A DNA stretch of 64,000 nucleotides from positions 248,001 through 312,000 of the forward strand of contig NZ_JAXKVW010000001.1 of assembly GCF_036172515.1 (NCBI RefSeq), written 5' to 3'. The DNA is from Flexistipes sp. (GTDB lineage: Bacteria > Chrysiogenota > Deferribacteres > Deferribacterales > Flexistipitaceae). A model generated the notes under the pieces. That model was not told the origin of the DNA. It did not search any database and was given only the letters and a program-made list of their open reading frames with translations. The position numbers and the translations under genes were made by a program. Positions within the stretch are counted from its first letter, which is position 1; every line of letters starts with the position of its first letter. Below are positions 1 to 64,000 of the stretch, piece by piece.

Positions 1-83
1 AGGTGAATTCAGGGGTTTTTCTGTTAAATTCTGATTTTACCTTTAAAAAATATATTTATATATTATAATAAATTAAATATGGG

Positions 84-161
84 AAACCGTGGGGGTGCTC
101 ATTCTGGGCTGAGAAAATACCCCTCGAACCTGATCGGGTAATTCCGGCGCAGGGAACGGGT
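84..161 (+). promoter_or_regulatory. TPP riboswitch (THI element)
   Basis: The leader contains the conserved thiamin pyrophosphate aptamer blocks in order: GGGGGTGC, then GGCTGAGAAAATACCC, then GAACCTGATC, GGGTAATTCCGGCG and CAGGGAA. They lie just upstream of thiC, the classic position. A probable promoter -10 (TATAAT, 64-69) precedes it. TPP binding is expected to favour the terminator that follows at 173-209 and so shut off the thi operon. Recognition is from direct sequence match to the family consensus. Confidence 0.96.
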
Positions 162-172
162 GAGTTTATAAT

Positions 173-209
173 AAAACCATCTGGCGCGTCGGTGTCAGGT
201 GGTTTTTTT
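173..209 (+). terminator. Riboswitch-linked intrinsic terminator
   Basis: AAAACCATCTG (173-183) pairs with CAGGTGGTTTT (196-206), with one G-U pair, and is followed by a T run to 209. It lies 12 nt after the TPP aptamer, so it is the natural expression platform for transcription attenuation of thiC. Confidence 0.88.
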
Positions 210-373
210 GTTTTAGTATGCAAAATGTAAGCTTTGAACAATGTGCTTTTTCATATTTTTGGAAGTGGGACTTTAGTCCCGCAAACTTCTAAATGCTGAG
301 TTTTAAAAAACTTTGCCGACTGAAGCCGCGCTTCCTGAATTATTCAAAGCTTTAAAAATTGAGGAGATTGCTT
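210..373 (+). other. thiC leader downstream of the attenuator, with palindromes
   Basis: This 164-nt stretch between the riboswitch terminator and thiC has no convincing ORF. It holds a perfect palindrome GGGACT-TT-AGTCCC (267-280) flanked by imperfect GAAGT/ACTTC arms. A GC-rich inverted GAAGC...GCTTC segment follows near 321-336. It looks like a decayed short palindromic repeat sitting in the leader. The thiC ribosome-binding site GAGGAG is at 361-366. Confidence 0.45.
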
Positions 374-1639
374 ATGACACAACTTGAAGCTGCAAAAAAG
401 GGCAGGATTACACCTGAAATGGGAATTGCCGCTAAACATGAAGACCTGGCTGCTGAGGAAATTAGAAAGAAAATAGCCGAAGGCGTGGCCGTAATCCCCA
501 AAAATATAAACCATGATTTTAAGAACATTATGGCCATAGGTCAGGGCTTAAAAACAAAGATAAATGCCAATATCGGTACCAGCGGTGACTGCCCTTCCAT
601 AGAGAGAGAGGTGCGGAAACTTGAGGTTGCTCTGAAATACGGCACTGACAGTGTGATGGATCTTTCCACGGGCGATGACCTCAATGAAGCGAGGATGAGT
701 ATACTTAAAAATTCCACTGTGATGGTGGGTGCAGTGCCTCTGTATGCAGTGGCTGCAAAAATGGCGGATGAAGATATTCCAACCCACAGGATGGACGGTG
801 AAGAACTTCTCAAATCGATAGATGAGCAATGCCGGCAGGGGATAGATTACATAACGGTTCACTGTGGAGTAACAAAAGAATCTGTAAAAAGGATGGATGC
901 AAGTGACAGGGTTTGCGGCATTGTCAGCCGGGGTGGTTCAATTCTCGCCGACTGGATAAGGAAAAACGGTAAAGAAAATCCGTTATATGAATATTTTGAC
1001 GAGTTGCTTGAAATTGCTTACAAATATGATGTTACATTGAGCCTCGGTGACGGCTTCAGGCCGGGCTCAATAGCGGATGCTACAGACAGACCCCAGATTG
1101 ATGAATTAATTATTTTAGGTGAGCTTTCCAAAAGGGCTTATGAAAAAAATGTACAGGTAATAATCGAAGGTCCGGGTCATGTACCGCTTGACCAGATTGA
1201 GACGAACATGAAGCTGCAAAAAAGCTTGTGTAACAATGCTCCGTTTTATATACTTGGGCCTCTTCCCACGGATATCGCGCCGGGGTATGATCATATAACG
1301 AGTGCCATCGGAGGGGCAATTGCCGCATCGGCCGGAGCTGATTTTCTGTGTTACGTTACGCCCGCCGAGCACCTCTGTCTGCCGGATGAAGATGATGTCA
1401 GGGAAGGTGTGATTGCCTCTAAAATAGCTGCCCATATCGCTGATATCTCAAAAGGTGTGAAAGGGGCTTTGCAGAGGGATATTAAAATGAGCGAATACAG
1501 AAAGAATTTGGACTGGGAAGGTATGTTTAAAACTTCGGTGGATCCTGAAAAAGCCAGATCCAGGTTCAGACAGAATATGGATATCAATTCGTGTACAATG
1601 TGTGGTAAATTATGTGCAGTAAAAATAGATCAGAAGTAG
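374..1639 (+). CDS. thiC: Phosphomethylpyrimidine synthase ThiC
   Basis: ThiC is the radical-SAM enzyme that converts 5-aminoimidazole ribotide to hydroxymethylpyrimidine phosphate, the pyrimidine branch of thiamin synthesis. The 421-residue product is the short form typical of anaerobes. It carries the conserved SGDCPSIEREV-like region, EGPGHVPLDQIE and LGPLPTDIAPGYDHITSAIG blocks, and ends with a [4Fe-4S] cysteine cluster CTMCGKLC (residues about 407-414, spaced CX2CX3C). I start at the second in-frame ATG because GAGGAG lies 7 nt before it; an upstream ATG at 359 has no such site. It is the first gene of a TPP-riboswitch-controlled operon and overlaps thiE by 28 nt. Confidence 0.97.
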   Translation: MTQLEAAKKGRITPEMGIAAKHEDLAAEEIRKKIAEGVAVIPKNINHDFKNIMAIGQGLKTKINANIGTSGDCPSIEREVRKLEVALKYGTDSVMDLSTGDDLNEARMSILKNSTVMVGAVPLYAVAAKMADEDIPTHRMDGEELLKSIDEQCRQGIDYITVHCGVTKESVKRMDASDRVCGIVSRGGSILADWIRKNGKENPLYEYFDELLEIAYKYDVTLSLGDGFRPGSIADATDRPQIDELIILGELSKRAYEKNVQVIIEGPGHVPLDQIETNMKLQKSLCNNAPFYILGPLPTDIAPGYDHITSAIGGAIAASAGADFLCYVTPAEHLCLPDEDDVREGVIASKIAAHIADISKGVKGALQRDIKMSEYRKNLDWEGMFKTSVDPEKARSRFRQNMDINSCTMCGKLCAVKIDQK

Positions 1640-2256
1640 CAGATTTCCTGAAACTTTATCTTGTTTTTGAGAGCTCCATGCTCAAGCTTCCACTTGATGA
1701 ATTTATGGAGCAGGTGATTGAAGGGGGGATAACAGCTTTTCAGCTTCGGGATAAAAATGTGCCTGCAAGAAAAAGAGCGGAGAACGGCAAAAGGGCTGCC
1801 GAATTTTGCAGAAACAGCAACATCCCCTTTATTGTGAATGACAGACTTGATATAGCCAGGATATTGGCAGCAGACGGGGTGCATCTGGGAGATAAGGACA
1901 TACCGCTTGATATTGCCGGGAATGAGTTCGGTGAATTTTTTTACGGATATTCATGTAACAATTCCGATGATGTTAAGTATGCTGCTTCCTGCAGTGCCGC
2001 ATATATCGGTATAGGGCCTATCTTCGATACTTCAACCAAAAGGGATTTAAGGGAGATTCTGGATAAGGGGAAAATAAGGGAATTAGCTTTTGCGGCAGAT
2101 ATTCCGTCGGTGGGTATAGGCGGTATTAACAGAACAAATGTGGATTCGCTGAAAAATACCGGTTTAAACGGTATTGCCGTTGTTTCTGCCATATGTGCGT
2201 CTGAAAATCCTTATCGGGAAACGCGAATACTCAGAGAGCTTGTTGAGGAGTTATGA
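1612..2256 (+). CDS. thiE: Thiamine-phosphate synthase ThiE
   Basis: ThiE couples hydroxymethylpyrimidine diphosphate with thiazole phosphate to give thiamin phosphate. The 214-residue TIM-barrel protein shows the family signature: LYLV first strand (about residue 15), QLRDK (44-48), NDR for diphosphate binding (about 75), GVHLGDKD (about 88), YSC in place of the usual GxSxH strand, GIGPIFDTSTK (about 131-141) and VGIGGI. It overlaps the end of thiC by 28 nt and the start of thiL by 4 nt (ATGA), which suggests translational coupling. The start has no strong ribosome-binding site. An internal ATG at 1678 is rejected because it would remove the first barrel strand. Confidence 0.93.
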   Translation: MCSKNRSEVADFLKLYLVFESSMLKLPLDEFMEQVIEGGITAFQLRDKNVPARKRAENGKRAAEFCRNSNIPFIVNDRLDIARILAADGVHLGDKDIPLDIAGNEFGEFFYGYSCNNSDDVKYAASCSAAYIGIGPIFDTSTKRDLREILDKGKIRELAFAADIPSVGIGGINRTNVDSLKNTGLNGIAVVSAICASENPYRETRILRELVEEL

Positions 2257-3164
2257 AAGAGTTTGAATTTATTAAATTATTGAAGGAAAAATGTAAGGGA
2301 TGTGATTCAACGCCGGGGATCGGGGATGATGCTGCGCTCTTCGATAACTTTCTTGCGGCAAAGGATATTGTATGTGAAGGAATTCACTTCTTAAAAACTA
2401 CTCCTGCAGAACATGTTGTTTTGAAGGTCTTTTCAGCAAATATCAGCGACATTGCCGCTATGGGGGGTAATCCAAAATATGTTCTGCTGGGAATTGCTGT
2501 CCCCAAAGCAAGGGAAGGTGAGAAAAAGAATATAATCGAAGCAATAAAAAAATCAGCCGGTCTGTATGATGTTGAGGTTATAGGAGGAGACACCACCTCT
2601 GCCTCAAATGATCTTTTTGTTTCATTGACCGTTATAGGTAAAAAGGGGCGTTTTTTACTTTCCAGAAGCGGAGCGGGGGAAGGTGAAAGAGTATATCTTT
2701 CCAGACCGCTGGGGCTGGCACGTATTTCCCTTGAAAAAGAACTCGGTTCTGACTTTGATATCGATGCTTATCAGCATTATAAAATGATGGCTGAGAAGGA
2801 ACTTGGAGAAGTTCTGGGTAATGTAGGTACTGTTACAAGCTGTATAGATATAAGCGACGGGCTTGGCAGGGATGCTTCTCATTTGAGCGAAGAAAGCGGT
2901 GTGAAAATAGTTATAGAAGAAAAGCGGCTTCCGTTTTCACATCTTAAGCAGTTTGATGTGGATAAAGTTGATTATTTCATTAATTCCGGAGAAGAATTTG
3001 CCCTTCTTTTTACAGCAAAAAAGGAACACGCCGTTGATAACTCTCTTAAAGAAAAAGGAATCGAAGTGTACGATATTGGTTACACGCAAAAAGGCTCCGG
3101 CGTATTCCTGGACAACGGAAAGAAACGGGTAAGCATATCATCAAAAGGTTACGAGCACAAATAA
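2253..3164 (+). CDS. thiL: Thiamine-monophosphate kinase ThiL
   Basis: ThiL phosphorylates thiamin monophosphate to the active cofactor TPP, the last step of the pathway. The 303 residues match the usual family length (about 300-330). Visible motifs are GIGDDAA near residue 22 (nucleotide and Mg binding), ANISDIAAMGGNP (about 65-77), GGDTTSA (about 113) and the late CIDISDGL plus NSGEEFALLF blocks. It is the third gene of the thiC-thiE-thiL operon. The tail abuts the convergent hydrolase gene with no spacer. Confidence 0.96.
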   Translation: MKEFEFIKLLKEKCKGCDSTPGIGDDAALFDNFLAAKDIVCEGIHFLKTTPAEHVVLKVFSANISDIAAMGGNPKYVLLGIAVPKAREGEKKNIIEAIKKSAGLYDVEVIGGDTTSASNDLFVSLTVIGKKGRFLLSRSGAGEGERVYLSRPLGLARISLEKELGSDFDIDAYQHYKMMAEKELGEVLGNVGTVTSCIDISDGLGRDASHLSEESGVKIVIEEKRLPFSHLKQFDVDKVDYFINSGEEFALLFTAKKEHAVDNSLKEKGIEVYDIGYTQKGSGVFLDNGKKRVSISSKGYEHK

Positions 3165-3788
3165 TTAAATTTTATCAAGAATTTTTACCGGTATTTTCCC
3201 TTCCAGTTTATCCTTGAACAGTGCAGCGTCACTTTCTGAGCCGACAATAGCACCGTAGTGCATGGGGATAGCCAGTTTTGGGTTGATTGCAAGGGCTGCT
3301 TCCACGGCTTCTTCAGCCGTCATTACATATGTGCCGCTTACAGGGATAAAAGCTATATCTATATCTTCTAAATTTTTCATTTCAGGGATAAAGTCCGTAT
3401 CCCCGGCCAGATAATATCTGGTGCCGTCCAAATCAAAGATAAAGCCCAGCCAGTTATTCTCTCTGGGGTGAAAGTCTTTCCCGATATTGTAAGCGTGCAC
3501 TGCTTCAATGTTTACTCCTTTTATTTCAACACTGTCACCGGGTTTCATTGCCGTAACGCTGCCGTTAATTTTACTTTTGCAATCTTGTGAAGCGGCAATT
3601 TCCGTATCATTTTTTAACAGTTTGGCAATGTCATCAGGGCTGCAGTGATCATGATGTGAATGAGTAACCAAAATAATATCAGCCTTGCTTTCAGTAGTCA
3701 GTTGAAAAGGATCCGTAAAAATATTTACATTCTTTCCTCTGATTTCAAAAGTATCGTGCCCATGAGAATTAATGTTTTCAACTGTCAT
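3165..3788 (-). CDS. MBL-fold metal-dependent hydrolase (UlaG/UPF0173-like)
   Basis: This 207-residue protein has the metallo-beta-lactamase fold signature THSHHDHC near residue 50, which supplies metal ligands, and later conserved points AGDTDF and PMHYGAI typical of the UPF0173/UlaG-like group. The substrate cannot be told from sequence; relatives are annotated only as metal-dependent hydrolases. I choose the ATG at 3788 because AGGAGG lies 5 nt upstream of it; a longer reading from 3803 lacks a site. It stands alone and converges on thiL. Confidence 0.85.
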   Translation of the reverse strand: MTVENINSHGHDTFEIRGKNVNIFTDPFQLTTESKADIILVTHSHHDHCSPDDIAKLLKNDTEIAASQDCKSKINGSVTAMKPGDSVEIKGVNIEAVHAYNIGKDFHPRENNWLGFIFDLDGTRYYLAGDTDFIPEMKNLEDIDIAFIPVSGTYVMTAEEAVEAALAINPKLAIPMHYGAIVGSESDAALFKDKLEGKIPVKILDKI

Positions 3789-3991
3789 ATGAACCTCCTG
3801 CAAATTTATGGAGCATATGCTGTAAACCTTTAAGACTAATTAAACAATTACAATTAATAATAAAATTTAATGTAAAAATTTCAAGGATTTACTCGTTGTT
3901 GAGCTGGTGCCAATTTTGTGAGAATTGCATATTATTGCGAAATGATATATTAATCAGTAAATGAATGAGAGATGATGGGGTTTACTAATAG

Positions 3992-4552
3992 ATGTATACG
4001 GTGATAAAAGAAGGCTATGGGGAATACGAGGTGAAAAAGTCAAAGTTTATATCATACGTTGTTCCTTATAAAAATTTTGAAGGTAAACTCGAACAACTGA
4101 AAACGCAGCATCCCAAGGCAAGGCATATTGTCTGGGCATACAGGCATCTGCAGGAAGATCAGCAGATAGATGAAAACTGTACGGATGACGGTGAGCCGAA
4201 AAATACTTCCGGCAAACCCACCCTGAATATTTTATACCATAATGATATAATAAATACGGCTGTTTTTACCGTCCGATATTTCGGTGGGATACTTCTGGGA
4301 ACCGGAGGACTTGTAAAAGCGTATACCGAGAGTGCAAACCGGGCACTTAACGATGCAACGGTAATTGATACTGCAAAACTCTATAAAAAACCTGTAAAAA
4401 TAGGGTACGATAAAATCAACCATCTGGAATATCTTGCCGGCATATATTATCTGAAGATTGTGAACAGGGAATTTTTAGGCACCTATGTTATTTTTACGCT
4501 GCAGGGACAAAAAGAGGTGATAGACCGTCTTGAAGCGGAAGTGGGGAAGTAA
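3992..4552 (+). CDS. YigZ/IMPACT family protein (UPF0029)
   Basis: The 186-residue protein matches the IMPACT/YigZ family. It has an N-terminal KKSKFI segment, then KARHIVWAYR, DDGEPKNTSGKP and VRYFGGILLGTGGLVKAY (about residues 60-115), the family hallmark. A small ferredoxin-like C-terminal domain (about 140-186) follows. Members bind nucleic acid and are linked to translation control in eukaryotes; the bacterial role is unsettled. It is monocistronic and lies about 190 nt from its divergent neighbour. Confidence 0.9.
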   Translation: MYTVIKEGYGEYEVKKSKFISYVVPYKNFEGKLEQLKTQHPKARHIVWAYRHLQEDQQIDENCTDDGEPKNTSGKPTLNILYHNDIINTAVFTVRYFGGILLGTGGLVKAYTESANRALNDATVIDTAKLYKKPVKIGYDKINHLEYLAGIYYLKIVNREFLGTYVIFTLQGQKEVIDRLEAEVGK

Positions 4553-4671
4553 TAATTTGTTGAATCGTGTACGGGTTGAGTGGAGAATTAGTGATAAGTT
4601 TACCCGAATAGCCAAAAGCAACTATAAATAAATGTTTACTTCCACTTTCACGAACATTGAACGTTTAACTA

Positions 4672-5568
4672 TCAACGGTTGCCTCCGCCACCGCCGTTAC
4701 CACCCGAACCGGAACCTTCACCGTGACCTCCCATACCTCCGGCGTCACTCATTCCGCCGGCACCTTGCTGTCCGGAGCCTGACATACCGCCTCTACTGCC
4801 GTTCATTCCATCGGCATGCCCCACTGCAGAAGCGCCTCTGTAACCGGCACCTATACTTTTGGACACATTTTCTGTAAATCTGCCGGTATGGGTGCTTGAA
4901 AAATTTTCTCTGAAGCTTTGTCTCATCTGGCTCATTTCCTGATGAGTAAAATTATGCTGCATTGCCTGATTCAAAACTCCATTGATTTGTGATGACTGCA
5001 CTCCCAGTCTACTCATGGTTTTAGCTGTTTCCGTAACCTCTTTTGCCATTTGAGACATATTGCGGTTTTGCTGCATATTTTGATTAAGCATACTGCCGAC
5101 TGCCTGGATATCTTCTTTTTTCATACCGGCTGCCATAGCTTCTTTCACATTTTCTTCAATCTGCTGCCTGACAGATTTCTTTGATGCAAACTGAGCTGCA
5201 AATTTTGATGCGAACTCCTGCCTCTGAGCCATTTGGTTCAAAGCACGGCTAATCATCTGCCCTCTTACATTTTTTGCTATACCCTCGTTTACTTTATCTG
5301 TTAAATCACTGACAGGATATCCCCGCTGCTGGTAATCTTCCACCTTGTTAAGGAAATTGCTGACGGTACTTTTGCTGTATCCGTGCTGGTACATATTCTG
5401 TAATGTTTCAGCAACTTCCCTTGACTCAGTTGCGGCTTGACGCACCTGATTCTGCAATTCGGCGGGAGTATTGCTTATCAGCTCATCCATTTTCACTTCC
5501 GCGGCAGAGACAAATGTATTCAATACTATGCTCAATAGAAAAGCAGCTGTTATTGTTATTTTGTTCAT
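4672..5568 (-). CDS. Secreted Gly-rich protein of the ECF locus
   Basis: I do not recognise a family. The 298-residue product has a clear signal peptide (basic start, hydrophobic core, likely cleavage after VSAA near residue 22). A long, polar helical middle rich in Gln, Met and Ala (25-235) carries repeated QxxxxM-type heptads. The C-terminal tail (about 240-298) is almost entirely Gly, Ser, Met, Asn and His. Its own promoter matches the ECF-type elements of the sigma gene (see 5599-5625). GGAGG lies 7 nt before the ATG. It is the last gene of the sigma/anti-sigma/lipoprotein cluster. An exported envelope or surface protein under ECF control is an inference. Confidence 0.75.
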   Translation of the reverse strand: MNKITITAAFLLSIVLNTFVSAAEVKMDELISNTPAELQNQVRQAATESREVAETLQNMYQHGYSKSTVSNFLNKVEDYQQRGYPVSDLTDKVNEGIAKNVRGQMISRALNQMAQRQEFASKFAAQFASKKSVRQQIEENVKEAMAAGMKKEDIQAVGSMLNQNMQQNRNMSQMAKEVTETAKTMSRLGVQSSQINGVLNQAMQHNFTHQEMSQMRQSFRENFSSTHTGRFTENVSKSIGAGYRGASAVGHADGMNGSRGGMSGSGQQGAGGMSDAGGMGGHGEGSGSGGNGGGGGNR

Positions 5569-5598
5569 TTTGCTTCCTCCAATAACCTTTTAAATATA

Positions 5599-5625
5599 AA
5601 ACGGATTAACTGTGCTTTGGTTACA
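5599..5625 (-). promoter_or_regulatory. Candidate ECF sigma promoter for the Gly-rich secreted protein
   Basis: On the minus strand TGTAAC (5625-5620), a 16-nt spacer and CGTTT (5603-5599) match the two promoters at 7064-7132 in -35 sequence and spacer length. The -35 begins at the base after the stop codon of the upstream lipoprotein gene. The predicted start falls about 25 nt before the ATG at 5568. Confidence 0.7.
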
Positions 5626-5955
5626 TTAAAATTCCAGAATACATAATTTTCCGCCAAATTCGTCTTTAATTTTCATCATGCATTCAGGAAGATATACCTT
5701 CTCGTCCACTTTATAAAAAAACTTTATTTCTTCTACATTTGCCGGTTTGTCTAAGGTATATATCCAGTATCCCTCATTTCTTTTGAAATGACTGCCGGCA
5801 TAATTGTTTATGTCTGAATAGAAGATGACTTTCTCTGCTCCATTTCCATTGTAATAAAACGAAAGAGAGTCTTCCGACTGCTTGACGTAATGCCTTGAGC
5901 ATGCTGTTACTGCTAAAAAAAGTATAATAATTGTACCAACTTTTAATTTTATCAT
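5626..5955 (-). CDS. Small lipoprotein with a CBM48-like fold remnant
   Basis: The 109-residue product starts with a lipoprotein signal (hydrophobic segment then VTAC, Cys about residue 19). The rest resembles, in layout, the C-terminal domain of the anti-sigma factor just upstream: a beta-rich stretch, GYWIYTLDKP, KFFYKVDEKVYLPE and a closing KDEFGGKLCILEF. In the anti-sigma factor the matching pieces are GYWEAEVKLKP, KYFYLINDKKVVADP and VEDGFGNKNSILKV. This points to a related early-set/CBM48 domain, moved to a membrane anchor. The gene overlaps the anti-sigma gene by 4 nt (ATGA). Confidence 0.75.
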   Translation of the reverse strand: MIKLKVGTIIILFLAVTACSRHYVKQSEDSLSFYYNGNGAEKVIFYSDINNYAGSHFKRNEGYWIYTLDKPANVEEIKFFYKVDEKVYLPECMMKIKDEFGGKLCILEF

Positions 5956-6521
5956 GCATTAACCTTCAATATACTGTTTTTGTTGCCGAATCCGTCTTCT
6001 ACTTTATATATTGAAGTGGGATCAGCAACAACTTTTTTATCGTTGATCAGGTAAAAATATTTGTATTCACCGGGCTTGAGTTTTACTTCAGCTTCCCAGT
6101 AACCGCTCTGACTTACTTCATTTAATTTTAACGGCTTCCAGTTAGTAAACTCCCCGGATATCTCCACTTTTTCAGCTTCCGGCTTGTATATTACAAACCT
6201 GTAATTTACAAATTTCTCTGCCTTTTGAGTAGCCGGTTGATTACTGAAAATACTCAAGGCAAAAATAATGATTATAGAAGCAGCAAGCAGTTGTGTGAAG
6301 CGTGTGAGATTTTTATAAGACGGTGCTTTTTTTCCTTTCGGAATATCCAGACGGGGTGTCTGTACTTCTGAAATCTTGTTTTTCATTACCATCTCAAAAT
6401 CAAGTGAGGATATTGTTTCTTCGTAAAACTCTTCCTCCTTGTGCACATTCTCCACAAACAGTTTTTTCTCTTTTAAGTTAAGTTCATCATCTATAAATTG
6501 AGAAACTAAAAACTCCTTCAT
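5952..6521 (-). CDS. Anti-sigma factor with periplasmic CBM48-like domain
   Basis: The 189-residue protein has an N-terminal cytoplasmic helix region (MKEFLVSQFIDDELN..., about 1-75) of anti-sigma type without the zinc HxxxCxxC motif. One membrane helix (about 77-95) follows. The C-terminal domain (about 108-189) carries the marks of CBM48/AMPK glycogen-binding or isoamylase early-set modules: SGEFTNWKPL, GYWEAEVKLKPGEYKYFY, DP and GFGNKNSILKV. It follows the ECF sigma gene by 2 nt. The natural inference is that it holds the sigma factor at the membrane and senses something, perhaps a glucan, outside. Release mechanism and ligand are unknown. Confidence 0.82.
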   Translation of the reverse strand: MKEFLVSQFIDDELNLKEKKLFVENVHKEEEFYEETISSLDFEMVMKNKISEVQTPRLDIPKGKKAPSYKNLTRFTQLLAASIIIIFALSIFSNQPATQKAEKFVNYRFVIYKPEAEKVEISGEFTNWKPLKLNEVSQSGYWEAEVKLKPGEYKYFYLINDKKVVADPTSIYKVEDGFGNKNSILKVNA

Positions 6522-6523
6522 AG

Positions 6524-6985
6524 CTAAACCTCCTTGAAGTGTTTTTTCAGAGTTTTCCTGGCTCTGTGTATTATAACCTTTATATTAGCTTCGGAATGCC
6601 CTGTTATTTCGGCGATTTCCCTGTATTTCATATCATTAATGATTTTAAGTGTGAAGATATGTTTTGTTTCATCGTCCAGTTTTGCAAGCATCTTTTCAAG
6701 AAAATCATCTTCCTTTTCCGCTGATACGTTATTGTGCTCATCTTTAAAAGAGGACAAAAAATCCTGTTCTACATATACTTCCCTTTTTTTGCGTTTTGTA
6801 TCCAGAAAAGCGTTTTTGCCTATTTTGTATAACAGTCCTTTGTTTGGATTATCCTGGTATTTTTGATACATTTTGAAGTAACTTTCCTGGAATATGTCAC
6901 TGGCTGTTTCATAGTCGCTGCAGAGATAATACAGATATTTGAAAAAACCGTCTTTGGTTTCCGAGTAAAATTTATCAAAAGTCAT
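6524..6985 (-). CDS. ECF-type RNA polymerase sigma factor
   Basis: The 153-residue protein has sigma region 2 (about residues 8-70, with YYLCSDYETASDIFQESYFKMY) and region 4 (about 100-150, with LDDETKHIFTLKIINDMKYREIAEI and an HTH ending in VIIHRARKTLKKH). There is no region 1 or 3, which defines the ECF class. It heads a minus-strand cluster with its anti-sigma factor and two exported proteins. A promoter at 7090-7064 of the same type as the one driving the divergent lipoprotein suggests autoregulation. Confidence 0.93.
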   Translation of the reverse strand: MTFDKFYSETKDGFFKYLYYLCSDYETASDIFQESYFKMYQKYQDNPNKGLLYKIGKNAFLDTKRKKREVYVEQDFLSSFKDEHNNVSAEKEDDFLEKMLAKLDDETKHIFTLKIINDMKYREIAEITGHSEANIKVIIHRARKTLKKHFKEV

Positions 6986-7063
6986 ATATTCTCGCTCATT
7001 GTTTTAATATAGCCGTATATTTTAATTTACCAACACAATTTTGTATATTTGTATTCAGGTATA

Positions 7064-7090
7064 AGACGTGTGAGCAACAAAAAAGTTACA
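7064..7090 (-). promoter_or_regulatory. Candidate autoregulatory ECF promoter of the sigma gene
   Basis: On the minus strand TGTAAC (7090-7085), 16 nt and CGTCT (7068-7064) form an ECF-type promoter (general pattern xGxAAC-N16-CGTnn). It points at the sigma gene, leaving a leader of about 70 nt. It is back-to-back with the plus-strand copy at 7106-7132. Confidence 0.7.
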
Positions 7091-7105
7091 TTCTGATAAA
7101 AAATT

Positions 7106-7132
7106 TGTAACGTTTCTGTTTTTCTTTCGTTC
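7106..7132 (+). promoter_or_regulatory. Candidate ECF promoter of the divergent lipoprotein
   Basis: TGTAAC (7106-7111), a 16-nt spacer and CGTTC (7128-7132) repeat the -35 and spacing of the sigma gene's own promoter. The predicted start lies about 20-25 nt before the ATG at 7162, with AAGGAGG in between. Confidence 0.7.
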
Positions 7133-7161
7133 AGTACACAAGAAAAAACAAGGAGGTAGTA

Positions 7162-7923
7162 ATGAAATATTTTAAACAACTTATTTTAGGGATTGCAACA
7201 GTTCTGTTACTGTTCACGCTTTCTGCATGCGGCAGCAGTTCTTCAGACAGCACAGGATCAACCACGGATTCAACTCTATCCGGTGTGGTAGTGGACGGAT
7301 ATCTGGATGGCGCTAAAGTTTTCCTCGACTGTAATAACAATCTGGAACAAGATTACAATGAAGTCACAGTGGATTGGACAGACGAAAACGGCAATTATTC
7401 TTTAAGTTTACCTGACAATGCATCCCAATGTGCAGTTGTGGCACTGGGGATTGCTAATCAAACTTATGAGCATTTTGACAACGGTACTTCAGAGATGCTG
7501 AGAAATAATCTGACAATGGTATCTATGGACAACGATTCATACAGGGTAATCTCACCTTTTACATCGCTTCACTGGTACTATATGAATAATGACAATGACA
7601 ACATGACCTTTGAAGAGGCGAGAAACCAGGTAATGCAGGAGCTTGGCCTTCCTTCCGGCAATGCAGTATTTGAGGACTTTGTGGCCAGAGCAAGGGATAA
7701 TTCATCATACAGGAATATGGTGCAGACGTCTCTTAGAATGGGTGAATATATGGGATATTATTGCAGTCAGGACAATTCCACTGACAATATGACTGTAAAA
7801 ATGAGAAATGCTTTCAGATATATGCATCAGAATGTAGGAATGGATAATTTTACTGACAGCAGTATCCAGCCCGGCAAAATGGATGAGCGTTTTCCCGTGG
7901 AAATGGAAAATATGCAGCAATAA
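7162..7923 (+). CDS. Lipoprotein, probable ECF regulon member
   Basis: No family is certain. The 253-residue product has a lipoprotein signal (LLLFTLSAC, Cys about residue 22), a Ser/Thr/Asp linker, and a segment with GVVVDGYLDGAKVFLD, NNLEQD and TDENGNYSL (about 40-90). That segment is the pattern of carboxypeptidase-regulatory/SdrD-B-like beta domains found in envelope lipoproteins with calcium-like DxNxD loops. The C-terminal half is helical, acidic and rich in Met, Asn and Asp. AAGGAGG precedes the ATG. It is divergent from the ECF sigma gene and carries a matching promoter, so it is likely a sigma target. Confidence 0.8.
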   Translation: MKYFKQLILGIATVLLLFTLSACGSSSSDSTGSTTDSTLSGVVVDGYLDGAKVFLDCNNNLEQDYNEVTVDWTDENGNYSLSLPDNASQCAVVALGIANQTYEHFDNGTSEMLRNNLTMVSMDNDSYRVISPFTSLHWYYMNNDNDNMTFEEARNQVMQELGLPSGNAVFEDFVARARDNSSYRNMVQTSLRMGEYMGYYCSQDNSTDNMTVKMRNAFRYMHQNVGMDNFTDSSIQPGKMDERFPVEMENMQQ

Positions 7924-7926
7924 CTT

Positions 7927-7953
7927 AAAGCGGAGGAAAACCTCCGCTTTTTT
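7927..7953 (+). terminator. Intrinsic terminator after the lipoprotein gene
   Basis: AAAGCGGAGG (7927-7936) pairs perfectly with CCTCCGCTTT (7941-7950) across an AAAA loop, followed by more T. It lies 4 nt after the stop codon of the lipoprotein gene and touches the end of the convergent transporter gene. Confidence 0.93.
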
Positions 7954-8830
7954 ATTGGAGAATATCCGGTTTGGATTTTCTGCGTTTTAGTTCGGTATAA
8001 GAGTGAACAAAGAGAGTAAGAAGTATTATTGCACCACCGATGAAAGTGGCTTCCGGCGGTTTCTCACCAATTGCAAGCCAAACCCAGACAGGCCCAAGCA
8101 CAGATTCTATCAGCTGAAACATGCTGGCTTCCGGCGAAGTAATATATCTTGTGGCGCTTGCCATAAAAATCATTGCCATGGGCATTTGAAAAAGCCCCAT
8201 GATTCCAAGCACAATATAAGAATTAACACCCATATCAAGAGGTGCAGCCAGCGGCAGAAAAGCAAATCCCAGCATGAAGCCGCTGATACAGACAATCGGA
8301 GTTCTTTTCAATTCCGGATTTTTCCTCAGAAATGTGAGATTAAGACCCATGGAAGCGGCTGTTATGACAGCTATGATATCCCCCTTTAAATTTAAACTTC
8401 CCAGAGAATCCTGAAAAATTATTATAACGCCTATAAGTGAGATTATCATGGCAATCCACGTTTTACTTTTAACCGGTTCTCCCAGAAAAATTCTTGTGAA
8501 AAGTGCGGCGAAAAGCGGAGCCATACTGAGAATAACAACTGTATTGGCGACAGTTGTATTTTCAACAGACAGAACAAATCCGGCACCGCTTACAACAAAA
8601 ATTGCTGAAGACAGAAGAGTTTTGAACCAGTTGCTTCTGAAATCCAGAAGTCTGTTAAAACCGTCTCTGAAAATGAGAAAAGCAGTGAGTGAAATCCCCA
8701 TAAAGATTCCCCGCCAGAATATAATATTCCAAATATTTGTGTAGGCAATTCTGACAAGAAGGGCATCAAAGCTTATTATAAAAACACCGGTGGCCGCCAG
8801 TACTATTCCTTTGGCCTTGAGATTGTCCAT
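7952..8830 (-). CDS. EamA/DMT-family transporter
   Basis: The 292-residue protein is hydrophobic throughout, with about ten predicted membrane helices in two EamA repeats. The first repeat begins at GVFIISFDALLVRIAY and the second near IIAVITAASMGLNLTFL. The WRGIFMG segment and the loop GEPVKSKTWIAMIISLIGVIII are typical of drug/metabolite transporter superfamily members. The tail is short and basic. The substrate is not predictable. It stands alone, convergent to the ECF-locus lipoprotein and divergent from the V-ATPase operon. Confidence 0.88.
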   Translation of the reverse strand: MDNLKAKGIVLAATGVFIISFDALLVRIAYTNIWNIIFWRGIFMGISLTAFLIFRDGFNRLLDFRSNWFKTLLSSAIFVVSGAGFVLSVENTTVANTVVILSMAPLFAALFTRIFLGEPVKSKTWIAMIISLIGVIIIFQDSLGSLNLKGDIIAVITAASMGLNLTFLRKNPELKRTPIVCISGFMLGFAFLPLAAPLDMGVNSYIVLGIMGLFQMPMAMIFMASATRYITSPEASMFQLIESVLGPVWVWLAIGEKPPEATFIGGAIILLTLFVHSYTELKRRKSKPDILQ

Positions 8831-8938
8831 TTAACTTTTTATCCTCAAAAATATAAATACAAATCCGCTTTTATCCCGAAATTTCCGGAAATACAACAGA
8901 AAAGAAAATTGAACAGATTATTAATAATTCATTTCATT

Positions 8939-8966
8939 TTGAAAATGGTTTTGTGAATGGTATAAT
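8939..8966 (+). promoter_or_regulatory. Promoter of the V/A-ATPase operon, leaderless arrangement
   Basis: TTGAAA (8939-8944), a 16-nt spacer and TATAAT (8961-8966) with an extended -10 TGG form a strong sigma-70-type promoter. The ATG at 8972 lies only 5 nt after the -10, so transcription should begin at or beside the start codon. No ribosome-binding site is present. Confidence 0.75.
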
Positions 8967-8971
8967 TTAAT

Positions 8972-9283
8972 ATGGATAATGATAATCTTAAAGAAGTTTT
9001 AGATGTGGAGCATGAGGTAACGGAAAAAATCAATGAAGAGCAGAAGAAATTTGATTCTGAATTGAAACAGTTCAAAAATGAGCTTGAAGAGAAGATAGCT
9101 TCTTTGCAGGAAAATCTAAAGCAGGATTTAGAAATTTTCAGAGAAGAGTGCAAAAAAGATTTTGAGTACAAATTTAAAGAAGATTTGCAAAACCTCAAAG
9201 AGCGTAACGAAAGAATTAAAAATCTGGAATTTTCTTTTTTACAAACGATTATAGAACCCTACATAAAAGAAATACTGGATTGA
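8972..9283 (+). CDS. V/A-type ATPase peripheral stalk subunit G-like coiled coil
   Basis: The 103-residue product is almost entirely charged coiled coil (Glu, Lys, Gln heptads from residue 5 to 85) with a short hydrophobic end. It is the first gene of the V/A-ATPase operon, and position plus composition suit the G/H stalk subunit that pairs with subunit E. Sequence alone is low in information, so the assignment rests on context. It has no ribosome-binding site and probably uses a leaderless transcript. Confidence 0.72.
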   Translation: MDNDNLKEVLDVEHEVTEKINEEQKKFDSELKQFKNELEEKIASLQENLKQDLEIFREECKKDFEYKFKEDLQNLKERNERIKNLEFSFLQTIIEPYIKEILD

Positions 9284-9287
9284 TTTT

Positions 9288-11150
9288 ATGATAGTGAAAA
9301 TGTCAAAGGTCCGCATCGTAGGACCCAAAGAATGCTCTGATAATGTGCTCAATGTTATTCAGCAGCTTGAATGCATGCAGATTGAGCGTTTCGAGGAAGA
9401 GATTGAGAGCCCGGAAAAAAGGTATCATGTTACCGAAAAAGAAATAACCGAGAAAGTATATCTTGAAGAATTCAAACAAAAAATTAACGAACTGTTCTCC
9501 TATCTGCCTGAAGTTGAAGTACGCAAGAGCTACATAAATCCTGTAAATGTTTTGGATTTTTTAAAAAATCTTGTGGATAAGCATAAAGAGTATTCCAGAA
9601 CTATCAATGAGGAAATCAACAACTTAAAACAGAATCTCAGTTCTCTGGAGAAGCACAGAAGTTTTCTAACGGCTTTTGAAGACATTGCCACCAAAGATTA
9701 CCGCCTTCTCAGTTCTGATGCAGTGGGACTGATTTTAAAAGATAAAAAATATCTGGAAAATCTTAATTTGATAGTGGAGGAAATCACAGATAATGCCTAT
9801 GAGGTTTTCTCAAGGATACTGGATGATAAATCCATTGCAGTTATTTATGTTTTTGATGAGAGGTTTGCTGAGCCTGTAAGGAAAAAGCTCAGTATGGAAA
9901 ATGTGAAGGAGTATCAGTTCCCCGAAGAGCTTGAGTCCAAATCCTTTTTCCAAAAACTTTCATACATTTCTGACAAAATTAAAAATATGGAAAACGAAAT
10001 TTTGAGAAAGGAAGATGAACTGCATAATTTTGCCGTCAGATGGCTTCCCGTTTACCAGAGTGTTCTGAATTGGATTAATGCACGTTTAAACCTTATAAGT
10101 GCGAAAAATATTATATATGAGACCAAATACTGCTTTGTTATTTTTGGTTGGCTGCCTTCAAAGGATCTGGAAAAACTGAAAAATGCTATAGCAGATTACT
10201 GCCTTGAGGAGATTGATATTAAAGAGCTGGAAATCACTCAGGCTGACCTGAACAGAATTCCTGTGATGCTGCATAACTCAACTTACTTTAAGCCTTTCTC
10301 CCTTTTTACACGTTTTCTGCCTCTTCCTTCTTATACCTCATTCGACCCTACTATTTTTATCGGTATATTTCTTCCCGTTTTTTTTGGAATGATTTTGGGT
10401 GACATGGGATATGGTATTATTATCCTTATTATATCACTTGCAATGATTTTTTTGAGCAAACCTGACACAACTGTTTCCGATGCAGGTAAAGTTTTTTCCG
10501 TATGTGCCGTCTATACAATAATTTTCGGGTTTTTGTACGGGGAATTCTTCGGTTCCTTCGGCAGACATATTTTCGGATTGGAGCCGATTCTTGTGGATAG
10601 AGAAGAGGAAATCCTGACAACCGCTTATCTGGCAGTATCCATCGGTGTTTTCCACGTACTTTTAGGCCTTGTTTTAAACGGCATATCTTCGATAAGGTCA
10701 AAAAATCTGAAAAGTTTTATCACAAGCCTTGCCATGACAATACTTATTGCTGCCAGCGTTGTACTGTTAGTCGTTCTTTTTAAATGGGAGAAGGGGCTGC
10801 TCAGTATGAGTTTGATATGGATAATTGTGGGACTGACGTTTGTTCTGGTAATACTGGGCGGACTTATTGCTCCTCTGGAAATTTTGAAGAGTATGGGGAA
10901 CATCATTTCTTATGTCCGTATAATGGCAATCGGACTGGCTTCGGTAATGCTCGCACATGTGGCAAATATGCTTTCGGGAAAAGCCGGGAATATTTTTCTG
11001 GGGATTTTTATAGCTGTACTGCTGCACCTTTTAAATCTTCTTCTTGGGGTGTTTTCCCCAACTATACATTCATTGAGGCTCAATTATGTGGAGTTTTTCA
11101 GTAAATTTCTGGAGTCGGAAGGAAAAGGTTTCAAACCATTAAAAAAATAA
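9288..11150 (+). CDS. V/A-type ATPase subunit I (membrane a-type subunit)
   Basis: Subunit I provides the half-channels through which ions reach the rotor ring. The 620-residue protein has the usual cytoplasmic N-terminal half (about 1-335) rich in helices. The C-terminal half has about seven or eight membrane helices, starting FIGIFLPVFFGMILGDMGYG (about 354-373), the family signature. It ends with YVRIMAIGLASVMLAHVANM, which contains the conserved Arg of the channel, and HSLRLNYVEFFSKF. The ATG at 9288 or 9300 could start the protein. It lies 4 nt after the G-like gene. Confidence 0.95.
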   Translation: MIVKMSKVRIVGPKECSDNVLNVIQQLECMQIERFEEEIESPEKRYHVTEKEITEKVYLEEFKQKINELFSYLPEVEVRKSYINPVNVLDFLKNLVDKHKEYSRTINEEINNLKQNLSSLEKHRSFLTAFEDIATKDYRLLSSDAVGLILKDKKYLENLNLIVEEITDNAYEVFSRILDDKSIAVIYVFDERFAEPVRKKLSMENVKEYQFPEELESKSFFQKLSYISDKIKNMENEILRKEDELHNFAVRWLPVYQSVLNWINARLNLISAKNIIYETKYCFVIFGWLPSKDLEKLKNAIADYCLEEIDIKELEITQADLNRIPVMLHNSTYFKPFSLFTRFLPLPSYTSFDPTIFIGIFLPVFFGMILGDMGYGIIILIISLAMIFLSKPDTTVSDAGKVFSVCAVYTIIFGFLYGEFFGSFGRHIFGLEPILVDREEEILTTAYLAVSIGVFHVLLGLVLNGISSIRSKNLKSFITSLAMTILIAASVVLLVVLFKWEKGLLSMSLIWIIVGLTFVLVILGGLIAPLEILKSMGNIISYVRIMAIGLASVMLAHVANMLSGKAGNIFLGIFIAVLLHLLNLLLGVFSPTIHSLRLNYVEFFSKFLESEGKGFKPLKK

Positions 11151-11166
11151 TAAAGGGAGGCTTGTT

Positions 11167-11379
11167 ATGGAAATTGTATGGAAGGCTTTCGCTGCGGCAC
11201 TGGCAATAGGAATACCCGCTCTGGCAACAGCGTGGGCTCAGTCAAAGATAGGAGCTGCCGGCGCAGGTGCATTGGCTGAAAAACCGGAACTTCGGGGTAC
11301 AATAATTATTCTTGTGGCTATTCCCGAAACTATGGTTATTCTCGGTTTTGTTGTCGCTTCAATGCTGCTTTTCGGGTGA
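11167..11379 (+). CDS. V/A-type ATPase proteolipid subunit K (c ring)
   Basis: The 70-residue protein has two membrane helices (about 7-30 and 45-69), the single-hairpin form rather than the duplicated four-helix form of many V-type rotors. The ion-binding carboxylate is Glu54 in AIPETMVILGF. Helix 1 carries Gln25, which falls where the sodium-ligand Gln of Na-dependent F-type rings sits when the intervening loop (LAEKPELRG) is aligned. Thr55 follows the Glu. GGGAGG lies just before the ATG. Ion specificity is discussed in the findings. Confidence 0.93.
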   Translation: MEIVWKAFAAALAIGIPALATAWAQSKIGAAGAGALAEKPELRGTIIILVAIPETMVILGFVVASMLLFG

Positions 11380-11385
11380 TTTCCT

Positions 11386-11961
11386 ATGTCTCAGAGAAAG
11401 TTGATGGAAAGAATAAGAGAAAAAGCAGATGAAGAGATTGAGCAGCTGAAGAAAGAACATGAACTTCAGATTGAGCAGCTGAAAAACGAATACGAGAATA
11501 AACGAAAAGATATCGAAAATACGTTCAGCAGTGAAAAAGAAAAGATCAGAAATGAGATAAAAAGGAAAGAGGAAAAAGCTTTCCAGAAGGAAAAGTTAAA
11601 GTATGACCTTGAGATTGAGTATTTCATTTCACAAAAGTGCAGAGAACACGCTGAAAAACTGGTGGAAAAAATCTGGAAAGAATCGGCTGAAGATTTTTTT
11701 GAAAGACACAAAGAAGAGCTCAATACGGGGAATTGGGAAATGCTGTATGTCAGTGACTCAGATATAAAACTGGCGGAGAAATATTTCCCGCATTCCGAAG
11801 TAGCCGTTAACGAAAAAATTACCGGCGGATTTATTGCAGAGAATAAAGATGGAACGTTTCTGATTGATAACACTATTAAGAGCCGGTTTGAAAAAATCTG
11901 GCCTGAAATACTGCCGGAAATTATGGGAAAGGTTTATGAAAAACTCGGTGATAAAATTTAG
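11386..11961 (+). CDS. V/A-type ATPase subunit E
   Basis: The 191-residue protein has a long charged N-terminal helix (about 1-95, Glu/Lys/Arg-rich). A small C-terminal domain with ITGGFIAENKDGTFLIDNTIKSRFEKI (about 145-172) follows, the hallmark of the E/AtpE stalk subunits (a GG(V/F)xxxxxdG...N(S/T)lexR pattern). It forms the peripheral stalk with the G-like subunit. The 3' end overlaps the C subunit gene by 26 nt. Confidence 0.92.
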   Translation: MSQRKLMERIREKADEEIEQLKKEHELQIEQLKNEYENKRKDIENTFSSEKEKIRNEIKRKEEKAFQKEKLKYDLEIEYFISQKCREHAEKLVEKIWKESAEDFFERHKEELNTGNWEMLYVSDSDIKLAEKYFPHSEVAVNEKITGGFIAENKDGTFLIDNTIKSRFEKIWPEILPEIMGKVYEKLGDKI

Positions 11962-12733
11962 CGGGAAAAATTATCCCACTGAATATCTGGTCAGCAGACT
12001 TATGACCAGACTTTATCAGGATTATCCGAAAAGGGGTGCAAAAGAGATAATGTGGGTGCATTCAAATATGAATGCAAGGCTTACCGATATGTTTTATCCG
12101 TTTTTTGCCGTTATGGAGCTGAAAAAGGTTATAAATATTTTGCGGTATAAATTTTTCCGTGGGACGGATAAGAAAATTGAAGAGGTTTTTGAGGAGAGTC
12201 TTCTTACGGAAGAGTTAAAGAGGTTTTTTATTAAGGTTGATTCTCTGAAAAAAATAAAAGATGAGTTGCCTGAAAAAATACCGATATTGAAGATGCTTGT
12301 GTTAAAGAAGGAGTATGAATTTTACGGTGAAATGGAGGATGATATATACAGTGAAGCTTACAGTTTTTTATTAAACAGTGCGAAAAATAAGATAATCAAA
12401 AATTTTATGCGCAGATATATAGATCATGCCAATATCAGACAGACATACAAGGTGATGAAATGGAACCTTGAAAGAAGTCATATAATAAAAGGCGGTTTTC
12501 TGGATAGGGAAACATTTATAAAAATTATTGAGAAAGGGGATAAAAGGGATTTGTATGCCTTTTTAGACTCATATCTTGACGGGGGCTTCAGTGAATCCGA
12601 TGTGGGCATTTTGGATATTCTGCTTATAGAAAATATGCTGGATAGCTTAAGAGAGTTCCGCCTCGGGAATAACTATAAAGGTTTTATCCTATATTATCTC
12701 TGGAATTGTCATTATAAAGCCGTTACGGCATAG
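11936..12733 (+). CDS. V/A-type ATPase subunit C
   Basis: Subunit C links the catalytic head's central shaft to the membrane ring. The 265-residue product is helical, with acidic/basic patches, RLMTRLYQDYPKR near the start and a KGFILYYLWNCHYKA-type end that is common in bacterial V-ATPase C subunits. I choose the ATG at 11936 because an upstream reading from 11864 runs deep into subunit E. This start leaves a 26-nt overlap and a weak GGAAAGG site. It is shorter than many C subunits (about 320-350), and the assignment leans on operon position. Confidence 0.82.
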   Translation: MKNSVIKFSGKNYPTEYLVSRLMTRLYQDYPKRGAKEIMWVHSNMNARLTDMFYPFFAVMELKKVINILRYKFFRGTDKKIEEVFEESLLTEELKRFFIKVDSLKKIKDELPEKIPILKMLVLKKEYEFYGEMEDDIYSEAYSFLLNSAKNKIIKNFMRRYIDHANIRQTYKVMKWNLERSHIIKGGFLDRETFIKIIEKGDKRDLYAFLDSYLDGGFSESDVGILDILLIENMLDSLREFRLGNNYKGFILYYLWNCHYKAVTA

Positions 12734-12740
12734 GTGTTAA

Positions 12741-13067
12741 ATGAAAAAGATAGCTTTTATTACAACAGAAGACGCTGATTACGGATTCAGACTTGCAGGT
12801 GCTTCCCAGTTTATTGCCGGTAAAGAAAAAGTGGTGAGCGTTGTGGAAGAGCTTATAAACAGTGAGGAATTCGGCATTATACTCATTGATGAGAGGGTGC
12901 TGGATGATGACGTACTGAGCAAAATTGATGCATTGCAGCAGAATTTTGAAGGTATTGTCTCCACACTTCCCTCACCTTATGAAGAAGGTGAGATGGCATA
13001 TGATATTGTGGACAGGCTTGTTTCAAGAGCAATAGGTTATCAGGTGAGGTTCAGACATGAAAGGTAA
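12741..13067 (+). CDS. V/A-type ATPase subunit F
   Basis: The 108-residue protein has the compact alpha/beta form of subunit F. It starts KKIAFITTEDADYGFRLAGA (GFRLAG is the family signature) and continues with the FGIILIDERVL strand and a variable C-terminal helix after the conserved P-rich turn. F sits on the central shaft with subunit D. Its last 11 nt overlap the A subunit gene. Confidence 0.94.
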   Translation: MKKIAFITTEDADYGFRLAGASQFIAGKEKVVSVVEELINSEEFGIILIDERVLDDDVLSKIDALQQNFEGIVSTLPSPYEEGEMAYDIVDRLVSRAIGYQVRFRHER

Positions 13068-14616
13068 ATTGATAGGCATATCGGGATATATTGTGAAGGC
13101 CCGGCTTCCGGAAGCGGGAATTTATGACCGGGTTCTTGTGGGGGAAAGGGAGCTGACCGGAGAGATTATAAAAATATCGGGTGAGGATGTAATAATACAG
13201 GTATATGAAGACACGAGAGGGTTGGGCACAGGAGAGAAAGTTGAGTCATTAAAAAAACCGCTGACCTCTTTTTTAGGCCCGGGGCTTATGGGCAATATAT
13301 TTGACGGACTGCAAAGGCCGCTGGAGAAAATTGTGGAGGAGGAAGGCAGCTTTTTTGCTGGCAAAGCCGTCCACCATTTTGATCAGTTAAAACAGAAGTT
13401 TACCTTCACTCCGCTGAAAAATGAGGGTGATAGTGTTTATCGCGGAGAAGCTTTGGGCTACTTTAGTGATAAAGGCTTTAAACATTATGTTTTTGCGGAC
13501 ACCGCTGAAGGTAAAGTGAAGGAAATAACTGAAGGGGAATTCCTGCCGGAATCACCTGTTGTAAAACTGGAAGATGGAACAGATATCTATTCCTATAGCC
13601 AACAGCCGGTACGCATCCCCCTTGTTTCAGGAGATAAACAGATATTAAAAGAGCCGATTATTACAGGTCAGAGGGTGATAGATTTCTTTTTTCCCCTGAT
13701 GAAAGGAGGTGTTTCGATCATTCCCGGCGGTTTCGGTACCGGTAAAACCGTCCTTGAACAGTCCATTGCAAAGTATGCAGATGTTGACATTGTCCTTTAT
13801 GTGGGCTGTGGCGAAAGGGGAAATGAAATTGCCGAGATGATAGAGGAATTTACCACTATAAAAGATGAGCGGGAAGACAGGTTGTTAAGAGACAGGACTG
13901 TTTTTGTGGTGAACACTTCCAATATGCCTGTTGCTGCCAGGGAATCTTCGATTTACATGGCAGTTTGTGCCGGTGAATATTACCGCCGTATGGGCTATCA
14001 TGTTTTGTTGCTGGCGGACAGTATTTCCCGATGGGCGGAAGCCCTTAAGGAAATTTCTTCTTCACTCGAGGAGATGCCGGGCGAGGAAGGGTATCCTACC
14101 TATATGAGCTCCCGCATTGCTTCTTATGTTGAAAGAGCTGGTGCTGTTAAAACGGCAGTAGAAGATAAAACAGGTTCTTTGAGTATGGTTCTTTCCGTTT
14201 CCCCTCCGGGGGCTGATTTTGCCGAACCTGTAACACAGACACTTCTGCAGAACAGCGGTGTTTTTCTGATGCTGGACAGGGAGCTTGCTTATGCAAGGCA
14301 CTATCCGGCTATAAACTGGACACAGAGTTATTCTAACTACAGGGAGGATTTGGAGGATTACTACCGGCAAAATGTGGCTGAAGACTGGCAGAATCTCAGA
14401 AGAGAATGCCTTCAGATTTTAAAACAGGAACAGGAGCTGATGGAGATCAGACAGATTGTTGGCGATGAAGGGATGAAGGAAGAGGACAAGGAGATTATAA
14501 ATCTTGCCGATAAAATAAAAACGGAGTTTCTGATGCAGGATGCTTTTTCAGAGGATGCTTACTCCACACTGCAGGAAACATATGAAAAAATTAAAAGCAT
14601 TTTGGGGGAGAGATGA
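13057..14616 (+). CDS. V/A-type ATPase catalytic subunit A (short C-terminus)
   Basis: The A subunit hydrolyses or makes ATP. The 519-residue product has the beta-barrel start ([13 protein letters not shown]) and the P-loop GGFGTGKTV (about residues 225-233). It also has the GERGNEI catalytic glutamate region (about 250), the SRWAEALKE and [10 protein letters not shown] segments (about 325-355) and [12 protein letters not shown]. It ends at [12 protein letters not shown] plus about 20 residues. As I recall, family members are usually about 575-590 residues and run another 50-60 residues past this point, so the C-terminal helical domain looks trimmed. The stop is real and the next gene starts in an ATGA overlap. 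Confidence 0.95.
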
Positions 14617-15923
14617 GACTTTCCAACCATGTTTACAGGACGGTGGACGAAATCAGCGGGCAATTGATTTTTGTGGAAGGTGTTAACCGGGCGAAAATCG
14701 GTGAACTTGTGAAAATTATCGATAAGACGGGAAATGTTGAGACGGATGCTGAGGTGCTTCAGGTGGAGGGAGACAGAGTTATGCTGCAGCTTGTGGATCT
14801 GCCCCTTGGGATGCAAAAGAAAAGCGCCACTGCCATTTTCACAGATAAAATATCCAAGGTTCCTGTATCGGGGAAAATGATAAACAGGTTTTTTTCAGGT
14901 TCTATGCAGCCTCTGGATGATATGCCGATGTTTGTCAGGGAAAAAGATATTCCCGTTACGGGCTATGTTATTAATCCTGTTGCAAGGAAGTCCCCTGAGG
15001 ATATGGTAAAGACGGGTTTTTCTTTTATTGATGGTCTCAATACCCTGGTAATGGGGCAGAAACTGCCGATTTTTTCACTATCCGGACTTCCCTCTGCCAG
15101 AGTTGTGGTTGATATTATCAACAATGCGTTCGGGGAGGAATCCGAAAGTGATTCGCTGATTGTATTTGCTGCACTCGGCTTGTCATATTACGAGAGTGAG
15201 TACTATATGAATAATATTAAAGACAGTGCCACGGATAACATCTGTTTTCTGAACATGGCGGATGATCCGCTGATTGAGCGCCTTTTAACTCCCCGGTATG
15301 CACTGAGCACAGCTGAGTATTTTGCATATGAAAAGAAGAAAAACGTTCTGGTAATTATAGCGGATATAACAAATTACTGTGAAGCTTTAAGAGAAATTTC
15401 TGCACTCAGGGAGGAGTTGCCCGGCAGGCGCGGTTACCCGGGTTATATGTACTCAGATCTGGCATCCATTTATGAAAGAGCCGGAAGGGTTAAAGGGATG
15501 GAGGGATCGGTTACGCTTTTACCGGTTTTGACCGTTCCTGAGGATGATATAACGCACCCTATAGCCGATTTAACCGGATATATCACGGAAGGCCAAATTG
15601 TATTTTCAAGGGATATGCAGCAGGCCGGTATCTATCCGCCTGTTGACATCCTGAAAAGTCTTTCAAGGCTTATGCAGAAGGGAATGAAATCTGATGAGCA
15701 TAAAAAAATTACAAAGGGTATTTTCAGCAATTATGCCAAAGGGTGTAAGTTGAGGCAGATGGAAAGTATTGTGGGCAGAGAAGGGATGAGTAAAGAGGAT
15801 ATCAATCTATTGAATTTTGCAGATACCGTTGAAAACCAATTCTTGCACCAGGAGGAAAAAAGAAGTCTGGAAGAGACGCTGGGAATCGGTGATAAAATCC
15901 TGAAAGAAGCGGGACTGCGCTGA
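14613..15923 (+). CDS. V/A-type ATPase regulatory subunit B
   Basis: Subunit B alternates with A in the head and carries the non-catalytic nucleotide site. The 436-residue protein lacks a P-loop Lys-Thr motif in the usual place (SLSGLPSARVVVDII), as expected for B. It shows NPVARKSPEDMVKTGFSFIDGLNTLVMGQKLPIF, ITNYCEALREIS and LPGRRGYPGYMYSDLASIYERAG, strong B-type markers. The A stop and B start overlap (ATGA) and the B stop overlaps the D start by 1 nt, so A, B and D are tightly coupled. Confidence 0.96.
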   Translation: MRLSNHVYRTVDEISGQLIFVEGVNRAKIGELVKIIDKTGNVETDAEVLQVEGDRVMLQLVDLPLGMQKKSATAIFTDKISKVPVSGKMINRFFSGSMQPLDDMPMFVREKDIPVTGYVINPVARKSPEDMVKTGFSFIDGLNTLVMGQKLPIFSLSGLPSARVVVDIINNAFGEESESDSLIVFAALGLSYYESEYYMNNIKDSATDNICFLNMADDPLIERLLTPRYALSTAEYFAYEKKKNVLVIIADITNYCEALREISALREELPGRRGYPGYMYSDLASIYERAGRVKGMEGSVTLLPVLTVPEDDITHPIADLTGYITEGQIVFSRDMQQAGIYPPVDILKSLSRLMQKGMKSDEHKKITKGIFSNYAKGCKLRQMESIVGREGMSKEDINLLNFADTVENQFLHQEEKRSLEETLGIGDKILKEAGLR

Positions 15924-16546
15924 TGCTCCAACATACGAGAACCAAACTTATAGAGCTGAAAAACAGCATAAGCACTGTTGAAAACAGTATTTCCATCCTA
16001 AATACAAAAAGGGCCGCCCTCATAGGTGAGCTTATGAAGATAACCCGCCTGTACTACGACAAAAAGGAAATAATAAAGGATAAATATGCAAAAGCACTTT
16101 CCCAGCTGGATAAATCAAGACGGCTTGACGGCAGCGGGTTTTTTGACTCAGCACTGCAGAGTGCCATAAGGGAAATTGAATTTGAAGTTAAAAGTTATAA
16201 CTTGTGGGGTGTACCGATCAAGGAAGTTAGGATTCCGGGATCTGTGATTCCCGAAACGAATAAAAGGAATCTGGGATTTTTGACATCCAGCACATTTTTC
16301 GAAAAGACTGTACAGGATTTTGAGTCTCTTGTGAACGAGCTTTTGGACAATATCAACTATGAGTATAAGATTAAAAGGCTGTCTGCGGAAGTGGTGAAAA
16401 TCAACAGGCGTATAAATGTTCTGGAGCAGAAAATACTTCCCGGGATAAAGTCGGATATTAAAAATATTCAGCAGCATCTCAGCGAAAGGGAGAGAGCTGA
16501 GTTCATCAAACTCAAATACTTCAAAAATGTTCTCAGAGAGCGCTGA
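15923..16546 (+). CDS. V/A-type ATPase central shaft subunit D
   Basis: The 207-residue protein is a long antiparallel coiled coil typical of subunit D. It starts RTKLIELKNSISTVENSISILNTKRAALIGEL (about residues 5-36) and ends NRRINVLEQKILPGIKSDIKNIQQHLSERERAEFIKLKYFK, the family's C-terminal signature. It is the last gene of the operon and is followed by a gene-free spacer of about 280 nt. Confidence 0.95.
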   Translation: MLQHTRTKLIELKNSISTVENSISILNTKRAALIGELMKITRLYYDKKEIIKDKYAKALSQLDKSRRLDGSGFFDSALQSAIREIEFEVKSYNLWGVPIKEVRIPGSVIPETNKRNLGFLTSSTFFEKTVQDFESLVNELLDNINYEYKIKRLSAEVVKINRRINVLEQKILPGIKSDIKNIQQHLSERERAEFIKLKYFKNVLRER

Positions 16547-16826
16547 AAGACAGTTTGATTTACCGGTTCTAAGTTTTGCGTTCCTTATACAATAGTCTAA
16601 AGGGTTCAGGGGGAAGAAAGTTGAATGAGGTTGAAACAGTTGATTTGGATGAGTGGAAGAATAGTATGTTAGTATTAAGAGCTAAGTATTAAGTTTAGTT
16701 AAACAATGAATAAACAAGGTATAAAACTGTGTGCTAGGTAGGCTGGCGCCTCAAATACCTTTAACAACCTCCGCGTTACACATATAAATGTGTAAATTTT
16801 TGGGTGATGCCAAAAGTTCTTATCTG
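16547..16826 (+). other. Gene-free spacer after the V-ATPase operon
   Basis: No ORF, RNA or clear terminator is visible. The stretch 16605-16680 is purine-rich with repeated G-A-T words, like several other spacers in this window. A short inverted TTACACAT-AT-AAATGTGTAA-type hairpin lies near 16775-16796. Confidence 0.4.
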
Positions 16827-16855
16827 TTGAATTTAATTTGATTTTTTAATATTAT
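16827..16855 (+). promoter_or_regulatory. Promoter of the glycosyltransferase gene, leaderless arrangement
   Basis: TTGAAT (16827-16832), a 17-nt spacer and TATTAT (16850-16855) precede the ATG at 16862 by only 6 nt. Transcription should begin at the start codon, and no ribosome-binding site exists. Confidence 0.65.
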
Positions 16856-16861
16856 TTTTGG

Positions 16862-17971
16862 ATGTCTGAAAATCATATCAAAATTTTGCTGTTAAGTGCT
16901 TATGAAGCCAAAAGCCATAAGTGCTGGCGGAAGTTTATGGAGGAAAATTTCACGAAGTATAAGTTTACTTCAGTTGTGCTTCCGCCCCGTTTTTTCTCTT
17001 GGAGGATTCACGGCAACCCTCTTATTTTCAGAGAATATGAAACAGAAAAACTGACAGAAAACTACGATTTAATTATTGCCACTTCAATGTGCGATGTTGC
17101 TACGATAAAAGGTTTCTTTCCCAATTTGGCCGGGATACCGGTAATTGTTTATTTTCACGAAAATCAGTTTGCATATCCGGAAACGGAGCGTGTGAAAAGT
17201 TATCAGGATGCCCAGATAAAAAGTATCAATTCCGCCGCTGTTGCTGAAAAGCTATTGTTTAACAGTTTTTATAATATGCAGACTTTTCTGGAGGAAGGTG
17301 AAAAACTGCTTAAAAAAATGCCGGATTTCAACAAAATAAAAATTTTTGAAAAGCTGGCAGCCAAAAGTGAGGTGCTGCCCGTCCCCATTTACCCTCTGGG
17401 CTTTGACAAAAAAACTGCAAATAACACCCCTGTTATTTTGTGGAACCACCGGTGGGAGTACGACAAAGCACCCGAAAGGTTTTTTCAAGCAATAAATAAA
17501 CTCCGAAATAAGGGATACTCATTCAAATTGAATGTCGTCGGCCAGCAGTTTCGCAGACAGCCTGAATGTTTTGATAAATACAAAAACATTTTCAGAGATG
17601 AAATATTGCACTGGGGTTATATAAAGGATATTGATAAATACCATGAAATCTTACGAAATTCAGATTTTGTTGTCTCAGCTTCCCTGCATGAATTTCAGGG
17701 TTTAGCGGTACTGGAAGCCGTGTCTGCAGGGGCTGTGCCTGTTGTTCCCGACCGTATGGCATACAGAGAAATTTTTCAGGATATATACAGATATGCCTCG
17801 CATAAAAATGAGCCGGAAAAAGACATTAGTGCTTTGGTGGAAAAGATGGAAATATTTATTGAGAAATACAACAAGGGAGAATATATTCCAACACCTGATA
17901 TATCCGGTTTTTACGTTTCAAACCTTAAGAGCAGATATGAGAGGGTGTTTGCGCAAATAATTGCTCGTTAA
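16862..17971 (+). CDS. tRNA-queuosine mannosyltransferase-like glycosyltransferase
   Basis: The 369-residue protein matches the DUF3524/GTDC1 (QTMAN) group, which mannosylates queuosine in tRNA-Asp. N-terminal markers are LLLSAYEAKSHKCWRKF (about 9-25), LPPRFFSWRIHGNPL (about 40-54), ATSMCDVATIKG and YFHENQFAYP (about 98-107). A GT-B glycosyltransferase C-terminal domain follows, with WNHRWEYDKAPE (about 193), VVGQQFR and the donor-site SLHEFQGLAVLEA (about 276-288) followed by GAVPVVPDR. The window also carries tgt and queA, so the queuosine acceptor exists. Activity on tRNA in this organism is inferred. Confidence 0.88.
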   Translation: MSENHIKILLLSAYEAKSHKCWRKFMEENFTKYKFTSVVLPPRFFSWRIHGNPLIFREYETEKLTENYDLIIATSMCDVATIKGFFPNLAGIPVIVYFHENQFAYPETERVKSYQDAQIKSINSAAVAEKLLFNSFYNMQTFLEEGEKLLKKMPDFNKIKIFEKLAAKSEVLPVPIYPLGFDKKTANNTPVILWNHRWEYDKAPERFFQAINKLRNKGYSFKLNVVGQQFRRQPECFDKYKNIFRDEILHWGYIKDIDKYHEILRNSDFVVSASLHEFQGLAVLEAVSAGAVPVVPDRMAYREIFQDIYRYASHKNEPEKDISALVEKMEIFIEKYNKGEYIPTPDISGFYVSNLKSRYERVFAQIIAR

Positions 17972-18080
17972 TTTTGCCGCAACAGGTTATTATAGATACT
18001 GAACTTTGATTTTTTAAAACAGTCTAATCTTACACAGTGTTTTTGTTTGAAATGTAAATTTGTCTGAGTGATTGTATATT

Positions 18081-18271
18081 CAAGTTTCGCACTTGCATCT
18101 TTTGCAAGTCTTTGTTCACCCTGTTAAATATCAGCTTCGCTGATTGCCTGTGGCATTTAACAGGGCAGGGAGTGATAATGACGAAGCAATCTCTATTTTT
18201 ATATTATTTTGAGATTGCCAAGACCCTGTTTTCACAGGGTCTCGCAATGACCGAACTAAGTGCGAAACTTG
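18081..18271. repeat. Palindromic repeat element, copy 1
   Basis: A 191-bp intergenic unit bounded by perfect 14-bp inverted ends, CAAGTTTCGCACTT (18081-18094) and AAGTGCGAAACTTG (18258-18271). Inside are nested hairpins: ACTTGCA/TGCAAGT, CCTGTTAAAT/ATTTAACAGG around a TCAGC/GCTGA hairpin, GCAATCTC/GAGATTGC, and ACCCTGT/ACAGGGT. A related copy is at 33726-33943. It resembles non-coding palindromic repeats with GACGAAGCAATCTC cores that I recall from many bacterial genomes. No transposase is encoded. Confidence 0.85.
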
Positions 18272-18344
18272 ATTATATAATTGTATAATTTGAGTTTCTG
18301 CAATTGCTCATATTGTTGATAATGAAAAAACAGGACAAAAGTTA

Positions 18345-19766
18345 ATGAAATGTAAATACCTTCTTTTGACAGTTTTGATTTTGCCGATGGTTTTTTCCTG
18401 CACTGTTTTCAAACCTGAAATTTCACAGGTTGAAACTGTGCTTGATAACAGCAAAGGTTCTGCAGCTGCCGGTTTTATCGACAATGAGACTCTGTGGTGG
18501 AATATTTTTGACAGTCCGGAAATTTCAAAACTTATGGATAAAGCTTTTGGTAACAACTTTAATATCAAAGCGGCTTATTACCGAATAAAACAGGCTCAGG
18601 CATCCTACAGAAAATCTTACAGCGGGTACTATCCTTCTGCCGACTTAAGTCTGGAGAGGAGTTACAATAAACAAAAACAGAAAAATCTTGATGCCGTTAC
18701 CACCGATAAATGGAGTCTTGGGCTGAATGTCAGCTATGAAGCCGATATATGGGGCAAGACCAGTGCTGAAGCTGAAAGTGCAGCTTTACAGGTTGATATA
18801 AACCGGTACAATCTTAAAGGTAGTGCCCTCATCCTGAGCACCGATATTGCGAAGACCTGGGTTGATATTATTGCAAACAAAATCAAGCTTGATACTTTCA
18901 GAGAGCAGTTAAGATTGAATCGTGATATATATTCCATCATAGAGGAAAGATATTACAGTTCTATGGCAAATCTTATCGATTTGTATCAACAGGAAAGTGT
19001 TATCGCTAATATCCGGAGTAATATTGACGATACTATATCAGAAATAGAGCGACTGAAACAGAGTCTGAATGTATTGACCGGAACTCATCCGGGGGCGAAA
19101 TTTTCTGTTGAAACAGAGAAAATGCCGGAAATAAAACCACTTCCCAAAGGCGGTCTGCCCGCCTCCGTTTTGAAAAACAGACCGGATTTAAAAGCATCAT
19201 GGTTAAAGGTGAAATCTGCTGCCTGGAATGTTTCATCTGCAAAAGCCGCAAGACTTCCTTCTTTAAGACTTACGGGTTCCTATAATTATTCTGCTGAAAA
19301 GCTGGCGGATATTTTTGACAATTGGGCGCTGAATCTTGCAGGTTCTCTTATTGCACCTATAATAGACGGCGGTTCCAGAAAAGCTGAAGTGGCAAGAAGC
19401 AAAGCAGCTTTACAGGAAGCTGTTATGAATTACAAACAGGATGCTTTAAATGCCGTAAAAGAGGCTGAAGCAGCCCTGTTGAATGAAAGCAAATACATAA
19501 AGCGGATAAAAAATACTGAAAAGAGGCTTTCCATAGCTGAGAAAAGTCTGAAAGAAGCTGAGCGAAGGTATTATTCCGGCATATCCGATTATTCCGCAGT
19601 ACTTAACCAGAGACTTAATATTCTTGAACTTAAAAGCACACTTACAGACCTCAAAAGTGCCAGAATCAAGTCAAGAATCGATCTCTATAAAGCTGCCGGA
19701 GGCAGAATACCCGAACTAAACGAAATCCTGAAAGAGGTTAAAAATGGACGAACAGCAGAAAAATAA
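18345..19766 (+). CDS. TolC/NodT-family outer-membrane efflux lipoprotein
   Basis: The 473-residue protein has a lipoprotein signal (LPMVFSC, Cys about residue 19) and two outer-membrane efflux repeats. The first is near 60-245 (WWNIFDSPEISKLMDKAF, then PSADLSLERSYN). The second is near 255-465 (LKNRPDLKASWLKVKSA, PSLRLTGSYNY, ISDYSAVLNQRLNILELK). This is the outer-membrane channel of a tripartite RND pump. It overlaps the adaptor gene by 23 nt. Confidence 0.95.
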   Translation: MKCKYLLLTVLILPMVFSCTVFKPEISQVETVLDNSKGSAAAGFIDNETLWWNIFDSPEISKLMDKAFGNNFNIKAAYYRIKQAQASYRKSYSGYYPSADLSLERSYNKQKQKNLDAVTTDKWSLGLNVSYEADIWGKTSAEAESAALQVDINRYNLKGSALILSTDIAKTWVDIIANKIKLDTFREQLRLNRDIYSIIEERYYSSMANLIDLYQQESVIANIRSNIDDTISEIERLKQSLNVLTGTHPGAKFSVETEKMPEIKPLPKGGLPASVLKNRPDLKASWLKVKSAAWNVSSAKAARLPSLRLTGSYNYSAEKLADIFDNWALNLAGSLIAPIIDGGSRKAEVARSKAALQEAVMNYKQDALNAVKEAEAALLNESKYIKRIKNTEKRLSIAEKSLKEAERRYYSGISDYSAVLNQRLNILELKSTLTDLKSARIKSRIDLYKAAGGRIPELNEILKEVKNGRTAEK

Positions 19767-20949
19767 ACGTGTGGAAGAGGAGAGCAAGACACTTCCCAAA
19801 AAGACCTGGTGGCAAAGGCTTTTATCTTTTATTATGATAGTATTCATAATCGGGGCAGGTGTCTATGGTGTGAAATATTTTTTATCTTCCAGACCGATGC
19901 CACAGATCTCAAAACCGGAAAAAATTATTCCTACCGTTACTGTTAAAGATATAAAGCCTTCCGAGCATCGGGTCAGTATCTCAGCTTACGGTAATGTAAA
20001 AATAAAAAACGATGTGGAAATAAAATCTCAGGTTTCGGGTATTGTGACTTATGTGTCCGACAAATTAGATCTGGGTGAATTTGTGAAAGCAGGGGAAATC
20101 CTTGTGAAAATTGATAAAACTGACTACGAAATTGCCCTTGAAAAGAGCCTGAGTGCACTTGAACAGGCACAATCAAATCTTACACTTGAAAAAGGGAAAC
20201 AGTCGGTTGCAAAGAAGGAATGGGAAATAATGCAAAAACGAGTCGGCGATAATATTTCCAAGGAACAAAAGGCACTTGCCTTAAGAGTTCCTCAGCTTAT
20301 GAGTGCCAGAGCTGCAGTGAAGCAGGCTGAGGCTGATGTCCGGAAAGCCCGGCTGGATCTGAAACGAACTGTTATAAGGTCTCCTTTTAACGGGATTGTG
20401 ATGAAAAAAAATGTCAGCAAAGGCTCTTACCTGAATGTTCAGGGGTCAGTGGCCAGGATTATTTCAACTGAGGATTTTTACGTTGAAGCTTATATAGAAA
20501 AGGAGAAGCTGAAGTGGCTGGATAAATCCAAGCCTGTAATGATAGAATCAGGTGCCGGCAAATTTACAGGTAAAGTTGAGGAAGTGCTGCCTGATGTACA
20601 GGACAAGGGACTTATGGCAAAACTTTTGATTACGGTCAACAACCCCCTTCAATCTGATCCTCCTCTCCTGGTAGGTGATTATGCCGAGGTTATTTTTAAA
20701 GGTAAGATTCTGAAGGATATTTATAAAATACCGAGATCAGCAGTTTCCGACCGGGGTAAAATATATCTCGTTGATAGTGAGTACAAACTTAGAATTAAAG
20801 AGTACGATAAAATGTGGGAAGATGAAAAATATATATATGTCAAAAATACATTTCCTCAGGAATGGAAGCTGGTCGTAAGTAAAATATTCGCTCCTTCAGA
20901 CGGTATGAAAGTTAAAGTTTCTGAAGAAAACGCCGGTGCTTCCAGATGA
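19744..20949 (+). CDS. RND efflux periplasmic adaptor (MFP/HlyD family)
   Basis: The 401-residue protein has a cytoplasmic basic start and one membrane anchor (about 22-45). A lipoyl/biotinyl-type half (VEIKSQVSGIVTYVSDKLDLGEFVKAGEILVKID, about 96-130) and a helical hairpin of moderate length (about 132-195) follow. The second lipoyl half is at RSPFNGIVMKKNVSKGSYL, then beta-barrel and membrane-proximal domains. It joins the RND pump to the TolC-type channel. The next gene starts in an ATGA overlap. Confidence 0.95.
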   Translation: MDEQQKNKRVEEESKTLPKKTWWQRLLSFIMIVFIIGAGVYGVKYFLSSRPMPQISKPEKIIPTVTVKDIKPSEHRVSISAYGNVKIKNDVEIKSQVSGIVTYVSDKLDLGEFVKAGEILVKIDKTDYEIALEKSLSALEQAQSNLTLEKGKQSVAKKEWEIMQKRVGDNISKEQKALALRVPQLMSARAAVKQAEADVRKARLDLKRTVIRSPFNGIVMKKNVSKGSYLNVQGSVARIISTEDFYVEAYIEKEKLKWLDKSKPVMIESGAGKFTGKVEEVLPDVQDKGLMAKLLITVNNPLQSDPPLLVGDYAEVIFKGKILKDIYKIPRSAVSDRGKIYLVDSEYKLRIKEYDKMWEDEKYIYVKNTFPQEWKLVVSKIFAPSDGMKVKVSEENAGASR

Positions 20950-23900
20950 GTAATGAAAAGATAAAGAAAGGTCCTATTGCCTGGATGGCAAAAAATTCGG
21001 TTGCAGCCAACATTCTAATGATTTTCCTCCTTATAGGAGGTCTTTTTATGGCTTCCAACATTAAACAGGAGGTGTTCCCCGAGTTTGAACTGGACACTGT
21101 TACGATTACAGTCGCTTATCCCGGTGCCAGCCCCGAAGAAGTGGAAAAGGGCGTCATATTACCTGTTGAAGAAGCTATCGAGGGGATAAATGGGATAAAA
21201 GAAATCAGGTCTACCGCTAATGAGAGCTCAGGTACTGTTACTGTGGAAGCGGTAACCGGCTATGATATGCAGAAACTCTATCAGGACATTAAAAATGAAG
21301 TGGACAGAATAGATTCCTTTCCCACTGATGCAGAGGATCCTCAGGTTTTTATACCTTCAAGGCGAATTACTGTAACCACATTGATTCTGTATGGTAATCA
21401 AAGCAAACAAACTCTAAAAGAGTATGCTGATATTGTGAAAAACCGTTTAATAGCAGACGACCGCATTACGGTGGTTGAGATAAGCGGAGCGAATGACTAC
21501 GAGATTAAGGTGGATGTTTCTGAAGATGCCTTAAAAAAGTATGATTTGACACTGCAGGAGATAGCATCAAAAATCAGCAAAGCGTCCCTTGATCTGCCTG
21601 CAGGAACGATAGAAACAAGTGAAGGGGATATTCTAGTAAGACTGAAAGAGCGAAAAGATTATGCCCCCCAGTTTGCGGATATTCCCGTTGTGGCAACCAG
21701 CAGCGGAACTCTTGTGAAATTAGGAGATATTGCTTCTGTAACAGGCGGTTTTGAAGACACAAACAATTATGTGGTGTTTAACGGAAGAAAAGCCATTGAA
21801 CTGGAAGTATTCCGTGTAGGCAAGCAGAAACCGGTGGAAGTTGCCGAAGCAGTAAATGAGCATATAAAACAACTTAATGAAACCCTGCCTTCGGGACTTT
21901 CCATAGAAAAAGTGCGGGACAGGTCAATAATTTTTGAACAGCGGGTTAATCTTCTCCTTAAAAACGGGCTGCTTGGTTTAGGCCTGGTAATGATACTTCT
22001 CAGTATTTTTCTTGAGCTTCGACTTGCATTTTGGGTTGCTGTGGGCATCCTTGTTTCTTTTCTCGGCTCCTTTTTCATCCTGCCGTTATTCGGGACAACT
22101 ATAAATATGATTTCTCTGTTTGCATTTATTATCACACTCGGAATAGTTGTTGATGATGCTATTGTTGTGGGGGAAAACATATACAGCTACAGACAAAAAA
22201 GACTGGATTTTATATCTGCATCGATTAAAGGGACCCGGGAAATAGCAATGCCCGTATGTTTTAGTGTGCTGACCAATATGGTGGCGTTTCTCCCGATGTA
22301 TTTTGTGCCGGGGATAGCGGGTAAAATTTTCGGTATCATTCCTGTAGTCGTTGTTTCAGTATTTGCTATTTCACTTGTTGAGGCTTTGTTTATACTACCT
22401 GCCCATTTAGCACATCAGAAAAAATATTTTACAAGCAGAATTATGTATTTTTTTCACAGAAATCAGCAAAAGGTAAGCAGGCTTTTTGAATGGTTTATAA
22501 GGCAGGTATACCGCCCCTCCCTTAAAATTTTTCTGAAATTCAGGTATATAAGTATAACCGCAGGTATAGGTGTGTTAATAGTGACCATGGCTTTTGTGGC
22601 AAGCGGCCGGATGGGATTTGCAATGTTTCCGAAAGTAGAATCTGATTTTGCCTATTTAACCATTCAAATGCCGTTGGGTACCCCCGATGGGAGAATAAAA
22701 AATCTGGAAGAAAAAATTTATCGGTCTGCCTTAAAACTGAGAGAGCAGTACCGGGATTCATCTCTGGTTGAAAATATACTTGTCAGTGTAAATGAGGATT
22801 CCGTCAGAGGAAGAGTTTATTTGGCTCCCCCGGAACAAAGGGTTTTAAGTACCGCTGAATTTGTGCAAAAATGGAGAAAAGAGTTGGGCTCAATACCGGA
22901 TGCTGAACAGGTGAATTTTCAGTCAGATTTCGGAGGTCCGGGCTCCGGTGCAGATCTCACTGTTGAACTGAGCCACCAGAATATGGATGTTTTAAAGGCA
23001 GCAAGTTCAGAGTTAGCAGATGAAATTGCAAAATTTGACATTGCCTCAGATATTGAAGACGGATTTGTTGAGGGTAAAGACCAATTCGATGTTTATCTTA
23101 AGCCAAAAGCCTATTTTCTCGGCTTGACACCGCAAATAGTTGCAAGGGAGCTGAGAAGCAGATATTATGGTGTGGAAGCATTGAAACAGTTAAGAGGGAA
23201 AAATGAAGTGACCGTGATGGTCAGAATCGATAAAAAGGAAAGAACAAGCGTCCACTATTTCAACAATATGAAAATAAGCACGCCCTCCGGGGTTGAGGTG
23301 CCGTTAGATACGATTGCCAATATTAAACGCGGGAAAGCTTACACTTCCATAAACAGGCGCGACGGTAAAAGGATTGTTTCGGTGACAGCGGATGTTGAGC
23401 CACAGAACAGAACAGTGGAGATAGTAAATTCACTCCAAAAAGGTTTTCTTGATGAACTGGCGGCAAAGTATCCCGGTCTTTCTTACAGCTTCGAGGGTAA
23501 ACAGTCCGATTTAAAAGAAAGCGTCGGCTCCTTAATGCGCGGCCTTGCCATGGCATTGTTGGCCATCTATGTGATTTTGGCGATTCCTTTTAAAAGCTAC
23601 ATGCAGCCGGTCATTATAATGTGCAGCATCCCTTTCGGCGTTGTAGGTGCTGTTTACGGGCATTTACTTCTGGGCTACAGTCTCAGTCTCATGAGTCTTT
23701 TCGGCATTGTGGCTTTGGCAGGGGTGGTTGTGAACAGCTCCCTTGTTCTTATCGATTATGCAAACAGATTAAGACGCAATAGTAATTATACAGCATATAC
23801 AGCAATTATTGAATCCTCTCTTTCACGCTTCAGGCCGGTATTCCTCACAACATTCACGACATTCTTCGGTCTTATGCCGATGATTTTTGAAACTTCAAGA

Positions 23901-24092
23901 CAGGCACGTTTTCTTATTCCGATGGCTATATCACTCGGGTTTGGGATACTGTTTTCTATTCTGATTACTCTTATTTTTGTCCCCTCGCTTTATGTGATTC
24001 TCGAAGATTTAAAAAACTTTTTGATAAAAGTTTTTGCACCGGCGAAAAGGTTTGGTGACGAGATGCACGACAGCACTGAAAAAAATAATTAG
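20946..24092 (+). CDS. RND-family efflux transporter (AcrB/HAE1-like)
   Basis: The 1048-residue protein has the twelve-helix RND layout: helix 1 near 13-32, porter loop 1 to about 335, helices 2-6 about 335-480 plus one near 535, porter loop 2, and helices 8-12 from about 860. The proton-relay motif GIVVDDAIVVGENI in helix 4 keeps both Asp residues, so the pump should be proton-driven. YPGASPEEVE and FPEFELDTVTITV near the start are typical of the HAE1 branch. Substrate is unknown. Third gene of the efflux operon. Confidence 0.95.
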   Translation: MSNEKIKKGPIAWMAKNSVAANILMIFLLIGGLFMASNIKQEVFPEFELDTVTITVAYPGASPEEVEKGVILPVEEAIEGINGIKEIRSTANESSGTVTVEAVTGYDMQKLYQDIKNEVDRIDSFPTDAEDPQVFIPSRRITVTTLILYGNQSKQTLKEYADIVKNRLIADDRITVVEISGANDYEIKVDVSEDALKKYDLTLQEIASKISKASLDLPAGTIETSEGDILVRLKERKDYAPQFADIPVVATSSGTLVKLGDIASVTGGFEDTNNYVVFNGRKAIELEVFRVGKQKPVEVAEAVNEHIKQLNETLPSGLSIEKVRDRSIIFEQRVNLLLKNGLLGLGLVMILLSIFLELRLAFWVAVGILVSFLGSFFILPLFGTTINMISLFAFIITLGIVVDDAIVVGENIYSYRQKRLDFISASIKGTREIAMPVCFSVLTNMVAFLPMYFVPGIAGKIFGIIPVVVVSVFAISLVEALFILPAHLAHQKKYFTSRIMYFFHRNQQKVSRLFEWFIRQVYRPSLKIFLKFRYISITAGIGVLIVTMAFVASGRMGFAMFPKVESDFAYLTIQMPLGTPDGRIKNLEEKIYRSALKLREQYRDSSLVENILVSVNEDSVRGRVYLAPPEQRVLSTAEFVQKWRKELGSIPDAEQVNFQSDFGGPGSGADLTVELSHQNMDVLKAASSELADEIAKFDIASDIEDGFVEGKDQFDVYLKPKAYFLGLTPQIVARELRSRYYGVEALKQLRGKNEVTVMVRIDKKERTSVHYFNNMKISTPSGVEVPLDTIANIKRGKAYTSINRRDGKRIVSVTADVEPQNRTVEIVNSLQKGFLDELAAKYPGLSYSFEGKQSDLKESVGSLMRGLAMALLAIYVILAIPFKSYMQPVIIMCSIPFGVVGAVYGHLLLGYSLSLMSLFGIVALAGVVVNSSLVLIDYANRLRRNSNYTAYTAIIESSLSRFRPVFLTTFTTFFGLMPMIFETSRQARFLIPMAISLGFGILFSILITLIFVPSLYVILEDLKNFLIKVFAPAKRFGDEMHDSTEKNN

Positions 24093-24107
24093 GACGAAGG
24101 AGAAAAA

Positions 24108-24611
24108 ATGAAAATTTTTAATAACATTTTTATGATGTTTATTTTCAGCCTGGTGATTGCTAACACGGTGTGGGCGGGTAACAACATTTATCCGGCTGAG
24201 CTTGGAGGACTTAAAAAAATCAGAATGATAGAAGGTGAAGAAGCGATACAATCTGTAATGAAGCTTCACAGGGGAGCCAAAATTACACTTAAGGATGCTG
24301 TGGTGGCGGAATACGGAGGAAATAACGGTGGAAAAGCAATAATATGGGCATCAATGTCAGAAACCAGCAAAGCTGCAGGAAATTTGATCAGTAGAATGAA
24401 TAAAAAGATGCCTTCAAGTAAAATGTACAGAAATTTCAGTTCCATAAAAGTCAACAGGTGTAAAATATATTCTGTGGATGGAATGGGTATGAAAAACTAT
24501 TATTTTGTAAAAGATAAATGGAATTACTGGCTGACAGTTAACGCAGGCAACAGCAGAGCTGTTTTGAATGATTTTATGAGCAATCTGACAGATTGTAAAA
24601 TCCCGGAATAA
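24108..24611 (+). CDS. Exported protein of unknown function after the RND operon
   Basis: I do not recognise the family. The 167-residue product has a signal peptide ending ANTVWA (about residue 23). A mature part of about 144 residues follows, with GGNNGGKAIIWASMS near 70-84 and two Cys residues (about 117 and 164) that could form a disulfide. AAGGAG lies 8 nt before the ATG, and the gap to the RND gene is 15 nt, so it is probably co-transcribed with the pump. Confidence 0.7.
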   Translation: MKIFNNIFMMFIFSLVIANTVWAGNNIYPAELGGLKKIRMIEGEEAIQSVMKLHRGAKITLKDAVVAEYGGNNGGKAIIWASMSETSKAAGNLISRMNKKMPSSKMYRNFSSIKVNRCKIYSVDGMGMKNYYFVKDKWNYWLTVNAGNSRAVLNDFMSNLTDCKIPE

Positions 24612-25054
24612 GTTTAAAGGCTTTGAGCTGCCGGAATATCATCTGTGCAGCTTTTAATGTTTTAACCAATCCCTTCAACCAGCATACAAATTATTAATTT
24701 CCCTCTTACGAAAGGCTGTAAGATTGCTTTCTGAGCACTTAATGCGCTAAATGCTGATTGCAATAAAGCGCGGTTAAAAAGCGCTAAACTTGTCATGAAT
24801 GCAAGTTCACCTTCTGTTGATTTGCCCATTATTGTTTGTTAAGATTAATAGATAGCTGATAAATTAAGACTTTTAAATAATTATGTGACTGTCACCTTAA
24901 ACTCGTTTCAGAGTCTCGTAAGCTATTGGTAATAAGAGACGCTGAAATAAATGGTTGACTATGGCCACCATTTATCTGCCTAAAGGGGGATCCAGCAGCA
25001 GGATTTTTGGTATAATATTTAAAGCAAAATAATAAAAATTTAAATGAGGGTAAT
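24612..25054 (+). other. Spacer with two adjacent hairpins before the BCCT gene
   Basis: No gene is visible. Two inverted repeats lie back to back: TTTCAGAGTCTC (24906-24917) with GAGACGCTGAAA (24936-24947), one mismatch; and TAAATGGT (24948-24955) with ACCATTTA (24967-24974), perfect. A TATAAT (25011-25016) follows, about 38 nt before the BCCT start. The hairpins could be operator sites or an upstream RNA structure; I cannot tell which. Confidence 0.5.
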
Positions 25055-26692
25055 ATGAGTGAGGAGAAAAAAGATCATCAGAGTGAAAGTGGTAAGCGTG
25101 AATGGTTTCACCTTGATATTCATCCCTGGGTATTTTTTATTTCGGCTGCACTGATTATTTTGTTTGTCGTCGGTGCTATTTTATTCCAGAGTTATCTTGG
25201 TAATTTTTTCGGGCAGATGCAGAATGGGATGTCAAAGTATGCCGGATGGTTTTTTATTTTTACAGTTAATATCGTTTTGGTAGTTTGTCTTGTGGTTCTG
25301 ATAAGCAGGTTTGGGAGTATAAAACTTGGCGGGCCTGATGCTGAGCCTGAATTTTCTACAATGGGCTGGTTTTCTATGCTTTTTTCAGCGGGAATGGGAA
25401 TAGGGCTTTTATTCTATGGTGTAGCAGAACCGATGTTCCACTATACCGCCAACCCCTTAACGGAACCGGGTACTCAGGAGGCTGCCCGAAGAGCCATGGA
25501 CATAACCTTTCTTCACTGGGGACTTCATCCGTGGGGTGTATACACAATAGTCGGATTATCGTTGGCTTTTTTCTCTTTTAATAAGAATCTGCCGTTATCT
25601 ATCAGAACTGCCTTTTATCCGGTTTTTGGAGAGAAGATTTATGGCGGCATAGGCAATGTAATTGATATTATTGCAACAGTGGCTACACTTTTCGGCGTTG
25701 CCACTTCATTGGGGCTTGGTGTGCAGCAGGTTAATGCCGGTCTTGATCACTTGCTGGGCATAGGGCAGACCAAGACAATCCAGGTAATATTGATAACAAT
25801 TATTACTGCCTTTGCCACCTGGTCAGTTGTTAACGGCCTGGACAAAGGTATTAAAAGGTTATCGCAAATAAATATCGGTTTGGCGTTTTTACTGCTGGTA
25901 TTTGTGTTTATACTGGGTCCTACATTATTTATTTTAAACGCTTTTCTGGAGAATATCGGATATTATCTTCAATATCTGCCGCAGCTTTCCACATGGAATG
26001 AGACATATGAGCATTCCCAGTGGCAGCACGGCTGGACAATTTTTTACTGGGCATGGTGGATTGCATGGTCTCCGTTTGTTGGAATGTTTATCGCCCGGGT
26101 ATCCTATGGAAGGACAATTAAACAGTTTATTCTTGGGGTTCTTCTTGTACCGACTCTGGTAACGTTTATATGGATAACTGTTTTCGGTAATACAGCTCTT
26201 TTTATAGAAATGTTCGGGGCAGGAGGTATTGCTAAAGCGGTACAGGAAAACATTCCTCTTTCAATGTTTGTGTTGATGGAAAATTTTCCATTGTCTACAG
26301 TTACTTCAGCTTTGACAGTATTTGTAGTGATTGCATTTTTTGTTACTTCATCAGACTCCGGTTCAATGGTAATAGATATTATTACTTCAGGCGGTAACCC
26401 CAATCCTCCTGTGCTTTCACGGCTTTTTTGGGCGATACTGGAAGGTGTGGTTGCGGCTTCTCTTCTTGTTGGTGGGGGTCTTGTTGCTCTCCAAACAGCG
26501 GCAATTACAACAGGTCTGCCGTTTGCGTTAGTGTTGCTGGGCATGTGTTATGCCCTTTTTAAGGGTCTTTCGGAATATGCCGGGCCACAGGAGTTTAAAA
26601 TAACCGGACCTGAGCTGAAAAAAACGCGCAGTGTTAAAGTAAAGAAAAGACCTAAGTTGGATAAAACTTTTGGCAGCAGAAGGCTTTGGTAA
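25055..26692 (+). CDS. BCCT-family betaine/choline/carnitine transporter
   Basis: The 545-residue protein has about twelve membrane helices. The BCCT signature regions are visible: GMGIGLLFYGVAEPMFHY (about 112-129), HWGLHPWGVYTIVGL (about 154-168) and the substrate-box FYWAWWIAWSPFVGMFIARVSYGRTI (about 330-355). SSDSGSMVIDIITSGG (about 433-448) follows. Such carriers import compatible solutes with Na or H. Both tails are charged. GAGGGT precedes the ATG. It lies next to an OpuAC-like binding protein, which supports betaine as a substrate. Confidence 0.95.
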   Translation: MSEEKKDHQSESGKREWFHLDIHPWVFFISAALIILFVVGAILFQSYLGNFFGQMQNGMSKYAGWFFIFTVNIVLVVCLVVLISRFGSIKLGGPDAEPEFSTMGWFSMLFSAGMGIGLLFYGVAEPMFHYTANPLTEPGTQEAARRAMDITFLHWGLHPWGVYTIVGLSLAFFSFNKNLPLSIRTAFYPVFGEKIYGGIGNVIDIIATVATLFGVATSLGLGVQQVNAGLDHLLGIGQTKTIQVILITIITAFATWSVVNGLDKGIKRLSQINIGLAFLLLVFVFILGPTLFILNAFLENIGYYLQYLPQLSTWNETYEHSQWQHGWTIFYWAWWIAWSPFVGMFIARVSYGRTIKQFILGVLLVPTLVTFIWITVFGNTALFIEMFGAGGIAKAVQENIPLSMFVLMENFPLSTVTSALTVFVVIAFFVTSSDSGSMVIDIITSGGNPNPPVLSRLFWAILEGVVAASLLVGGGLVALQTAAITTGLPFALVLLGMCYALFKGLSEYAGPQEFKITGPELKKTRSVKVKKRPKLDKTFGSRRLW

Positions 26693-26704
26693 AGGGGGTG
26701 GGCA

Positions 26705-27595
26705 GTGATTAAAAAAATTATTTTTATTTTATTAATGAGTTTTTTGGGAGTCAATCTTTTTGCAGCAGATAAAGTTGTGAAAATTGGATATGCAGACTGG
26801 TCAAGTTCAATTGCAACCAGTTATACTGTAAAGGCGATTATGGAAGAAAAGATGGGAGTTCGTTGCAGGCTGATAGAAATGCCTGCTGACGAAATGTGGA
26901 AATCAGTTGCAGAAGGCAGGGTTGATGCTATTTTATCTGCATGGCTGCCCGATACTCATGAAAAATATTATAACGAATATAAAGATTCCGTTGTAAATCT
27001 TGGTGCTAACCTTAAAGGGACTAAAATAGGACTGGTTATTCCCCAGGTACCTGCCGGCAGATTTACAACAGGAACAGGGATACAAAACAAACCTTATATG
27101 GATATTGACTCTATCCCTGAGCTTCAACAATATAAAACGAAACTGAAGAGAAGGATAATAGGTATAGATCCGGAAGCCGGTATAATGTTGAAAACAAGGG
27201 AAGCAATTGAAGAATATAATCTGGACAGTTTCAGATTAATTTCTATTAGTGAGCAAAATATGTTAAATGAGCTGGAGCGTGCCATAAGATATAAACGATG
27301 GATTGTTGTCACCGGCTGGGAACCCCACTGGATTTTTGCAAGGTGGGATCTGAAGTTTCTGGATGACCCCAAAAATGTATATGGCGACGGCGGGTATATA
27401 GCTACTGTTGTCAGAAAGGGACTTAAAGACGATATGCCTTCAATTTACAAGTTTCTGGACAATTTTAACTGGCAAAAAGATGATATTGAACAGGTTATGA
27501 TGTGGATTCATCAAGACAGAGGGAATTTTCCTTACGAAAAAGCCCTTCGGTGGATTAAAGCCAATGAAAACAAAATACAAAATTGGCTGAATTAA
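26705..27595 (+). CDS. OpuAC-type glycine betaine-binding protein
   Basis: The 296-residue protein starts at GTG (GGGGGTG site 5 nt upstream). It has a signal peptide ending NLFAA (about residue 21), then KVVKIGYADWSSSIATSYTVKAI and the AILSAWLPDTHEKYY segment. TGWEPHWIFARWDLKFLDDP near 200-219 contributes the Trp box of betaine-binding proteins. The DP-x-x-x-GDGG portion and the C-terminal WIHQDRGNFPYEKALRWI complete the OpuAC domain. No ATPase or permease gene lies beside it; its neighbours are BCCT and a trypsin-fold protein. Confidence 0.9.
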   Translation: MIKKIIFILLMSFLGVNLFAADKVVKIGYADWSSSIATSYTVKAIMEEKMGVRCRLIEMPADEMWKSVAEGRVDAILSAWLPDTHEKYYNEYKDSVVNLGANLKGTKIGLVIPQVPAGRFTTGTGIQNKPYMDIDSIPELQQYKTKLKRRIIGIDPEAGIMLKTREAIEEYNLDSFRLISISEQNMLNELERAIRYKRWIVVTGWEPHWIFARWDLKFLDDPKNVYGDGGYIATVVRKGLKDDMPSIYKFLDNFNWQKDDIEQVMMWIHQDRGNFPYEKALRWIKANENKIQNWLN

Positions 27596-27614
27596 TATTA
27601 TATAAGGAGAAATC

Positions 27615-28289
27615 ATGTTTAGGGAGACTTTTTTACGCTATAGATACGGCTGCCTGAAACTATTTGCCAGAGAGGGAGACAGCGTGGTTTTCATGGGTTC
27701 AGCCTTTATAGTTCACAATGAAGGTTACCTGGTAACCTCTGCACATCTGCTTTACACACAGCAGAATCTTCTTGTAATTACAGGTGCATCCGGGGATGAT
27801 TTTCATCATGTGTCCAATGAGGAGCATACACCGATACCTGTTAATGTGGTTGAAATTGATCATGACAGAGATCTTGCCCTTTTGAAAATTGATACGGAGA
27901 TAAAGATTGAAATGCCTGACCATCTTATCGGTGTACCGGATAATGTTCATATCGGTCACTATGTGTCATGTGTGGGCTACCCTTTTGGTTTTCATCATGT
28001 GTTTAACCAGGCTATTCAATCAGCAATTGTATCAGCAAAAATGAAAACAAAAAACGGAACGAATATTTTTCTGTTTAACTCGATGATACATTTAGGCACC
28101 AGAGGCGGACAGCTCATTGACGTTGAAGAAGGCCGGGTTATCGGTGTTGTGGCAGGACAGTTTGATCCATTTGAAGCAGCACCTAAATTCATGAGAGAAG
28201 AAGATTTGCCGGGGTCAAGTTTTTCCTATGCCATTTCTATTGAATACGTTGAAGATATGCTGAAAGAACAAGGGGTGGAGATTATTTGA
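27615..28289 (+). CDS. Trypsin-fold (HtrA-like) protein lacking the catalytic Ser
   Basis: The 224-residue protein has the chymotrypsin/HtrA core without signal peptide or PDZ domain. The catalytic His is in VTSAHLLY (about residue 39) and the Asp in DHDRDLALLKI (about residue 84). The nucleophile loop, normally GNSGGPL, reads GTRGGQLID (about 157-165), so Ser is replaced by Arg. It is probably an inactive binding or scaffold protein. It sits 19 nt after the OpuAC gene with AAGGAG at its start. Its 3' end overlaps the convergent gene by 8 nt. Confidence 0.82.
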   Translation: MFRETFLRYRYGCLKLFAREGDSVVFMGSAFIVHNEGYLVTSAHLLYTQQNLLVITGASGDDFHHVSNEEHTPIPVNVVEIDHDRDLALLKIDTEIKIEMPDHLIGVPDNVHIGHYVSCVGYPFGFHHVFNQAIQSAIVSAKMKTKNGTNIFLFNSMIHLGTRGGQLIDVEEGRVIGVVAGQFDPFEAAPKFMREEDLPGSSFSYAISIEYVEDMLKEQGVEII

Positions 28290-28869
28290 TTTTGTCAATT
28301 TCATCCATCATGCGGCGGTAACATGATGGACATAACCCGTGTGTCAGTTGGGGAAGTTTTGTTTTTAAAAACAGTTCCAGTTTTTTTAGTGCATCTTCAA
28401 CCTCACTCCAGGTGTTTTTGTCAGTTTTGATTTTTTTGCACATGCTGCATACTGTGATTAACTCAGAACCTTCTTTGTTTTTCGCTAATATGTTTACTTT
28501 ACAACGTTTCTCTGTCTTTAATGTATAACTTTTAAAAAGAATTTCTCCATAGTTTAAAGGGGAGATTTCCATTTCAAGAAATCTTCTTTCTGCGGGGGAG
28601 TCACAACGGAAAGGAAATTTAACAGACTTGCCTGAATTTCTCACAGTTTCGATAATAGTCTGATAGAGAAACCTTGTCTCAGGGTCACAGATACAGTCAA
28701 ATATGTGCATTCCATAAACGAATTCTTTCTTACACTTTATGCCGCAGTCATTTAAGCGTGCAAACCTTATCCATGCCTGATCGATATAATTTATTCGGTC
28801 TTTTTTGTCGATTTTGTATTCAATCGTTTCAGCTGCGATAACTTTTACTCCTATACGAATTACAGGCAA
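28282..28869 (-). CDS. PAS-like sensor with CxxC...CxxC C-terminal module
   Basis: The product is about 185-195 residues. The N-terminal half resembles a PAS-like domain (IEYKIDKKDRINYIDQAWIRFA...). The C-terminal module VCSMCKKIKTDKNTWSEVEDAL...THGLCPSCYRRM matches the CxxCKKI...W...HG(I/L)CPxC motif found on many PAS and receiver proteins, likely a metal- or redox-binding knuckle. The start is unclear. The longest reading begins at TTG (28869) with no ribosome-binding site. An AGGAG lies inside it (about 28854) before an ATC codon. Role as a sensor is inferred. Confidence 0.68.
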   Translation of the reverse strand: MPVIRIGVKVIAAETIEYKIDKKDRINYIDQAWIRFARLNDCGIKCKKEFVYGMHIFDCICDPETRFLYQTIIETVRNSGKSVKFPFRCDSPAERRFLEMEISPLNYGEILFKSYTLKTEKRCKVNILAKNKEGSELITVCSMCKKIKTDKNTWSEVEDALKKLELFLKTKLPQLTHGLCPSCYRRMMDEIDKIK

Positions 28870-28970
28870 ATTTTAATTCTGTAATTTTATTTAAGAAACC
28901 AAACAATACCATTATAAAACGAATATAAAAATATGTATATCTTTTACTTTATAATCAGTACCAATTTCTT

Positions 28971-28976
28971 TATAAT
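28971..28976 (+). promoter_or_regulatory. -10 box of the glnE promoter, leaderless arrangement
   Basis: TATAAT (28971-28976) ends 5 nt before the glnE ATG (28982). The -35 is weak (TTTATA at 28948-28953, 17-nt spacer). There is no ribosome-binding site before the ATG, so the transcript probably starts at the codon itself. Confidence 0.6.
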
Positions 28977-28981
28977 GGGTT

Positions 28982-31831
28982 ATGGATACAAGTGCAGTAT
29001 TTACCGATGAGATTAAACGAAGTTTAGGCCCCAAAGAGTGCGAAAATCTTGAATATCTTTGCAGGCACTCAGAGTTAATTGCCAAATTTCTGCTCAATCA
29101 CCCGACGATAATCGATTATTTGTATAATAATCTCTATTCCGAACGCAGTGTGAAGACAATATTTAAAAGTAATGAAGACTTGTTGACCTATTCAGACAGA
29201 GAATCAGATTTTCTGAAAAGCCTAAGAATTATGAGGATGCGCGAGTATTTATTGATAGCGTATAAAGATTTGATTGAAAAAGCAGGCGTTAAGGATATAA
29301 CGGCAAACATATCCTCTTTCGCTTCGGCCGCTTTGGAAGCAGCCTATAAAAAGTCTTACAAAGATTTAACCCGTCTGTATGGAATACCTCTTACCGAGAG
29401 TAATAAAGAATGCGCTTTTTGTGTTATAGGACTTGGCAAACTGGGAGGCTGGGAGCTTAATTTTTCTTCAGATGTGGATATAATGTTCGTTTATGAAACG
29501 GAGAAGGGAAGTACATCAGGCGGCAGTAAAGGGAGCCTGGAAAATCATGTGTTTTTTGTGAAACTGGCTGAAAAAATAAAATATTATATTTCGGAAAACA
29601 CAGAAGACGGAATAGTTTACCGTGTGGATTTAAGGCTCAGGCCGGACGGGGATAAAGGAGCCATTGCTCTGCCTTTGAGAAGCTACGAACTGTATTACGA
29701 ATCTTACGGACAGAGCTGGGAAAGGATGATGCTTCTTAAGTCGTTGCCGGTAGCCGGTAATCTGGAGCTTGGAACAAGATTTTTTGAGGTGGTGAAACCT
29801 TTTGTTTTTAAGAAGAGTATCGATTACAAGCTGATTGATGAGCTGTCGAGAATAAAGTCAAAGATTAATGAGCGTGTAAAATATAAAAAAGATCATATGA
29901 ATGTCAAACTGGGTAAGGGAGGCATAAGGGAGATTGAATTTATCATTCAGGTGCTTCAGATACTTAACTACTCCAAATACCCGGATGTCTACAGACGTAA
30001 CAGTCTTGAAGCTATTCAAGCTCTTAATGAATATAATCTGCTTGATAAAAAGGAAGCTGATTCTCTGAGCGAATCATATACTTTTTTGAGAAAGCTGGAG
30101 CATATGGCTCAGATTGAAAAGGGGCTGCAGACGCACAGAGTACCTATTAATTCCCAAGGATTCGATAAATTTCTTGAGCGCTCCGGGTATACAGATAAAG
30201 AGCATTTTTTAAAAGACTATAACTACTATACGGGCAGCGTTAACCGTATTTTCAATGATATTCTTAAAGAGAATGAAGTAAATCCTGTATCGATAGTTTT
30301 TGATGAGGAAATGGGGAATGAAGATATTGCTGAATATCTTGAAAGCATAGGGATAAAGGATGCCCAAGAGTGTGCCGGGATACTTGCCAAAATTGTCAGC
30401 GGCAGAAAATCGCGCCCACGCAGCGCTTCAGAAACCCAGATTCTGGCAAGGCTTCTCAGTATGGTTATAAACGAGGTTAAAACAACCCAGAATCCTTTAA
30501 ATACACTCGGATATTTTGAAAAATTTTTTTCCACGAATAACACCATCCACTTTTTCTTTGATATATTTTGTGAAATGCCTAAGATTTTAAGCAAAATTAC
30601 TACAATCTTTTCAATCAGCCCCTATCTTTCAAATATTATCATTAAGAACAGCAACATCCTTGATTATATTTATGATCCGAAGAATCCTTCTTACAAAGAA
30701 AACGAATTATTCGAAACATTGTATAAATCCATCAGGAATGTAGAGGATGATGAGGAATATGAATATGACATTATCAGAAAAAAGCATCAGGAGTTGTTGT
30801 TTAACATCAGCTATGCATATATTAATAAAGATATCAATGTTATACAGTTTAACAGATCCCTCAGCAAGCTGGCAAAAGCAACTGTAAAGCTGGCTTTTAT
30901 AAGAGAAGAAGGAAGGCTTTCCAAAAGATTCGGCAGACCCAAAAATTCGGAGGAAGAAGACTGCGGTTACACAGTAATAGGGATGGGGAAGCTCGGCAGT
31001 GAGGAAATGAGTCTGGGAACAGACCTTGATATGATAGTCCTTTATGAAGACGATGGAGAGACGTCCTCTTCCAACAATATCAGCAATAAGGTTTATTATT
31101 CAAAACTTGTCCAGAAAGTGATTTCTTTTTTATCCACCATAACTGTTTTCGGCCAGCTCTACAAAATAGATATGAGACTTCGCCCCAGCGGTGCCAGCGG
31201 AACACTGGTCACATCTATAGCTTCCTTTGAAGATTATCAGAAAAGAAAGGCGATGACATGGGAAAAGCAGGCTATGCTGAGAGGAAGTGCCTTTTATTAT
31301 ACAAAAAATTCTTTGAAAGAACATTTTGAAGATGTGAAGAAAGATGTTCTTTTTAGAAAGGCAATAAGTAATGATGAAGTTAGAGAAATCTATGATATGA
31401 GAAAGCGTATAGAGAAAGAAAAGGGCATTCCCCTGAATAAAAATAATATAAAAGCCGGTTACGGAGGAATCATTGACATTGAGTTTGCCGTACAGATGCT
31501 GCAGCTGGTTTACGGATACAGATATGAAAATCTGAGGCAGACGAGTACCCACAATGTTCTGCATGCACTGAAATCGAGTGGTATCCTTAAAGGGCGCGAT
31601 TATTATGCCCTTCACAACAGTTATCTCTTCTATAGAAATCTTGAGAACCTTATTAGAGCTTATCAAAATACTTCGGCTTCTCGTCTGCCCAAAGAAAAGG
31701 ACGTGTTGGAGCATATAAGCCTTTTTTTCGGCTTCAAAGACAGCGGAGGAGAGAAATTGATGAAAGAGTATGAAACAGTGCGGAAAACCGTAAGGTCGGC
31801 TTTTAACAGAATTTTTGACAAATATTTATGA
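28982..31831 (+). CDS. glnE: Glutamine synthetase adenylyltransferase/deadenylylase GlnE
   Basis: GlnE adds and removes AMP on glutamine synthetase in response to PII and glutamine. The 949-residue protein has both nucleotidyltransferase domains: GLGKLGGWELNFSSDVDIMF (about 147-166, deadenylylase half) and GMGKLGSEEMSLGTDLDMIV (about 667-686, adenylylase half), each with the DxD metal pair. The linker contains the paired KGGIREIEFI and YGGIIDIEFAVQ repeats. Length and order match the family (about 940-1000). The upstream uridylyltransferase GlnD is encoded at 40931. The stop overlaps the thiE-like gene in ATGA. Confidence 0.97.
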   Translation: MDTSAVFTDEIKRSLGPKECENLEYLCRHSELIAKFLLNHPTIIDYLYNNLYSERSVKTIFKSNEDLLTYSDRESDFLKSLRIMRMREYLLIAYKDLIEKAGVKDITANISSFASAALEAAYKKSYKDLTRLYGIPLTESNKECAFCVIGLGKLGGWELNFSSDVDIMFVYETEKGSTSGGSKGSLENHVFFVKLAEKIKYYISENTEDGIVYRVDLRLRPDGDKGAIALPLRSYELYYESYGQSWERMMLLKSLPVAGNLELGTRFFEVVKPFVFKKSIDYKLIDELSRIKSKINERVKYKKDHMNVKLGKGGIREIEFIIQVLQILNYSKYPDVYRRNSLEAIQALNEYNLLDKKEADSLSESYTFLRKLEHMAQIEKGLQTHRVPINSQGFDKFLERSGYTDKEHFLKDYNYYTGSVNRIFNDILKENEVNPVSIVFDEEMGNEDIAEYLESIGIKDAQECAGILAKIVSGRKSRPRSASETQILARLLSMVINEVKTTQNPLNTLGYFEKFFSTNNTIHFFFDIFCEMPKILSKITTIFSISPYLSNIIIKNSNILDYIYDPKNPSYKENELFETLYKSIRNVEDDEEYEYDIIRKKHQELLFNISYAYINKDINVIQFNRSLSKLAKATVKLAFIREEGRLSKRFGRPKNSEEEDCGYTVIGMGKLGSEEMSLGTDLDMIVLYEDDGETSSSNNISNKVYYSKLVQKVISFLSTITVFGQLYKIDMRLRPSGASGTLVTSIASFEDYQKRKAMTWEKQAMLRGSAFYYTKNSLKEHFEDVKKDVLFRKAISNDEVREIYDMRKRIEKEKGIPLNKNNIKAGYGGIIDIEFAVQMLQLVYGYRYENLRQTSTHNVLHALKSSGILKGRDYYALHNSYLFYRNLENLIRAYQNTSASRLPKEKDVLEHISLFFGFKDSGGEKLMKEYETVRKTVRSAFNRIFDKYL

Positions 31832-32385
31832 AAAAAATAATTGTTGTTTTGGATTTTGATACTTTTAAGGACACTTTATTTGAAACCGCCCTATATGCAG
31901 CAAAATTTGATGTATGTATCTGGCTGCGTATTAAAGGCAAAAGTGGCAGGTTTGTTTTTAATACAGCATACAAGATCAGGAAGCTGGTTCCCCAAACCCA
32001 TTTGATTCTATCGGAGAGAGCTGATATTGCTCATGTTTGTTCTTTTGAGGGGGTTCATCTCAATGCCGGCAGTCCGCCACCTCAAGAAATTAAACTGTCA
32101 TTTCCTGATTTAAAAGTAGGCTATTCCGCCCATAGTAAACAGGAAATACATAAAACTGAAGCTGACTATTATACTCTGAGCCCTCTTTTTTATACGAAAA
32201 AAAATTATCCTGTGGCACCGCTGAAAAATATAGACATAACGGGAATTAACAAAAAAATTTATGCTTTGGGAGGTATAAACTCCTCCAATATCTCTAAAGT
32301 AAAGGATATGGGGTTCTACGGAGCGGCAGGGATTTCATTTGTGCAGGAATTGCCGCAAATGAAAAAGTTATTTGCTCAGCCCTGA
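31828..32385 (+). CDS. ThiE/TenI-like TIM-barrel protein
   Basis: The 185-residue protein is a second, diverged relative of thiamine-phosphate synthase. It keeps EGVHL (about 71-75), YSAHS (about 97), YYTLSPLFYTKKN (about 112-124) and ALGGI (about 149), but lacks the QxRxK and NDR substrate motifs of true ThiE. This pattern suits TenI-type proteins, which aromatise the thiazole in some bacteria. It overlaps glnE by 4 nt. The true ThiE is at 1612, so this copy is unlikely to be the synthase. Confidence 0.8.
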   Translation: MKKIIVVLDFDTFKDTLFETALYAAKFDVCIWLRIKGKSGRFVFNTAYKIRKLVPQTHLILSERADIAHVCSFEGVHLNAGSPPPQEIKLSFPDLKVGYSAHSKQEIHKTEADYYTLSPLFYTKKNYPVAPLKNIDITGINKKIYALGGINSSNISKVKDMGFYGAAGISFVQELPQMKKLFAQP

Positions 32386-33161
32386 AAACCCAATCTTTTT
32401 GAGATTTCCCTCGAATACTTTTTTAAAACGGGAAGAATTTCCTCTGTCATCTTTTCATCACTCATTCTGCAGGCCGGCCCGCTCACACTCAGAGCAGAAA
32501 CAGGAACACCCAGATAATCTTTTATAGGTATGGCTATACACCTGACACGCTCCTCAAACTCTTCATCATCTATTGCGTAATCTTTCTCTCCAACCTCTCT
32601 GAGATGCTTTTTCAAAGCCGGGAGTGATGTAATCGTTTTATCAGTATAACGTCTAAGGCGGGCACCCATATATATTTTATTCAGTTCCTCTTCAGAGGCA
32701 TATGCCAGTTGTGCTTTGCCAATTGCCGTACAGTAAGCGGGAACATCCCTGCCTACACGTGAAACAATTCTAACTGTTTGAGGAGCTTCAACTATGTCAA
32801 GGTATATTACGCTTCCTTCTCTGAGAATACCTATGTAAACCGACTCGTTTACCTGCTCAACAATTTTTTCCATAAAAGGCTTGGCTAGTTTGAGGATTCC
32901 CAGTTTATTGATAAATTTCTGACCCAGGTTAAATATGCCTATACCGAGTCTGTAGTTCTCGGTGTTCATATTCTGTTCTATGTAACCTCTTGATTCCAGT
33001 GTTGCAAGCAGACGAAAAACGTTATTTTTATGAAGTCCCAATGTTTTACTGAGCTCTGTAACACCGAACTCTTCCTTTTTCTCCGCAGTTCTGAACACTT
33101 CAAAAAGCTCCAAAGCATGATGTACCGATTGAACCGGCTTTACATTTGTTTTATACGGCAT
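32376..33161 (-). CDS. IclR-family transcriptional regulator
   Basis: The 261-residue protein has an N-terminal winged HTH (about 8-65: VQSVHHALELFEVF, TELSKTLGLHKNNVFRLLATLESRGYIEQN). The IclR effector domain (about 80-258) follows with RVGRDVPAYCTAIGKAQLA and the RCIAIPIKDYLGVPVSALSVSGPACRM block. Effector and targets are unknown; the only upstream neighbour is a long spacer. I start at 33161 because GAGGAG precedes that ATG by 6 nt; the longer reading from 33215 has none. Its end overlaps the convergent ThiE-like gene by 10 nt. Confidence 0.92.
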   Translation of the reverse strand: MPYKTNVKPVQSVHHALELFEVFRTAEKKEEFGVTELSKTLGLHKNNVFRLLATLESRGYIEQNMNTENYRLGIGIFNLGQKFINKLGILKLAKPFMEKIVEQVNESVYIGILREGSVIYLDIVEAPQTVRIVSRVGRDVPAYCTAIGKAQLAYASEEELNKIYMGARLRRYTDKTITSLPALKKHLREVGEKDYAIDDEEFEERVRCIAIPIKDYLGVPVSALSVSGPACRMSDEKMTEEILPVLKKYSREISKRLGFQG

Positions 33162-33725
33162 AAGATTCTCCTCTTTTTCCGATGATATTAAAATATAACA
33201 CTTTTCTGAATTCAAATCAACTTTGTTTAAAATCTGTAATTCTTATTTTTATATTTGTCAATATTAAATAAATTTCTAGCGTCACCCCATTTTTTGCAGC
33301 AAGAATATTTTTCAATGTAATTTGCACGCATTTCACAGCCGAAACTCGAAACTACTGCCGCTAACCGTCTACACCCTCCTCTCATAATTGTTTTTATTTG
33401 CAAATATTTATCCACTTTACATTCCAACACAGGGTGTGACCGCTAACCGGCAGTACGTTTCTCAGACATCGGCTGCTTCATTTGTGCAAATCACATTGAA
33501 ATAAGGGTAATGTTAGCTAAGTATATGTAAAACAATATTTTTATATAATTTTTGGGGTGATACCAGCAAATAAATTGCCACCCTCCCATTTTTTTAAAAT
33601 ATTGCTATAGCGGGGCGTTGTTGCTGAAATAATGAAATGGGGAGATAGTGAGGAAGGGGGATGGTGAAATGGTGAAGTGGTCTATTGATTGAACAGTGTA
33701 TTTGTATATTAGTATATTTGTTATT

Positions 33726-33943
33726 CAGGTTTTCCATTTGCACTGTTTTCACGTCTTTGCGAGGAGTGAAAACGACGAAGCAATCTCTTTACTTTTCTTG
33801 TTTTGAGATTGCCACAACCCTGTTTCCACAGGGTTTCGCAAGGATGCCTATGGCTAGCACCAGTCTTTTAAACTGGTAAATATGTTTAACATTCTATATA
33901 TTCGCTAGAAACAAATGCTAGACAAAACGAAGTGCGAAATTTG
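33726..33943. repeat. Palindromic repeat element, copy 2
   Basis: This copy shares with 18081-18271 the core GACGAAGCAATCTCTTTAC...TTTTGAGATTGCC, ACCCTGTTTCCACAGGGTTTCGCAA, and the end AAGTGCGAAATTTG (33930-33943). The left end CAGGTTTTCCATTTG (from 33726) is a degraded form of copy 1's end, and both copies begin after TATT. Beyond the hairpins it differs, with an extra ACCAGT/ACTGGT hairpin. Its left part reads CGTCTTTGCGAGGAGTGAAAACGAC, close to the widespread GCGAGGAGCGAAGCGACG type of repeat. Confidence 0.82.
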
Positions 33944-34036
33944 ATTTGTTATTAGTAAAACGGTTGATACCTAAACAACATCAAATACTTTTAGCTACCT
34001 ATAATTCCCCTTATTACGTCTTATGTTTCATCCATG

Positions 34037-34063
34037 ACGCATTAACGCATCACGCACGCATTA
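34037..34063 (+). repeat. Short ACGC-type direct repeats upstream of the feoB promoter
   Basis: ACGCATTA (34037-34044), ACGCAT (34045-34050), ACGC (34052-34055) and ACGCATTA (34056-34063) occur in a row, ending 32 nt before the -35 box of the feoB promoter. The position would suit an upstream activator site, but no regulator is identified. Confidence 0.4.
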
Positions 34064-34095
34064 CTGCTTTTTTGAGGGAGGGATTAAAAATAATA

Positions 34096-34124
34096 TTGAC
34101 AAATTTGTTAGGAAACTCTAACTT
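34096..34124 (+). promoter_or_regulatory. feoB promoter with overlapping palindromic operator
   Basis: TTGACA (34096-34101), a 17-nt spacer and TAACTT (34119-34124) form the promoter. GTTAG-N6-CTAAC (34107-34122) is a perfect inverted repeat that fills the spacer and enters the -10. The half-site TTAG/CTAA is the kind seen in DtxR/MntR/IdeR-family metal operators. Iron-dependent repression is inferred from that and from the gene controlled. Confidence 0.6.
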
Positions 34125-34159
34125 TCTTTTGTGTCAGTAAAAATAGAAAGGGAGAAAAA

Positions 34160-36103
34160 ATGACACATAAAAATAAATATAAAACTCTGCTTGTGGGCAA
34201 CCCCAATGTGGGCAAGAGTGCCCTCTTTTATCAGCTTACAGGCAAATATGCTTCTGTTTCGAATTATCCCGGAACAACTGTGAGTATAACTTCAGGAAAA
34301 ATGAGTATCGGTGAACACCATGAAGTTGAGATTATAGACACACCGGGTTTTTACAATATGATGACGATAACCGAAGAGGAAAAGGTCACAAAGCAGATAA
34401 TTCTGGATGAAAACCCGGATGCTGTTGTCCATGTGGTTGATGCAAAAAATATTGAAAGAATGCTTCCTCTGACATTGCAGCTGATAGAGGCCGGTCTGCC
34501 CGTGATACTTGTGTTGAATATGTTTGACGAGCTGAAAAACCGAGGTATGGATATTCAAATTTCCCACCTTGAGCATGATTTGGGGATACCGGTTGTTGAG
34601 ACTGTGGCAATTAAGGGTCAGGGAGTTAGCAATCTTATTTCACGGATAACAAGTGTTGCAGAAGGACGGCATGCTTATGAGAAGCTGAATGTTAATTACG
34701 GTAAAAGCCTGGAAGAAAAAATTTCGGATGTACAGTCACTTATAAAAGGTGATTACTCAATTTCGAAAAGAAGTATAGCGCTTCTGGTTTTACAGAATGA
34801 CAGAGACACCCTGACATATATTAAGAATGAACCGCAATTTAATGAAATAAGTAAAATTGCTGAAGAAGGGGCGGCTGCAGAAGCAAGCTTATCTGTTTCA
34901 CATGTTTTGCATAATCTGGCATCATCAATCATAAAAGAGCATATAAAAAAAAGCACAAAGAAGCAGAAAAATTCTTTTCAGGGGTTTGTGGATAAAGTAA
35001 CGTTTCACCCTATATTCAGCCTTTTTATCGTCGCAATAATTCTTTATTATGGGTTTTATAAGTTTGTCGGTCAATTCGGAGCGGGTTTTCTTGTGGATTT
35101 GATTGAGGTCAACATTTTCGAGAATTACATAAACCCTTCCGTAAATAATTTCTTTCGAAGTATCCTGGGTGATACTGTATTTTTTAATCTATTTGCCGGT
35201 GAATACGGCATTATTACTTTGGGACTCAGGTACGCAATCGCTATTGTTTTGCCTGTTGTGTCAACGTTTTTCCTGCTTTTCTCTGTTATAGAGGATTCAG
35301 GTTATCTTGTAAGATTGTCCATGTCTCTGGACAAAATGTTTAAGAAGATAGGTCTTTCAGGCCGCTCTGTGATCCCCCTTATTCTGGGCTTGGGATGCGG
35401 TACAATGGCTACAATTGTTACCAGAACACTGGAGACAAAAAGGGAGCGTTTTGTTGTTACTTTTCTGCTGGCTCTGACCATACCGTGTTCTGCTCAGCTC
35501 GGTGTAATACTGGGTATTCTGGGTGTGTCTTTTACAGCTCTGTCTATCTGGTTTTTTACAATACTCATCATTTTTACACTTGCAGGATTTGTTCTCAATA
35601 GATACACCAAAGGAGAGCCTGCCACATTTTTTATGGAGATCCCCCCTATAAGATGGCCGAAAATCGGTAATGTTCTGGCAAAAACTTTTAACAGGCTTAA
35701 ATGGTATGCTTTGGAAGTTATCCCCATTTTTGTTTACGCCAGTATTCTGATTTGGGTGGGTAAAATAACCAAAATTTTCGAACTGCTGACGGGACTACTT
35801 GCTTATCCGGCAAACTGGGCAGGACTTCCGGATAAAATGGGCGAAATATTTTTATACGGTTTTTTCAGGAGAGATTTCGGGGCAGCCGGGATGTATGATC
35901 TGACTGATGTAATGACATTGAGAGAGCTGGTTGTGGCTACGGTAATCTTGACTCTGTTTGTACCGTGCATTGCACAGTTTTCCGTTATGATCAAGGAGAG
36001 GGGGACTAAAACTGCAGTTTTGATATTTTTGGCTGTTGTTCCCTTCGCATTTTTAGTTGGGATAATTCTTAATCAAATTTTATTATTCTGGGGGATGGCG
36101 TGA
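34160..36103 (+). CDS. feoB: Ferrous iron transporter FeoB
   Basis: FeoB imports Fe(II). The 647-residue protein has the N-terminal G domain with P-loop GNPNVGKSA (about 13-21), switch/G3 IDTPGFYN (about 59-66) and G4 NMFDE (about 119). A guanine-dissociation-inhibitor-like helical segment (about 170-270) follows, then a membrane domain of about eight to nine helices with the gate motif LGLGCGTMATIVTRTLETKRER (about 410-431) and SRxVIPL-type start. GGGAG precedes the ATG. The next gene encodes a FeoA domain, overlapping by 4 nt. Confidence 0.96.
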   Translation: MTHKNKYKTLLVGNPNVGKSALFYQLTGKYASVSNYPGTTVSITSGKMSIGEHHEVEIIDTPGFYNMMTITEEEKVTKQIILDENPDAVVHVVDAKNIERMLPLTLQLIEAGLPVILVLNMFDELKNRGMDIQISHLEHDLGIPVVETVAIKGQGVSNLISRITSVAEGRHAYEKLNVNYGKSLEEKISDVQSLIKGDYSISKRSIALLVLQNDRDTLTYIKNEPQFNEISKIAEEGAAAEASLSVSHVLHNLASSIIKEHIKKSTKKQKNSFQGFVDKVTFHPIFSLFIVAIILYYGFYKFVGQFGAGFLVDLIEVNIFENYINPSVNNFFRSILGDTVFFNLFAGEYGIITLGLRYAIAIVLPVVSTFFLLFSVIEDSGYLVRLSMSLDKMFKKIGLSGRSVIPLILGLGCGTMATIVTRTLETKRERFVVTFLLALTIPCSAQLGVILGILGVSFTALSIWFFTILIIFTLAGFVLNRYTKGEPATFFMEIPPIRWPKIGNVLAKTFNRLKWYALEVIPIFVYASILIWVGKITKIFELLTGLLAYPANWAGLPDKMGEIFLYGFFRRDFGAAGMYDLTDVMTLRELVVATVILTLFVPCIAQFSVMIKERGTKTAVLIFLAVVPFAFLVGIILNQILLFWGMA

Positions 36104-36396
36104 GAAAAAGAATGAGAAAGAGATTAGGGCAATCCAGCTCAGAAACTTCTGCTTATTCCGGCAGAATAAAACTTATTGAAGCTGTGATTGGTGAAAAATA
36201 TATTGTAGAAGGTATAGATAAAGATGACCCGTCAATATTGCGTAAGCTTTGTTCCATGGGTATATTGCCGGGAGTGGAAGTGATTGTCAGACGCAAACAA
36301 CCTACTATAATATTCGAGGTGTATCATAGCCGGTTTGCTGTCGATAAGCTGATAGGAGACAAAATTTATGTCAAACAGCTACACTCACATAGCTAA
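36100..36396 (+). CDS. FeoA-domain protein
   Basis: The 98-residue protein starts at GTG within the feoB stop region. After a basic lead of about 25 residues it has an SH3-like FeoA domain: KYIVEGID, LRKLCSMGILPGVEVIVRRKQPTIIFEVYHSRFAVDKLIGDKIYV. LxxMGilPG is the family signature. FeoA-type proteins support FeoB function. It overlaps the next gene by 29 nt. Confidence 0.93.
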   Translation: MRKRMRKRLGQSSSETSAYSGRIKLIEAVIGEKYIVEGIDKDDPSILRKLCSMGILPGVEVIVRRKQPTIIFEVYHSRFAVDKLIGDKIYVKQLHSHS

Positions 36397-36790
36397 AGTT
36401 GTCGAAAAACAGGGAAAAAACTTCATAAAAGTTGAAGTTGTTCCAATGAATGCATGTGCTTCCTGCTCGATTGCAAGCAGCTGCTGCGGTGGTGATGAGC
36501 TTTCAAACAAGAAGTACTTTGTGCTTTATAACAGTGTAAATGCGGAAGTTGGTGATGAAGTGGTTATTGCCATTTCTGCCAAAAGTCTTTTTAAATCTGT
36601 AATGGTGGTTTATGTTATTCCCATTATACTGCTTCTTGTTGTGGCAGGGATAAGCACAGCGTTTTTTGATAAGGATATTTATACGGCTGTTATCTCTCTT
36701 GGGTTTCTCGTATTGTATTTTGTCTTTATTAAAATTTTGATCGGCAGCGGCAGGAATCTGGATGTGAAGGTTGTTAGTAAAAATGCATAG
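36368..36790 (+). CDS. RseC/MucC-like Cys-rich membrane protein
   Basis: The 140-residue protein fits the SoxR-reducing/RseC family. An N-terminal cytoplasmic part has the cysteine cluster CASCSIASSCCGG (about 32-44). NKKYFVLYNSVNAEVGDEVVIAI and two membrane helices (about 78-97 and 103-122) follow. RseC proteins are linked to Fe-S or electron-transfer complexes. Here the link to feoB/feoA, by a 29-nt overlap, suggests a redox or iron-handling role. Confidence 0.82.
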   Translation: MSNSYTHIAKVVEKQGKNFIKVEVVPMNACASCSIASSCCGGDELSNKKYFVLYNSVNAEVGDEVVIAISAKSLFKSVMVVYVIPIILLLVVAGISTAFFDKDIYTAVISLGFLVLYFVFIKILIGSGRNLDVKVVSKNA

Positions 36791-36892
36791 AGATAGTCAA
36801 GTGGAGAGATGGATAAGTGGGGTAGTTTGTATATGATCTGAGCCATTTTTAACTCCCCCGCCATCTCAAGCATACTAAAACACAAAACCTCT

Positions 36893-37771
36893 TTACTTGT
36901 TAAAAATGTTTAAAATTTCCATATACTTTTCAGAAGTTTTATTGACAACATCCTGAGGCAGTTCCGGTCCCGGTGCCTTTTTATCCCAATCGAGCGTTTC
37001 AAGATAGTTGCGTACAAATTGTTTATCCATGCTGTTTTGCGGTTTACCCACTTCATATTCTCTTTCGTACCAGAATCTGGAAGAATCCGGGGTTAACACC
37101 TCATCTATAAGTATAATGTCACCGTTTTTAACACCAAATTCCAACTTTGTATCCGCAATTATAATTCCTTTTTTAAGGGCGAGATCTCTTGCAAATTCAT
37201 AGATGGATATTGTCAATTCCTTCAGCTTCTCAGCATTATCTTTACCCACTATTTCTATCATTTTATCAAAACTTATATTTTCGTCGTGATCGCCGATTTC
37301 CGCTTTTGTTGCAGGAGTGAATATAGGAGGCTCAAGCTTCTGGGATTCTTTGAGATTGCCGGGCAGTTTGATTCCGCAGACTTTTCCGGTTTTCAGATAA
37401 TCTTTCCATCCGGAGCCTGTTATATAACCTCTGACTACGCATTCCACCGGAAACGGATCGGCTTTCTCCACCAACATGCTTCGTCCGTTTAGAATATCGG
37501 AATATTGCCGGCATTCTTCGGGCATTTCATTAACATCTGTGGTTATAAGATGATTTTTAACGATTGATTTTGTCTGCTCAAACCAGAATTTGGAAAGCTG
37601 AGTCAAGACATACCCTTTTTGGGGAATCCCCGTGGGAAGTATTACGTCAAACGCCGAAATCCTGTCTGTAGTAACTATTAACAGTTTATCGCCCAAATCG
37701 TAGATGTCGCGTACTTTACCCCTTGCTGCAAGATCGAGATCGGTGAATTCTGTTTTTAAAACAATATTCAT
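36893..37771 (-). CDS. purC: SAICAR synthetase PurC
   Basis: PurC joins aspartate to CAIR in purine synthesis. The 292-residue protein has the family motifs [25 protein letters not shown] (about 17-41), [24 protein letters not shown] (about 102-125), [18 protein letters not shown] and [25 protein letters not shown]. This is the longer PurC type. GGAGG lies before the ATG. It is 16 nt from the CoA-disulfide reductase gene on the same strand. Confidence 0.97.
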
Positions 37772-37787
37772 CTTTTCCTCCGGTTTA

Positions 37788-39443
37788 TCATAACTTTTTA
37801 AATCGCTTTAATGCTTCCAGTCCACCCAGTATATTATACGCTTCAAATCCGTAATAACGTAAGATTTTTGCAGCAATATAACCTCTGAAACCCACAGCAC
37901 AATATACATATATAACTTTTGTTTTGTCCAGATTTTTCAAACCCTCCCTCAAATTTTTAAGAGGGATGTTCTCAGCTTTCTCATGGTGATACTGCCTGTA
38001 TTCTGCAGGAGTTCTCACATCAAGTATTTCAGTAATGTCTTCTTTATTTTTGTAAGTTGCCAAAAATTTTTGCGGTGATATACCGTATCCGGTTCCTCTT
38101 ACTTCATTTGAAGCGACATAGCCGGATAAGTTTATTATATCTTTTGCTGCTCCGTGGGGGGGAGAGTAACAGAACTCAAGCTGTTCCAGATCAGTCACTT
38201 TAAGACCGGCATAAATCGCCGTTGAGATTATGTCTATTCGCCTTGTTACACCTTCAGTTCCTGAAGCAGATGCCCCTAAAATTTTACCGGAATCTTTGTC
38301 AAAAATAAGTTTTAGAAAAATAAATTTTGGGTTCGGGTAATATTCGGCGTGATCACTGTTTTCAACATAAATATAATCAGGGTTGAAGCCGTGCTGTTTT
38401 GCCCCTTCATAAGTCAAGCCTGTTCTGGCCACACATGCATTTTCGAAACTTACGACACTTGTACCGATAACACCGCTAAATTTCAGATCTCCGCCGGCCG
38501 CATTGCATCCGGCTGTCCTGCCCTCTTTGTTTGCCGGTACTGCCAGAGGAAGAAGGCAGTTTTTACCCGTAATGATATTTTTCTTTTCCACCACATCACC
38601 GGCAGCATAAATATCCTGTATTGATGTTTCCATTTTTTCGTTGACTATTATACCACCCAGTGATCCGATTTCTATCCCTGCGGTCGCTGCAAGCTTGGTG
38701 TCGGGCTTTACACCTGTGGAGACGATCAAAAGATCTGTTTCAATCTTTGTGCCGTCATCCAGCTTTATTAGCTGCTTATTGTCATTTTTAATACACTCAG
38801 TTGCCTTTCTTCCTGAGACAATGTTAATGCCTGAAGTTTTCATTGTTTCAGATATTTTTAAGGCAGTTTCAGGTTCAAAGCCGGGCAGAATATGAGGGAG
38901 GGCTTCGATGACAGTTACATCAAGGTTACAGTTTTTTAGTGCTTCGGCTGTTTCCACTCCGATATAACCGCCGCCTATTATGACTGCCTTGTTGGGATTA
39001 TATGCTTTAATATTTTCAATTATATTATCCATTTGTGTAACTGTACGGAGCATAAAAAAATCCGATTCATTCAAACCTTTTACCGGAGGGATTACTGGTT
39101 CAGCGCCGTTTGCCAGAATCAGCCTGTCGTAATCTATATAGTCCGGCTTTCCATGAGAAAGGGTTTTTATTTGCTTTCTGGTGGTGTCTATTTGAACAGC
39201 TTCGGTATTTACCAAAACCTTTACATTAAAACGCTGTCCGAAAGATTCCGGTGTATGTAAAAGTAGTTTATCTCTTTGGGGAATTAAACCTCCGAGATGA
39301 TAAGGGAGACCGCAGTTGGCGTAGGAGATATATTCTCCCTTCTCAATTAATGTAATTTCAGCATTTTCATCGGTACGCCTGGCTTTTGCCGCTGCTGTTG
39401 CCCCGGCAGCAACTCCGCCCACAACAACTATTTTATTGGTCAT
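37788..39443 (-). CDS. CoA-disulfide reductase with C-terminal rhodanese domain
   Basis: The 551-residue protein is a flavin disulfide reductase: FAD site [17 protein letters not shown] (about 6-22), the single active Cys in SYANCGLPY (about 39-47), NAD site [16 protein letters not shown] (about 150-165) and the YAAGDV segment. The C-terminal rhodanese domain (about 455-550) has the active-site loop CAVGFRG. This is the CoADR-RHD type, thought to reduce CoA or polysulfides. Start is the ATG at 39443, with GGGGAAGG upstream, which overlaps mtaB by 11 nt. Confidence 0.93.
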
Positions 39444-40716
39444 CAATTACCTTCCCCATTAAAGATCCGTCTATATTAATGCCGATAATATGCGCATGAA
39501 CAAACGTATTTTTTTCAGCATAATTCAACAAATTAACTGTCAAATAACTGTCTGTCAAACCTTTCCCGTCAGATTCAACAAGTACACGTACTTTTTTGCC
39601 AAAATATTTTTTTGAATATGAAAATTTCAAATCTTCACTTACATCTCTTAAAAATTTTGCTCTTTCTTTTCTTATTTTTGGGGGTACTACATCTTTCATC
39701 CCGGCGGCCTTTGTTCCTTTTCTTTCTGAATAAGGGAAAACATGGATATAGCCGAAATTCATGTGATAAAGATTATAAACAGTGTTATCAAAATCTTCTT
39801 TCGTTTCGGAAGGAAAGCCCACTATCACATCGGTTCCGATATTTACATCTTGCAGTCTGCTGCGTATTTTTTTAATAGTCTGGCTAAATTCGCTAACGGT
39901 ATACTTTCTGTTCATAAGATATAAAATTTTATCTGTTGCGGATTGTATTGGTATGTGAAGATGGCGGCAAATTTTGCGCGGATATTTTTCAAAAAGATTT
40001 ATGAGTTTATCGTCAATTTCAGTCACCTCGATTGATGATAGCCGGATACGAAAGTCTCCCTGCAGCTGAACCAGCTCTTCAACCAGTTCAGAAAAACTGA
40101 CATGTGCATCTTTTCCGTAATTGCCTATGTGAATTCCCACAAGCACTACTTCTCTGTAGCCCTCTTTTAGTTTTTCTTCGAATTCGGCTTTTATACTCTT
40201 AGGATCTCTGCTTTTTAAGTTTCCTCTGGCAAAAGGGATTATACAGTATGAACAATAAGAGTCACACCCATCCTGTATTTTTATAAATGCTCTGGTTTTG
40301 CCGGCTGAGCCTGCTGTACCTTTATTTTTAATTATCGTGTTTTTAGCATTTTCCCCACTGCCTTCGTTACCGATATATTGAAAAAGATCTTCCTTATGTT
40401 TATTGGGAACTATTATGTCTGAATCTTCGAGATTGTTTTCAATCTCCGGCAGGCAGCCGGTGGTGACAATGGTAACATCAGGTTGATTCTTCTTAATTTT
40501 ACGAATTAAGCTGTGGAATTTTTTATCTGCTTTATCGGTTACGGTGCATGAGTTGATAACAACTATATCGGTGTGTTTTAGATCCTCTGATACGGTATAC
40601 CCTGAATTTAAAGCTTCTTCCTTCAGGTTGTCTATTTCTACTTGATTTACTTTACATCCGAATGTATAAAAGAAAATTCTTTTTGTCATTTTATCGTATT
40701 GAACTTTTGTATTCAT
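39433..40716 (-). CDS. mtaB: tRNA t6A37 methylthiotransferase MtaB
   Basis: MtaB adds the methylthio group to N6-threonylcarbamoyladenosine in tRNA. The 427-residue protein has the N-terminal UPF0004 domain (FYTFGCKVNQVE, about 14-25), the radical-SAM motif CDSYCSYC (about 150-157) in the central domain, and a C-terminal TRAM-like region. The N-terminal cluster Cys residues are present (C20, C57, C91 approximately). The second ATG at 40689 is also possible. It overlaps the reductase gene by 11 nt. Confidence 0.93.
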   Translation of the reverse strand: MNTKVQYDKMTKRIFFYTFGCKVNQVEIDNLKEEALNSGYTVSEDLKHTDIVVINSCTVTDKADKKFHSLIRKIKKNQPDVTIVTTGCLPEIENNLEDSDIIVPNKHKEDLFQYIGNEGSGENAKNTIIKNKGTAGSAGKTRAFIKIQDGCDSYCSYCIIPFARGNLKSRDPKSIKAEFEEKLKEGYREVVLVGIHIGNYGKDAHVSFSELVEELVQLQGDFRIRLSSIEVTEIDDKLINLFEKYPRKICRHLHIPIQSATDKILYLMNRKYTVSEFSQTIKKIRSRLQDVNIGTDVIVGFPSETKEDFDNTVYNLYHMNFGYIHVFPYSERKGTKAAGMKDVVPPKIRKERAKFLRDVSEDLKFSYSKKYFGKKVRVLVESDGKGLTDSYLTVNLLNYAEKNTFVHAHIIGINIDGSLMGKVIDDQ

Positions 40717-40766
40717 TGACTATCTTATCTATTATCCCCTGTAGGTTCCACATAAAGAATGGAAAG

Positions 40767-40790
40767 AGCGCCTTTAAAAGGCGCTTTTTT
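40767..40790 (+). terminator. Isolated intrinsic terminator before glnD
   Basis: AGCGCCTTT (40767-40775) and AAAGGCGCT (40777-40785) form a stem followed by a T run to 40790 on the plus strand. It lies between the divergent mtaB and glnD genes, so it does not end any annotated gene. It would stop a short plus-strand transcript 140 nt before glnD. Confidence 0.75.
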
Positions 40791-40930
40791 CTTTTACACC
40801 GCAATATATATTAATGTATAAAAAAGTGAAGGTTTTTTTAAAAGGAAACTAAACCGTAACAGTTCATTCCTTTATTGAAAAATTTGGAATAAAAAGATAA
40901 AGAAGGTAATTGAGTTCATTTAGGAGAAAT

Positions 40931-43522
40931 ATGAAGACTAAGACGATAAATCAGCTGAAGAAGGAATATTGGGACGAATGGAATAAAATCAGGAAAAGCA
41001 GGCATAACTACACCAGCTCGTTCGAACTTTTAAACAGTCTTACTGTTATAGCTGACAGGATTGTCAGGGAAATTGCCGATTATTCCGGAGCTCCCAGCCA
41101 AAATGTATGCATTGTTGCTCTGGGCGGTTATGCACGTTGTGAGATGGCCCCATATTCGGATATAGATCTCTTAATTCTCCATAAAGGGGAATTAACACCA
41201 TCGCAGGAGGAATTTCTGCAGACATTTGCCACATCAATGTGGGACCTCAAACTGCTGCCGGGGATACAGATTAAAGAATTAAATGAAATACAGCAGTCAG
41301 CGCTGGACGATGAGATAGTAAAAACTTCCTTTATGGATAACAGGCTTGTCATGGGGGATAATAACCTTTACGAAGACTTTAAAAATATACTGAAATTGAA
41401 GGTTATCGGCCGGGGAAAAAAAGAATTTTTGATTCTGAAAATCTCTGAAGTAAGGCGCCGCTCAAAAAAATACAGAGATTCCATCTACAGACTTGAGCCC
41501 AATATTAAAGAAGGCGGCGGCGGGATTAGAGATTTGAATACAATATACTGGATTACAAAAACGTTATACGGTTCCTCAGATTTGGACTATCTCATAAAAC
41601 AACGGATAATATCGGTCAAAGATTATGAAAAACTGAGAAAATGTGCCGACTTTCTTTTCAGGGTGAGGTGTGAGCTTCACTATTTCCACGGACGGAAATA
41701 TGATGTTTTGAACCTTGAATCCCAAAAGGCCGTGGCAAGTGAACTGGGATACAGTGACAGTGCAAATGTACTGGCAGTGGAGCAGTTTCTCAAAGATTAT
41801 TATATTGCAGCACGTACGATTGCCGATATATCTGAAACCATTTTGGAATCAACAATATCAAAAATTACCCCTAAACATCCGAATGCCGTTACCAAACCGG
41901 TCTCTCTTGGGTACGGATTTTATAAGTATAACAGATATCTGAGTGTTGACAGTTCCGAAATATTTAAAAAAGATCCTTTAAAGCTGCTCAAAATTTTTAA
42001 AATTGCCACGGAAAAAGGATTGAGATTGTCCGATGCCGCCATGCATCTAATTCGCGAAAATCTGTATTTGATTGATGAAGCATATGTGAAAAAATACGGG
42101 AGGTATTTCCTGTATATTATAAGTAATTTTCCCAAGTCAGCCAAAACCGTTAATAAACTGATAAAAACAGGCGTGTTTTTTCAGTTTATTCCGGAATTTA
42201 AACACATTGTGTGCAAAGCGCAGTTTGATATGTATCATTATTATACAGTCGATGAGCATACAGTTATCGCTTTAAGGCATATTGATGATCTGGCAAGTAC
42301 TCTGCCGTTCAGGTATCATGTTTACCAGGAAGTCTTTAAATCTCTGGAAAGGAGGGATCTGCTTGCTCTTGTCATCCTATTGCACGATATCGGTAAGGGG
42401 CAGGGTAAAAACCATTCGGAGCTTGGAGCCAAAATGGCTGTTGGTATTTGCAAAAGACTCGGCCTGAATATGGATGAATCGGATGTTGTATCCTCCTTGG
42501 TAAGACATCATTTGCTGATGAGTCATATTTCTCAGCGCAGAGACCTTCATGATATTGAAGTCATAAATCATTTTATCAGCTATTTTGATGATGAAGAGGA
42601 TATAAAACTGCTGTATCTGCTTACTTACGCCGATATGAATGCAGTGGGCGGGCAGGTTTTTAGCGAATGGAAAAACATGCTTCTAACCGAATTGTATGAA
42701 AAATCCATTAAAGCTCTTTCAGCAGAGAGTCTCACGGCAGAATTTGATGCAGTTGTTGCCAGGAAGAAGAGAAAAATCTCCGAGCGTTATGAAAACAGAG
42801 ATTTTGTCAATTATGCCCTGAATTCCATGGATGATGAATATGTTTATTCCAATAAATTGAAACATATTTACCGGCATCTTGGCATGATTTTACAGCTCAG
42901 TACGGTTAATAATGTTTTGGTGGTATCTGAAAAAAGGGACGACTTGAAGTGTGTGGAGTTTACTGTATGCACATATGATTTTATCGGTCTGCTAAGAAAG
43001 CTTGCCGGTGTATTTTCCCTGTATGATATGAATATTCTGGGAGCCCAGATTTATACCTTTGACAATAATATAGCTATCGATACCATTCAGGTTTCAAATA
43101 TCAAAGAGCACACCGGAATCATTGATGAAAAATCCAGTAAAATTCAGGAAACGATTAAAAAGGTCATTAACCATGAGCTGGAGATAGAAAAGCTGCTTGA
43201 GGAGAAAACAGAGAGTTTTCTTTCAGGCGGTAAAAAGAGTGTAACAAAGCAGGCTGATAAGATTGTTTTCGACAATGATATATCAACCCTTTATACAGTT
43301 GTGGACGTTTATACGGAGGATAAAGTGGGGTTGCTGTATAATTTGCTTACCGTTTTTGAAAAGATGCATATTAACGTGGTAAAAGCCAAGATTTCAACGG
43401 ATGTGGACAGAGTTGTGGATTCCTTTTACATTATAGACAAAAATAAAAACAAGGTAACAAGTGATTCGGAGATCAGCAGAATAAAAACCAGGTTAATGAA
43501 AATATTAAAAGAAACCGGGTAA
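40931..43522 (+). CDS. glnD: PII uridylyltransferase/uridylyl-removing enzyme GlnD
   Basis: GlnD senses glutamine and modifies PII. The 863-residue protein has the nucleotidyltransferase motif LGGYARCEMAPYSDIDLLIL (residues about 63-82). The HD phosphohydrolase region has HLLL-type VILLHDIGKG (about 479-488) and the H-rich LVRHHLLM. Two ACT domains (about 680-755 and 790-860) sit at the C-terminus. Start is the ATG at 40931, preceded by AGGAG; an upstream TTG reading is weaker. The last codons lie inside a terminator hairpin. Confidence 0.96.
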   Translation: MKTKTINQLKKEYWDEWNKIRKSRHNYTSSFELLNSLTVIADRIVREIADYSGAPSQNVCIVALGGYARCEMAPYSDIDLLILHKGELTPSQEEFLQTFATSMWDLKLLPGIQIKELNEIQQSALDDEIVKTSFMDNRLVMGDNNLYEDFKNILKLKVIGRGKKEFLILKISEVRRRSKKYRDSIYRLEPNIKEGGGGIRDLNTIYWITKTLYGSSDLDYLIKQRIISVKDYEKLRKCADFLFRVRCELHYFHGRKYDVLNLESQKAVASELGYSDSANVLAVEQFLKDYYIAARTIADISETILESTISKITPKHPNAVTKPVSLGYGFYKYNRYLSVDSSEIFKKDPLKLLKIFKIATEKGLRLSDAAMHLIRENLYLIDEAYVKKYGRYFLYIISNFPKSAKTVNKLIKTGVFFQFIPEFKHIVCKAQFDMYHYYTVDEHTVIALRHIDDLASTLPFRYHVYQEVFKSLERRDLLALVILLHDIGKGQGKNHSELGAKMAVGICKRLGLNMDESDVVSSLVRHHLLMSHISQRRDLHDIEVINHFISYFDDEEDIKLLYLLTYADMNAVGGQVFSEWKNMLLTELYEKSIKALSAESLTAEFDAVVARKKRKISERYENRDFVNYALNSMDDEYVYSNKLKHIYRHLGMILQLSTVNNVLVVSEKRDDLKCVEFTVCTYDFIGLLRKLAGVFSLYDMNILGAQIYTFDNNIAIDTIQVSNIKEHTGIIDEKSSKIQETIKKVINHELEIEKLLEEKTESFLSGGKKSVTKQADKIVFDNDISTLYTVVDVYTEDKVGLLYNLLTVFEKMHINVVKAKISTDVDRVVDSFYIIDKNKNKVTSDSEISRIKTRLMKILKETG

Positions 43523-43543
43523 TTTACCCGGTTTCTTTATTTT
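43511..43543. terminator. Bidirectional terminator between glnD and secF
   Basis: GAAACCGGGTAA (43511-43522) pairs with TTACCCGGTTTC (43524-43535) and is flanked by T-rich sequence on the plus side and A-rich sequence on the other. It includes the glnD stop and touches the end of the convergent secF gene, so it can serve both. Confidence 0.85.
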
Positions 43544-44441
43544 GGCCTTTATATTCTTTATAGAAGAAAACCAGAGAGCTGGCAACACCTATAGATGAAT
43601 AAGTTCCTATTATAATGCCTATGAGCAGTGCAAATGCAAATCCGTGAATAACCTCTCCTCCGAAAAGATAAAGGGACAGGACGGCCAGAAGGGTTGTAAA
43701 TGAAGTCAACAATGTTCTGCTCAGTGTCTGGTTAATACTTTTGTTCATAAGTTCTTTTAAGGAGACCTTTTTCCCGCCGGAGGCTTTTATAGTTTCCCTG
43801 ATTCTGTCAAAAACAACAATTGTGTCGTTAAGGGAATACCCCACAATAGTTAATACAGCGGCAATTATAGGCAGGTTTATCTCCATGCCAGCCAGGCTGA
43901 ATATACCGAGAGTAATGAGCACATCGTGAAAAAGTGCTATAACGGCGGCCAGGGAATATGTGAACTCAAATCTGAGTGAAATGTAGATAAGAATTCCAAT
44001 AAGAGCGTATAAAACAGCCATGGTTGCTTTATTTTTAAGCTGTGCTCCCACCTGCGGTCCAACCTGCTCAACCCGGACTATTTTGAAACTTCCTTTTTCA
44101 AATGTCTGGGTAAGTGAATTTTGGATACTATCCGAAACCTTCTGAAGATCTTTGCTGGTTTTTTCAACCCTGATCAAAACTTCTTTTTCATTGCCGAAGT
44201 TCTGAATAACTACTTCACCTATATCCAGTTTCTCCATTGAAGTTCTTATTTTTGTGAGATCCGGTGCATTGTCAAACCTTGCCTGCACCAGTGTCCCTCC
44301 GGCGAAGTCTATACCGTAATTAAATCCTTTTACAAAAATTATTCCAAGACTTGCTATTACGACAACTGCAGATATCAGCAGGAATTTCTTTGAAAAGGAT
44401 AAAAAATCTATTTTTGTGTTATGCTTAATTACTTCAAACAT
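43524..44441 (-). CDS. secF: Protein translocase subunit SecF
   Basis: SecF works with SecD to drive export of proteins with the proton gradient. The 305-residue protein has six membrane helices: helix 1 near 20-38, a periplasmic P4 loop, and then five helices from about 130. The signature YGIDFAGGTLVQ (about 42-53) and the VGYSLNDTIVVFDRIRE segment (about 195-211) are clear. GAGGAG precedes the ATG. Gap to secD is 11 nt. Confidence 0.97.
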   Translation of the reverse strand: MFEVIKHNTKIDFLSFSKKFLLISAVVVIASLGIIFVKGFNYGIDFAGGTLVQARFDNAPDLTKIRTSMEKLDIGEVVIQNFGNEKEVLIRVEKTSKDLQKVSDSIQNSLTQTFEKGSFKIVRVEQVGPQVGAQLKNKATMAVLYALIGILIYISLRFEFTYSLAAVIALFHDVLITLGIFSLAGMEINLPIIAAVLTIVGYSLNDTIVVFDRIRETIKASGGKKVSLKELMNKSINQTLSRTLLTSFTTLLAVLSLYLFGGEVIHGFAFALLIGIIIGTYSSIGVASSLVFFYKEYKGQNKETG

Positions 44442-44452
44442 TTACCACTCCT

Positions 44453-45997
44453 CTATATACTGATGCTTTTATTGGATTTGCCGGCGTAAACAGTGAGAAA
44501 AACTGTTCGTGTAACAAAAATTGCAGTGAAAAGTGACGCCAGAATACCAATGGAAAGTGTAACGGCAAAACCTTTAATGGGGCCTGTCCCGAATTGAAAC
44601 AGTACTATTGCCGCAATAAAGGTTGTTATATTGGCGTCCATGATTGTGGACATGGCTTTTTCATAACCCGCTTCAAGGGCATTTAGAGGGGTTCTTCCAA
44701 AACGCAGCTCTTCCCTTACCCTTTCAAATATCAGCACGTTAGCATCCACCGACATACCAACAATAAGTATCAGACCCGCAATACCCGGCAGTGTCAGAGT
44801 GGCACCGAGAAAGTTCATAAATCCCAAAATCAGAATAAAATTTATCAACAGTGCCGCATCGGCCACAAGACCGGAAAGTCTGTAATAAAACAGAACAAAA
44901 ACAGCAACAAGTATGATGCCTATTAGAGCCGATTTAAACCCTTTGTTAATTGAGATTTTACCAAGAGAAGGCCCCACTGTTCTGTTTTCAAGAATATTAA
45001 CCGGAGCCGGCAGGCTTCCTGCTCTGAGAACAATAGCCAAATCGGTGGCTTCTTCCATGGTAAAATCACCTGAAATCTGAGCTTCTCCTCCCGGAATACG
45101 CTCTCTTATCACCGGAGCCGAATAAACGTTTTTATCAAGAACAATTGCAAATCGTTCTCCTATATTTTGTGCCGTGATTTGATCAAAAAGTTTACTGCCT
45201 GCGGAATCAAATTTTATCCAAACATACGGCTGGTTAAACTGGTTTGATATCCTTACTTCAGCATCAACAAGATATTCACCAGTGAGCATAGCATCTTTTT
45301 TTACAACGTAGGGTATTTTTTCCACAACCTTACCTGCATCATTCTGAACCTTCTGATAAAGAACCATGTCTCCGAAAGGTATGTTGCCCTGTCTGATATC
45401 TTCCTGAGAAACATCTTCATCCACCAGATGAAATTTTAGTTGAGCAGTTTTTCCGATTAAATCGATGGCTCTGTCAGGATTTGTAATGCCCGGAAGCTGC
45501 ACAATTATATTTTTTTCCCCCTGTCTTTGTATCAGAGGTTCACTGACTCCCAACTCGTCCACCCTGTTTCTAATAACCTGGGCGGCCTGTTCCACGGCAT
45601 AATCTTTTATCTGCGCCACTTCTTTTGGTTTTAAACCAACACTTATAATCTTTTTCTCTTCGCCGAGCCCTACTTCCTGTAATATCGGATAACTTTGTTG
45701 GAGTACCTGCCTCACATCATCAACAGATTTGGCGTTTTCAAGTGCTATATTAATTTTATTGTCAGCACCCTGCTGGATGTAGGTATACTTTATATTTTTA
45801 GAGCGCAGCTCTTTACGGAGCTGATTTGTAAGCGTGTCAAGTTTTGCTTCAACGGCTGCGTTGGTTTCCACACCGAGAAGCAGGTGCATTCCCCCCTGCA
45901 AATCAAGTCCGAGGTTAATCCGGCTCAGAGGAAAAGTGTAAAAAAGTGCAATTGCGAGAACTATAATTATCGTCGCCCAGCGAGCCTTGTATTTCAT
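44453..45997 (-). CDS. secD: Protein translocase subunit SecD
   Basis: The 514-residue protein has the N-terminal helix and LGLDLQGGMHLLLGVE (about 29-44), a large periplasmic region with VIRNRVDELGVSEPLIQRQGEKNIIVQLPG (about 131-160), and five further helices from about 345. The conserved DANVLIFERVREEL (about 411-424) is present. It is a member of thrC-queA-tgt-yajC-secD-secF, a common bacterial order for the latter five genes. Confidence 0.97.
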   Translation of the reverse strand: MKYKARWATIIIVLAIALFYTFPLSRINLGLDLQGGMHLLLGVETNAAVEAKLDTLTNQLRKELRSKNIKYTYIQQGADNKINIALENAKSVDDVRQVLQQSYPILQEVGLGEEKKIISVGLKPKEVAQIKDYAVEQAAQVIRNRVDELGVSEPLIQRQGEKNIIVQLPGITNPDRAIDLIGKTAQLKFHLVDEDVSQEDIRQGNIPFGDMVLYQKVQNDAGKVVEKIPYVVKKDAMLTGEYLVDAEVRISNQFNQPYVWIKFDSAGSKLFDQITAQNIGERFAIVLDKNVYSAPVIRERIPGGEAQISGDFTMEEATDLAIVLRAGSLPAPVNILENRTVGPSLGKISINKGFKSALIGIILVAVFVLFYYRLSGLVADAALLINFILILGFMNFLGATLTLPGIAGLILIVGMSVDANVLIFERVREELRFGRTPLNALEAGYEKAMSTIMDANITTFIAAIVLFQFGTGPIKGFAVTLSIGILASLFTAIFVTRTVFLTVYAGKSNKSISI

Positions 45998-45999
45998 AT

Positions 46000-48462
<2,463 letters not shown>

Positions 48463-48479
<17 letters not shown>

Positions 48480-49881
48480 CGCCTTCCTCCAGAATGTTTT
48501 TAATAAAATATTTTACTTCATCAGTGTTATTATTAAGAACATATGATTGTTTTTCAAGGTCGTTGAGCTTACAGATGCCTTCTGGTCGTTCGGGGTATTT
48601 ACCTATTGCTTTGTAAACGGCTTCGGGAAACTTTGCCGGATGAGCAGTAGCAAGACAGACGTAAATACAGTTATCTATGGCCATAAAATTCTCGGCAGCT
48701 TTTACTCCGCACGCTGTATGAGGATCAAGTATATATTGTGTGCTATTATAGAAATTTCTAATGGTGCTTAGGGTTTCTTCGTTGGAAGACTCCTGGGACA
48801 GGAAAACGTTGCGGATTTTATTAACCTCTTCTTCTGTAAAATGTATTCTTCTTTCATCATTCAGTTCTTTCATTTTTTTATTCAGGGTTTCGGAGTCTTC
48901 TTTGTAAAGGTAATATAAATACCTTTCAAGATTACTGGAAAGTTGTATATCCATAGACGGGCTGTACGTCTGTACAACATCTTTGACGCTGTAATCGCCG
49001 TGACTGATCATCCTGTGAAGTATGTTGTTTTCATTTGTTGCCAGTACCAGCTTATCGATTGGAAGACCCATCCGGCGGGCGTAAAAACCTGCAAGAATAT
49101 TTCCAAAATTACCTGTGGGGACAGCGAAACGTAAATTATTGCCACCGTTTGGTTTTTCATCACAAATGCGAAAATATATATAAAAGTAGTAGACTATTTG
49201 AGCCAGTATACGCGCCCAGTTAATTGAATTAACGGCACCCAGATTGTATTTGGATTTAAACTCAAGGTCGGAAAAAAGATTTTTTACAATAGCCTGGCAG
49301 TCATCAAAAGAGCCCTTTACAGCGATGTTAAAAACGTTTTCACTTTTTACTGTGGTCATCTGAAGTTCCTGCACAGGACTAACTTTTCCGCTGGGATGAA
49401 GAATAAAAATATTTATATTGTCTTTGCCTTTAACTCCGTAAATCGCAGCACTGCCCGTATCTCCGCTTGTGGCACCCAGGATATTCATTTTTTCGCTGCG
49501 CTCTTTTAAGATATGCTCAAAAAGATTTCCCAGAAACTGCAGAGCAATATCTTTGAAAGCATATGTGGGGCCGTGAAAAAGTTCCGCCACATATATCCCG
49601 TCTTTGTGAACCACCGGTACAATTTCTCCGGAATCAAAATTGGTATAGCTTTCTTTAACGATTTCCCAGAGAGTTTTCTCTTCTATATCGTCAGCAAAGA
49701 GTTTGAATATTTCAAAAGCGAGGCTCTCGTAACTCTTACATGCACAACTGTGCAGATACCCGATGTCAGCTGCAGGTAAATTTTCAGGAACAAGGAGACC
49801 GCCGTCTTCAGCGAGCCCCATCATAACAGCATCTTTAAATGAAATTCCTTCTACACCTCCGCGGGTGCTTTTGTATTTCAT
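48463..49881 (-). CDS. thrC: Threonine synthase ThrC
   Basis: ThrC converts phosphohomoserine to threonine with PLP. The 472-residue protein is of the longer, E. coli/fungal-like group. It has STRGGVEGISFKDAVMMGLAEDGGLLVPE at the start, and the PLP-binding Lys in ELFHGPTYAFKDIALQFLG (about 104-122). ATSGDTGSAAIYGVKG is the phosphate-binding loop, followed by NFGNILAGFYA. It heads the minus-strand unit. Its stop codon overlaps the queA ribosome-binding and start region. Confidence 0.95.
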
Positions 49882-49898
49882 TTTATATCCTCAGTAAA

Positions 49899-50312
49899 TT
49901 ATACACACTCGATATCTGCAAAGAAAAACCGTGTCTCTATGTCAGCGGTTTCAGGTGCATCTGAACCGTGAACGGCATTGTTGTCGATGTTTTTGCCAAA
50001 ATCTTTTCTCAATGTGTTTTCTTCCGCGTCTTCCGGGTTTGTTGCTCCCATAAGTTCTCTCCATTCAGCAATGGCATTGTCTTTTTCCAATATCATAACA
50101 ACTGCAGGCCCGCTGCTCATAAATGTTGTAAGTGCTTCAAAAAAAGGTTTTTCTTTGTGAACAGCATAAAAGGATTCGGCTGTTTTTTTATCCATTTTAA
50201 TCTTTTTCATTGCACTGATTTTAAAGCCCTTTTTTTCAATTCTGCTGATTATTTCTCCTGTGTAACCTTTGGACACGGCGTCCGGCTTGATTATTGCAAA
50301 TGTTTTTTCCAT
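49899..50312 (-). CDS. ndk: Nucleoside diphosphate kinase Ndk
   Basis: Ndk balances NTP and dNTP pools. The 137-residue protein has EKTFAIIKPDAV at the start and the active-site NAVHGSDAPETA, with the phospho-accepting His at about residue 115. The chosen ATG (50312) has GGAGG 5 nt upstream; an ATG three bases earlier is too close to it. It lies between thrC and a cupin gene on the same strand. Confidence 0.95.
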   Translation of the reverse strand: MEKTFAIIKPDAVSKGYTGEIISRIEKKGFKISAMKKIKMDKKTAESFYAVHKEKPFFEALTTFMSSGPAVVMILEKDNAIAEWRELMGATNPEDAEENTLRKDFGKNIDNNAVHGSDAPETADIETRFFFADIECV

Positions 50313-50352
50313 CATAACCTCCGTTATATTTTTCAAAACCTTCCCTTTACCA

Positions 50353-50697
50353 CTATTCCACTATAATTGCAAGGAAAGTTAGGCCTGCTGCAGATTTGTT
50401 TTCTATGGAATGTTCTTCTCCTCTTCTGGTAATAAGCATATCGCCTGGATTCAGAAGTTCTTCCGTGCCGTTGTCATTAATAACGGCAACACCGTCCAGC
50501 ATCAAATAAATTTCGGCATTGTTTTCATGTTTATGTCTGCCTATTTGAGAATCGGGCTGAAGATCAACTATGAAAAAATCCTTTATTTTACCGTTCAGCT
50601 CTGCCGCTTCCCTGTAGGCAAATCTCAGAGCGCTGCCCCTGCCGTTATGCGGATTTTTCATCTCTTCGGAGTCGATATCCTGTACCCTTTTTATCAT
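50353..50697 (-). CDS. Small cupin-domain protein
   Basis: The 114-residue protein is a single cupin barrel. Motif 1 is GRHKHENNAEIYLMLDG (about 52-68) with the His and Glu metal ligands. Motif 2 is PGDMLITRRGEEHSIEN (about 82-98). Substrate is unknown; such proteins bind metals or small molecules. AGGAGG lies before the ATG. It follows the antiporter pair. Confidence 0.85.
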   Translation of the reverse strand: MIKRVQDIDSEEMKNPHNGRGSALRFAYREAAELNGKIKDFFIVDLQPDSQIGRHKHENNAEIYLMLDGVAVINDNGTEELLNPGDMLITRRGEEHSIENKSAAGLTFLAIIVE

Positions 50698-50707
50698 TTT
50701 TGCCTCC

Positions 50708-51943
50708 TTATTTTATTTCACCTGCTTTTTGCAATGAAAACCTGAAAAGAACAGGCCCCATTATCTGATTTATTCCCACTACTGCTAAAATCAGGGTCTG
50801 AAAGATATCCCCAAAAGGAAATATTGAAGCAATGATTTTGGCAAAACCTATACTTACTCCAGCCTGACCGAGAAATCCCATAAAGGACAGTTGTTTTATT
50901 TTAAAGTCTTCCTTTATAAAGCTCCCGCTTATATAACACGATACATACAATATGACAATTCTCAAAATAACTATGAAAACGGCCAGCCCGAACATGCTCA
51001 TCAGTGCTCTTAAGTCAATTACCATACCGGCTGAAAAGAAAAATATAAGCAGTATAATATTGAAATTTTTATCGATGGATTCAGTCACAATGGAACCGAA
51101 GCGTGTAAAATTGTTGAGGAAAATACCTGCAGTAATAAAAACCATGAGGTTGCTGAGGTGCATTTCCCGGCATATCCATGTGATAATTATTATTGTAAGG
51201 AAAAGAAATACACCGAGGTTTATTTTGACAAATCTCATATACACAAAGACCGCAAAGCCTGCAGCAATACCTGAGGCTGCCGAAATAAATTCTTCGGTTA
51301 ATACCTTTGTTATGGAGGCCTCTTCCCCCTGACTGCCCAGCAAAGAGAGGAGTATGGAAAAGCATACGATAATGGTGAAATCCTTTAGGATTGCTGTTGA
51401 AAGAACATAGTCTGTCAGCTTCCCTTTGGAGCCGGTTTCCTTAATCACAGCAACAGTGGTTGCAGGGGAAACGGCATTTAATATCAGTGCCAGAAACAGG
51501 ATAAAGGAAATGTTGGTGAACAGGCTGAAATGAAAGAATTTACCCATAATATAAAAAATTAACAAAGCTGCTAAAAATCCTATAACGAACTGCATCAGGG
51601 AAAAAGAGAGTATTTTGGAAAATTTGATGCCCCCCTTTCTAAAGTCGATATCGCTTCCTGCCACAAAGGCTATTGTACTCAGTGCAATCGAGTCGATAAT
51701 ACGCAAATCCGCCACCTCTTTGAGACTGAAAAAGCTGACTGCGTATGGTCCGGTAATTATACCGATAATGAGATAGGTGGAAATCCTGGGAAGCCCGGCT
51801 TTTGAAAGGATCTCTCCGGCTATAAATGACACAAGAAGAGCTATGCCCAATCTGAGAGGGAAGGCCTGAAGTGAGTTTTCAAGCAAATAAAGGGCAAGAA
51901 AGCATACAACTATAAAAGTAACGTTATAAATGTTTTGTTTCAT
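50708..51943 (-). CDS. CPA2-type cation/proton antiporter-like membrane protein
   Basis: The 411-residue protein has about twelve to thirteen membrane helices with the Na/H-exchanger (KefB/NhaP-like) features: LPRISTYLIIGIITGPYAVSFFS (about 51-73), FVAGSDIDF and the NAVSPATTVAVIKETGSKG segment (about 155-173). It has no TrkA nucleotide-binding tail. It overlaps the downstream member of the pair by 20 nt at its start. Ion specificity is unknown. Confidence 0.85.
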   Translation of the reverse strand: MKQNIYNVTFIVVCFLALYLLENSLQAFPLRLGIALLVSFIAGEILSKAGLPRISTYLIIGIITGPYAVSFFSLKEVADLRIIDSIALSTIAFVAGSDIDFRKGGIKFSKILSFSLMQFVIGFLAALLIFYIMGKFFHFSLFTNISFILFLALILNAVSPATTVAVIKETGSKGKLTDYVLSTAILKDFTIIVCFSILLSLLGSQGEEASITKVLTEEFISAASGIAAGFAVFVYMRFVKINLGVFLFLTIIIITWICREMHLSNLMVFITAGIFLNNFTRFGSIVTESIDKNFNIILLIFFFSAGMVIDLRALMSMFGLAVFIVILRIVILYVSCYISGSFIKEDFKIKQLSFMGFLGQAGVSIGFAKIIASIFPFGDIFQTLILAVVGINQIMGPVLFRFSLQKAGEIK

Positions 51944-53042
51944 AGACCAATATCCGGTAGTTAGTTATTTCGGTTAAAAGATATAAAACAAGGTATACAG
52001 TGACAATTTCCAGCGGAATCAGAGAAAGTCCGCTAAAGAAGGTGTCGAAAAGTAGGAAACCGGGAAGCACCCCTATTGACATTATAGATTGTATTTCCCT
52101 GTTTCTGCCGTGAAGCCGGGTGAATAAGTTTGAAAAGGCAAAATGTCTGATAACCAAAAGTGAAAAAAAGATTAAGACAGCTGTTATAAAGTGTTTTATT
52201 CCGGGATAAGGCTGGCTCATAAAAAAAAATCCCAGAATCATATAAATGAAAAGATAGAAAAACCTTTCAAATGACTGGTATATGTTTGAAAAAATATCTC
52301 CAAAAGGTGAATTTGCAGCTATAATTCCGCTGATGAATCCCATTGATATCGGGGACACATCAAAATATACACTTAAGCCTGCAAGGATGAATAGAAATAT
52401 CATACTGATTGTATTGATAATTTTTCGCGTTTGCTGGGATTCATAGCTGATAATTCCCACAGTAAAAATGACCAGCCAGAAAAGAGAGAGAAACTGTTGC
52501 GGGGAGTCTGAGCCCTGAATGAAAAAATAAAGAGAGTAATGGATAAGGGCAATGGCAGGGTATATTGAAAGTACAAGCATTGAGTTAAACAGCTTGGACG
52601 GCCCTACCCGGAATAATCTGCCAAAAAGGGTAAGTGAATAAGGCATACCTGTATTTAAGATTATTGCATATAGATACGGAGTATTATAGTCTAAAAAATA
52701 AAAAATTATAAAAATTGACAGAAAAGAAAAGGTGTAGGTTGCCATAATATATCGCCAGAAGGCGCCGGGCACTTTCAGCAGCACCTTGTATTTAAACTGA
52801 GTCCCTATAAGCATACCCATAAAGCATAAAGCTATCGAAATGAATGTCATTGTGGTATTCTGAACGGAGGTTTTAAAATAATGCGTATTAATAAGATAGA
52901 TGAGCATACCGATAATAATATACTCAATTTCAAGGTTGAGTACGAAGCTTAAAAAACTGGGTTTTTTTGTTTTTGCCGAAAAAACAGCAGCTCCTATAAA
53001 CACTATCAGCAAAAAAATTATTGATATAACAAACTCGTTCAT
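51924..53042 (-). CDS. Partner membrane protein of the antiporter-like pair
   Basis: The 372-residue protein has about eleven hydrophobic segments and resembles the same transporter fold in layout. However, it lacks the acidic ion-binding pairs I would expect; candidates such as the NTGMPYSLTLFG segment align only loosely. It overlaps the antiporter gene by 20 nt, so the two are probably made together and may form one transporter. A TATAAT on this strand ends 12 nt before the ATG with no ribosome-binding site between, so the leader must be very short. Confidence 0.65.
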   Translation of the reverse strand: MNEFVISIIFLLIVFIGAAVFSAKTKKPSFLSFVLNLEIEYIIIGMLIYLINTHYFKTSVQNTTMTFISIALCFMGMLIGTQFKYKVLLKVPGAFWRYIMATYTFSFLSIFIIFYFLDYNTPYLYAIILNTGMPYSLTLFGRLFRVGPSKLFNSMLVLSIYPAIALIHYSLYFFIQGSDSPQQFLSLFWLVIFTVGIISYESQQTRKIINTISMIFLFILAGLSVYFDVSPISMGFISGIIAANSPFGDIFSNIYQSFERFFYLFIYMILGFFFMSQPYPGIKHFITAVLIFFSLLVIRHFAFSNLFTRLHGRNREIQSIMSIGVLPGFLLFDTFFSGLSLIPLEIVTVYLVLYLLTEITNYRILVYETKHL

Positions 53043-53113
53043 GTAAGAACTTGTATTATATTTTTATGTTTTAAACAAACATTTTTAGACTTTACAGTCT
53101 CGGACGGTGACAT

Positions 53114-53293
53114 ATGACGCAGAAAAAGAAGGTGACTTGTGCTGTGTGTGCCTGGAGAGCCACCTGTAACAAGAAGTACAGCATTACAGATCCTTCAAGA
53201 TGTTTAGATTTCTCCTTGGATGTGACGCTTGATATTCCAAACGAAGATGAGCCGGAGGAAAAGGAAAAAGGTGACAAACAGGATAAAGATTAA
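53114..53293 (+). CDS. Small Cys-rich protein (59 residues) upstream of ispF
   Basis: A 59-residue frame from ATG 53114. It starts MTQKKKVTCAVCAWRATC (Cys 9, 12, 18), continues NKKYSI, then CLDFSLDVTLDI (fourth Cys about 30), and ends in a charged, disordered Glu/Asp/Lys tail. The four-Cys CxxCxW...C...RC-DFS pattern looks like a metal knuckle and recalls small hypothetical proteins seen in Deltaproteobacteria. Its tail overlaps the ispF start by 23 nt, which suggests coupling. Length and conserved-looking Cys spacing make it a likely gene. Confidence 0.72.
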   Translation: MTQKKKVTCAVCAWRATCNKKYSITDPSRCLDFSLDVTLDIPNEDEPEEKEKGDKQDKD

Positions 53294-53762
53294 AACCGGA
53301 ATTGGTTTCGATGCCCACCGTTTTTCAAATGACAGACCGCTTGTTTTGGGCGGGATTGAAATCCCTTATTCAAAAGGTCTGGCAGGCCACAGCGATGCTG
53401 ATGTCTTGATACATGCTATAATCGATTCTCTTGCCGGTGCTGCACTGGGAGTTGATATCGGTACACTTTTCCCTGATACTGATGAATCATATAAAGGGAT
53501 TAATTCAGGAGTCCTTTTAAAAAAAGTCGTTTCTTTAATAAAAAAAGAAGGTTTTGAAATATGCAACGTTGATGCCGAAATTATTCTTGAAGAACCCCGT
53601 CTTAGAAATTATATCAACGAAATGAGAAGAAAGTTGGCTGGGATTTTGGGTATCGATTTAGAGGACGTTACCATAAAAGCTACAACAACTGAAAAAATGG
53701 GCTTCTGTGGAAGAAAAGAGGGTATAGCGGCACTTGTTGTATGTTTACTGACAAGAAATTAG
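53271..53762 (+). CDS. ispF: 2-C-methyl-D-erythritol 2,4-cyclodiphosphate synthase IspF
   Basis: IspF acts in the MEP route to isoprenoids. The 163-residue protein has GIGFDAHRF (metal ligands D and H, about 10-18), AGHSDADVLIHAIIDSLAGAA (about 43-63), LFPDTDE and the closing TTTEKMGFCGRKEGIAA. I choose the GTG at 53271, with AAGGA 5 nt upstream, because the longer frame from 53229 runs back through the small Cys-rich gene. Confidence 0.95.
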   Translation: MTNRIKIKTGIGFDAHRFSNDRPLVLGGIEIPYSKGLAGHSDADVLIHAIIDSLAGAALGVDIGTLFPDTDESYKGINSGVLLKKVVSLIKKEGFEICNVDAEIILEEPRLRNYINEMRRKLAGILGIDLEDVTIKATTTEKMGFCGRKEGIAALVVCLLTRN

Positions 53763-53861
53763 AATATAATACACATTTCAGGCGGCATCAGACCGGGAAA
53801 TTTATCTTGAAAATGACAATAGCAAAATATATAAAAGTTCAAATGTTTAACTGGGGGTAAC

Positions 53862-55928
53862 ATGTCTTATTATCTTTTGGAAATTGGGACGGAGGAGCTT
53901 CCGGCCTCTTTTATCAATCCTGCAGCTGAATCTCTTAAGGAAAGTTTCTCCAACCTCTTGACAAATAAAGGAATTGGTTTCGGCGGCATTCAGACTGGAG
54001 GGACACCGAGAAGGCTGTACCTTTATATAGACAATCTGAATGAAAAACAGGATGATAAAGAGGAAGAAATTATGGGACCTCCGGCAAATATTGCTTTTGA
54101 TGAAAATGGCGGACTCACCAAAGCCGGCAAAGGCTTTGCCAAATCCAAATCTCTCGATGAAAAATATTTAAAAAGGGTAAAAACCGATAAAGGAGAATAT
54201 CTGGCAGGAAAAAGGTTTTTTAAAGGTGTCAGAACGGATGAATTTTTACAGGACAATGTGGCTTCACTTATCAAGTCCATCCCTTTTCAAAAGTCTATGC
54301 GCTGGTCGGATAAAAATCTTAAATTCGCCCGTCCCGTGCACTGGGTTATTTCTGTTTATAACGGAAATATTCTTGACATTGAGCTGGACGGAATAAAATG
54401 CTCGGATATCACATATGGGCACAGGTTTATGAGTGAAGGGGGAGTCAGGGTAAAGGACTTTGACTCTTACTGTAAAAAACTGCTTGAAAACAACGTGGTT
54501 TATGATTTTAACAGCCGAAAGAAACTTATTGAAGACCAATTAAAGAGGATTCAGGAAGAAAATAACGACTTAATCGTTCAGATTGATGAGGAGCTTCTGG
54601 ATTCAGTGGCTAACCTGGTTGAAAAACCCTTTGCAGTACTGGGAAGTTTCTCGGAAGATTTCCTAAAGCTTCCGGATGAGGTTTTAATTACATCAATGAA
54701 GAATCACCAGAAATATTTTTATGCGACAGATAAGAACGGTAAAATGAGTAATTATTTTATAGGTGTTTCCAATACAAAGCCCAAAGATGATACGATACGT
54801 TACGGCTATGAAAAAGTTTTAAAGGCCAGATTGTCTGATGCAGTATTCTTTTTCGAAAATGATAAGAAAGTATTGCTGGAAACCAGGGTGGAACAGCTGA
54901 GAGATGTTGTATATCAGGAAAAGCTGGGGACTTCTTATGAAAAAATGGAGCGTTTCTATAAAATTGCCTCTTACCTCAGCGGACAGCTGGCTTCTGACAG
55001 AATTGAGAATACTCAGAGGGTTGCCTATTTGTGTAAAGGTGATCTGATGACGGAGATGATTTACGAATTTCCTGAGCTGCAGGGGATAATGGGCAGAGAG
55101 TATGCCAGAGTTCAGGGGGAAAGCGATGTAATATGCAAAGGGATTTACGAGCATTACCTCCCTCGTTTTGCAGGGGATGATTTGCCTGAAACCAAAGAAG
55201 GCTGTTTTGTTTCCATTGCTGATAAAATTGATACTATATGCGGCTGTTTTGCGATAGGTCTGATACCAACGGGCAACAACGACCCCTATGCTCTGAGAAG
55301 AAATGCAATAGGTATTCTTAACATAATCAGAAACAAAAATTTTCGACTCAGCCTTAAACGTCTTATCGATTATTCTCTGGAGGTTTTATCGGAAAAAATC
55401 TCTTTTGACTCTAAAGAAGTATCTGAACAAATATATGATTTTATTTTATTAAGATTAAAAAATATTCTGCATGAGGAAGGAATCCCGGGAGATGTTTTTG
55501 ATGCAGTGAAAGGGTATGATGATGTAGTATGTCTGCAGAGTGCCGCTGAGGCAATTGCCAGAGTAAAAGACGGAGAAGACTTTGAAGTGATAGCAACCAG
55601 TTATAAGCGCATTAGCAATATACTGAAAAAAGCCGGCTGGCAAAGAAAGGATTATGATATATCCCTTTTTCAATCAGATTTTGAATCAAAACTGGATGCG
55701 GCTATAAAAGAGAAAGAAGGCAGAATAAATGTATTGATAAATAATGAGGAATATAAATCTGCTATGGACGAGCTTCTGGGCTTGCGCCTGGTTGTGGATA
55801 ATTTCTTTGACAATGTGATGGTTATGGACAAAGATGAGAAGATAAAGAATAACAGACTTTCTTTACTCAACAGTTTAAAATCTGTTTTTGATATTGCTGC
55901 AGATTTGTCCAAGGTTAAAAACGCTTAA
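53862..55928 (+). CDS. glyS: Glycyl-tRNA synthetase beta subunit GlyS
   Basis: The 688-residue protein matches the beta subunit of the bacterial heterotetrameric enzyme. It starts YYLLEIGTEELPASFI, and has GPPANIAFDENGGLTKAGKGFAKS, MRWSDKNLKFARPVHWVISVY (about 146-166) and the HD-like GRMGREYA-type MGREYARVQGE region. GNNDPYALRRNAIGI (about 470-484) and the C-terminal anticodon-binding helices follow. GGGGG precedes the ATG. The alpha subunit gene glyQ, often adjacent, is not in this window. Confidence 0.96.
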   Translation: MSYYLLEIGTEELPASFINPAAESLKESFSNLLTNKGIGFGGIQTGGTPRRLYLYIDNLNEKQDDKEEEIMGPPANIAFDENGGLTKAGKGFAKSKSLDEKYLKRVKTDKGEYLAGKRFFKGVRTDEFLQDNVASLIKSIPFQKSMRWSDKNLKFARPVHWVISVYNGNILDIELDGIKCSDITYGHRFMSEGGVRVKDFDSYCKKLLENNVVYDFNSRKKLIEDQLKRIQEENNDLIVQIDEELLDSVANLVEKPFAVLGSFSEDFLKLPDEVLITSMKNHQKYFYATDKNGKMSNYFIGVSNTKPKDDTIRYGYEKVLKARLSDAVFFFENDKKVLLETRVEQLRDVVYQEKLGTSYEKMERFYKIASYLSGQLASDRIENTQRVAYLCKGDLMTEMIYEFPELQGIMGREYARVQGESDVICKGIYEHYLPRFAGDDLPETKEGCFVSIADKIDTICGCFAIGLIPTGNNDPYALRRNAIGILNIIRNKNFRLSLKRLIDYSLEVLSEKISFDSKEVSEQIYDFILLRLKNILHEEGIPGDVFDAVKGYDDVVCLQSAAEAIARVKDGEDFEVIATSYKRISNILKKAGWQRKDYDISLFQSDFESKLDAAIKEKEGRINVLINNEEYKSAMDELLGLRLVVDNFFDNVMVMDKDEKIKNNRLSLLNSLKSVFDIAADLSKVKNA

Positions 55929-55949
55929 ATTAATATAAGGGGGCATTAT

Positions 55950-58571
55950 ATGGCTGAAAAATACGTTTATTTTTTCGGTGACGGAAAGGCCGAGGGAAGC
56001 GGAGATATGAAGGATCTCCTGGGCGGAAAAGGAGCCGGTCTGGCCGAAATGACAAATCTCGGCGTACCTGTACCGCCGGGATTTACCATAACAACCGAGG
56101 CCTGTGTTGAATACCAGAAGCTGGGTGATTATCCGGAAGGAATGTGGGAAGAATCACTTAAGGCTTTGGAAAAGCTTGAAAAGAGTATTAATAAGAAATT
56201 CGGAGGCAAGGAAAATCCTCTTTTGGTTTCAGTACGTTCCGGTGCCAGGGTTTCTATGCCGGGGATGATGGATACGGTTTTGAACCTCGGCCTGAACGAT
56301 GAGACTGTGGAAGGTCTTGCTTCTGTTTCGGGCAGTAAGCGCTTTGCCTACGATTCTTACAGACGCTTTATACAGATGTTTTCTGATGTGGTGCTGGGGA
56401 TAGAGCATAACCGGTTTGAGGAAGTTATCAAACAGGTAAAAAAAGCCAGGAATGTGGAAATCGATACTCAGCTGGATGAAAATGATATGTTCGAACTTGT
56501 GGAAAAGTTCAAGAAGCTTGTATCAGAAGAGCTTGGAAGATCATTTCCACAGGATGTATTTGAACAGCTTAAGCTGTCTGTAAACGCTGTCTTCGATTCA
56601 TGGAATAATCAGAGGGCAAAAACTTACCGCCGTTTAAACAAAATACCGGATGAATGGGGAACAGCTGTTAACGTTGTGGCTATGGTGTTCGGTAATATGG
56701 GAAATGACTGCGGAACCGGTGTGGCTTTTACAAGAAATCCCTCCACAGGGGAGAAAGAGTTTTTCGGTGAGTTTCTTATCAATGCCCAGGGGGAAGATGT
56801 TGTGGCTGGTATAAGAACGCCGGAGCCTATTTCTCAGCTTAAGGATGAGATGCCGGAAGTATTTGCTCAGCTTGAAGAGGTTTACAGAAAGCTGGAGAAC
56901 CATTACAAGGATATGCAGGATATTGAATTTACCGTTGAAAAAAATCAGCTGTACATGCTCCAGACGAGAAACGGCAAAAGAACGGCTAAAGCTGCAGTGA
57001 AGATTGCTTATGATATGTACGAAGAGGGATTGATAGATAAAAAGACTGCGGTGATGAGGGTTGCCCCTGCGCAGGTGGATCAGCTTTTGCACCCCATGAT
57101 AGATCCGGAGGAGAAGTATAAGGCTGTTGCAAAAGGACTGCCGGCTTCACCAGGTGCCGCTGTAGGCAAAGTTGTTTTTACTGCGGATGATGCAGAAAAG
57201 ATGGCTTCAAAGGGTGAAAAAGTTATCCTTGTCAGGAATGAGACATCGCCGGAAGATATAGGGGGAATGGATGCTGCTGAAGGCATTCTCACAGCTACCG
57301 GAGGTATGACAAGCCATGCTGCGGTGGTTGCCAGAGGAATGGGCAAGTGTTGCGTTGCCGGATGCGGAGCCTTGAAAATAGACGAAAAATCCAAAAAAAT
57401 GGTTGTGGATAACGAAACAGTCCGTGAAAATGATATAATAACAATCAATGGCACAACGGGTGAAGTGATACTGGAAAAGGTTAAGCTGATTGAACCCGAA
57501 TTATCCGGAGAGTTTGCAAAGATACTCGAGTGGGCCGATGAATTCAGAGAATTGGGTGTCAGAACTAACGCTGATACACCCAAAGATTCAGCAACTGCCA
57601 GGAAATTCGGCGCCGAAGGTATCGGCCTTTGCAGAACTGAACACATGTTTTTTGAAGGAAACCGGATTGATGCAGTAAGAGAGATGATTCTGGCAGATGA
57701 CGAAGAAGGAAGGAAAAAAGCCCTTTATAAGATAAAACCTTATCAAAAGGAAGATTTCATAGGCATTTTCAAAGCTATGGAAGGTCTTCCCGTGACAATA
57801 AGGCTGCTGGATCCCCCGCTCCATGAGTTTATCCCGCATACCGATGAGGATATGGAGAAAGTTGCAAAATCTGCAGGGGTTCCTGCGGATAAACTTAAAG
57901 CCAAAGCCGAAGAGCTTAAAGAGTTTAACCCCATGCTTGGTCACCGTGGATGCAGGCTGGGAATAACATATCCGGAAATTTATGAAATGCAGGTATATGC
58001 TATTATTGAGGCGGCCTGTGAAGTGAAAAAGGAAGGCGTGGATGTTTTGCCTGAGATTATGATTCCGTTGGTGGGGCATAGTAAAGAGCTTGAAATTTTA
58101 AGAAATATCACCGAGAAAGTGGCTGATGAGGTTATAAACAGCTATAATGTGGACCTTAAATATCTTGTGGGCACCATGATTGAGCTGCCGAGAGCTGCAC
58201 TTACAGCTGAAGAGATTGCCGAGTATGCAGATTTCTTTTCTTTCGGTACCAATGATCTTACTCAAACGACTTTCGGTCTTAGCAGGGATGATTCCGGCAG
58301 GTTTTTGCCGGAATATATCGATAAAAAGATTTACAGGGAGGACCCTTTTATCTCTATCGACCAGTCCGGTGTGGGGGAACTTGTTAAGATAGGTGTTGAG
58401 AAGGGCAGATCCGGAAAGAAAGACCTGAAAACGGGAATATGCGGAGAACACGGCGGTGATCCTGATTCAATATATTTCTGCCAGAAAGTGGGGCTGAATT
58501 ATGTGAGCTGTTCCCCTTTCAGGGTGCCTGTTGCACGGCTTGCGGCTGCTCATGCTGTTCTTTCGGAATAA
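55950..58571 (+). CDS. ppdK: Pyruvate, phosphate dikinase PpdK
   Basis: PpdK interconverts pyruvate and phosphoenolpyruvate using ATP and phosphate. The 873-residue protein has the ATP-grasp N-terminal domain (LLGGKGAGLAEMTNLGVPVPPGFTI, about 24-48). The swivelling His domain has GGMTSHAAVVARGMGK (phospho-His about 455), and the PEP/pyruvate TIM barrel has GIGLCRTEHMFF and SFGTNDLTQTTFGLSRDD (about 765-782). GEHGGDP and the C-terminal NYVSCSPFRVPVARLAAA complete it. A GC-rich terminator follows. Confidence 0.97.
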   Translation: MAEKYVYFFGDGKAEGSGDMKDLLGGKGAGLAEMTNLGVPVPPGFTITTEACVEYQKLGDYPEGMWEESLKALEKLEKSINKKFGGKENPLLVSVRSGARVSMPGMMDTVLNLGLNDETVEGLASVSGSKRFAYDSYRRFIQMFSDVVLGIEHNRFEEVIKQVKKARNVEIDTQLDENDMFELVEKFKKLVSEELGRSFPQDVFEQLKLSVNAVFDSWNNQRAKTYRRLNKIPDEWGTAVNVVAMVFGNMGNDCGTGVAFTRNPSTGEKEFFGEFLINAQGEDVVAGIRTPEPISQLKDEMPEVFAQLEEVYRKLENHYKDMQDIEFTVEKNQLYMLQTRNGKRTAKAAVKIAYDMYEEGLIDKKTAVMRVAPAQVDQLLHPMIDPEEKYKAVAKGLPASPGAAVGKVVFTADDAEKMASKGEKVILVRNETSPEDIGGMDAAEGILTATGGMTSHAAVVARGMGKCCVAGCGALKIDEKSKKMVVDNETVRENDIITINGTTGEVILEKVKLIEPELSGEFAKILEWADEFRELGVRTNADTPKDSATARKFGAEGIGLCRTEHMFFEGNRIDAVREMILADDEEGRKKALYKIKPYQKEDFIGIFKAMEGLPVTIRLLDPPLHEFIPHTDEDMEKVAKSAGVPADKLKAKAEELKEFNPMLGHRGCRLGITYPEIYEMQVYAIIEAACEVKKEGVDVLPEIMIPLVGHSKELEILRNITEKVADEVINSYNVDLKYLVGTMIELPRAALTAEEIAEYADFFSFGTNDLTQTTFGLSRDDSGRFLPEYIDKKIYREDPFISIDQSGVGELVKIGVEKGRSGKKDLKTGICGEHGGDPDSIYFCQKVGLNYVSCSPFRVPVARLAAAHAVLSE

Positions 58572-58582
58572 ATGATATGAAT

Positions 58583-58612
58583 GCCCGGAGACTTAACTGT
58601 TTCCGGGCTTCT
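58583..58612 (+). terminator. Probable terminator after ppdK
   Basis: GCCCGGA (58583-58589) pairs with TCCGGGC (58602-58608), loop 12 nt, followed by a short TTCTT. The T run is weak, so termination may be partial and the RdgC-like genes could be read from ppdK. Confidence 0.55.
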
Positions 58613-58626
58613 TAACAGGGGTATAC

Positions 58627-59229
58627 ATGGGACTTGTTAACGGGTCACTGACGTTTTTTCGGTTATTTTACAATGAAAAGGTTGAATATTCCCTTACCGA
58701 TGCAACAGAGTTGCTTAAAGAATATTCTTTTGACAGGTTTTACGACAGCAGTAAACCATTAAATTACGGTTTTGTTCCTCTGGGATACCCGGAGGTTTCA
58801 GATTTTGAGAGTGCGGAACTGCTTTTTGATAATACGTTTATTTTTACCGTGAGAATCGATGAGAAAAAAATCAGCAAAAAATTCTTTGATATAAAATTTG
58901 AAGAGATGAAGAATGATTTTTTGAAACAGAACAATAAAGAATATCTGTCGAAATCTGACAAAGACTTTATTAAAAACGCTCTGACTAACAAAATGCATTC
59001 TCAGGCCTATCCCGCCACAACATTGGTGGAGGTAATCTGGGAAATGGATAATAAAGAAATTTTTATATCAAGTCTTACAAATAAGACGTTTGAGTCGGTT
59101 GTTCATCTGTTCCGAGCAGCGTTTGAAGTAAACTTATTCAGGGACTCACTGATGGAAACGGTTAAGAGAAAAATTAGTGAGCCGTATAAAATTGATGATT
59201 TAAAAAATGTAGCACCAACGGGCTTTTAA
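58627..59229 (+). CDS. RdgC-like N-terminal domain protein
   Basis: The 200-residue product resembles the N-terminal part of RdgC-like, recombination-associated proteins. It has a MGLVNGSLTFFRLFY start, FIFTVRIDEKKISKKFF (about 76-92), and a helix EEMKNDFLKQNNKEYLSKSDK. PATTLVEVIWEMDNKEIFISSLTNKTFESVVHLFRAAFEVNL (about 132-173) is the family-like core. Classical RdgC binds DNA as a ring. In related delta-proteobacterial forms as I recall them, a second part follows in the same protein; here a second gene follows at 59256. The assignment is moderate. Confidence 0.68.
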   Translation: MGLVNGSLTFFRLFYNEKVEYSLTDATELLKEYSFDRFYDSSKPLNYGFVPLGYPEVSDFESAELLFDNTFIFTVRIDEKKISKKFFDIKFEEMKNDFLKQNNKEYLSKSDKDFIKNALTNKMHSQAYPATTLVEVIWEMDNKEIFISSLTNKTFESVVHLFRAAFEVNLFRDSLMETVKRKISEPYKIDDLKNVAPTGF

Positions 59230-59255
59230 TTTTACTATTTTCAAAGGGGGGACTT

Positions 59256-59765
59256 TTGCCGCTTTTTGCAGATGCGTCTAAAAGAGACATTTCTTTTCTG
59301 GAATCTGAATTTCTCACTTATCTGCTGGCAAGGTTTTTTATAAGTGATAACAGTGTGGATATCGGAGAGAGAAGTTACTATTTTGTACCTGTTAAAAATA
59401 TTGTTTTAAGCAGTGCTTCATCAGGTGAGAAAATATCGATAGAGACGGATAAGTTTGATGCCTGTAAGGAGCTTTATATCGCTCTTAAGTCGTCCAAATC
59501 CGTTACACTTCTTCAAATGGAGCTTAAAAATGAAAATATCAATCTGGAAATTTGTCTGAAAACCGACCCTGTAAGAATTACAAAGGTAAAAGCACCCAAG
59601 AGTCTGGCTGAAGAGCAGATGGACAAAATTGTTGAAAGAAAACTGTATGTAAGCACGGTGTTTGCTTTTTTTGACCAGATGGTGTGTGATTTTGTCAATC
59701 TGCGGATTGAGCGTGAATGGTATGACTTTGTGGAAAAATTCAGAAATTTTTTGAAATCTGTGTAA
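59256..59765 (+). CDS. Partner of the RdgC-like protein (C-terminal half as a gene)
   Basis: The 169-residue product starts at TTG with GGGGGG upstream. It begins RDISFLESEFLTYLLARFF, which matches the LGxEFLTWLWYR-type segment that, in longer RdgC-like proteins, follows the N-terminal half. The rest is a strand-rich domain then a helical end (QMDKIVERKLYVSTVFAFFDQ). A 26-nt gap separates it from the first half, with stop and new start, so the two are separate polypeptides that probably act together. No other family is recognised. Confidence 0.6.
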   Translation: MPLFADASKRDISFLESEFLTYLLARFFISDNSVDIGERSYYFVPVKNIVLSSASSGEKISIETDKFDACKELYIALKSSKSVTLLQMELKNENINLEICLKTDPVRITKVKAPKSLAEEQMDKIVERKLYVSTVFAFFDQMVCDFVNLRIEREWYDFVEKFRNFLKSV

Positions 59766-59791
59766 TTATCTTTTTCCCTTTTAATAAGCCG

Positions 59792-59800
59792 TGGTATAAT
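59792..59800 (+). promoter_or_regulatory. Extended -10 promoter of the kinase gene, leaderless arrangement
   Basis: TGG-TATAAT (59792-59800) is an extended -10 element. The ATG at 59806 is 5 nt after it, so the transcript should begin at the start codon. The -35 is poor, which is common with extended -10 boxes. There is no ribosome-binding site. Confidence 0.65.
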
Positions 59801-59805
59801 AAAAT

Positions 59806-61239
59806 ATGGAATTACCCAGATTGATTGAAAATATTTTTGAGTTGCGTCTAAGCTATCTGTCAGTAACATATGATCAATTTAAAGTGTTTGAATATTCCGG
59901 CAAAACTTCTCCCAACCAGTCTGTGATTTTGGAGGATGATAACTTTCATTCCAGAATGGACTTTTATAAAGACCAGGATATTTCTCATAATGATAAGGAA
60001 AACATAAAAGATCTTATTTTGGCCTTTCAGCGGGGCTCCTCCCTTGACTGTCTGTCTGAGATGTTTAACTGTACCGAACTGCTTTATTCTGTTCTGAAGC
60101 ATGACCCGATAGATAAAATAATTTATAATATGATCGAAGGGCTACTTAAACCCGGTAATTTTCAAAAGGCGGGTGTTTTTTTCCTCAATGAGTCTTTAAT
60201 GAAGCTTAAAGGGGCTATGTACGGCAGTAAAAGTGGTGAAATCAGTGTTGATAATTTTAATTTCAGAAGAATTTCCATTCCGCTTTACAAAAGGGACCAT
60301 TTTACCGATGTGATATTTTTTGAAAAAATAGACACTGTAAATGTTGATATTTTTGAATCCAGGAGGCTACTGGAGTATTTTGACGGAGATGTCGCCTGCT
60401 GCGGTATTTATTCATCAAGAGGCCCTGTGGGGGCCATACTGGCTCAGTCGGACAATTATAATTCCCACAGAATGAACCATCTGACTCTTTACGGCAAAAT
60501 ATGCTCTGTTGCACTTGAGTTATCCAAGACATTGAAACGGCTTGAATTTGCAGTGCAGGATATCGACTATTTTAAAAACAATTTATACGCATCGGATAAT
60601 TTTGCCCAGATTGGAAGGCTTGCGGCAACGGTCGCCCATGAACTGAAAAATCCGCTTGTCGCCATAGGAGGTTTCAGTAAACGTCTTGAGAGAATAGTTG
60701 AGGAACCTAAAGCCCAAACCTACCTGGGAATCATATATTCCGAAGTTGAAAGGTTGGAGAAGATTGTCTCTGATATTTTAAGCTATTCCCGTGAAATGGA
60801 CCTTAATAAAGAAAGACACTCACTGCCGGACATCATTTTTGAGTTGACTCAGCTGCTTGATCATCAGTTACGTCTTAACGGGGTGGAAGTAAAAGTGGAA
60901 ATTCCCGATGATATGAAAATATATGTGGATGCAAAAAGGATGAAGCAGGTACTGTTAAATTTATTCAATAATTCGCTTGATGCCATGCAGGAGGGTGGTA
61001 TACTTAAAATAAAAGCATATGAAGACGGCTCTGCCGGCATTGTGGAAATAAGTGATACCGGCGGTGGAATTCCCGATGAAATTATGAAAAGAGTCTATGA
61101 GCCTTTTTATACGACCAAAGATAAGGGAACCGGTCTTGGTTTACCTTTGTGCAAAAGGATTATATTTTCACACGGGGGGGATCTAAAGCTGCTGAACCGG
61201 GACGGCGGAGTACATGTAACCATAAAATTACCGAATTAG
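59806..61239 (+). CDS. Soluble sensor histidine kinase
   Basis: The 477-residue protein has no membrane helix. The N-terminal part (about 1-250) looks GAF-like. HisKA follows (about 265-330) with the phospho-accepting His in ATVAHELKNPLVAIGGFSKR, then HATPase_c (about 345-477) with N box LLNLFNNSLDAMQ, G1 ISDTGGGIP and F/G2 PFYTTKDKGTGLGLPLCKRI. It pairs with the receiver 9 nt downstream. Signal is unknown but should be cytoplasmic. Confidence 0.92.
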   Translation: MELPRLIENIFELRLSYLSVTYDQFKVFEYSGKTSPNQSVILEDDNFHSRMDFYKDQDISHNDKENIKDLILAFQRGSSLDCLSEMFNCTELLYSVLKHDPIDKIIYNMIEGLLKPGNFQKAGVFFLNESLMKLKGAMYGSKSGEISVDNFNFRRISIPLYKRDHFTDVIFFEKIDTVNVDIFESRRLLEYFDGDVACCGIYSSRGPVGAILAQSDNYNSHRMNHLTLYGKICSVALELSKTLKRLEFAVQDIDYFKNNLYASDNFAQIGRLAATVAHELKNPLVAIGGFSKRLERIVEEPKAQTYLGIIYSEVERLEKIVSDILSYSREMDLNKERHSLPDIIFELTQLLDHQLRLNGVEVKVEIPDDMKIYVDAKRMKQVLLNLFNNSLDAMQEGGILKIKAYEDGSAGIVEISDTGGGIPDEIMKRVYEPFYTTKDKGTGLGLPLCKRIIFSHGGDLKLLNRDGGVHVTIKLPN

Positions 61240-61248
61240 GGGGGAAAC

Positions 61249-61611
61249 TTGAAAAACAGAGTTCTTGTTGTGGATGATGAACAGGGAGTCAGAGAATTTT
61301 ATAAGGATTTTTTGCTGGATCATGGTTTCGAGGTTTTAACCGCAGCTAATGCAAGGGAGGGGTTGAGGATCGCAGATGAAAATGAGCTTGATATCGTTAT
61401 TATGGATATCGACATGCCAGGTTTAAGCGGGCTTGATGCCCTTAAAGAGCTCAGAGAGATTGACGATAAGATTCCTGTGTTACTGCTTACCGCTTATGAA
61501 AGGTATAAAAGGAATTTTGCATCCCTATATGCGGATGAATACATTGTAAAGGATAAAAAACCTGATTTTGTGTTGAGAAAAATCAACGAGAGGCTGAAAT
61601 TCAGCGCTTAA
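61249..61611 (+). CDS. Single-domain response regulator
   Basis: The 120-residue product is one receiver domain with no output part. Acidic pair is VVDDEQG (Asp7-Asp8 approximately), the phosphorylated Asp is in IVIMDIDMPG (about 52), Thr in LLTAYE (about 80) and Lys in YIVKDKKPD. It starts at TTG with GGGGGG upstream, 9 nt after the kinase. It may relay phosphate to another protein or bind a partner. Confidence 0.92.
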   Translation: MKNRVLVVDDEQGVREFYKDFLLDHGFEVLTAANAREGLRIADENELDIVIMDIDMPGLSGLDALKELREIDDKIPVLLLTAYERYKRNFASLYADEYIVKDKKPDFVLRKINERLKFSA

Positions 61612-61621
61612 CCTGATTTAG

Positions 61622-62230
61622 TCAGAGGATATATTCTACAAAACTGCATTCCTTGTTTTCCTCTTTCTCTATCCCCTCAGGGGTCTTTTTAAACAGTGTG
61701 ATTTTATCTTTTATAGGTGCCACGATTCTGCCGCCAACTTTTAACTGTCTGAAGTAATCCTCACCAATATTTTGGGCACCGCAGGTAAAAATAATTTTGT
61801 CAAAAGGAGCCTCATCAGGCCATCCGGCTGAATTAGATGTTAATTTAAAAAATACATTTTTAATGAAAAGACGTCGTATCCTTTCGGAAGCTTTTGCATA
61901 AAGACGGGGGATTCGCTCAACTGTGTAAACAGCTGATACAAGGCGTGACAGTACAGCCGCCTGAAAGCCGGAGCCTGTTCCAATCTCGAGTATTTTATCA
62001 GATGGTTCAGGAGCAAGCAGATATGTCATTAGTGCCACGGTTGACGGTTTTGAAATGGTCTGTCCAAAACCTATTGGCTGTGCATTGTCATCATAAGCAA
62101 ACCTTGCAAGAGCATCGTCCATAAACCGGCTTCTCGGTATTATTCTGAATGCATTTATAATATGGGGGTCATTGTTACAGTGCGGAGCGATAGTGTTTTT
62201 TATAAAACTTTCAGGTACCTTGCATCTCAT
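61622..62230 (-). CDS. pcm: Protein-L-isoaspartate O-methyltransferase Pcm
   Basis: Pcm repairs isoaspartyl residues in aged proteins. The 202-residue protein has PRSRFMDDALARFAYDDNAQPIGFGQTISKPSTVALMT and the SAM site VLEIGTGSGFQAA-type ILEIGTGSGFQAAVLSRLV (about 79-97). The IVAPIKDK strand near the end is also seen. It overlaps argB by 4 nt at its start. Confidence 0.93.
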   Translation of the reverse strand: MRCKVPESFIKNTIAPHCNNDPHIINAFRIIPRSRFMDDALARFAYDDNAQPIGFGQTISKPSTVALMTYLLAPEPSDKILEIGTGSGFQAAVLSRLVSAVYTVERIPRLYAKASERIRRLFIKNVFFKLTSNSAGWPDEAPFDKIIFTCGAQNIGEDYFRQLKVGGRIVAPIKDKITLFKKTPEGIEKEENKECSFVEYIL

Positions 62231-63105
62231 AAAGTTATCTGTGTCCCTATTCCAGAGTCTGTGAAAATCTCCAGCAGCACCGAGTGCAGTATCCTGCCGT
62301 CAACGATGTGAGCTTTGTTTACACCTGCCTCCAATGCCGTCACTGCAGCATCCGTTTTGGGTATCATTCCTCCCTTGATGATCTTATCATTTTTCAATCC
62401 GGGAACGTCATTCGCTTTAATCGAGGAGATAAGGTTCCCGTCATTATCCAGAACGCCACGCACATCAGTAAGCATAATGAGTTTCTCAGCTTTTACTGCA
62501 GCCGCCACAGACCCTGCGACAAGATCTGCGTTTATATTGTATGCTTCATAATCATCGCCTATCCCAACGGGGGCAATTATTGGGATAAAATCTTTCGAAA
62601 CAGCCTGTATAACATCAGCGTCCACACCTTTTACCCTTCCGACGTGCCCTATATCCATTATTTCCGGTGCCTGCAGAATAGTTGAATCATTCTCCACCAT
62701 CAACTTTTCTGCTGTAAGGAGGTGACCGTCTTTACCTGAAAGACCTATTGCACTTCCACCGTTTTTGTTTATGAGGTTTACAATATCTTTGTTTACCTTT
62801 CCGGCCAGCACCATTTCAACAACACTCATTGTTTCTTTATCCGTTACACGCATTCCCGAAACAAATTTAGTCTTTATACCCATCTTCCCCAGCATTTCAG
62901 CAATTTGGGGGCCTCCACCATGGACGATAATAGGATTTATCCCAACATATTTAAGCAGTACAATATCCTTTGCAAAATTATTTTTCAGTTCCGTTTCCAC
63001 CATTGCACTGCCGCCGTATTTTACAACTATAGTTTTGCCGTAAAATTTTCGTATGTAGGGTAAAGATTCAACCAGTGTTGAAGCTTTTTCAATAAGTTCC
63101 TGCAT
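62227..63105 (-). CDS. argB: Acetylglutamate kinase ArgB
   Basis: ArgB phosphorylates N-acetylglutamate in arginine synthesis. The 292-residue protein has KTIVVKYGGSAM (about 24-35), VHGGGPQIAEMLGKMGI (about 60-76), GLSGKDGHLLTA, NINADLVAGSVAAAVKAEKLIMLTDVRGVLD (about 185-215) and KGGMIPKTDAAVTALEAGV, all family marks. The N-terminal helix (about 1-20) and the F/Y residues near the end suit arginine-sensitive hexameric types, but this is not decided here. Confidence 0.96.
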   Translation of the reverse strand: MQELIEKASTLVESLPYIRKFYGKTIVVKYGGSAMVETELKNNFAKDIVLLKYVGINPIIVHGGGPQIAEMLGKMGIKTKFVSGMRVTDKETMSVVEMVLAGKVNKDIVNLINKNGGSAIGLSGKDGHLLTAEKLMVENDSTILQAPEIMDIGHVGRVKGVDADVIQAVSKDFIPIIAPVGIGDDYEAYNINADLVAGSVAAAVKAEKLIMLTDVRGVLDNDGNLISSIKANDVPGLKNDKIIKGGMIPKTDAAVTALEAGVNKAHIVDGRILHSVLLEIFTDSGIGTQITL

Positions 63106-63209
63106 TTAGTTCCCCCGGAAAGAGATAGATTCCGGATATTAACCGGATATTTTATAATATATTGTGCAACAGTCAAAGTCAATTCAGGATTGAATTGGTG
63201 AGATTGGGA

Positions 63210-63257
63210 GGTAGAGGCAAAGGTAGAGGTAGAGGCAAAGGAAAAGGTTGAGGTTAA
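63210..63257 (+). repeat. Hexamer tandem repeat GGNNNA in the argB spacer
   Basis: Eight exact-phase hexamers: GGTAGA, GGCAAA, GGTAGA, GGTAGA, GGCAAA, GGAAAA, GGTTGA, GGTTAA. All begin GG and end A. It lies in the 300-nt spacer between argB and the gene at 63408. In one frame it would code for a Gly-Arg/Gly-Lys tail, but with no convincing start. Confidence 0.75.
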
Positions 63258-63371
63258 AAAGATTGGACAGGTTAAGTGCTTAAGTGGTCATTCAACATTG
63301 AGCATTGAACCCATTACGGATCACAGTTTTTAAAATTTATAAATTTTCATGTGATGCCAACTGATGCCTGT

Positions 63372-63400
63372 TTGCCAAGCCGAAAGACATGTGTTATAAG
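63372..63400 (+). promoter_or_regulatory. Promoter of the last gene, leaderless arrangement
   Basis: TTGCCA (63372-63377), a 17-nt spacer and TATAAG (63395-63400) precede the ATG at 63408 by 7 nt, with no ribosome-binding site between. Confidence 0.55.
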
Positions 63401-63407
63401 TTTCAAT

Positions 63408-64000
63408 ATGGATGATAAAATAAGCAGCGAGATTTATGAAAAACTGGAACCGTTGGGGATTAAGTTTGGTGAACCGGATGAAAATGACCGGGAATTTTCT
63501 GCCAGATTTCATTTTGACGGAAATTGCGGCTTTTACCATATATCGGATGAGAAATGTGAGTTTTTAATCCTTAAAGGTATTTTTAAAGATAATGTCAGGC
63601 TGTTAAAGGGTAAAATCGGGATTCAGCCAAAAAAAATGTCTAAAATTGCAGACAGGTTGTCAAATATTGAAAAAAATCTGGATTTCGCACCGCTTGTTAA
63701 TTTTTTTATAGATGATGATATTTATATAAGTCATATCAGCAGGGATTTGCATTCAGAGAGCGGGGATAAACAGAAATTTGACCCCCGAAAAATTCCGGCC
63801 GGCCTGTCGGAAGTGGAGTTTTCACTTCAACACAGCGATTTTGCAAGAGAAAAAAATCTTTATTTCAAAGGAATGCTTTCGGAACTTTTTCCCGAAACAC
63901 TTTCTCCACTGAGCAGATCCATCCTGAACGAACTACCGGATATACTGAACCCTATTTTTGTTCATGCCGGCTTTAAAACATATTCTCCTTCAGTGAAACT
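63408..64000 (+). CDS. Unrecognised protein, cut by the window edge
   Basis: An open frame from ATG 63408 runs to the end of the window (197 codons) without a stop. It begins MDDKISSEIYEKLEPLGIKF. The product has no signal peptide or membrane helix, alternates strand and helix, and contains GFKTYSP near the break. I recognise no family. Base and codon use look like the neighbours. Confidence 0.75.
   Translation, partial: MDDKISSEIYEKLEPLGIKFGEPDENDREFSARFHFDGNCGFYHISDEKCEFLILKGIFKDNVRLLKGKIGIQPKKMSKIADRLSNIEKNLDFAPLVNFFIDDDIYISHISRDLHSESGDKQKFDPRKIPAGLSEVEFSLQHSDFAREKNLYFKGMLSELFPETLSPLSRSILNELPDILNPIFVHAGFKTYSPSVK

Follow-up and report, generated by a model that had tools for sequence, protein, structure and literature searches.

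The window, i.e., the whole 64,000-nucleotide stretch of DNA analyzed here, carries genes for an ECF sigma factor (SIG), a candidate membrane anti-sigma factor with a CBM48-type outer domain (ASF), a lipoprotein (LP109) and a secreted protein (GLY), and the operon SIG-ASF-LP109-GLY is found across the window's order and about 70 loci of Desulfobacterota. Together with promoter-like elements of fixed spacing, these genes probably form a positively autoregulated switch of ECF sigma factor and membrane anti-sigma factor with a small regulon of secreted proteins. This sigma switch, common to two phyla, looks real and undescribed. The five open reading frames and three elements reported in the initial annotation are all present where it had placed them:

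4672..5568, minus strand: GLY, secreted protein of 298 aa (AlphaFold2 model; conserved in 82 of 92 loci)
5599..5625, minus strand: GLY element, TGTAAC-N16-CGTTT, abutting the LP109 stop and 30 nt before the GLY ATG
5626..5955, minus strand: LP109, lipoprotein of 109 aa, paralogue of the ASF outer domain (hhalign, invariant residues)
5952..6521, minus strand: ASF, candidate membrane anti-sigma factor of 189 aa (AMPK1_CBM and CBM_48 above Pfam cut-offs)
5961-6212, minus strand: outer CBM48/AMPK-type domain of ASF, aa 104-187 (Pfam)
6524..6985, minus strand: SIG, ECF sigma factor of 153 aa (Pfam Sigma70_r4_2, E=2.6e-13, and Sigma70_r2, E=8.9e-6, both above cut-off)
7064..7090, minus strand: SIG operon element, TGTAAC-N16-CGTCT, 78 nt before the SIG ATG
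7106..7132, plus strand: LP253 element, TGTAAC-N16-CGTTC, 29 nt before the LP253 ATG
7162..7923, plus strand: LP253, divergent lipoprotein of 253 aa (lipobox LSAC visible)

The Pfam matches bear out the assignment of SIG as an ECF sigma factor: regions 2 and 4 were the only sigma domains to score above cut-off, and SIG also matches TIGR02937 above its cut-off. Its orthologues occupy operon position one or two in 92 loci. ASF matches were found in 25 of the 60 relatives searched, and nearly all of the 10-kb loci around these matches preserve the order [Gly-rich]-SIG-ASF-LP109-GLY. A scan of named genomes yielded 156 relatives, of which 80 were kept, the majority being Desulfobacterota, and gene order and elements at these loci are the same as in the window's order. 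The gene order, which the initial annotation had proposed to look for in other genomes, is thus conserved in both Deferribacterota and Desulfobacterota. In a tree of the SIG and ASF sequences, the Deferribacterota form almost one group (two changes, with L051 on a long branch), which gives no hint that the system was exchanged often. No further conserved neighbors of the operon were found except Gly-rich genes. LP253 was rejected as a core part, since its close orthologues at the locus are restricted to the window's genus (where the element accompanies them in G001 and G002 alone) and since its paralogue at G000:C4:29647-30393, with 61% identity, has no TGTAAC element in the 240 bases before its start.

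Each of the three elements points at a gene of the locus, SIG included, as their coordinates and strands confirm. The pattern TGTAAC-N16-CGTYY was observed three times in the window compared with 0.07 expected from dinucleotide shuffles, none of which reached three, and it has four exact matches in the whole 2.47-Mb genome, three of them at this locus. This genome-wide scan, suggested in the initial annotation, argues against occurrence at random frequency. The fourth site (C18:13807-13833) is on another contig, upstream of a 100-aa secreted Gly-rich ORF (GLY2) whose start codon follows after 30 nt, so that every match in the genome lies immediately upstream of a gene of the locus or of a Gly-rich secreted gene. 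In most relatives from the window's taxonomic order, the GLY2 homologue is the first gene of the operon; here it lies on a separate contig with the same element, and this separation acts as a natural test of the element's membership in the regulon. The proposal of a self-contained ECF sigma regulon built around a CBM48-type anti-sigma factor is therefore strongly supported with respect to gene order, promoters and a regulon conserved in two phyla, but it has to be extended by one member, on contig C18, outside the coordinates given for it. A looser pattern, TGTAAC-N15-17-CGT, gave mostly background matches across the genome. At L004:1558-2587, the Gly-rich regulon gene of contig C18 is followed by a same-strand ORF resembling msrA (methionine sulfoxide reductase).

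The spacing was examined in 92 distinct operon loci (853,671 bases) for spacers of 12-20 nt, with the reversed pattern as a control. TGTAAC-N16-CGTY accounts for 140 matches, whereas the spacers N12-15 and N17-20 have 0-6 matches each and the reversed control has 7. The exact 16-nt spacing noticed in the window is thus a property of the element across these loci, where its consensus is TGTAACCTTT-N12-CGTT(A/T). Upstream of SIG, the element is present in 64 of 88 loci, the other 24 being without an exact element in the region tested, and at the matching place before GLY it is present in 30 of 82. Judged from sequence, SIG is predicted to regulate its own operon through this promoter-like element of conserved spacing.

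Among the 80 named-genome loci, 95 of 128 element sites precede SIG, GLY, GLY2 or LP109. By our reading, 21 of the remaining 33 sites lie before secreted Gly-rich proteins, most with GPGDGTGNG-like repeats; the others precede a repeat protein (1), LP253 (1), PAS-like proteins (2) or an unrelated secreted protein (2), have no following ORF in the locus (5, in several cases because the contig stops short of the place expected for GLY) or appear to be due to chance (1). A stricter pattern, applied genome-wide to 16 Desulfobacterota genomes, yielded 25 matches in 14 genomes, mostly at the operon. Five remote sites were examined: two are followed by Gly-rich secreted proteins with GPGDGTG or GAGPGP repeats, another by a small secreted protein, and two are inside ORFs. 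With so few sites, mostly at the operon or before secreted Gly-rich proteins, the regulon is small. The conserved operon, the excess at N16 and the position of most remaining sites before GPGDGTGNG-repeat secreted proteins together point to a tiny, conserved and probably autoregulated regulon. In two Desulfopila genomes (L078:6268, minus strand; L129:4216, minus strand), the element is followed by a PAS-like protein and not by a Gly-rich one. At L081:7290 (plus strand) and L125:2634 (plus strand), it is followed by a secreted protein that lacks Gly-rich repeats; the proteins of these two loci resemble each other and have a YGLGP motif.

LP109 had been described as a lipoprotein of related fold, and profile-profile comparison with the ASF outer domain agrees (hhalign probability 98.7, E=3.4e-16). 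In addition to the lipobox Cys19, LP109 has two further invariant Cys (92 and 105); a lipoprotein paralogue with invariant Cys suggests a protein-protein use of the CBM48 fold. GLY has a signal peptide followed by a 13-helix domain (about aa 27-250) and ends in a Gly-rich, disordered tail; its AlphaFold2 model has pLDDT mostly above 90 for aa 31-250 and pTM 0.74. Comparison of the GLY fold against the PDB gave no significant match, the best being a designed protein (E=0.014). PDB sequence matches of GLY were mostly Gly-linker artefacts, and Pfam/NCBIfam assignments of GLY as GNAT, IS256 and others were rejected because they fall below cut-offs and stem from sequence that is helical or of low complexity.

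A profile of the GLY helical domain has matches in 16 of 148 sampled Desulfobacterota genomes, and comparison of coordinates places all 16 next to a match to the ASF profile; since the GLY profile was partly built from at least 5 of those genomes, at most 11 of the matches are independent. The occurrence of the GLY domain only beside a CBM48 anti-sigma match suggests that GLY is likely a dedicated partner of ASF. Nine of the 16 genomes carry diverged modules. Eight diverged loci were read, and most of them combine an ECF sigma gene with a CBM48 protein and a GLY-like protein; the GLY match there is located in the helical region and shows no composition bias. TGTAAC-N16-CGTT is absent from these eight loci (one, L208, has a CGTC variant), and neither a separate LP109 gene nor DGTG proteins were found in the diverged modules read. 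The pairing of GLY with a CBM48 protein holds even there, and the regulon of the window's system is nearly confined to the operon's own secreted proteins. Both observations would fit a feedback by the product, in which the ASF outer domain and LP109 would sense how the secreted proteins of the operon are exported or assembled, and in which chiefly GLY would bind the CBM48-type domain and reset or trigger the switch. The co-occurrence of GLY, however, is equally compatible with GLY as an output as with GLY as a ligand, and we regard such feedback as possible but rather doubtful.

The ASF outer domain matches AMPK1_CBM (E=5.8e-10) and CBM_48 (E=7.1e-8) above Pfam cut-offs, and the two families are matched in 43 of 43 and 42 of 43 orthologues, respectively. 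Its best Foldseek match is AMPK beta1 (1z0m, TM 0.89 on target), and a sequence profile links it to the AMPK beta glycogen-binding domain (E=8e-12), so the CBM48 assignment of the initial annotation withstands comparison by both sequence and structure. The AlphaFold2 model (pLDDT 83) has helices at aa 2-13, 16-26 and 30-52 and one hydrophobic membrane helix at about aa 77-92. The ASF N-terminus has no Pfam anti-sigma match, RsgI_N and zf-HC2 included, and SIG has no SigI-type Pfam match. Support for an anti-sigma role of ASF comes from a sister clade, whose proteins carry this CBM48 domain behind a zf-HC2 anti-sigma domain and are encoded next to an ECF gene; of three sister CBM48 proteins scanned, two (L206 and L208) had a confirmed zf-HC2.

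The main glucan contacts of AMPK beta1 are W100, K126, W133 and N150. Equivalents of W100 and N150 are invariant in the 43 ASF orthologues, whereas both other contacts are lost in all of them, the K126 position being Ser, Thr or other and the W133 position Arg, Gln, Val or other. Most of the sister CBM48 proteins keep Trp at the W133 position (KKWLPDP). The sister modules of Desulfobacterota (L205-L209) share with the window's system the same three core parts (ECF sigma factor, CBM48 anti-sigma factor and GLY-like helical secreted protein) and differ from it in zf-HC2, the mostly kept W133 equivalent, other promoters and the LP109 gene, which was not found in them. RsgI anti-sigma factors carry carbohydrate-binding domains, and by this precedent the ASF domain could be a polysaccharide sensor, binding alpha-glucan or exopolysaccharide on the outer side of the membrane and reporting it in the manner of RsgI in Clostridium thermocellum. 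The clear CBM48/AMPK fold, the two invariant contacts and the Trp of the zf-HC2 sister clade favor this explanation. The loss of the other two contacts argues against it, as do the protein-protein use suggested by LP109 and the conserved neighbors and regulon, among which no glycosidase or polysaccharide gene was found. We therefore consider a polysaccharide sensor unlikely. The glucan sensor of the initial annotation is not supported as stated despite the fold, and glucan sensing in general is weakened; the ASF outer domain could have other envelope ligands, the secreted products of the operon itself among them.

Finally, the elements might be chance occurrences or sites of another regulator, given that other ECF factors also have TGTAAC-like -35 boxes. 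TGTAACC-N15-CGTT, however, occurs in 22 of the 24 genomes where ASF was matched and in 4 of the 24 where no match was found, and those four sites lie inside long ORFs (3) or have no ORF after them (1). With the exact spacing over 92 loci, the motif largely absent from relatives in which ASF was not found and no more than one further ORF of the genome (G000:C5:59747-59893) strongly matching an ECF-type region 4, this explanation is highly improbable.

The autoregulated switch that we favor may operate as follows. The cytoplasmic helices of ASF would hold SIG, and a signal received by the outer CBM48-type domain, probably with the participation of LP109, would free it. Regulated proteolysis is the usual route by which a sigma factor is released from its anti-sigma factor. 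Freed SIG would then read promoters of the form TGTAACcttt-N12-CGTT and boost its own operon along with a handful of secreted proteins, i.e., GLY, the DGTG-repeat Gly-rich proteins and, in this genome, LP253. The trigger is most likely an envelope component or state reported via GLY or LP109 rather than free glycogen.

A search of the literature other than the main 2021 ECF classification found no description of the system, and the sigma group may already be numbered in that classification. With somewhat less than even confidence, we propose that the system represents a new envelope-signaling pathway found in two phyla, whose CBM48-type fold would have been turned from sugar binder to sensor of protein or envelope, with a lipoprotein copy of itself, an obligate and structurally new helical secreted partner, and control of undescribed DGTG-repeat Gly-rich surface proteins. 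The system brings together, in one testable unit, a sigma factor that has not been studied, an exact promoter code and several protein families that Pfam does not name, and the DGTG-repeat secreted proteins gain a first functional handle. The carriers are sulfate reducers and Deferribacterota, with cultured species including Desulfoluna limicola and Desulfobacter vibrioformis, and the 16-nt spacer and tiny regulon make the system easy to test.

Three known systems invite comparison, among them the RsgI/SigI biomass-sensing system of Clostridium thermocellum (PMC4711584). The AMPK beta glycogen-binding domain (CBM48) shares its fold and sequence profile with the ASF outer domain, which differs in the K126 and W133 replacements of all 43 orthologues and in its predicted location outside the cytoplasmic membrane. 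The RsgI/SigI system likewise has an anti-sigma factor with a carbohydrate-type outer domain. Here, in contrast, the sigma factor is of the ECF and not the SigI type, ASF has no RsgI_N Pfam match, the glucan contacts are half conserved and the regulon is without polysaccharide-degrading genes. A further likeness is to ECF sigma factors with membrane-bound class I anti-sigma factors, where the sigma factor has domains 2 and 4 only and adjoins a one-span membrane protein, and where an autoregulated promoter, seen here as promoter-like sequence, pairs AAC and CGT boxes at a fixed spacing of 16 nt. Unlike those systems, the one described here combines a CBM48/AMPK-type outer domain and an N-terminus without a Pfam-recognized zf-HC2 with a lipoprotein paralogue of the outer domain in the operon and a regulon mostly of Gly-rich secreted proteins.
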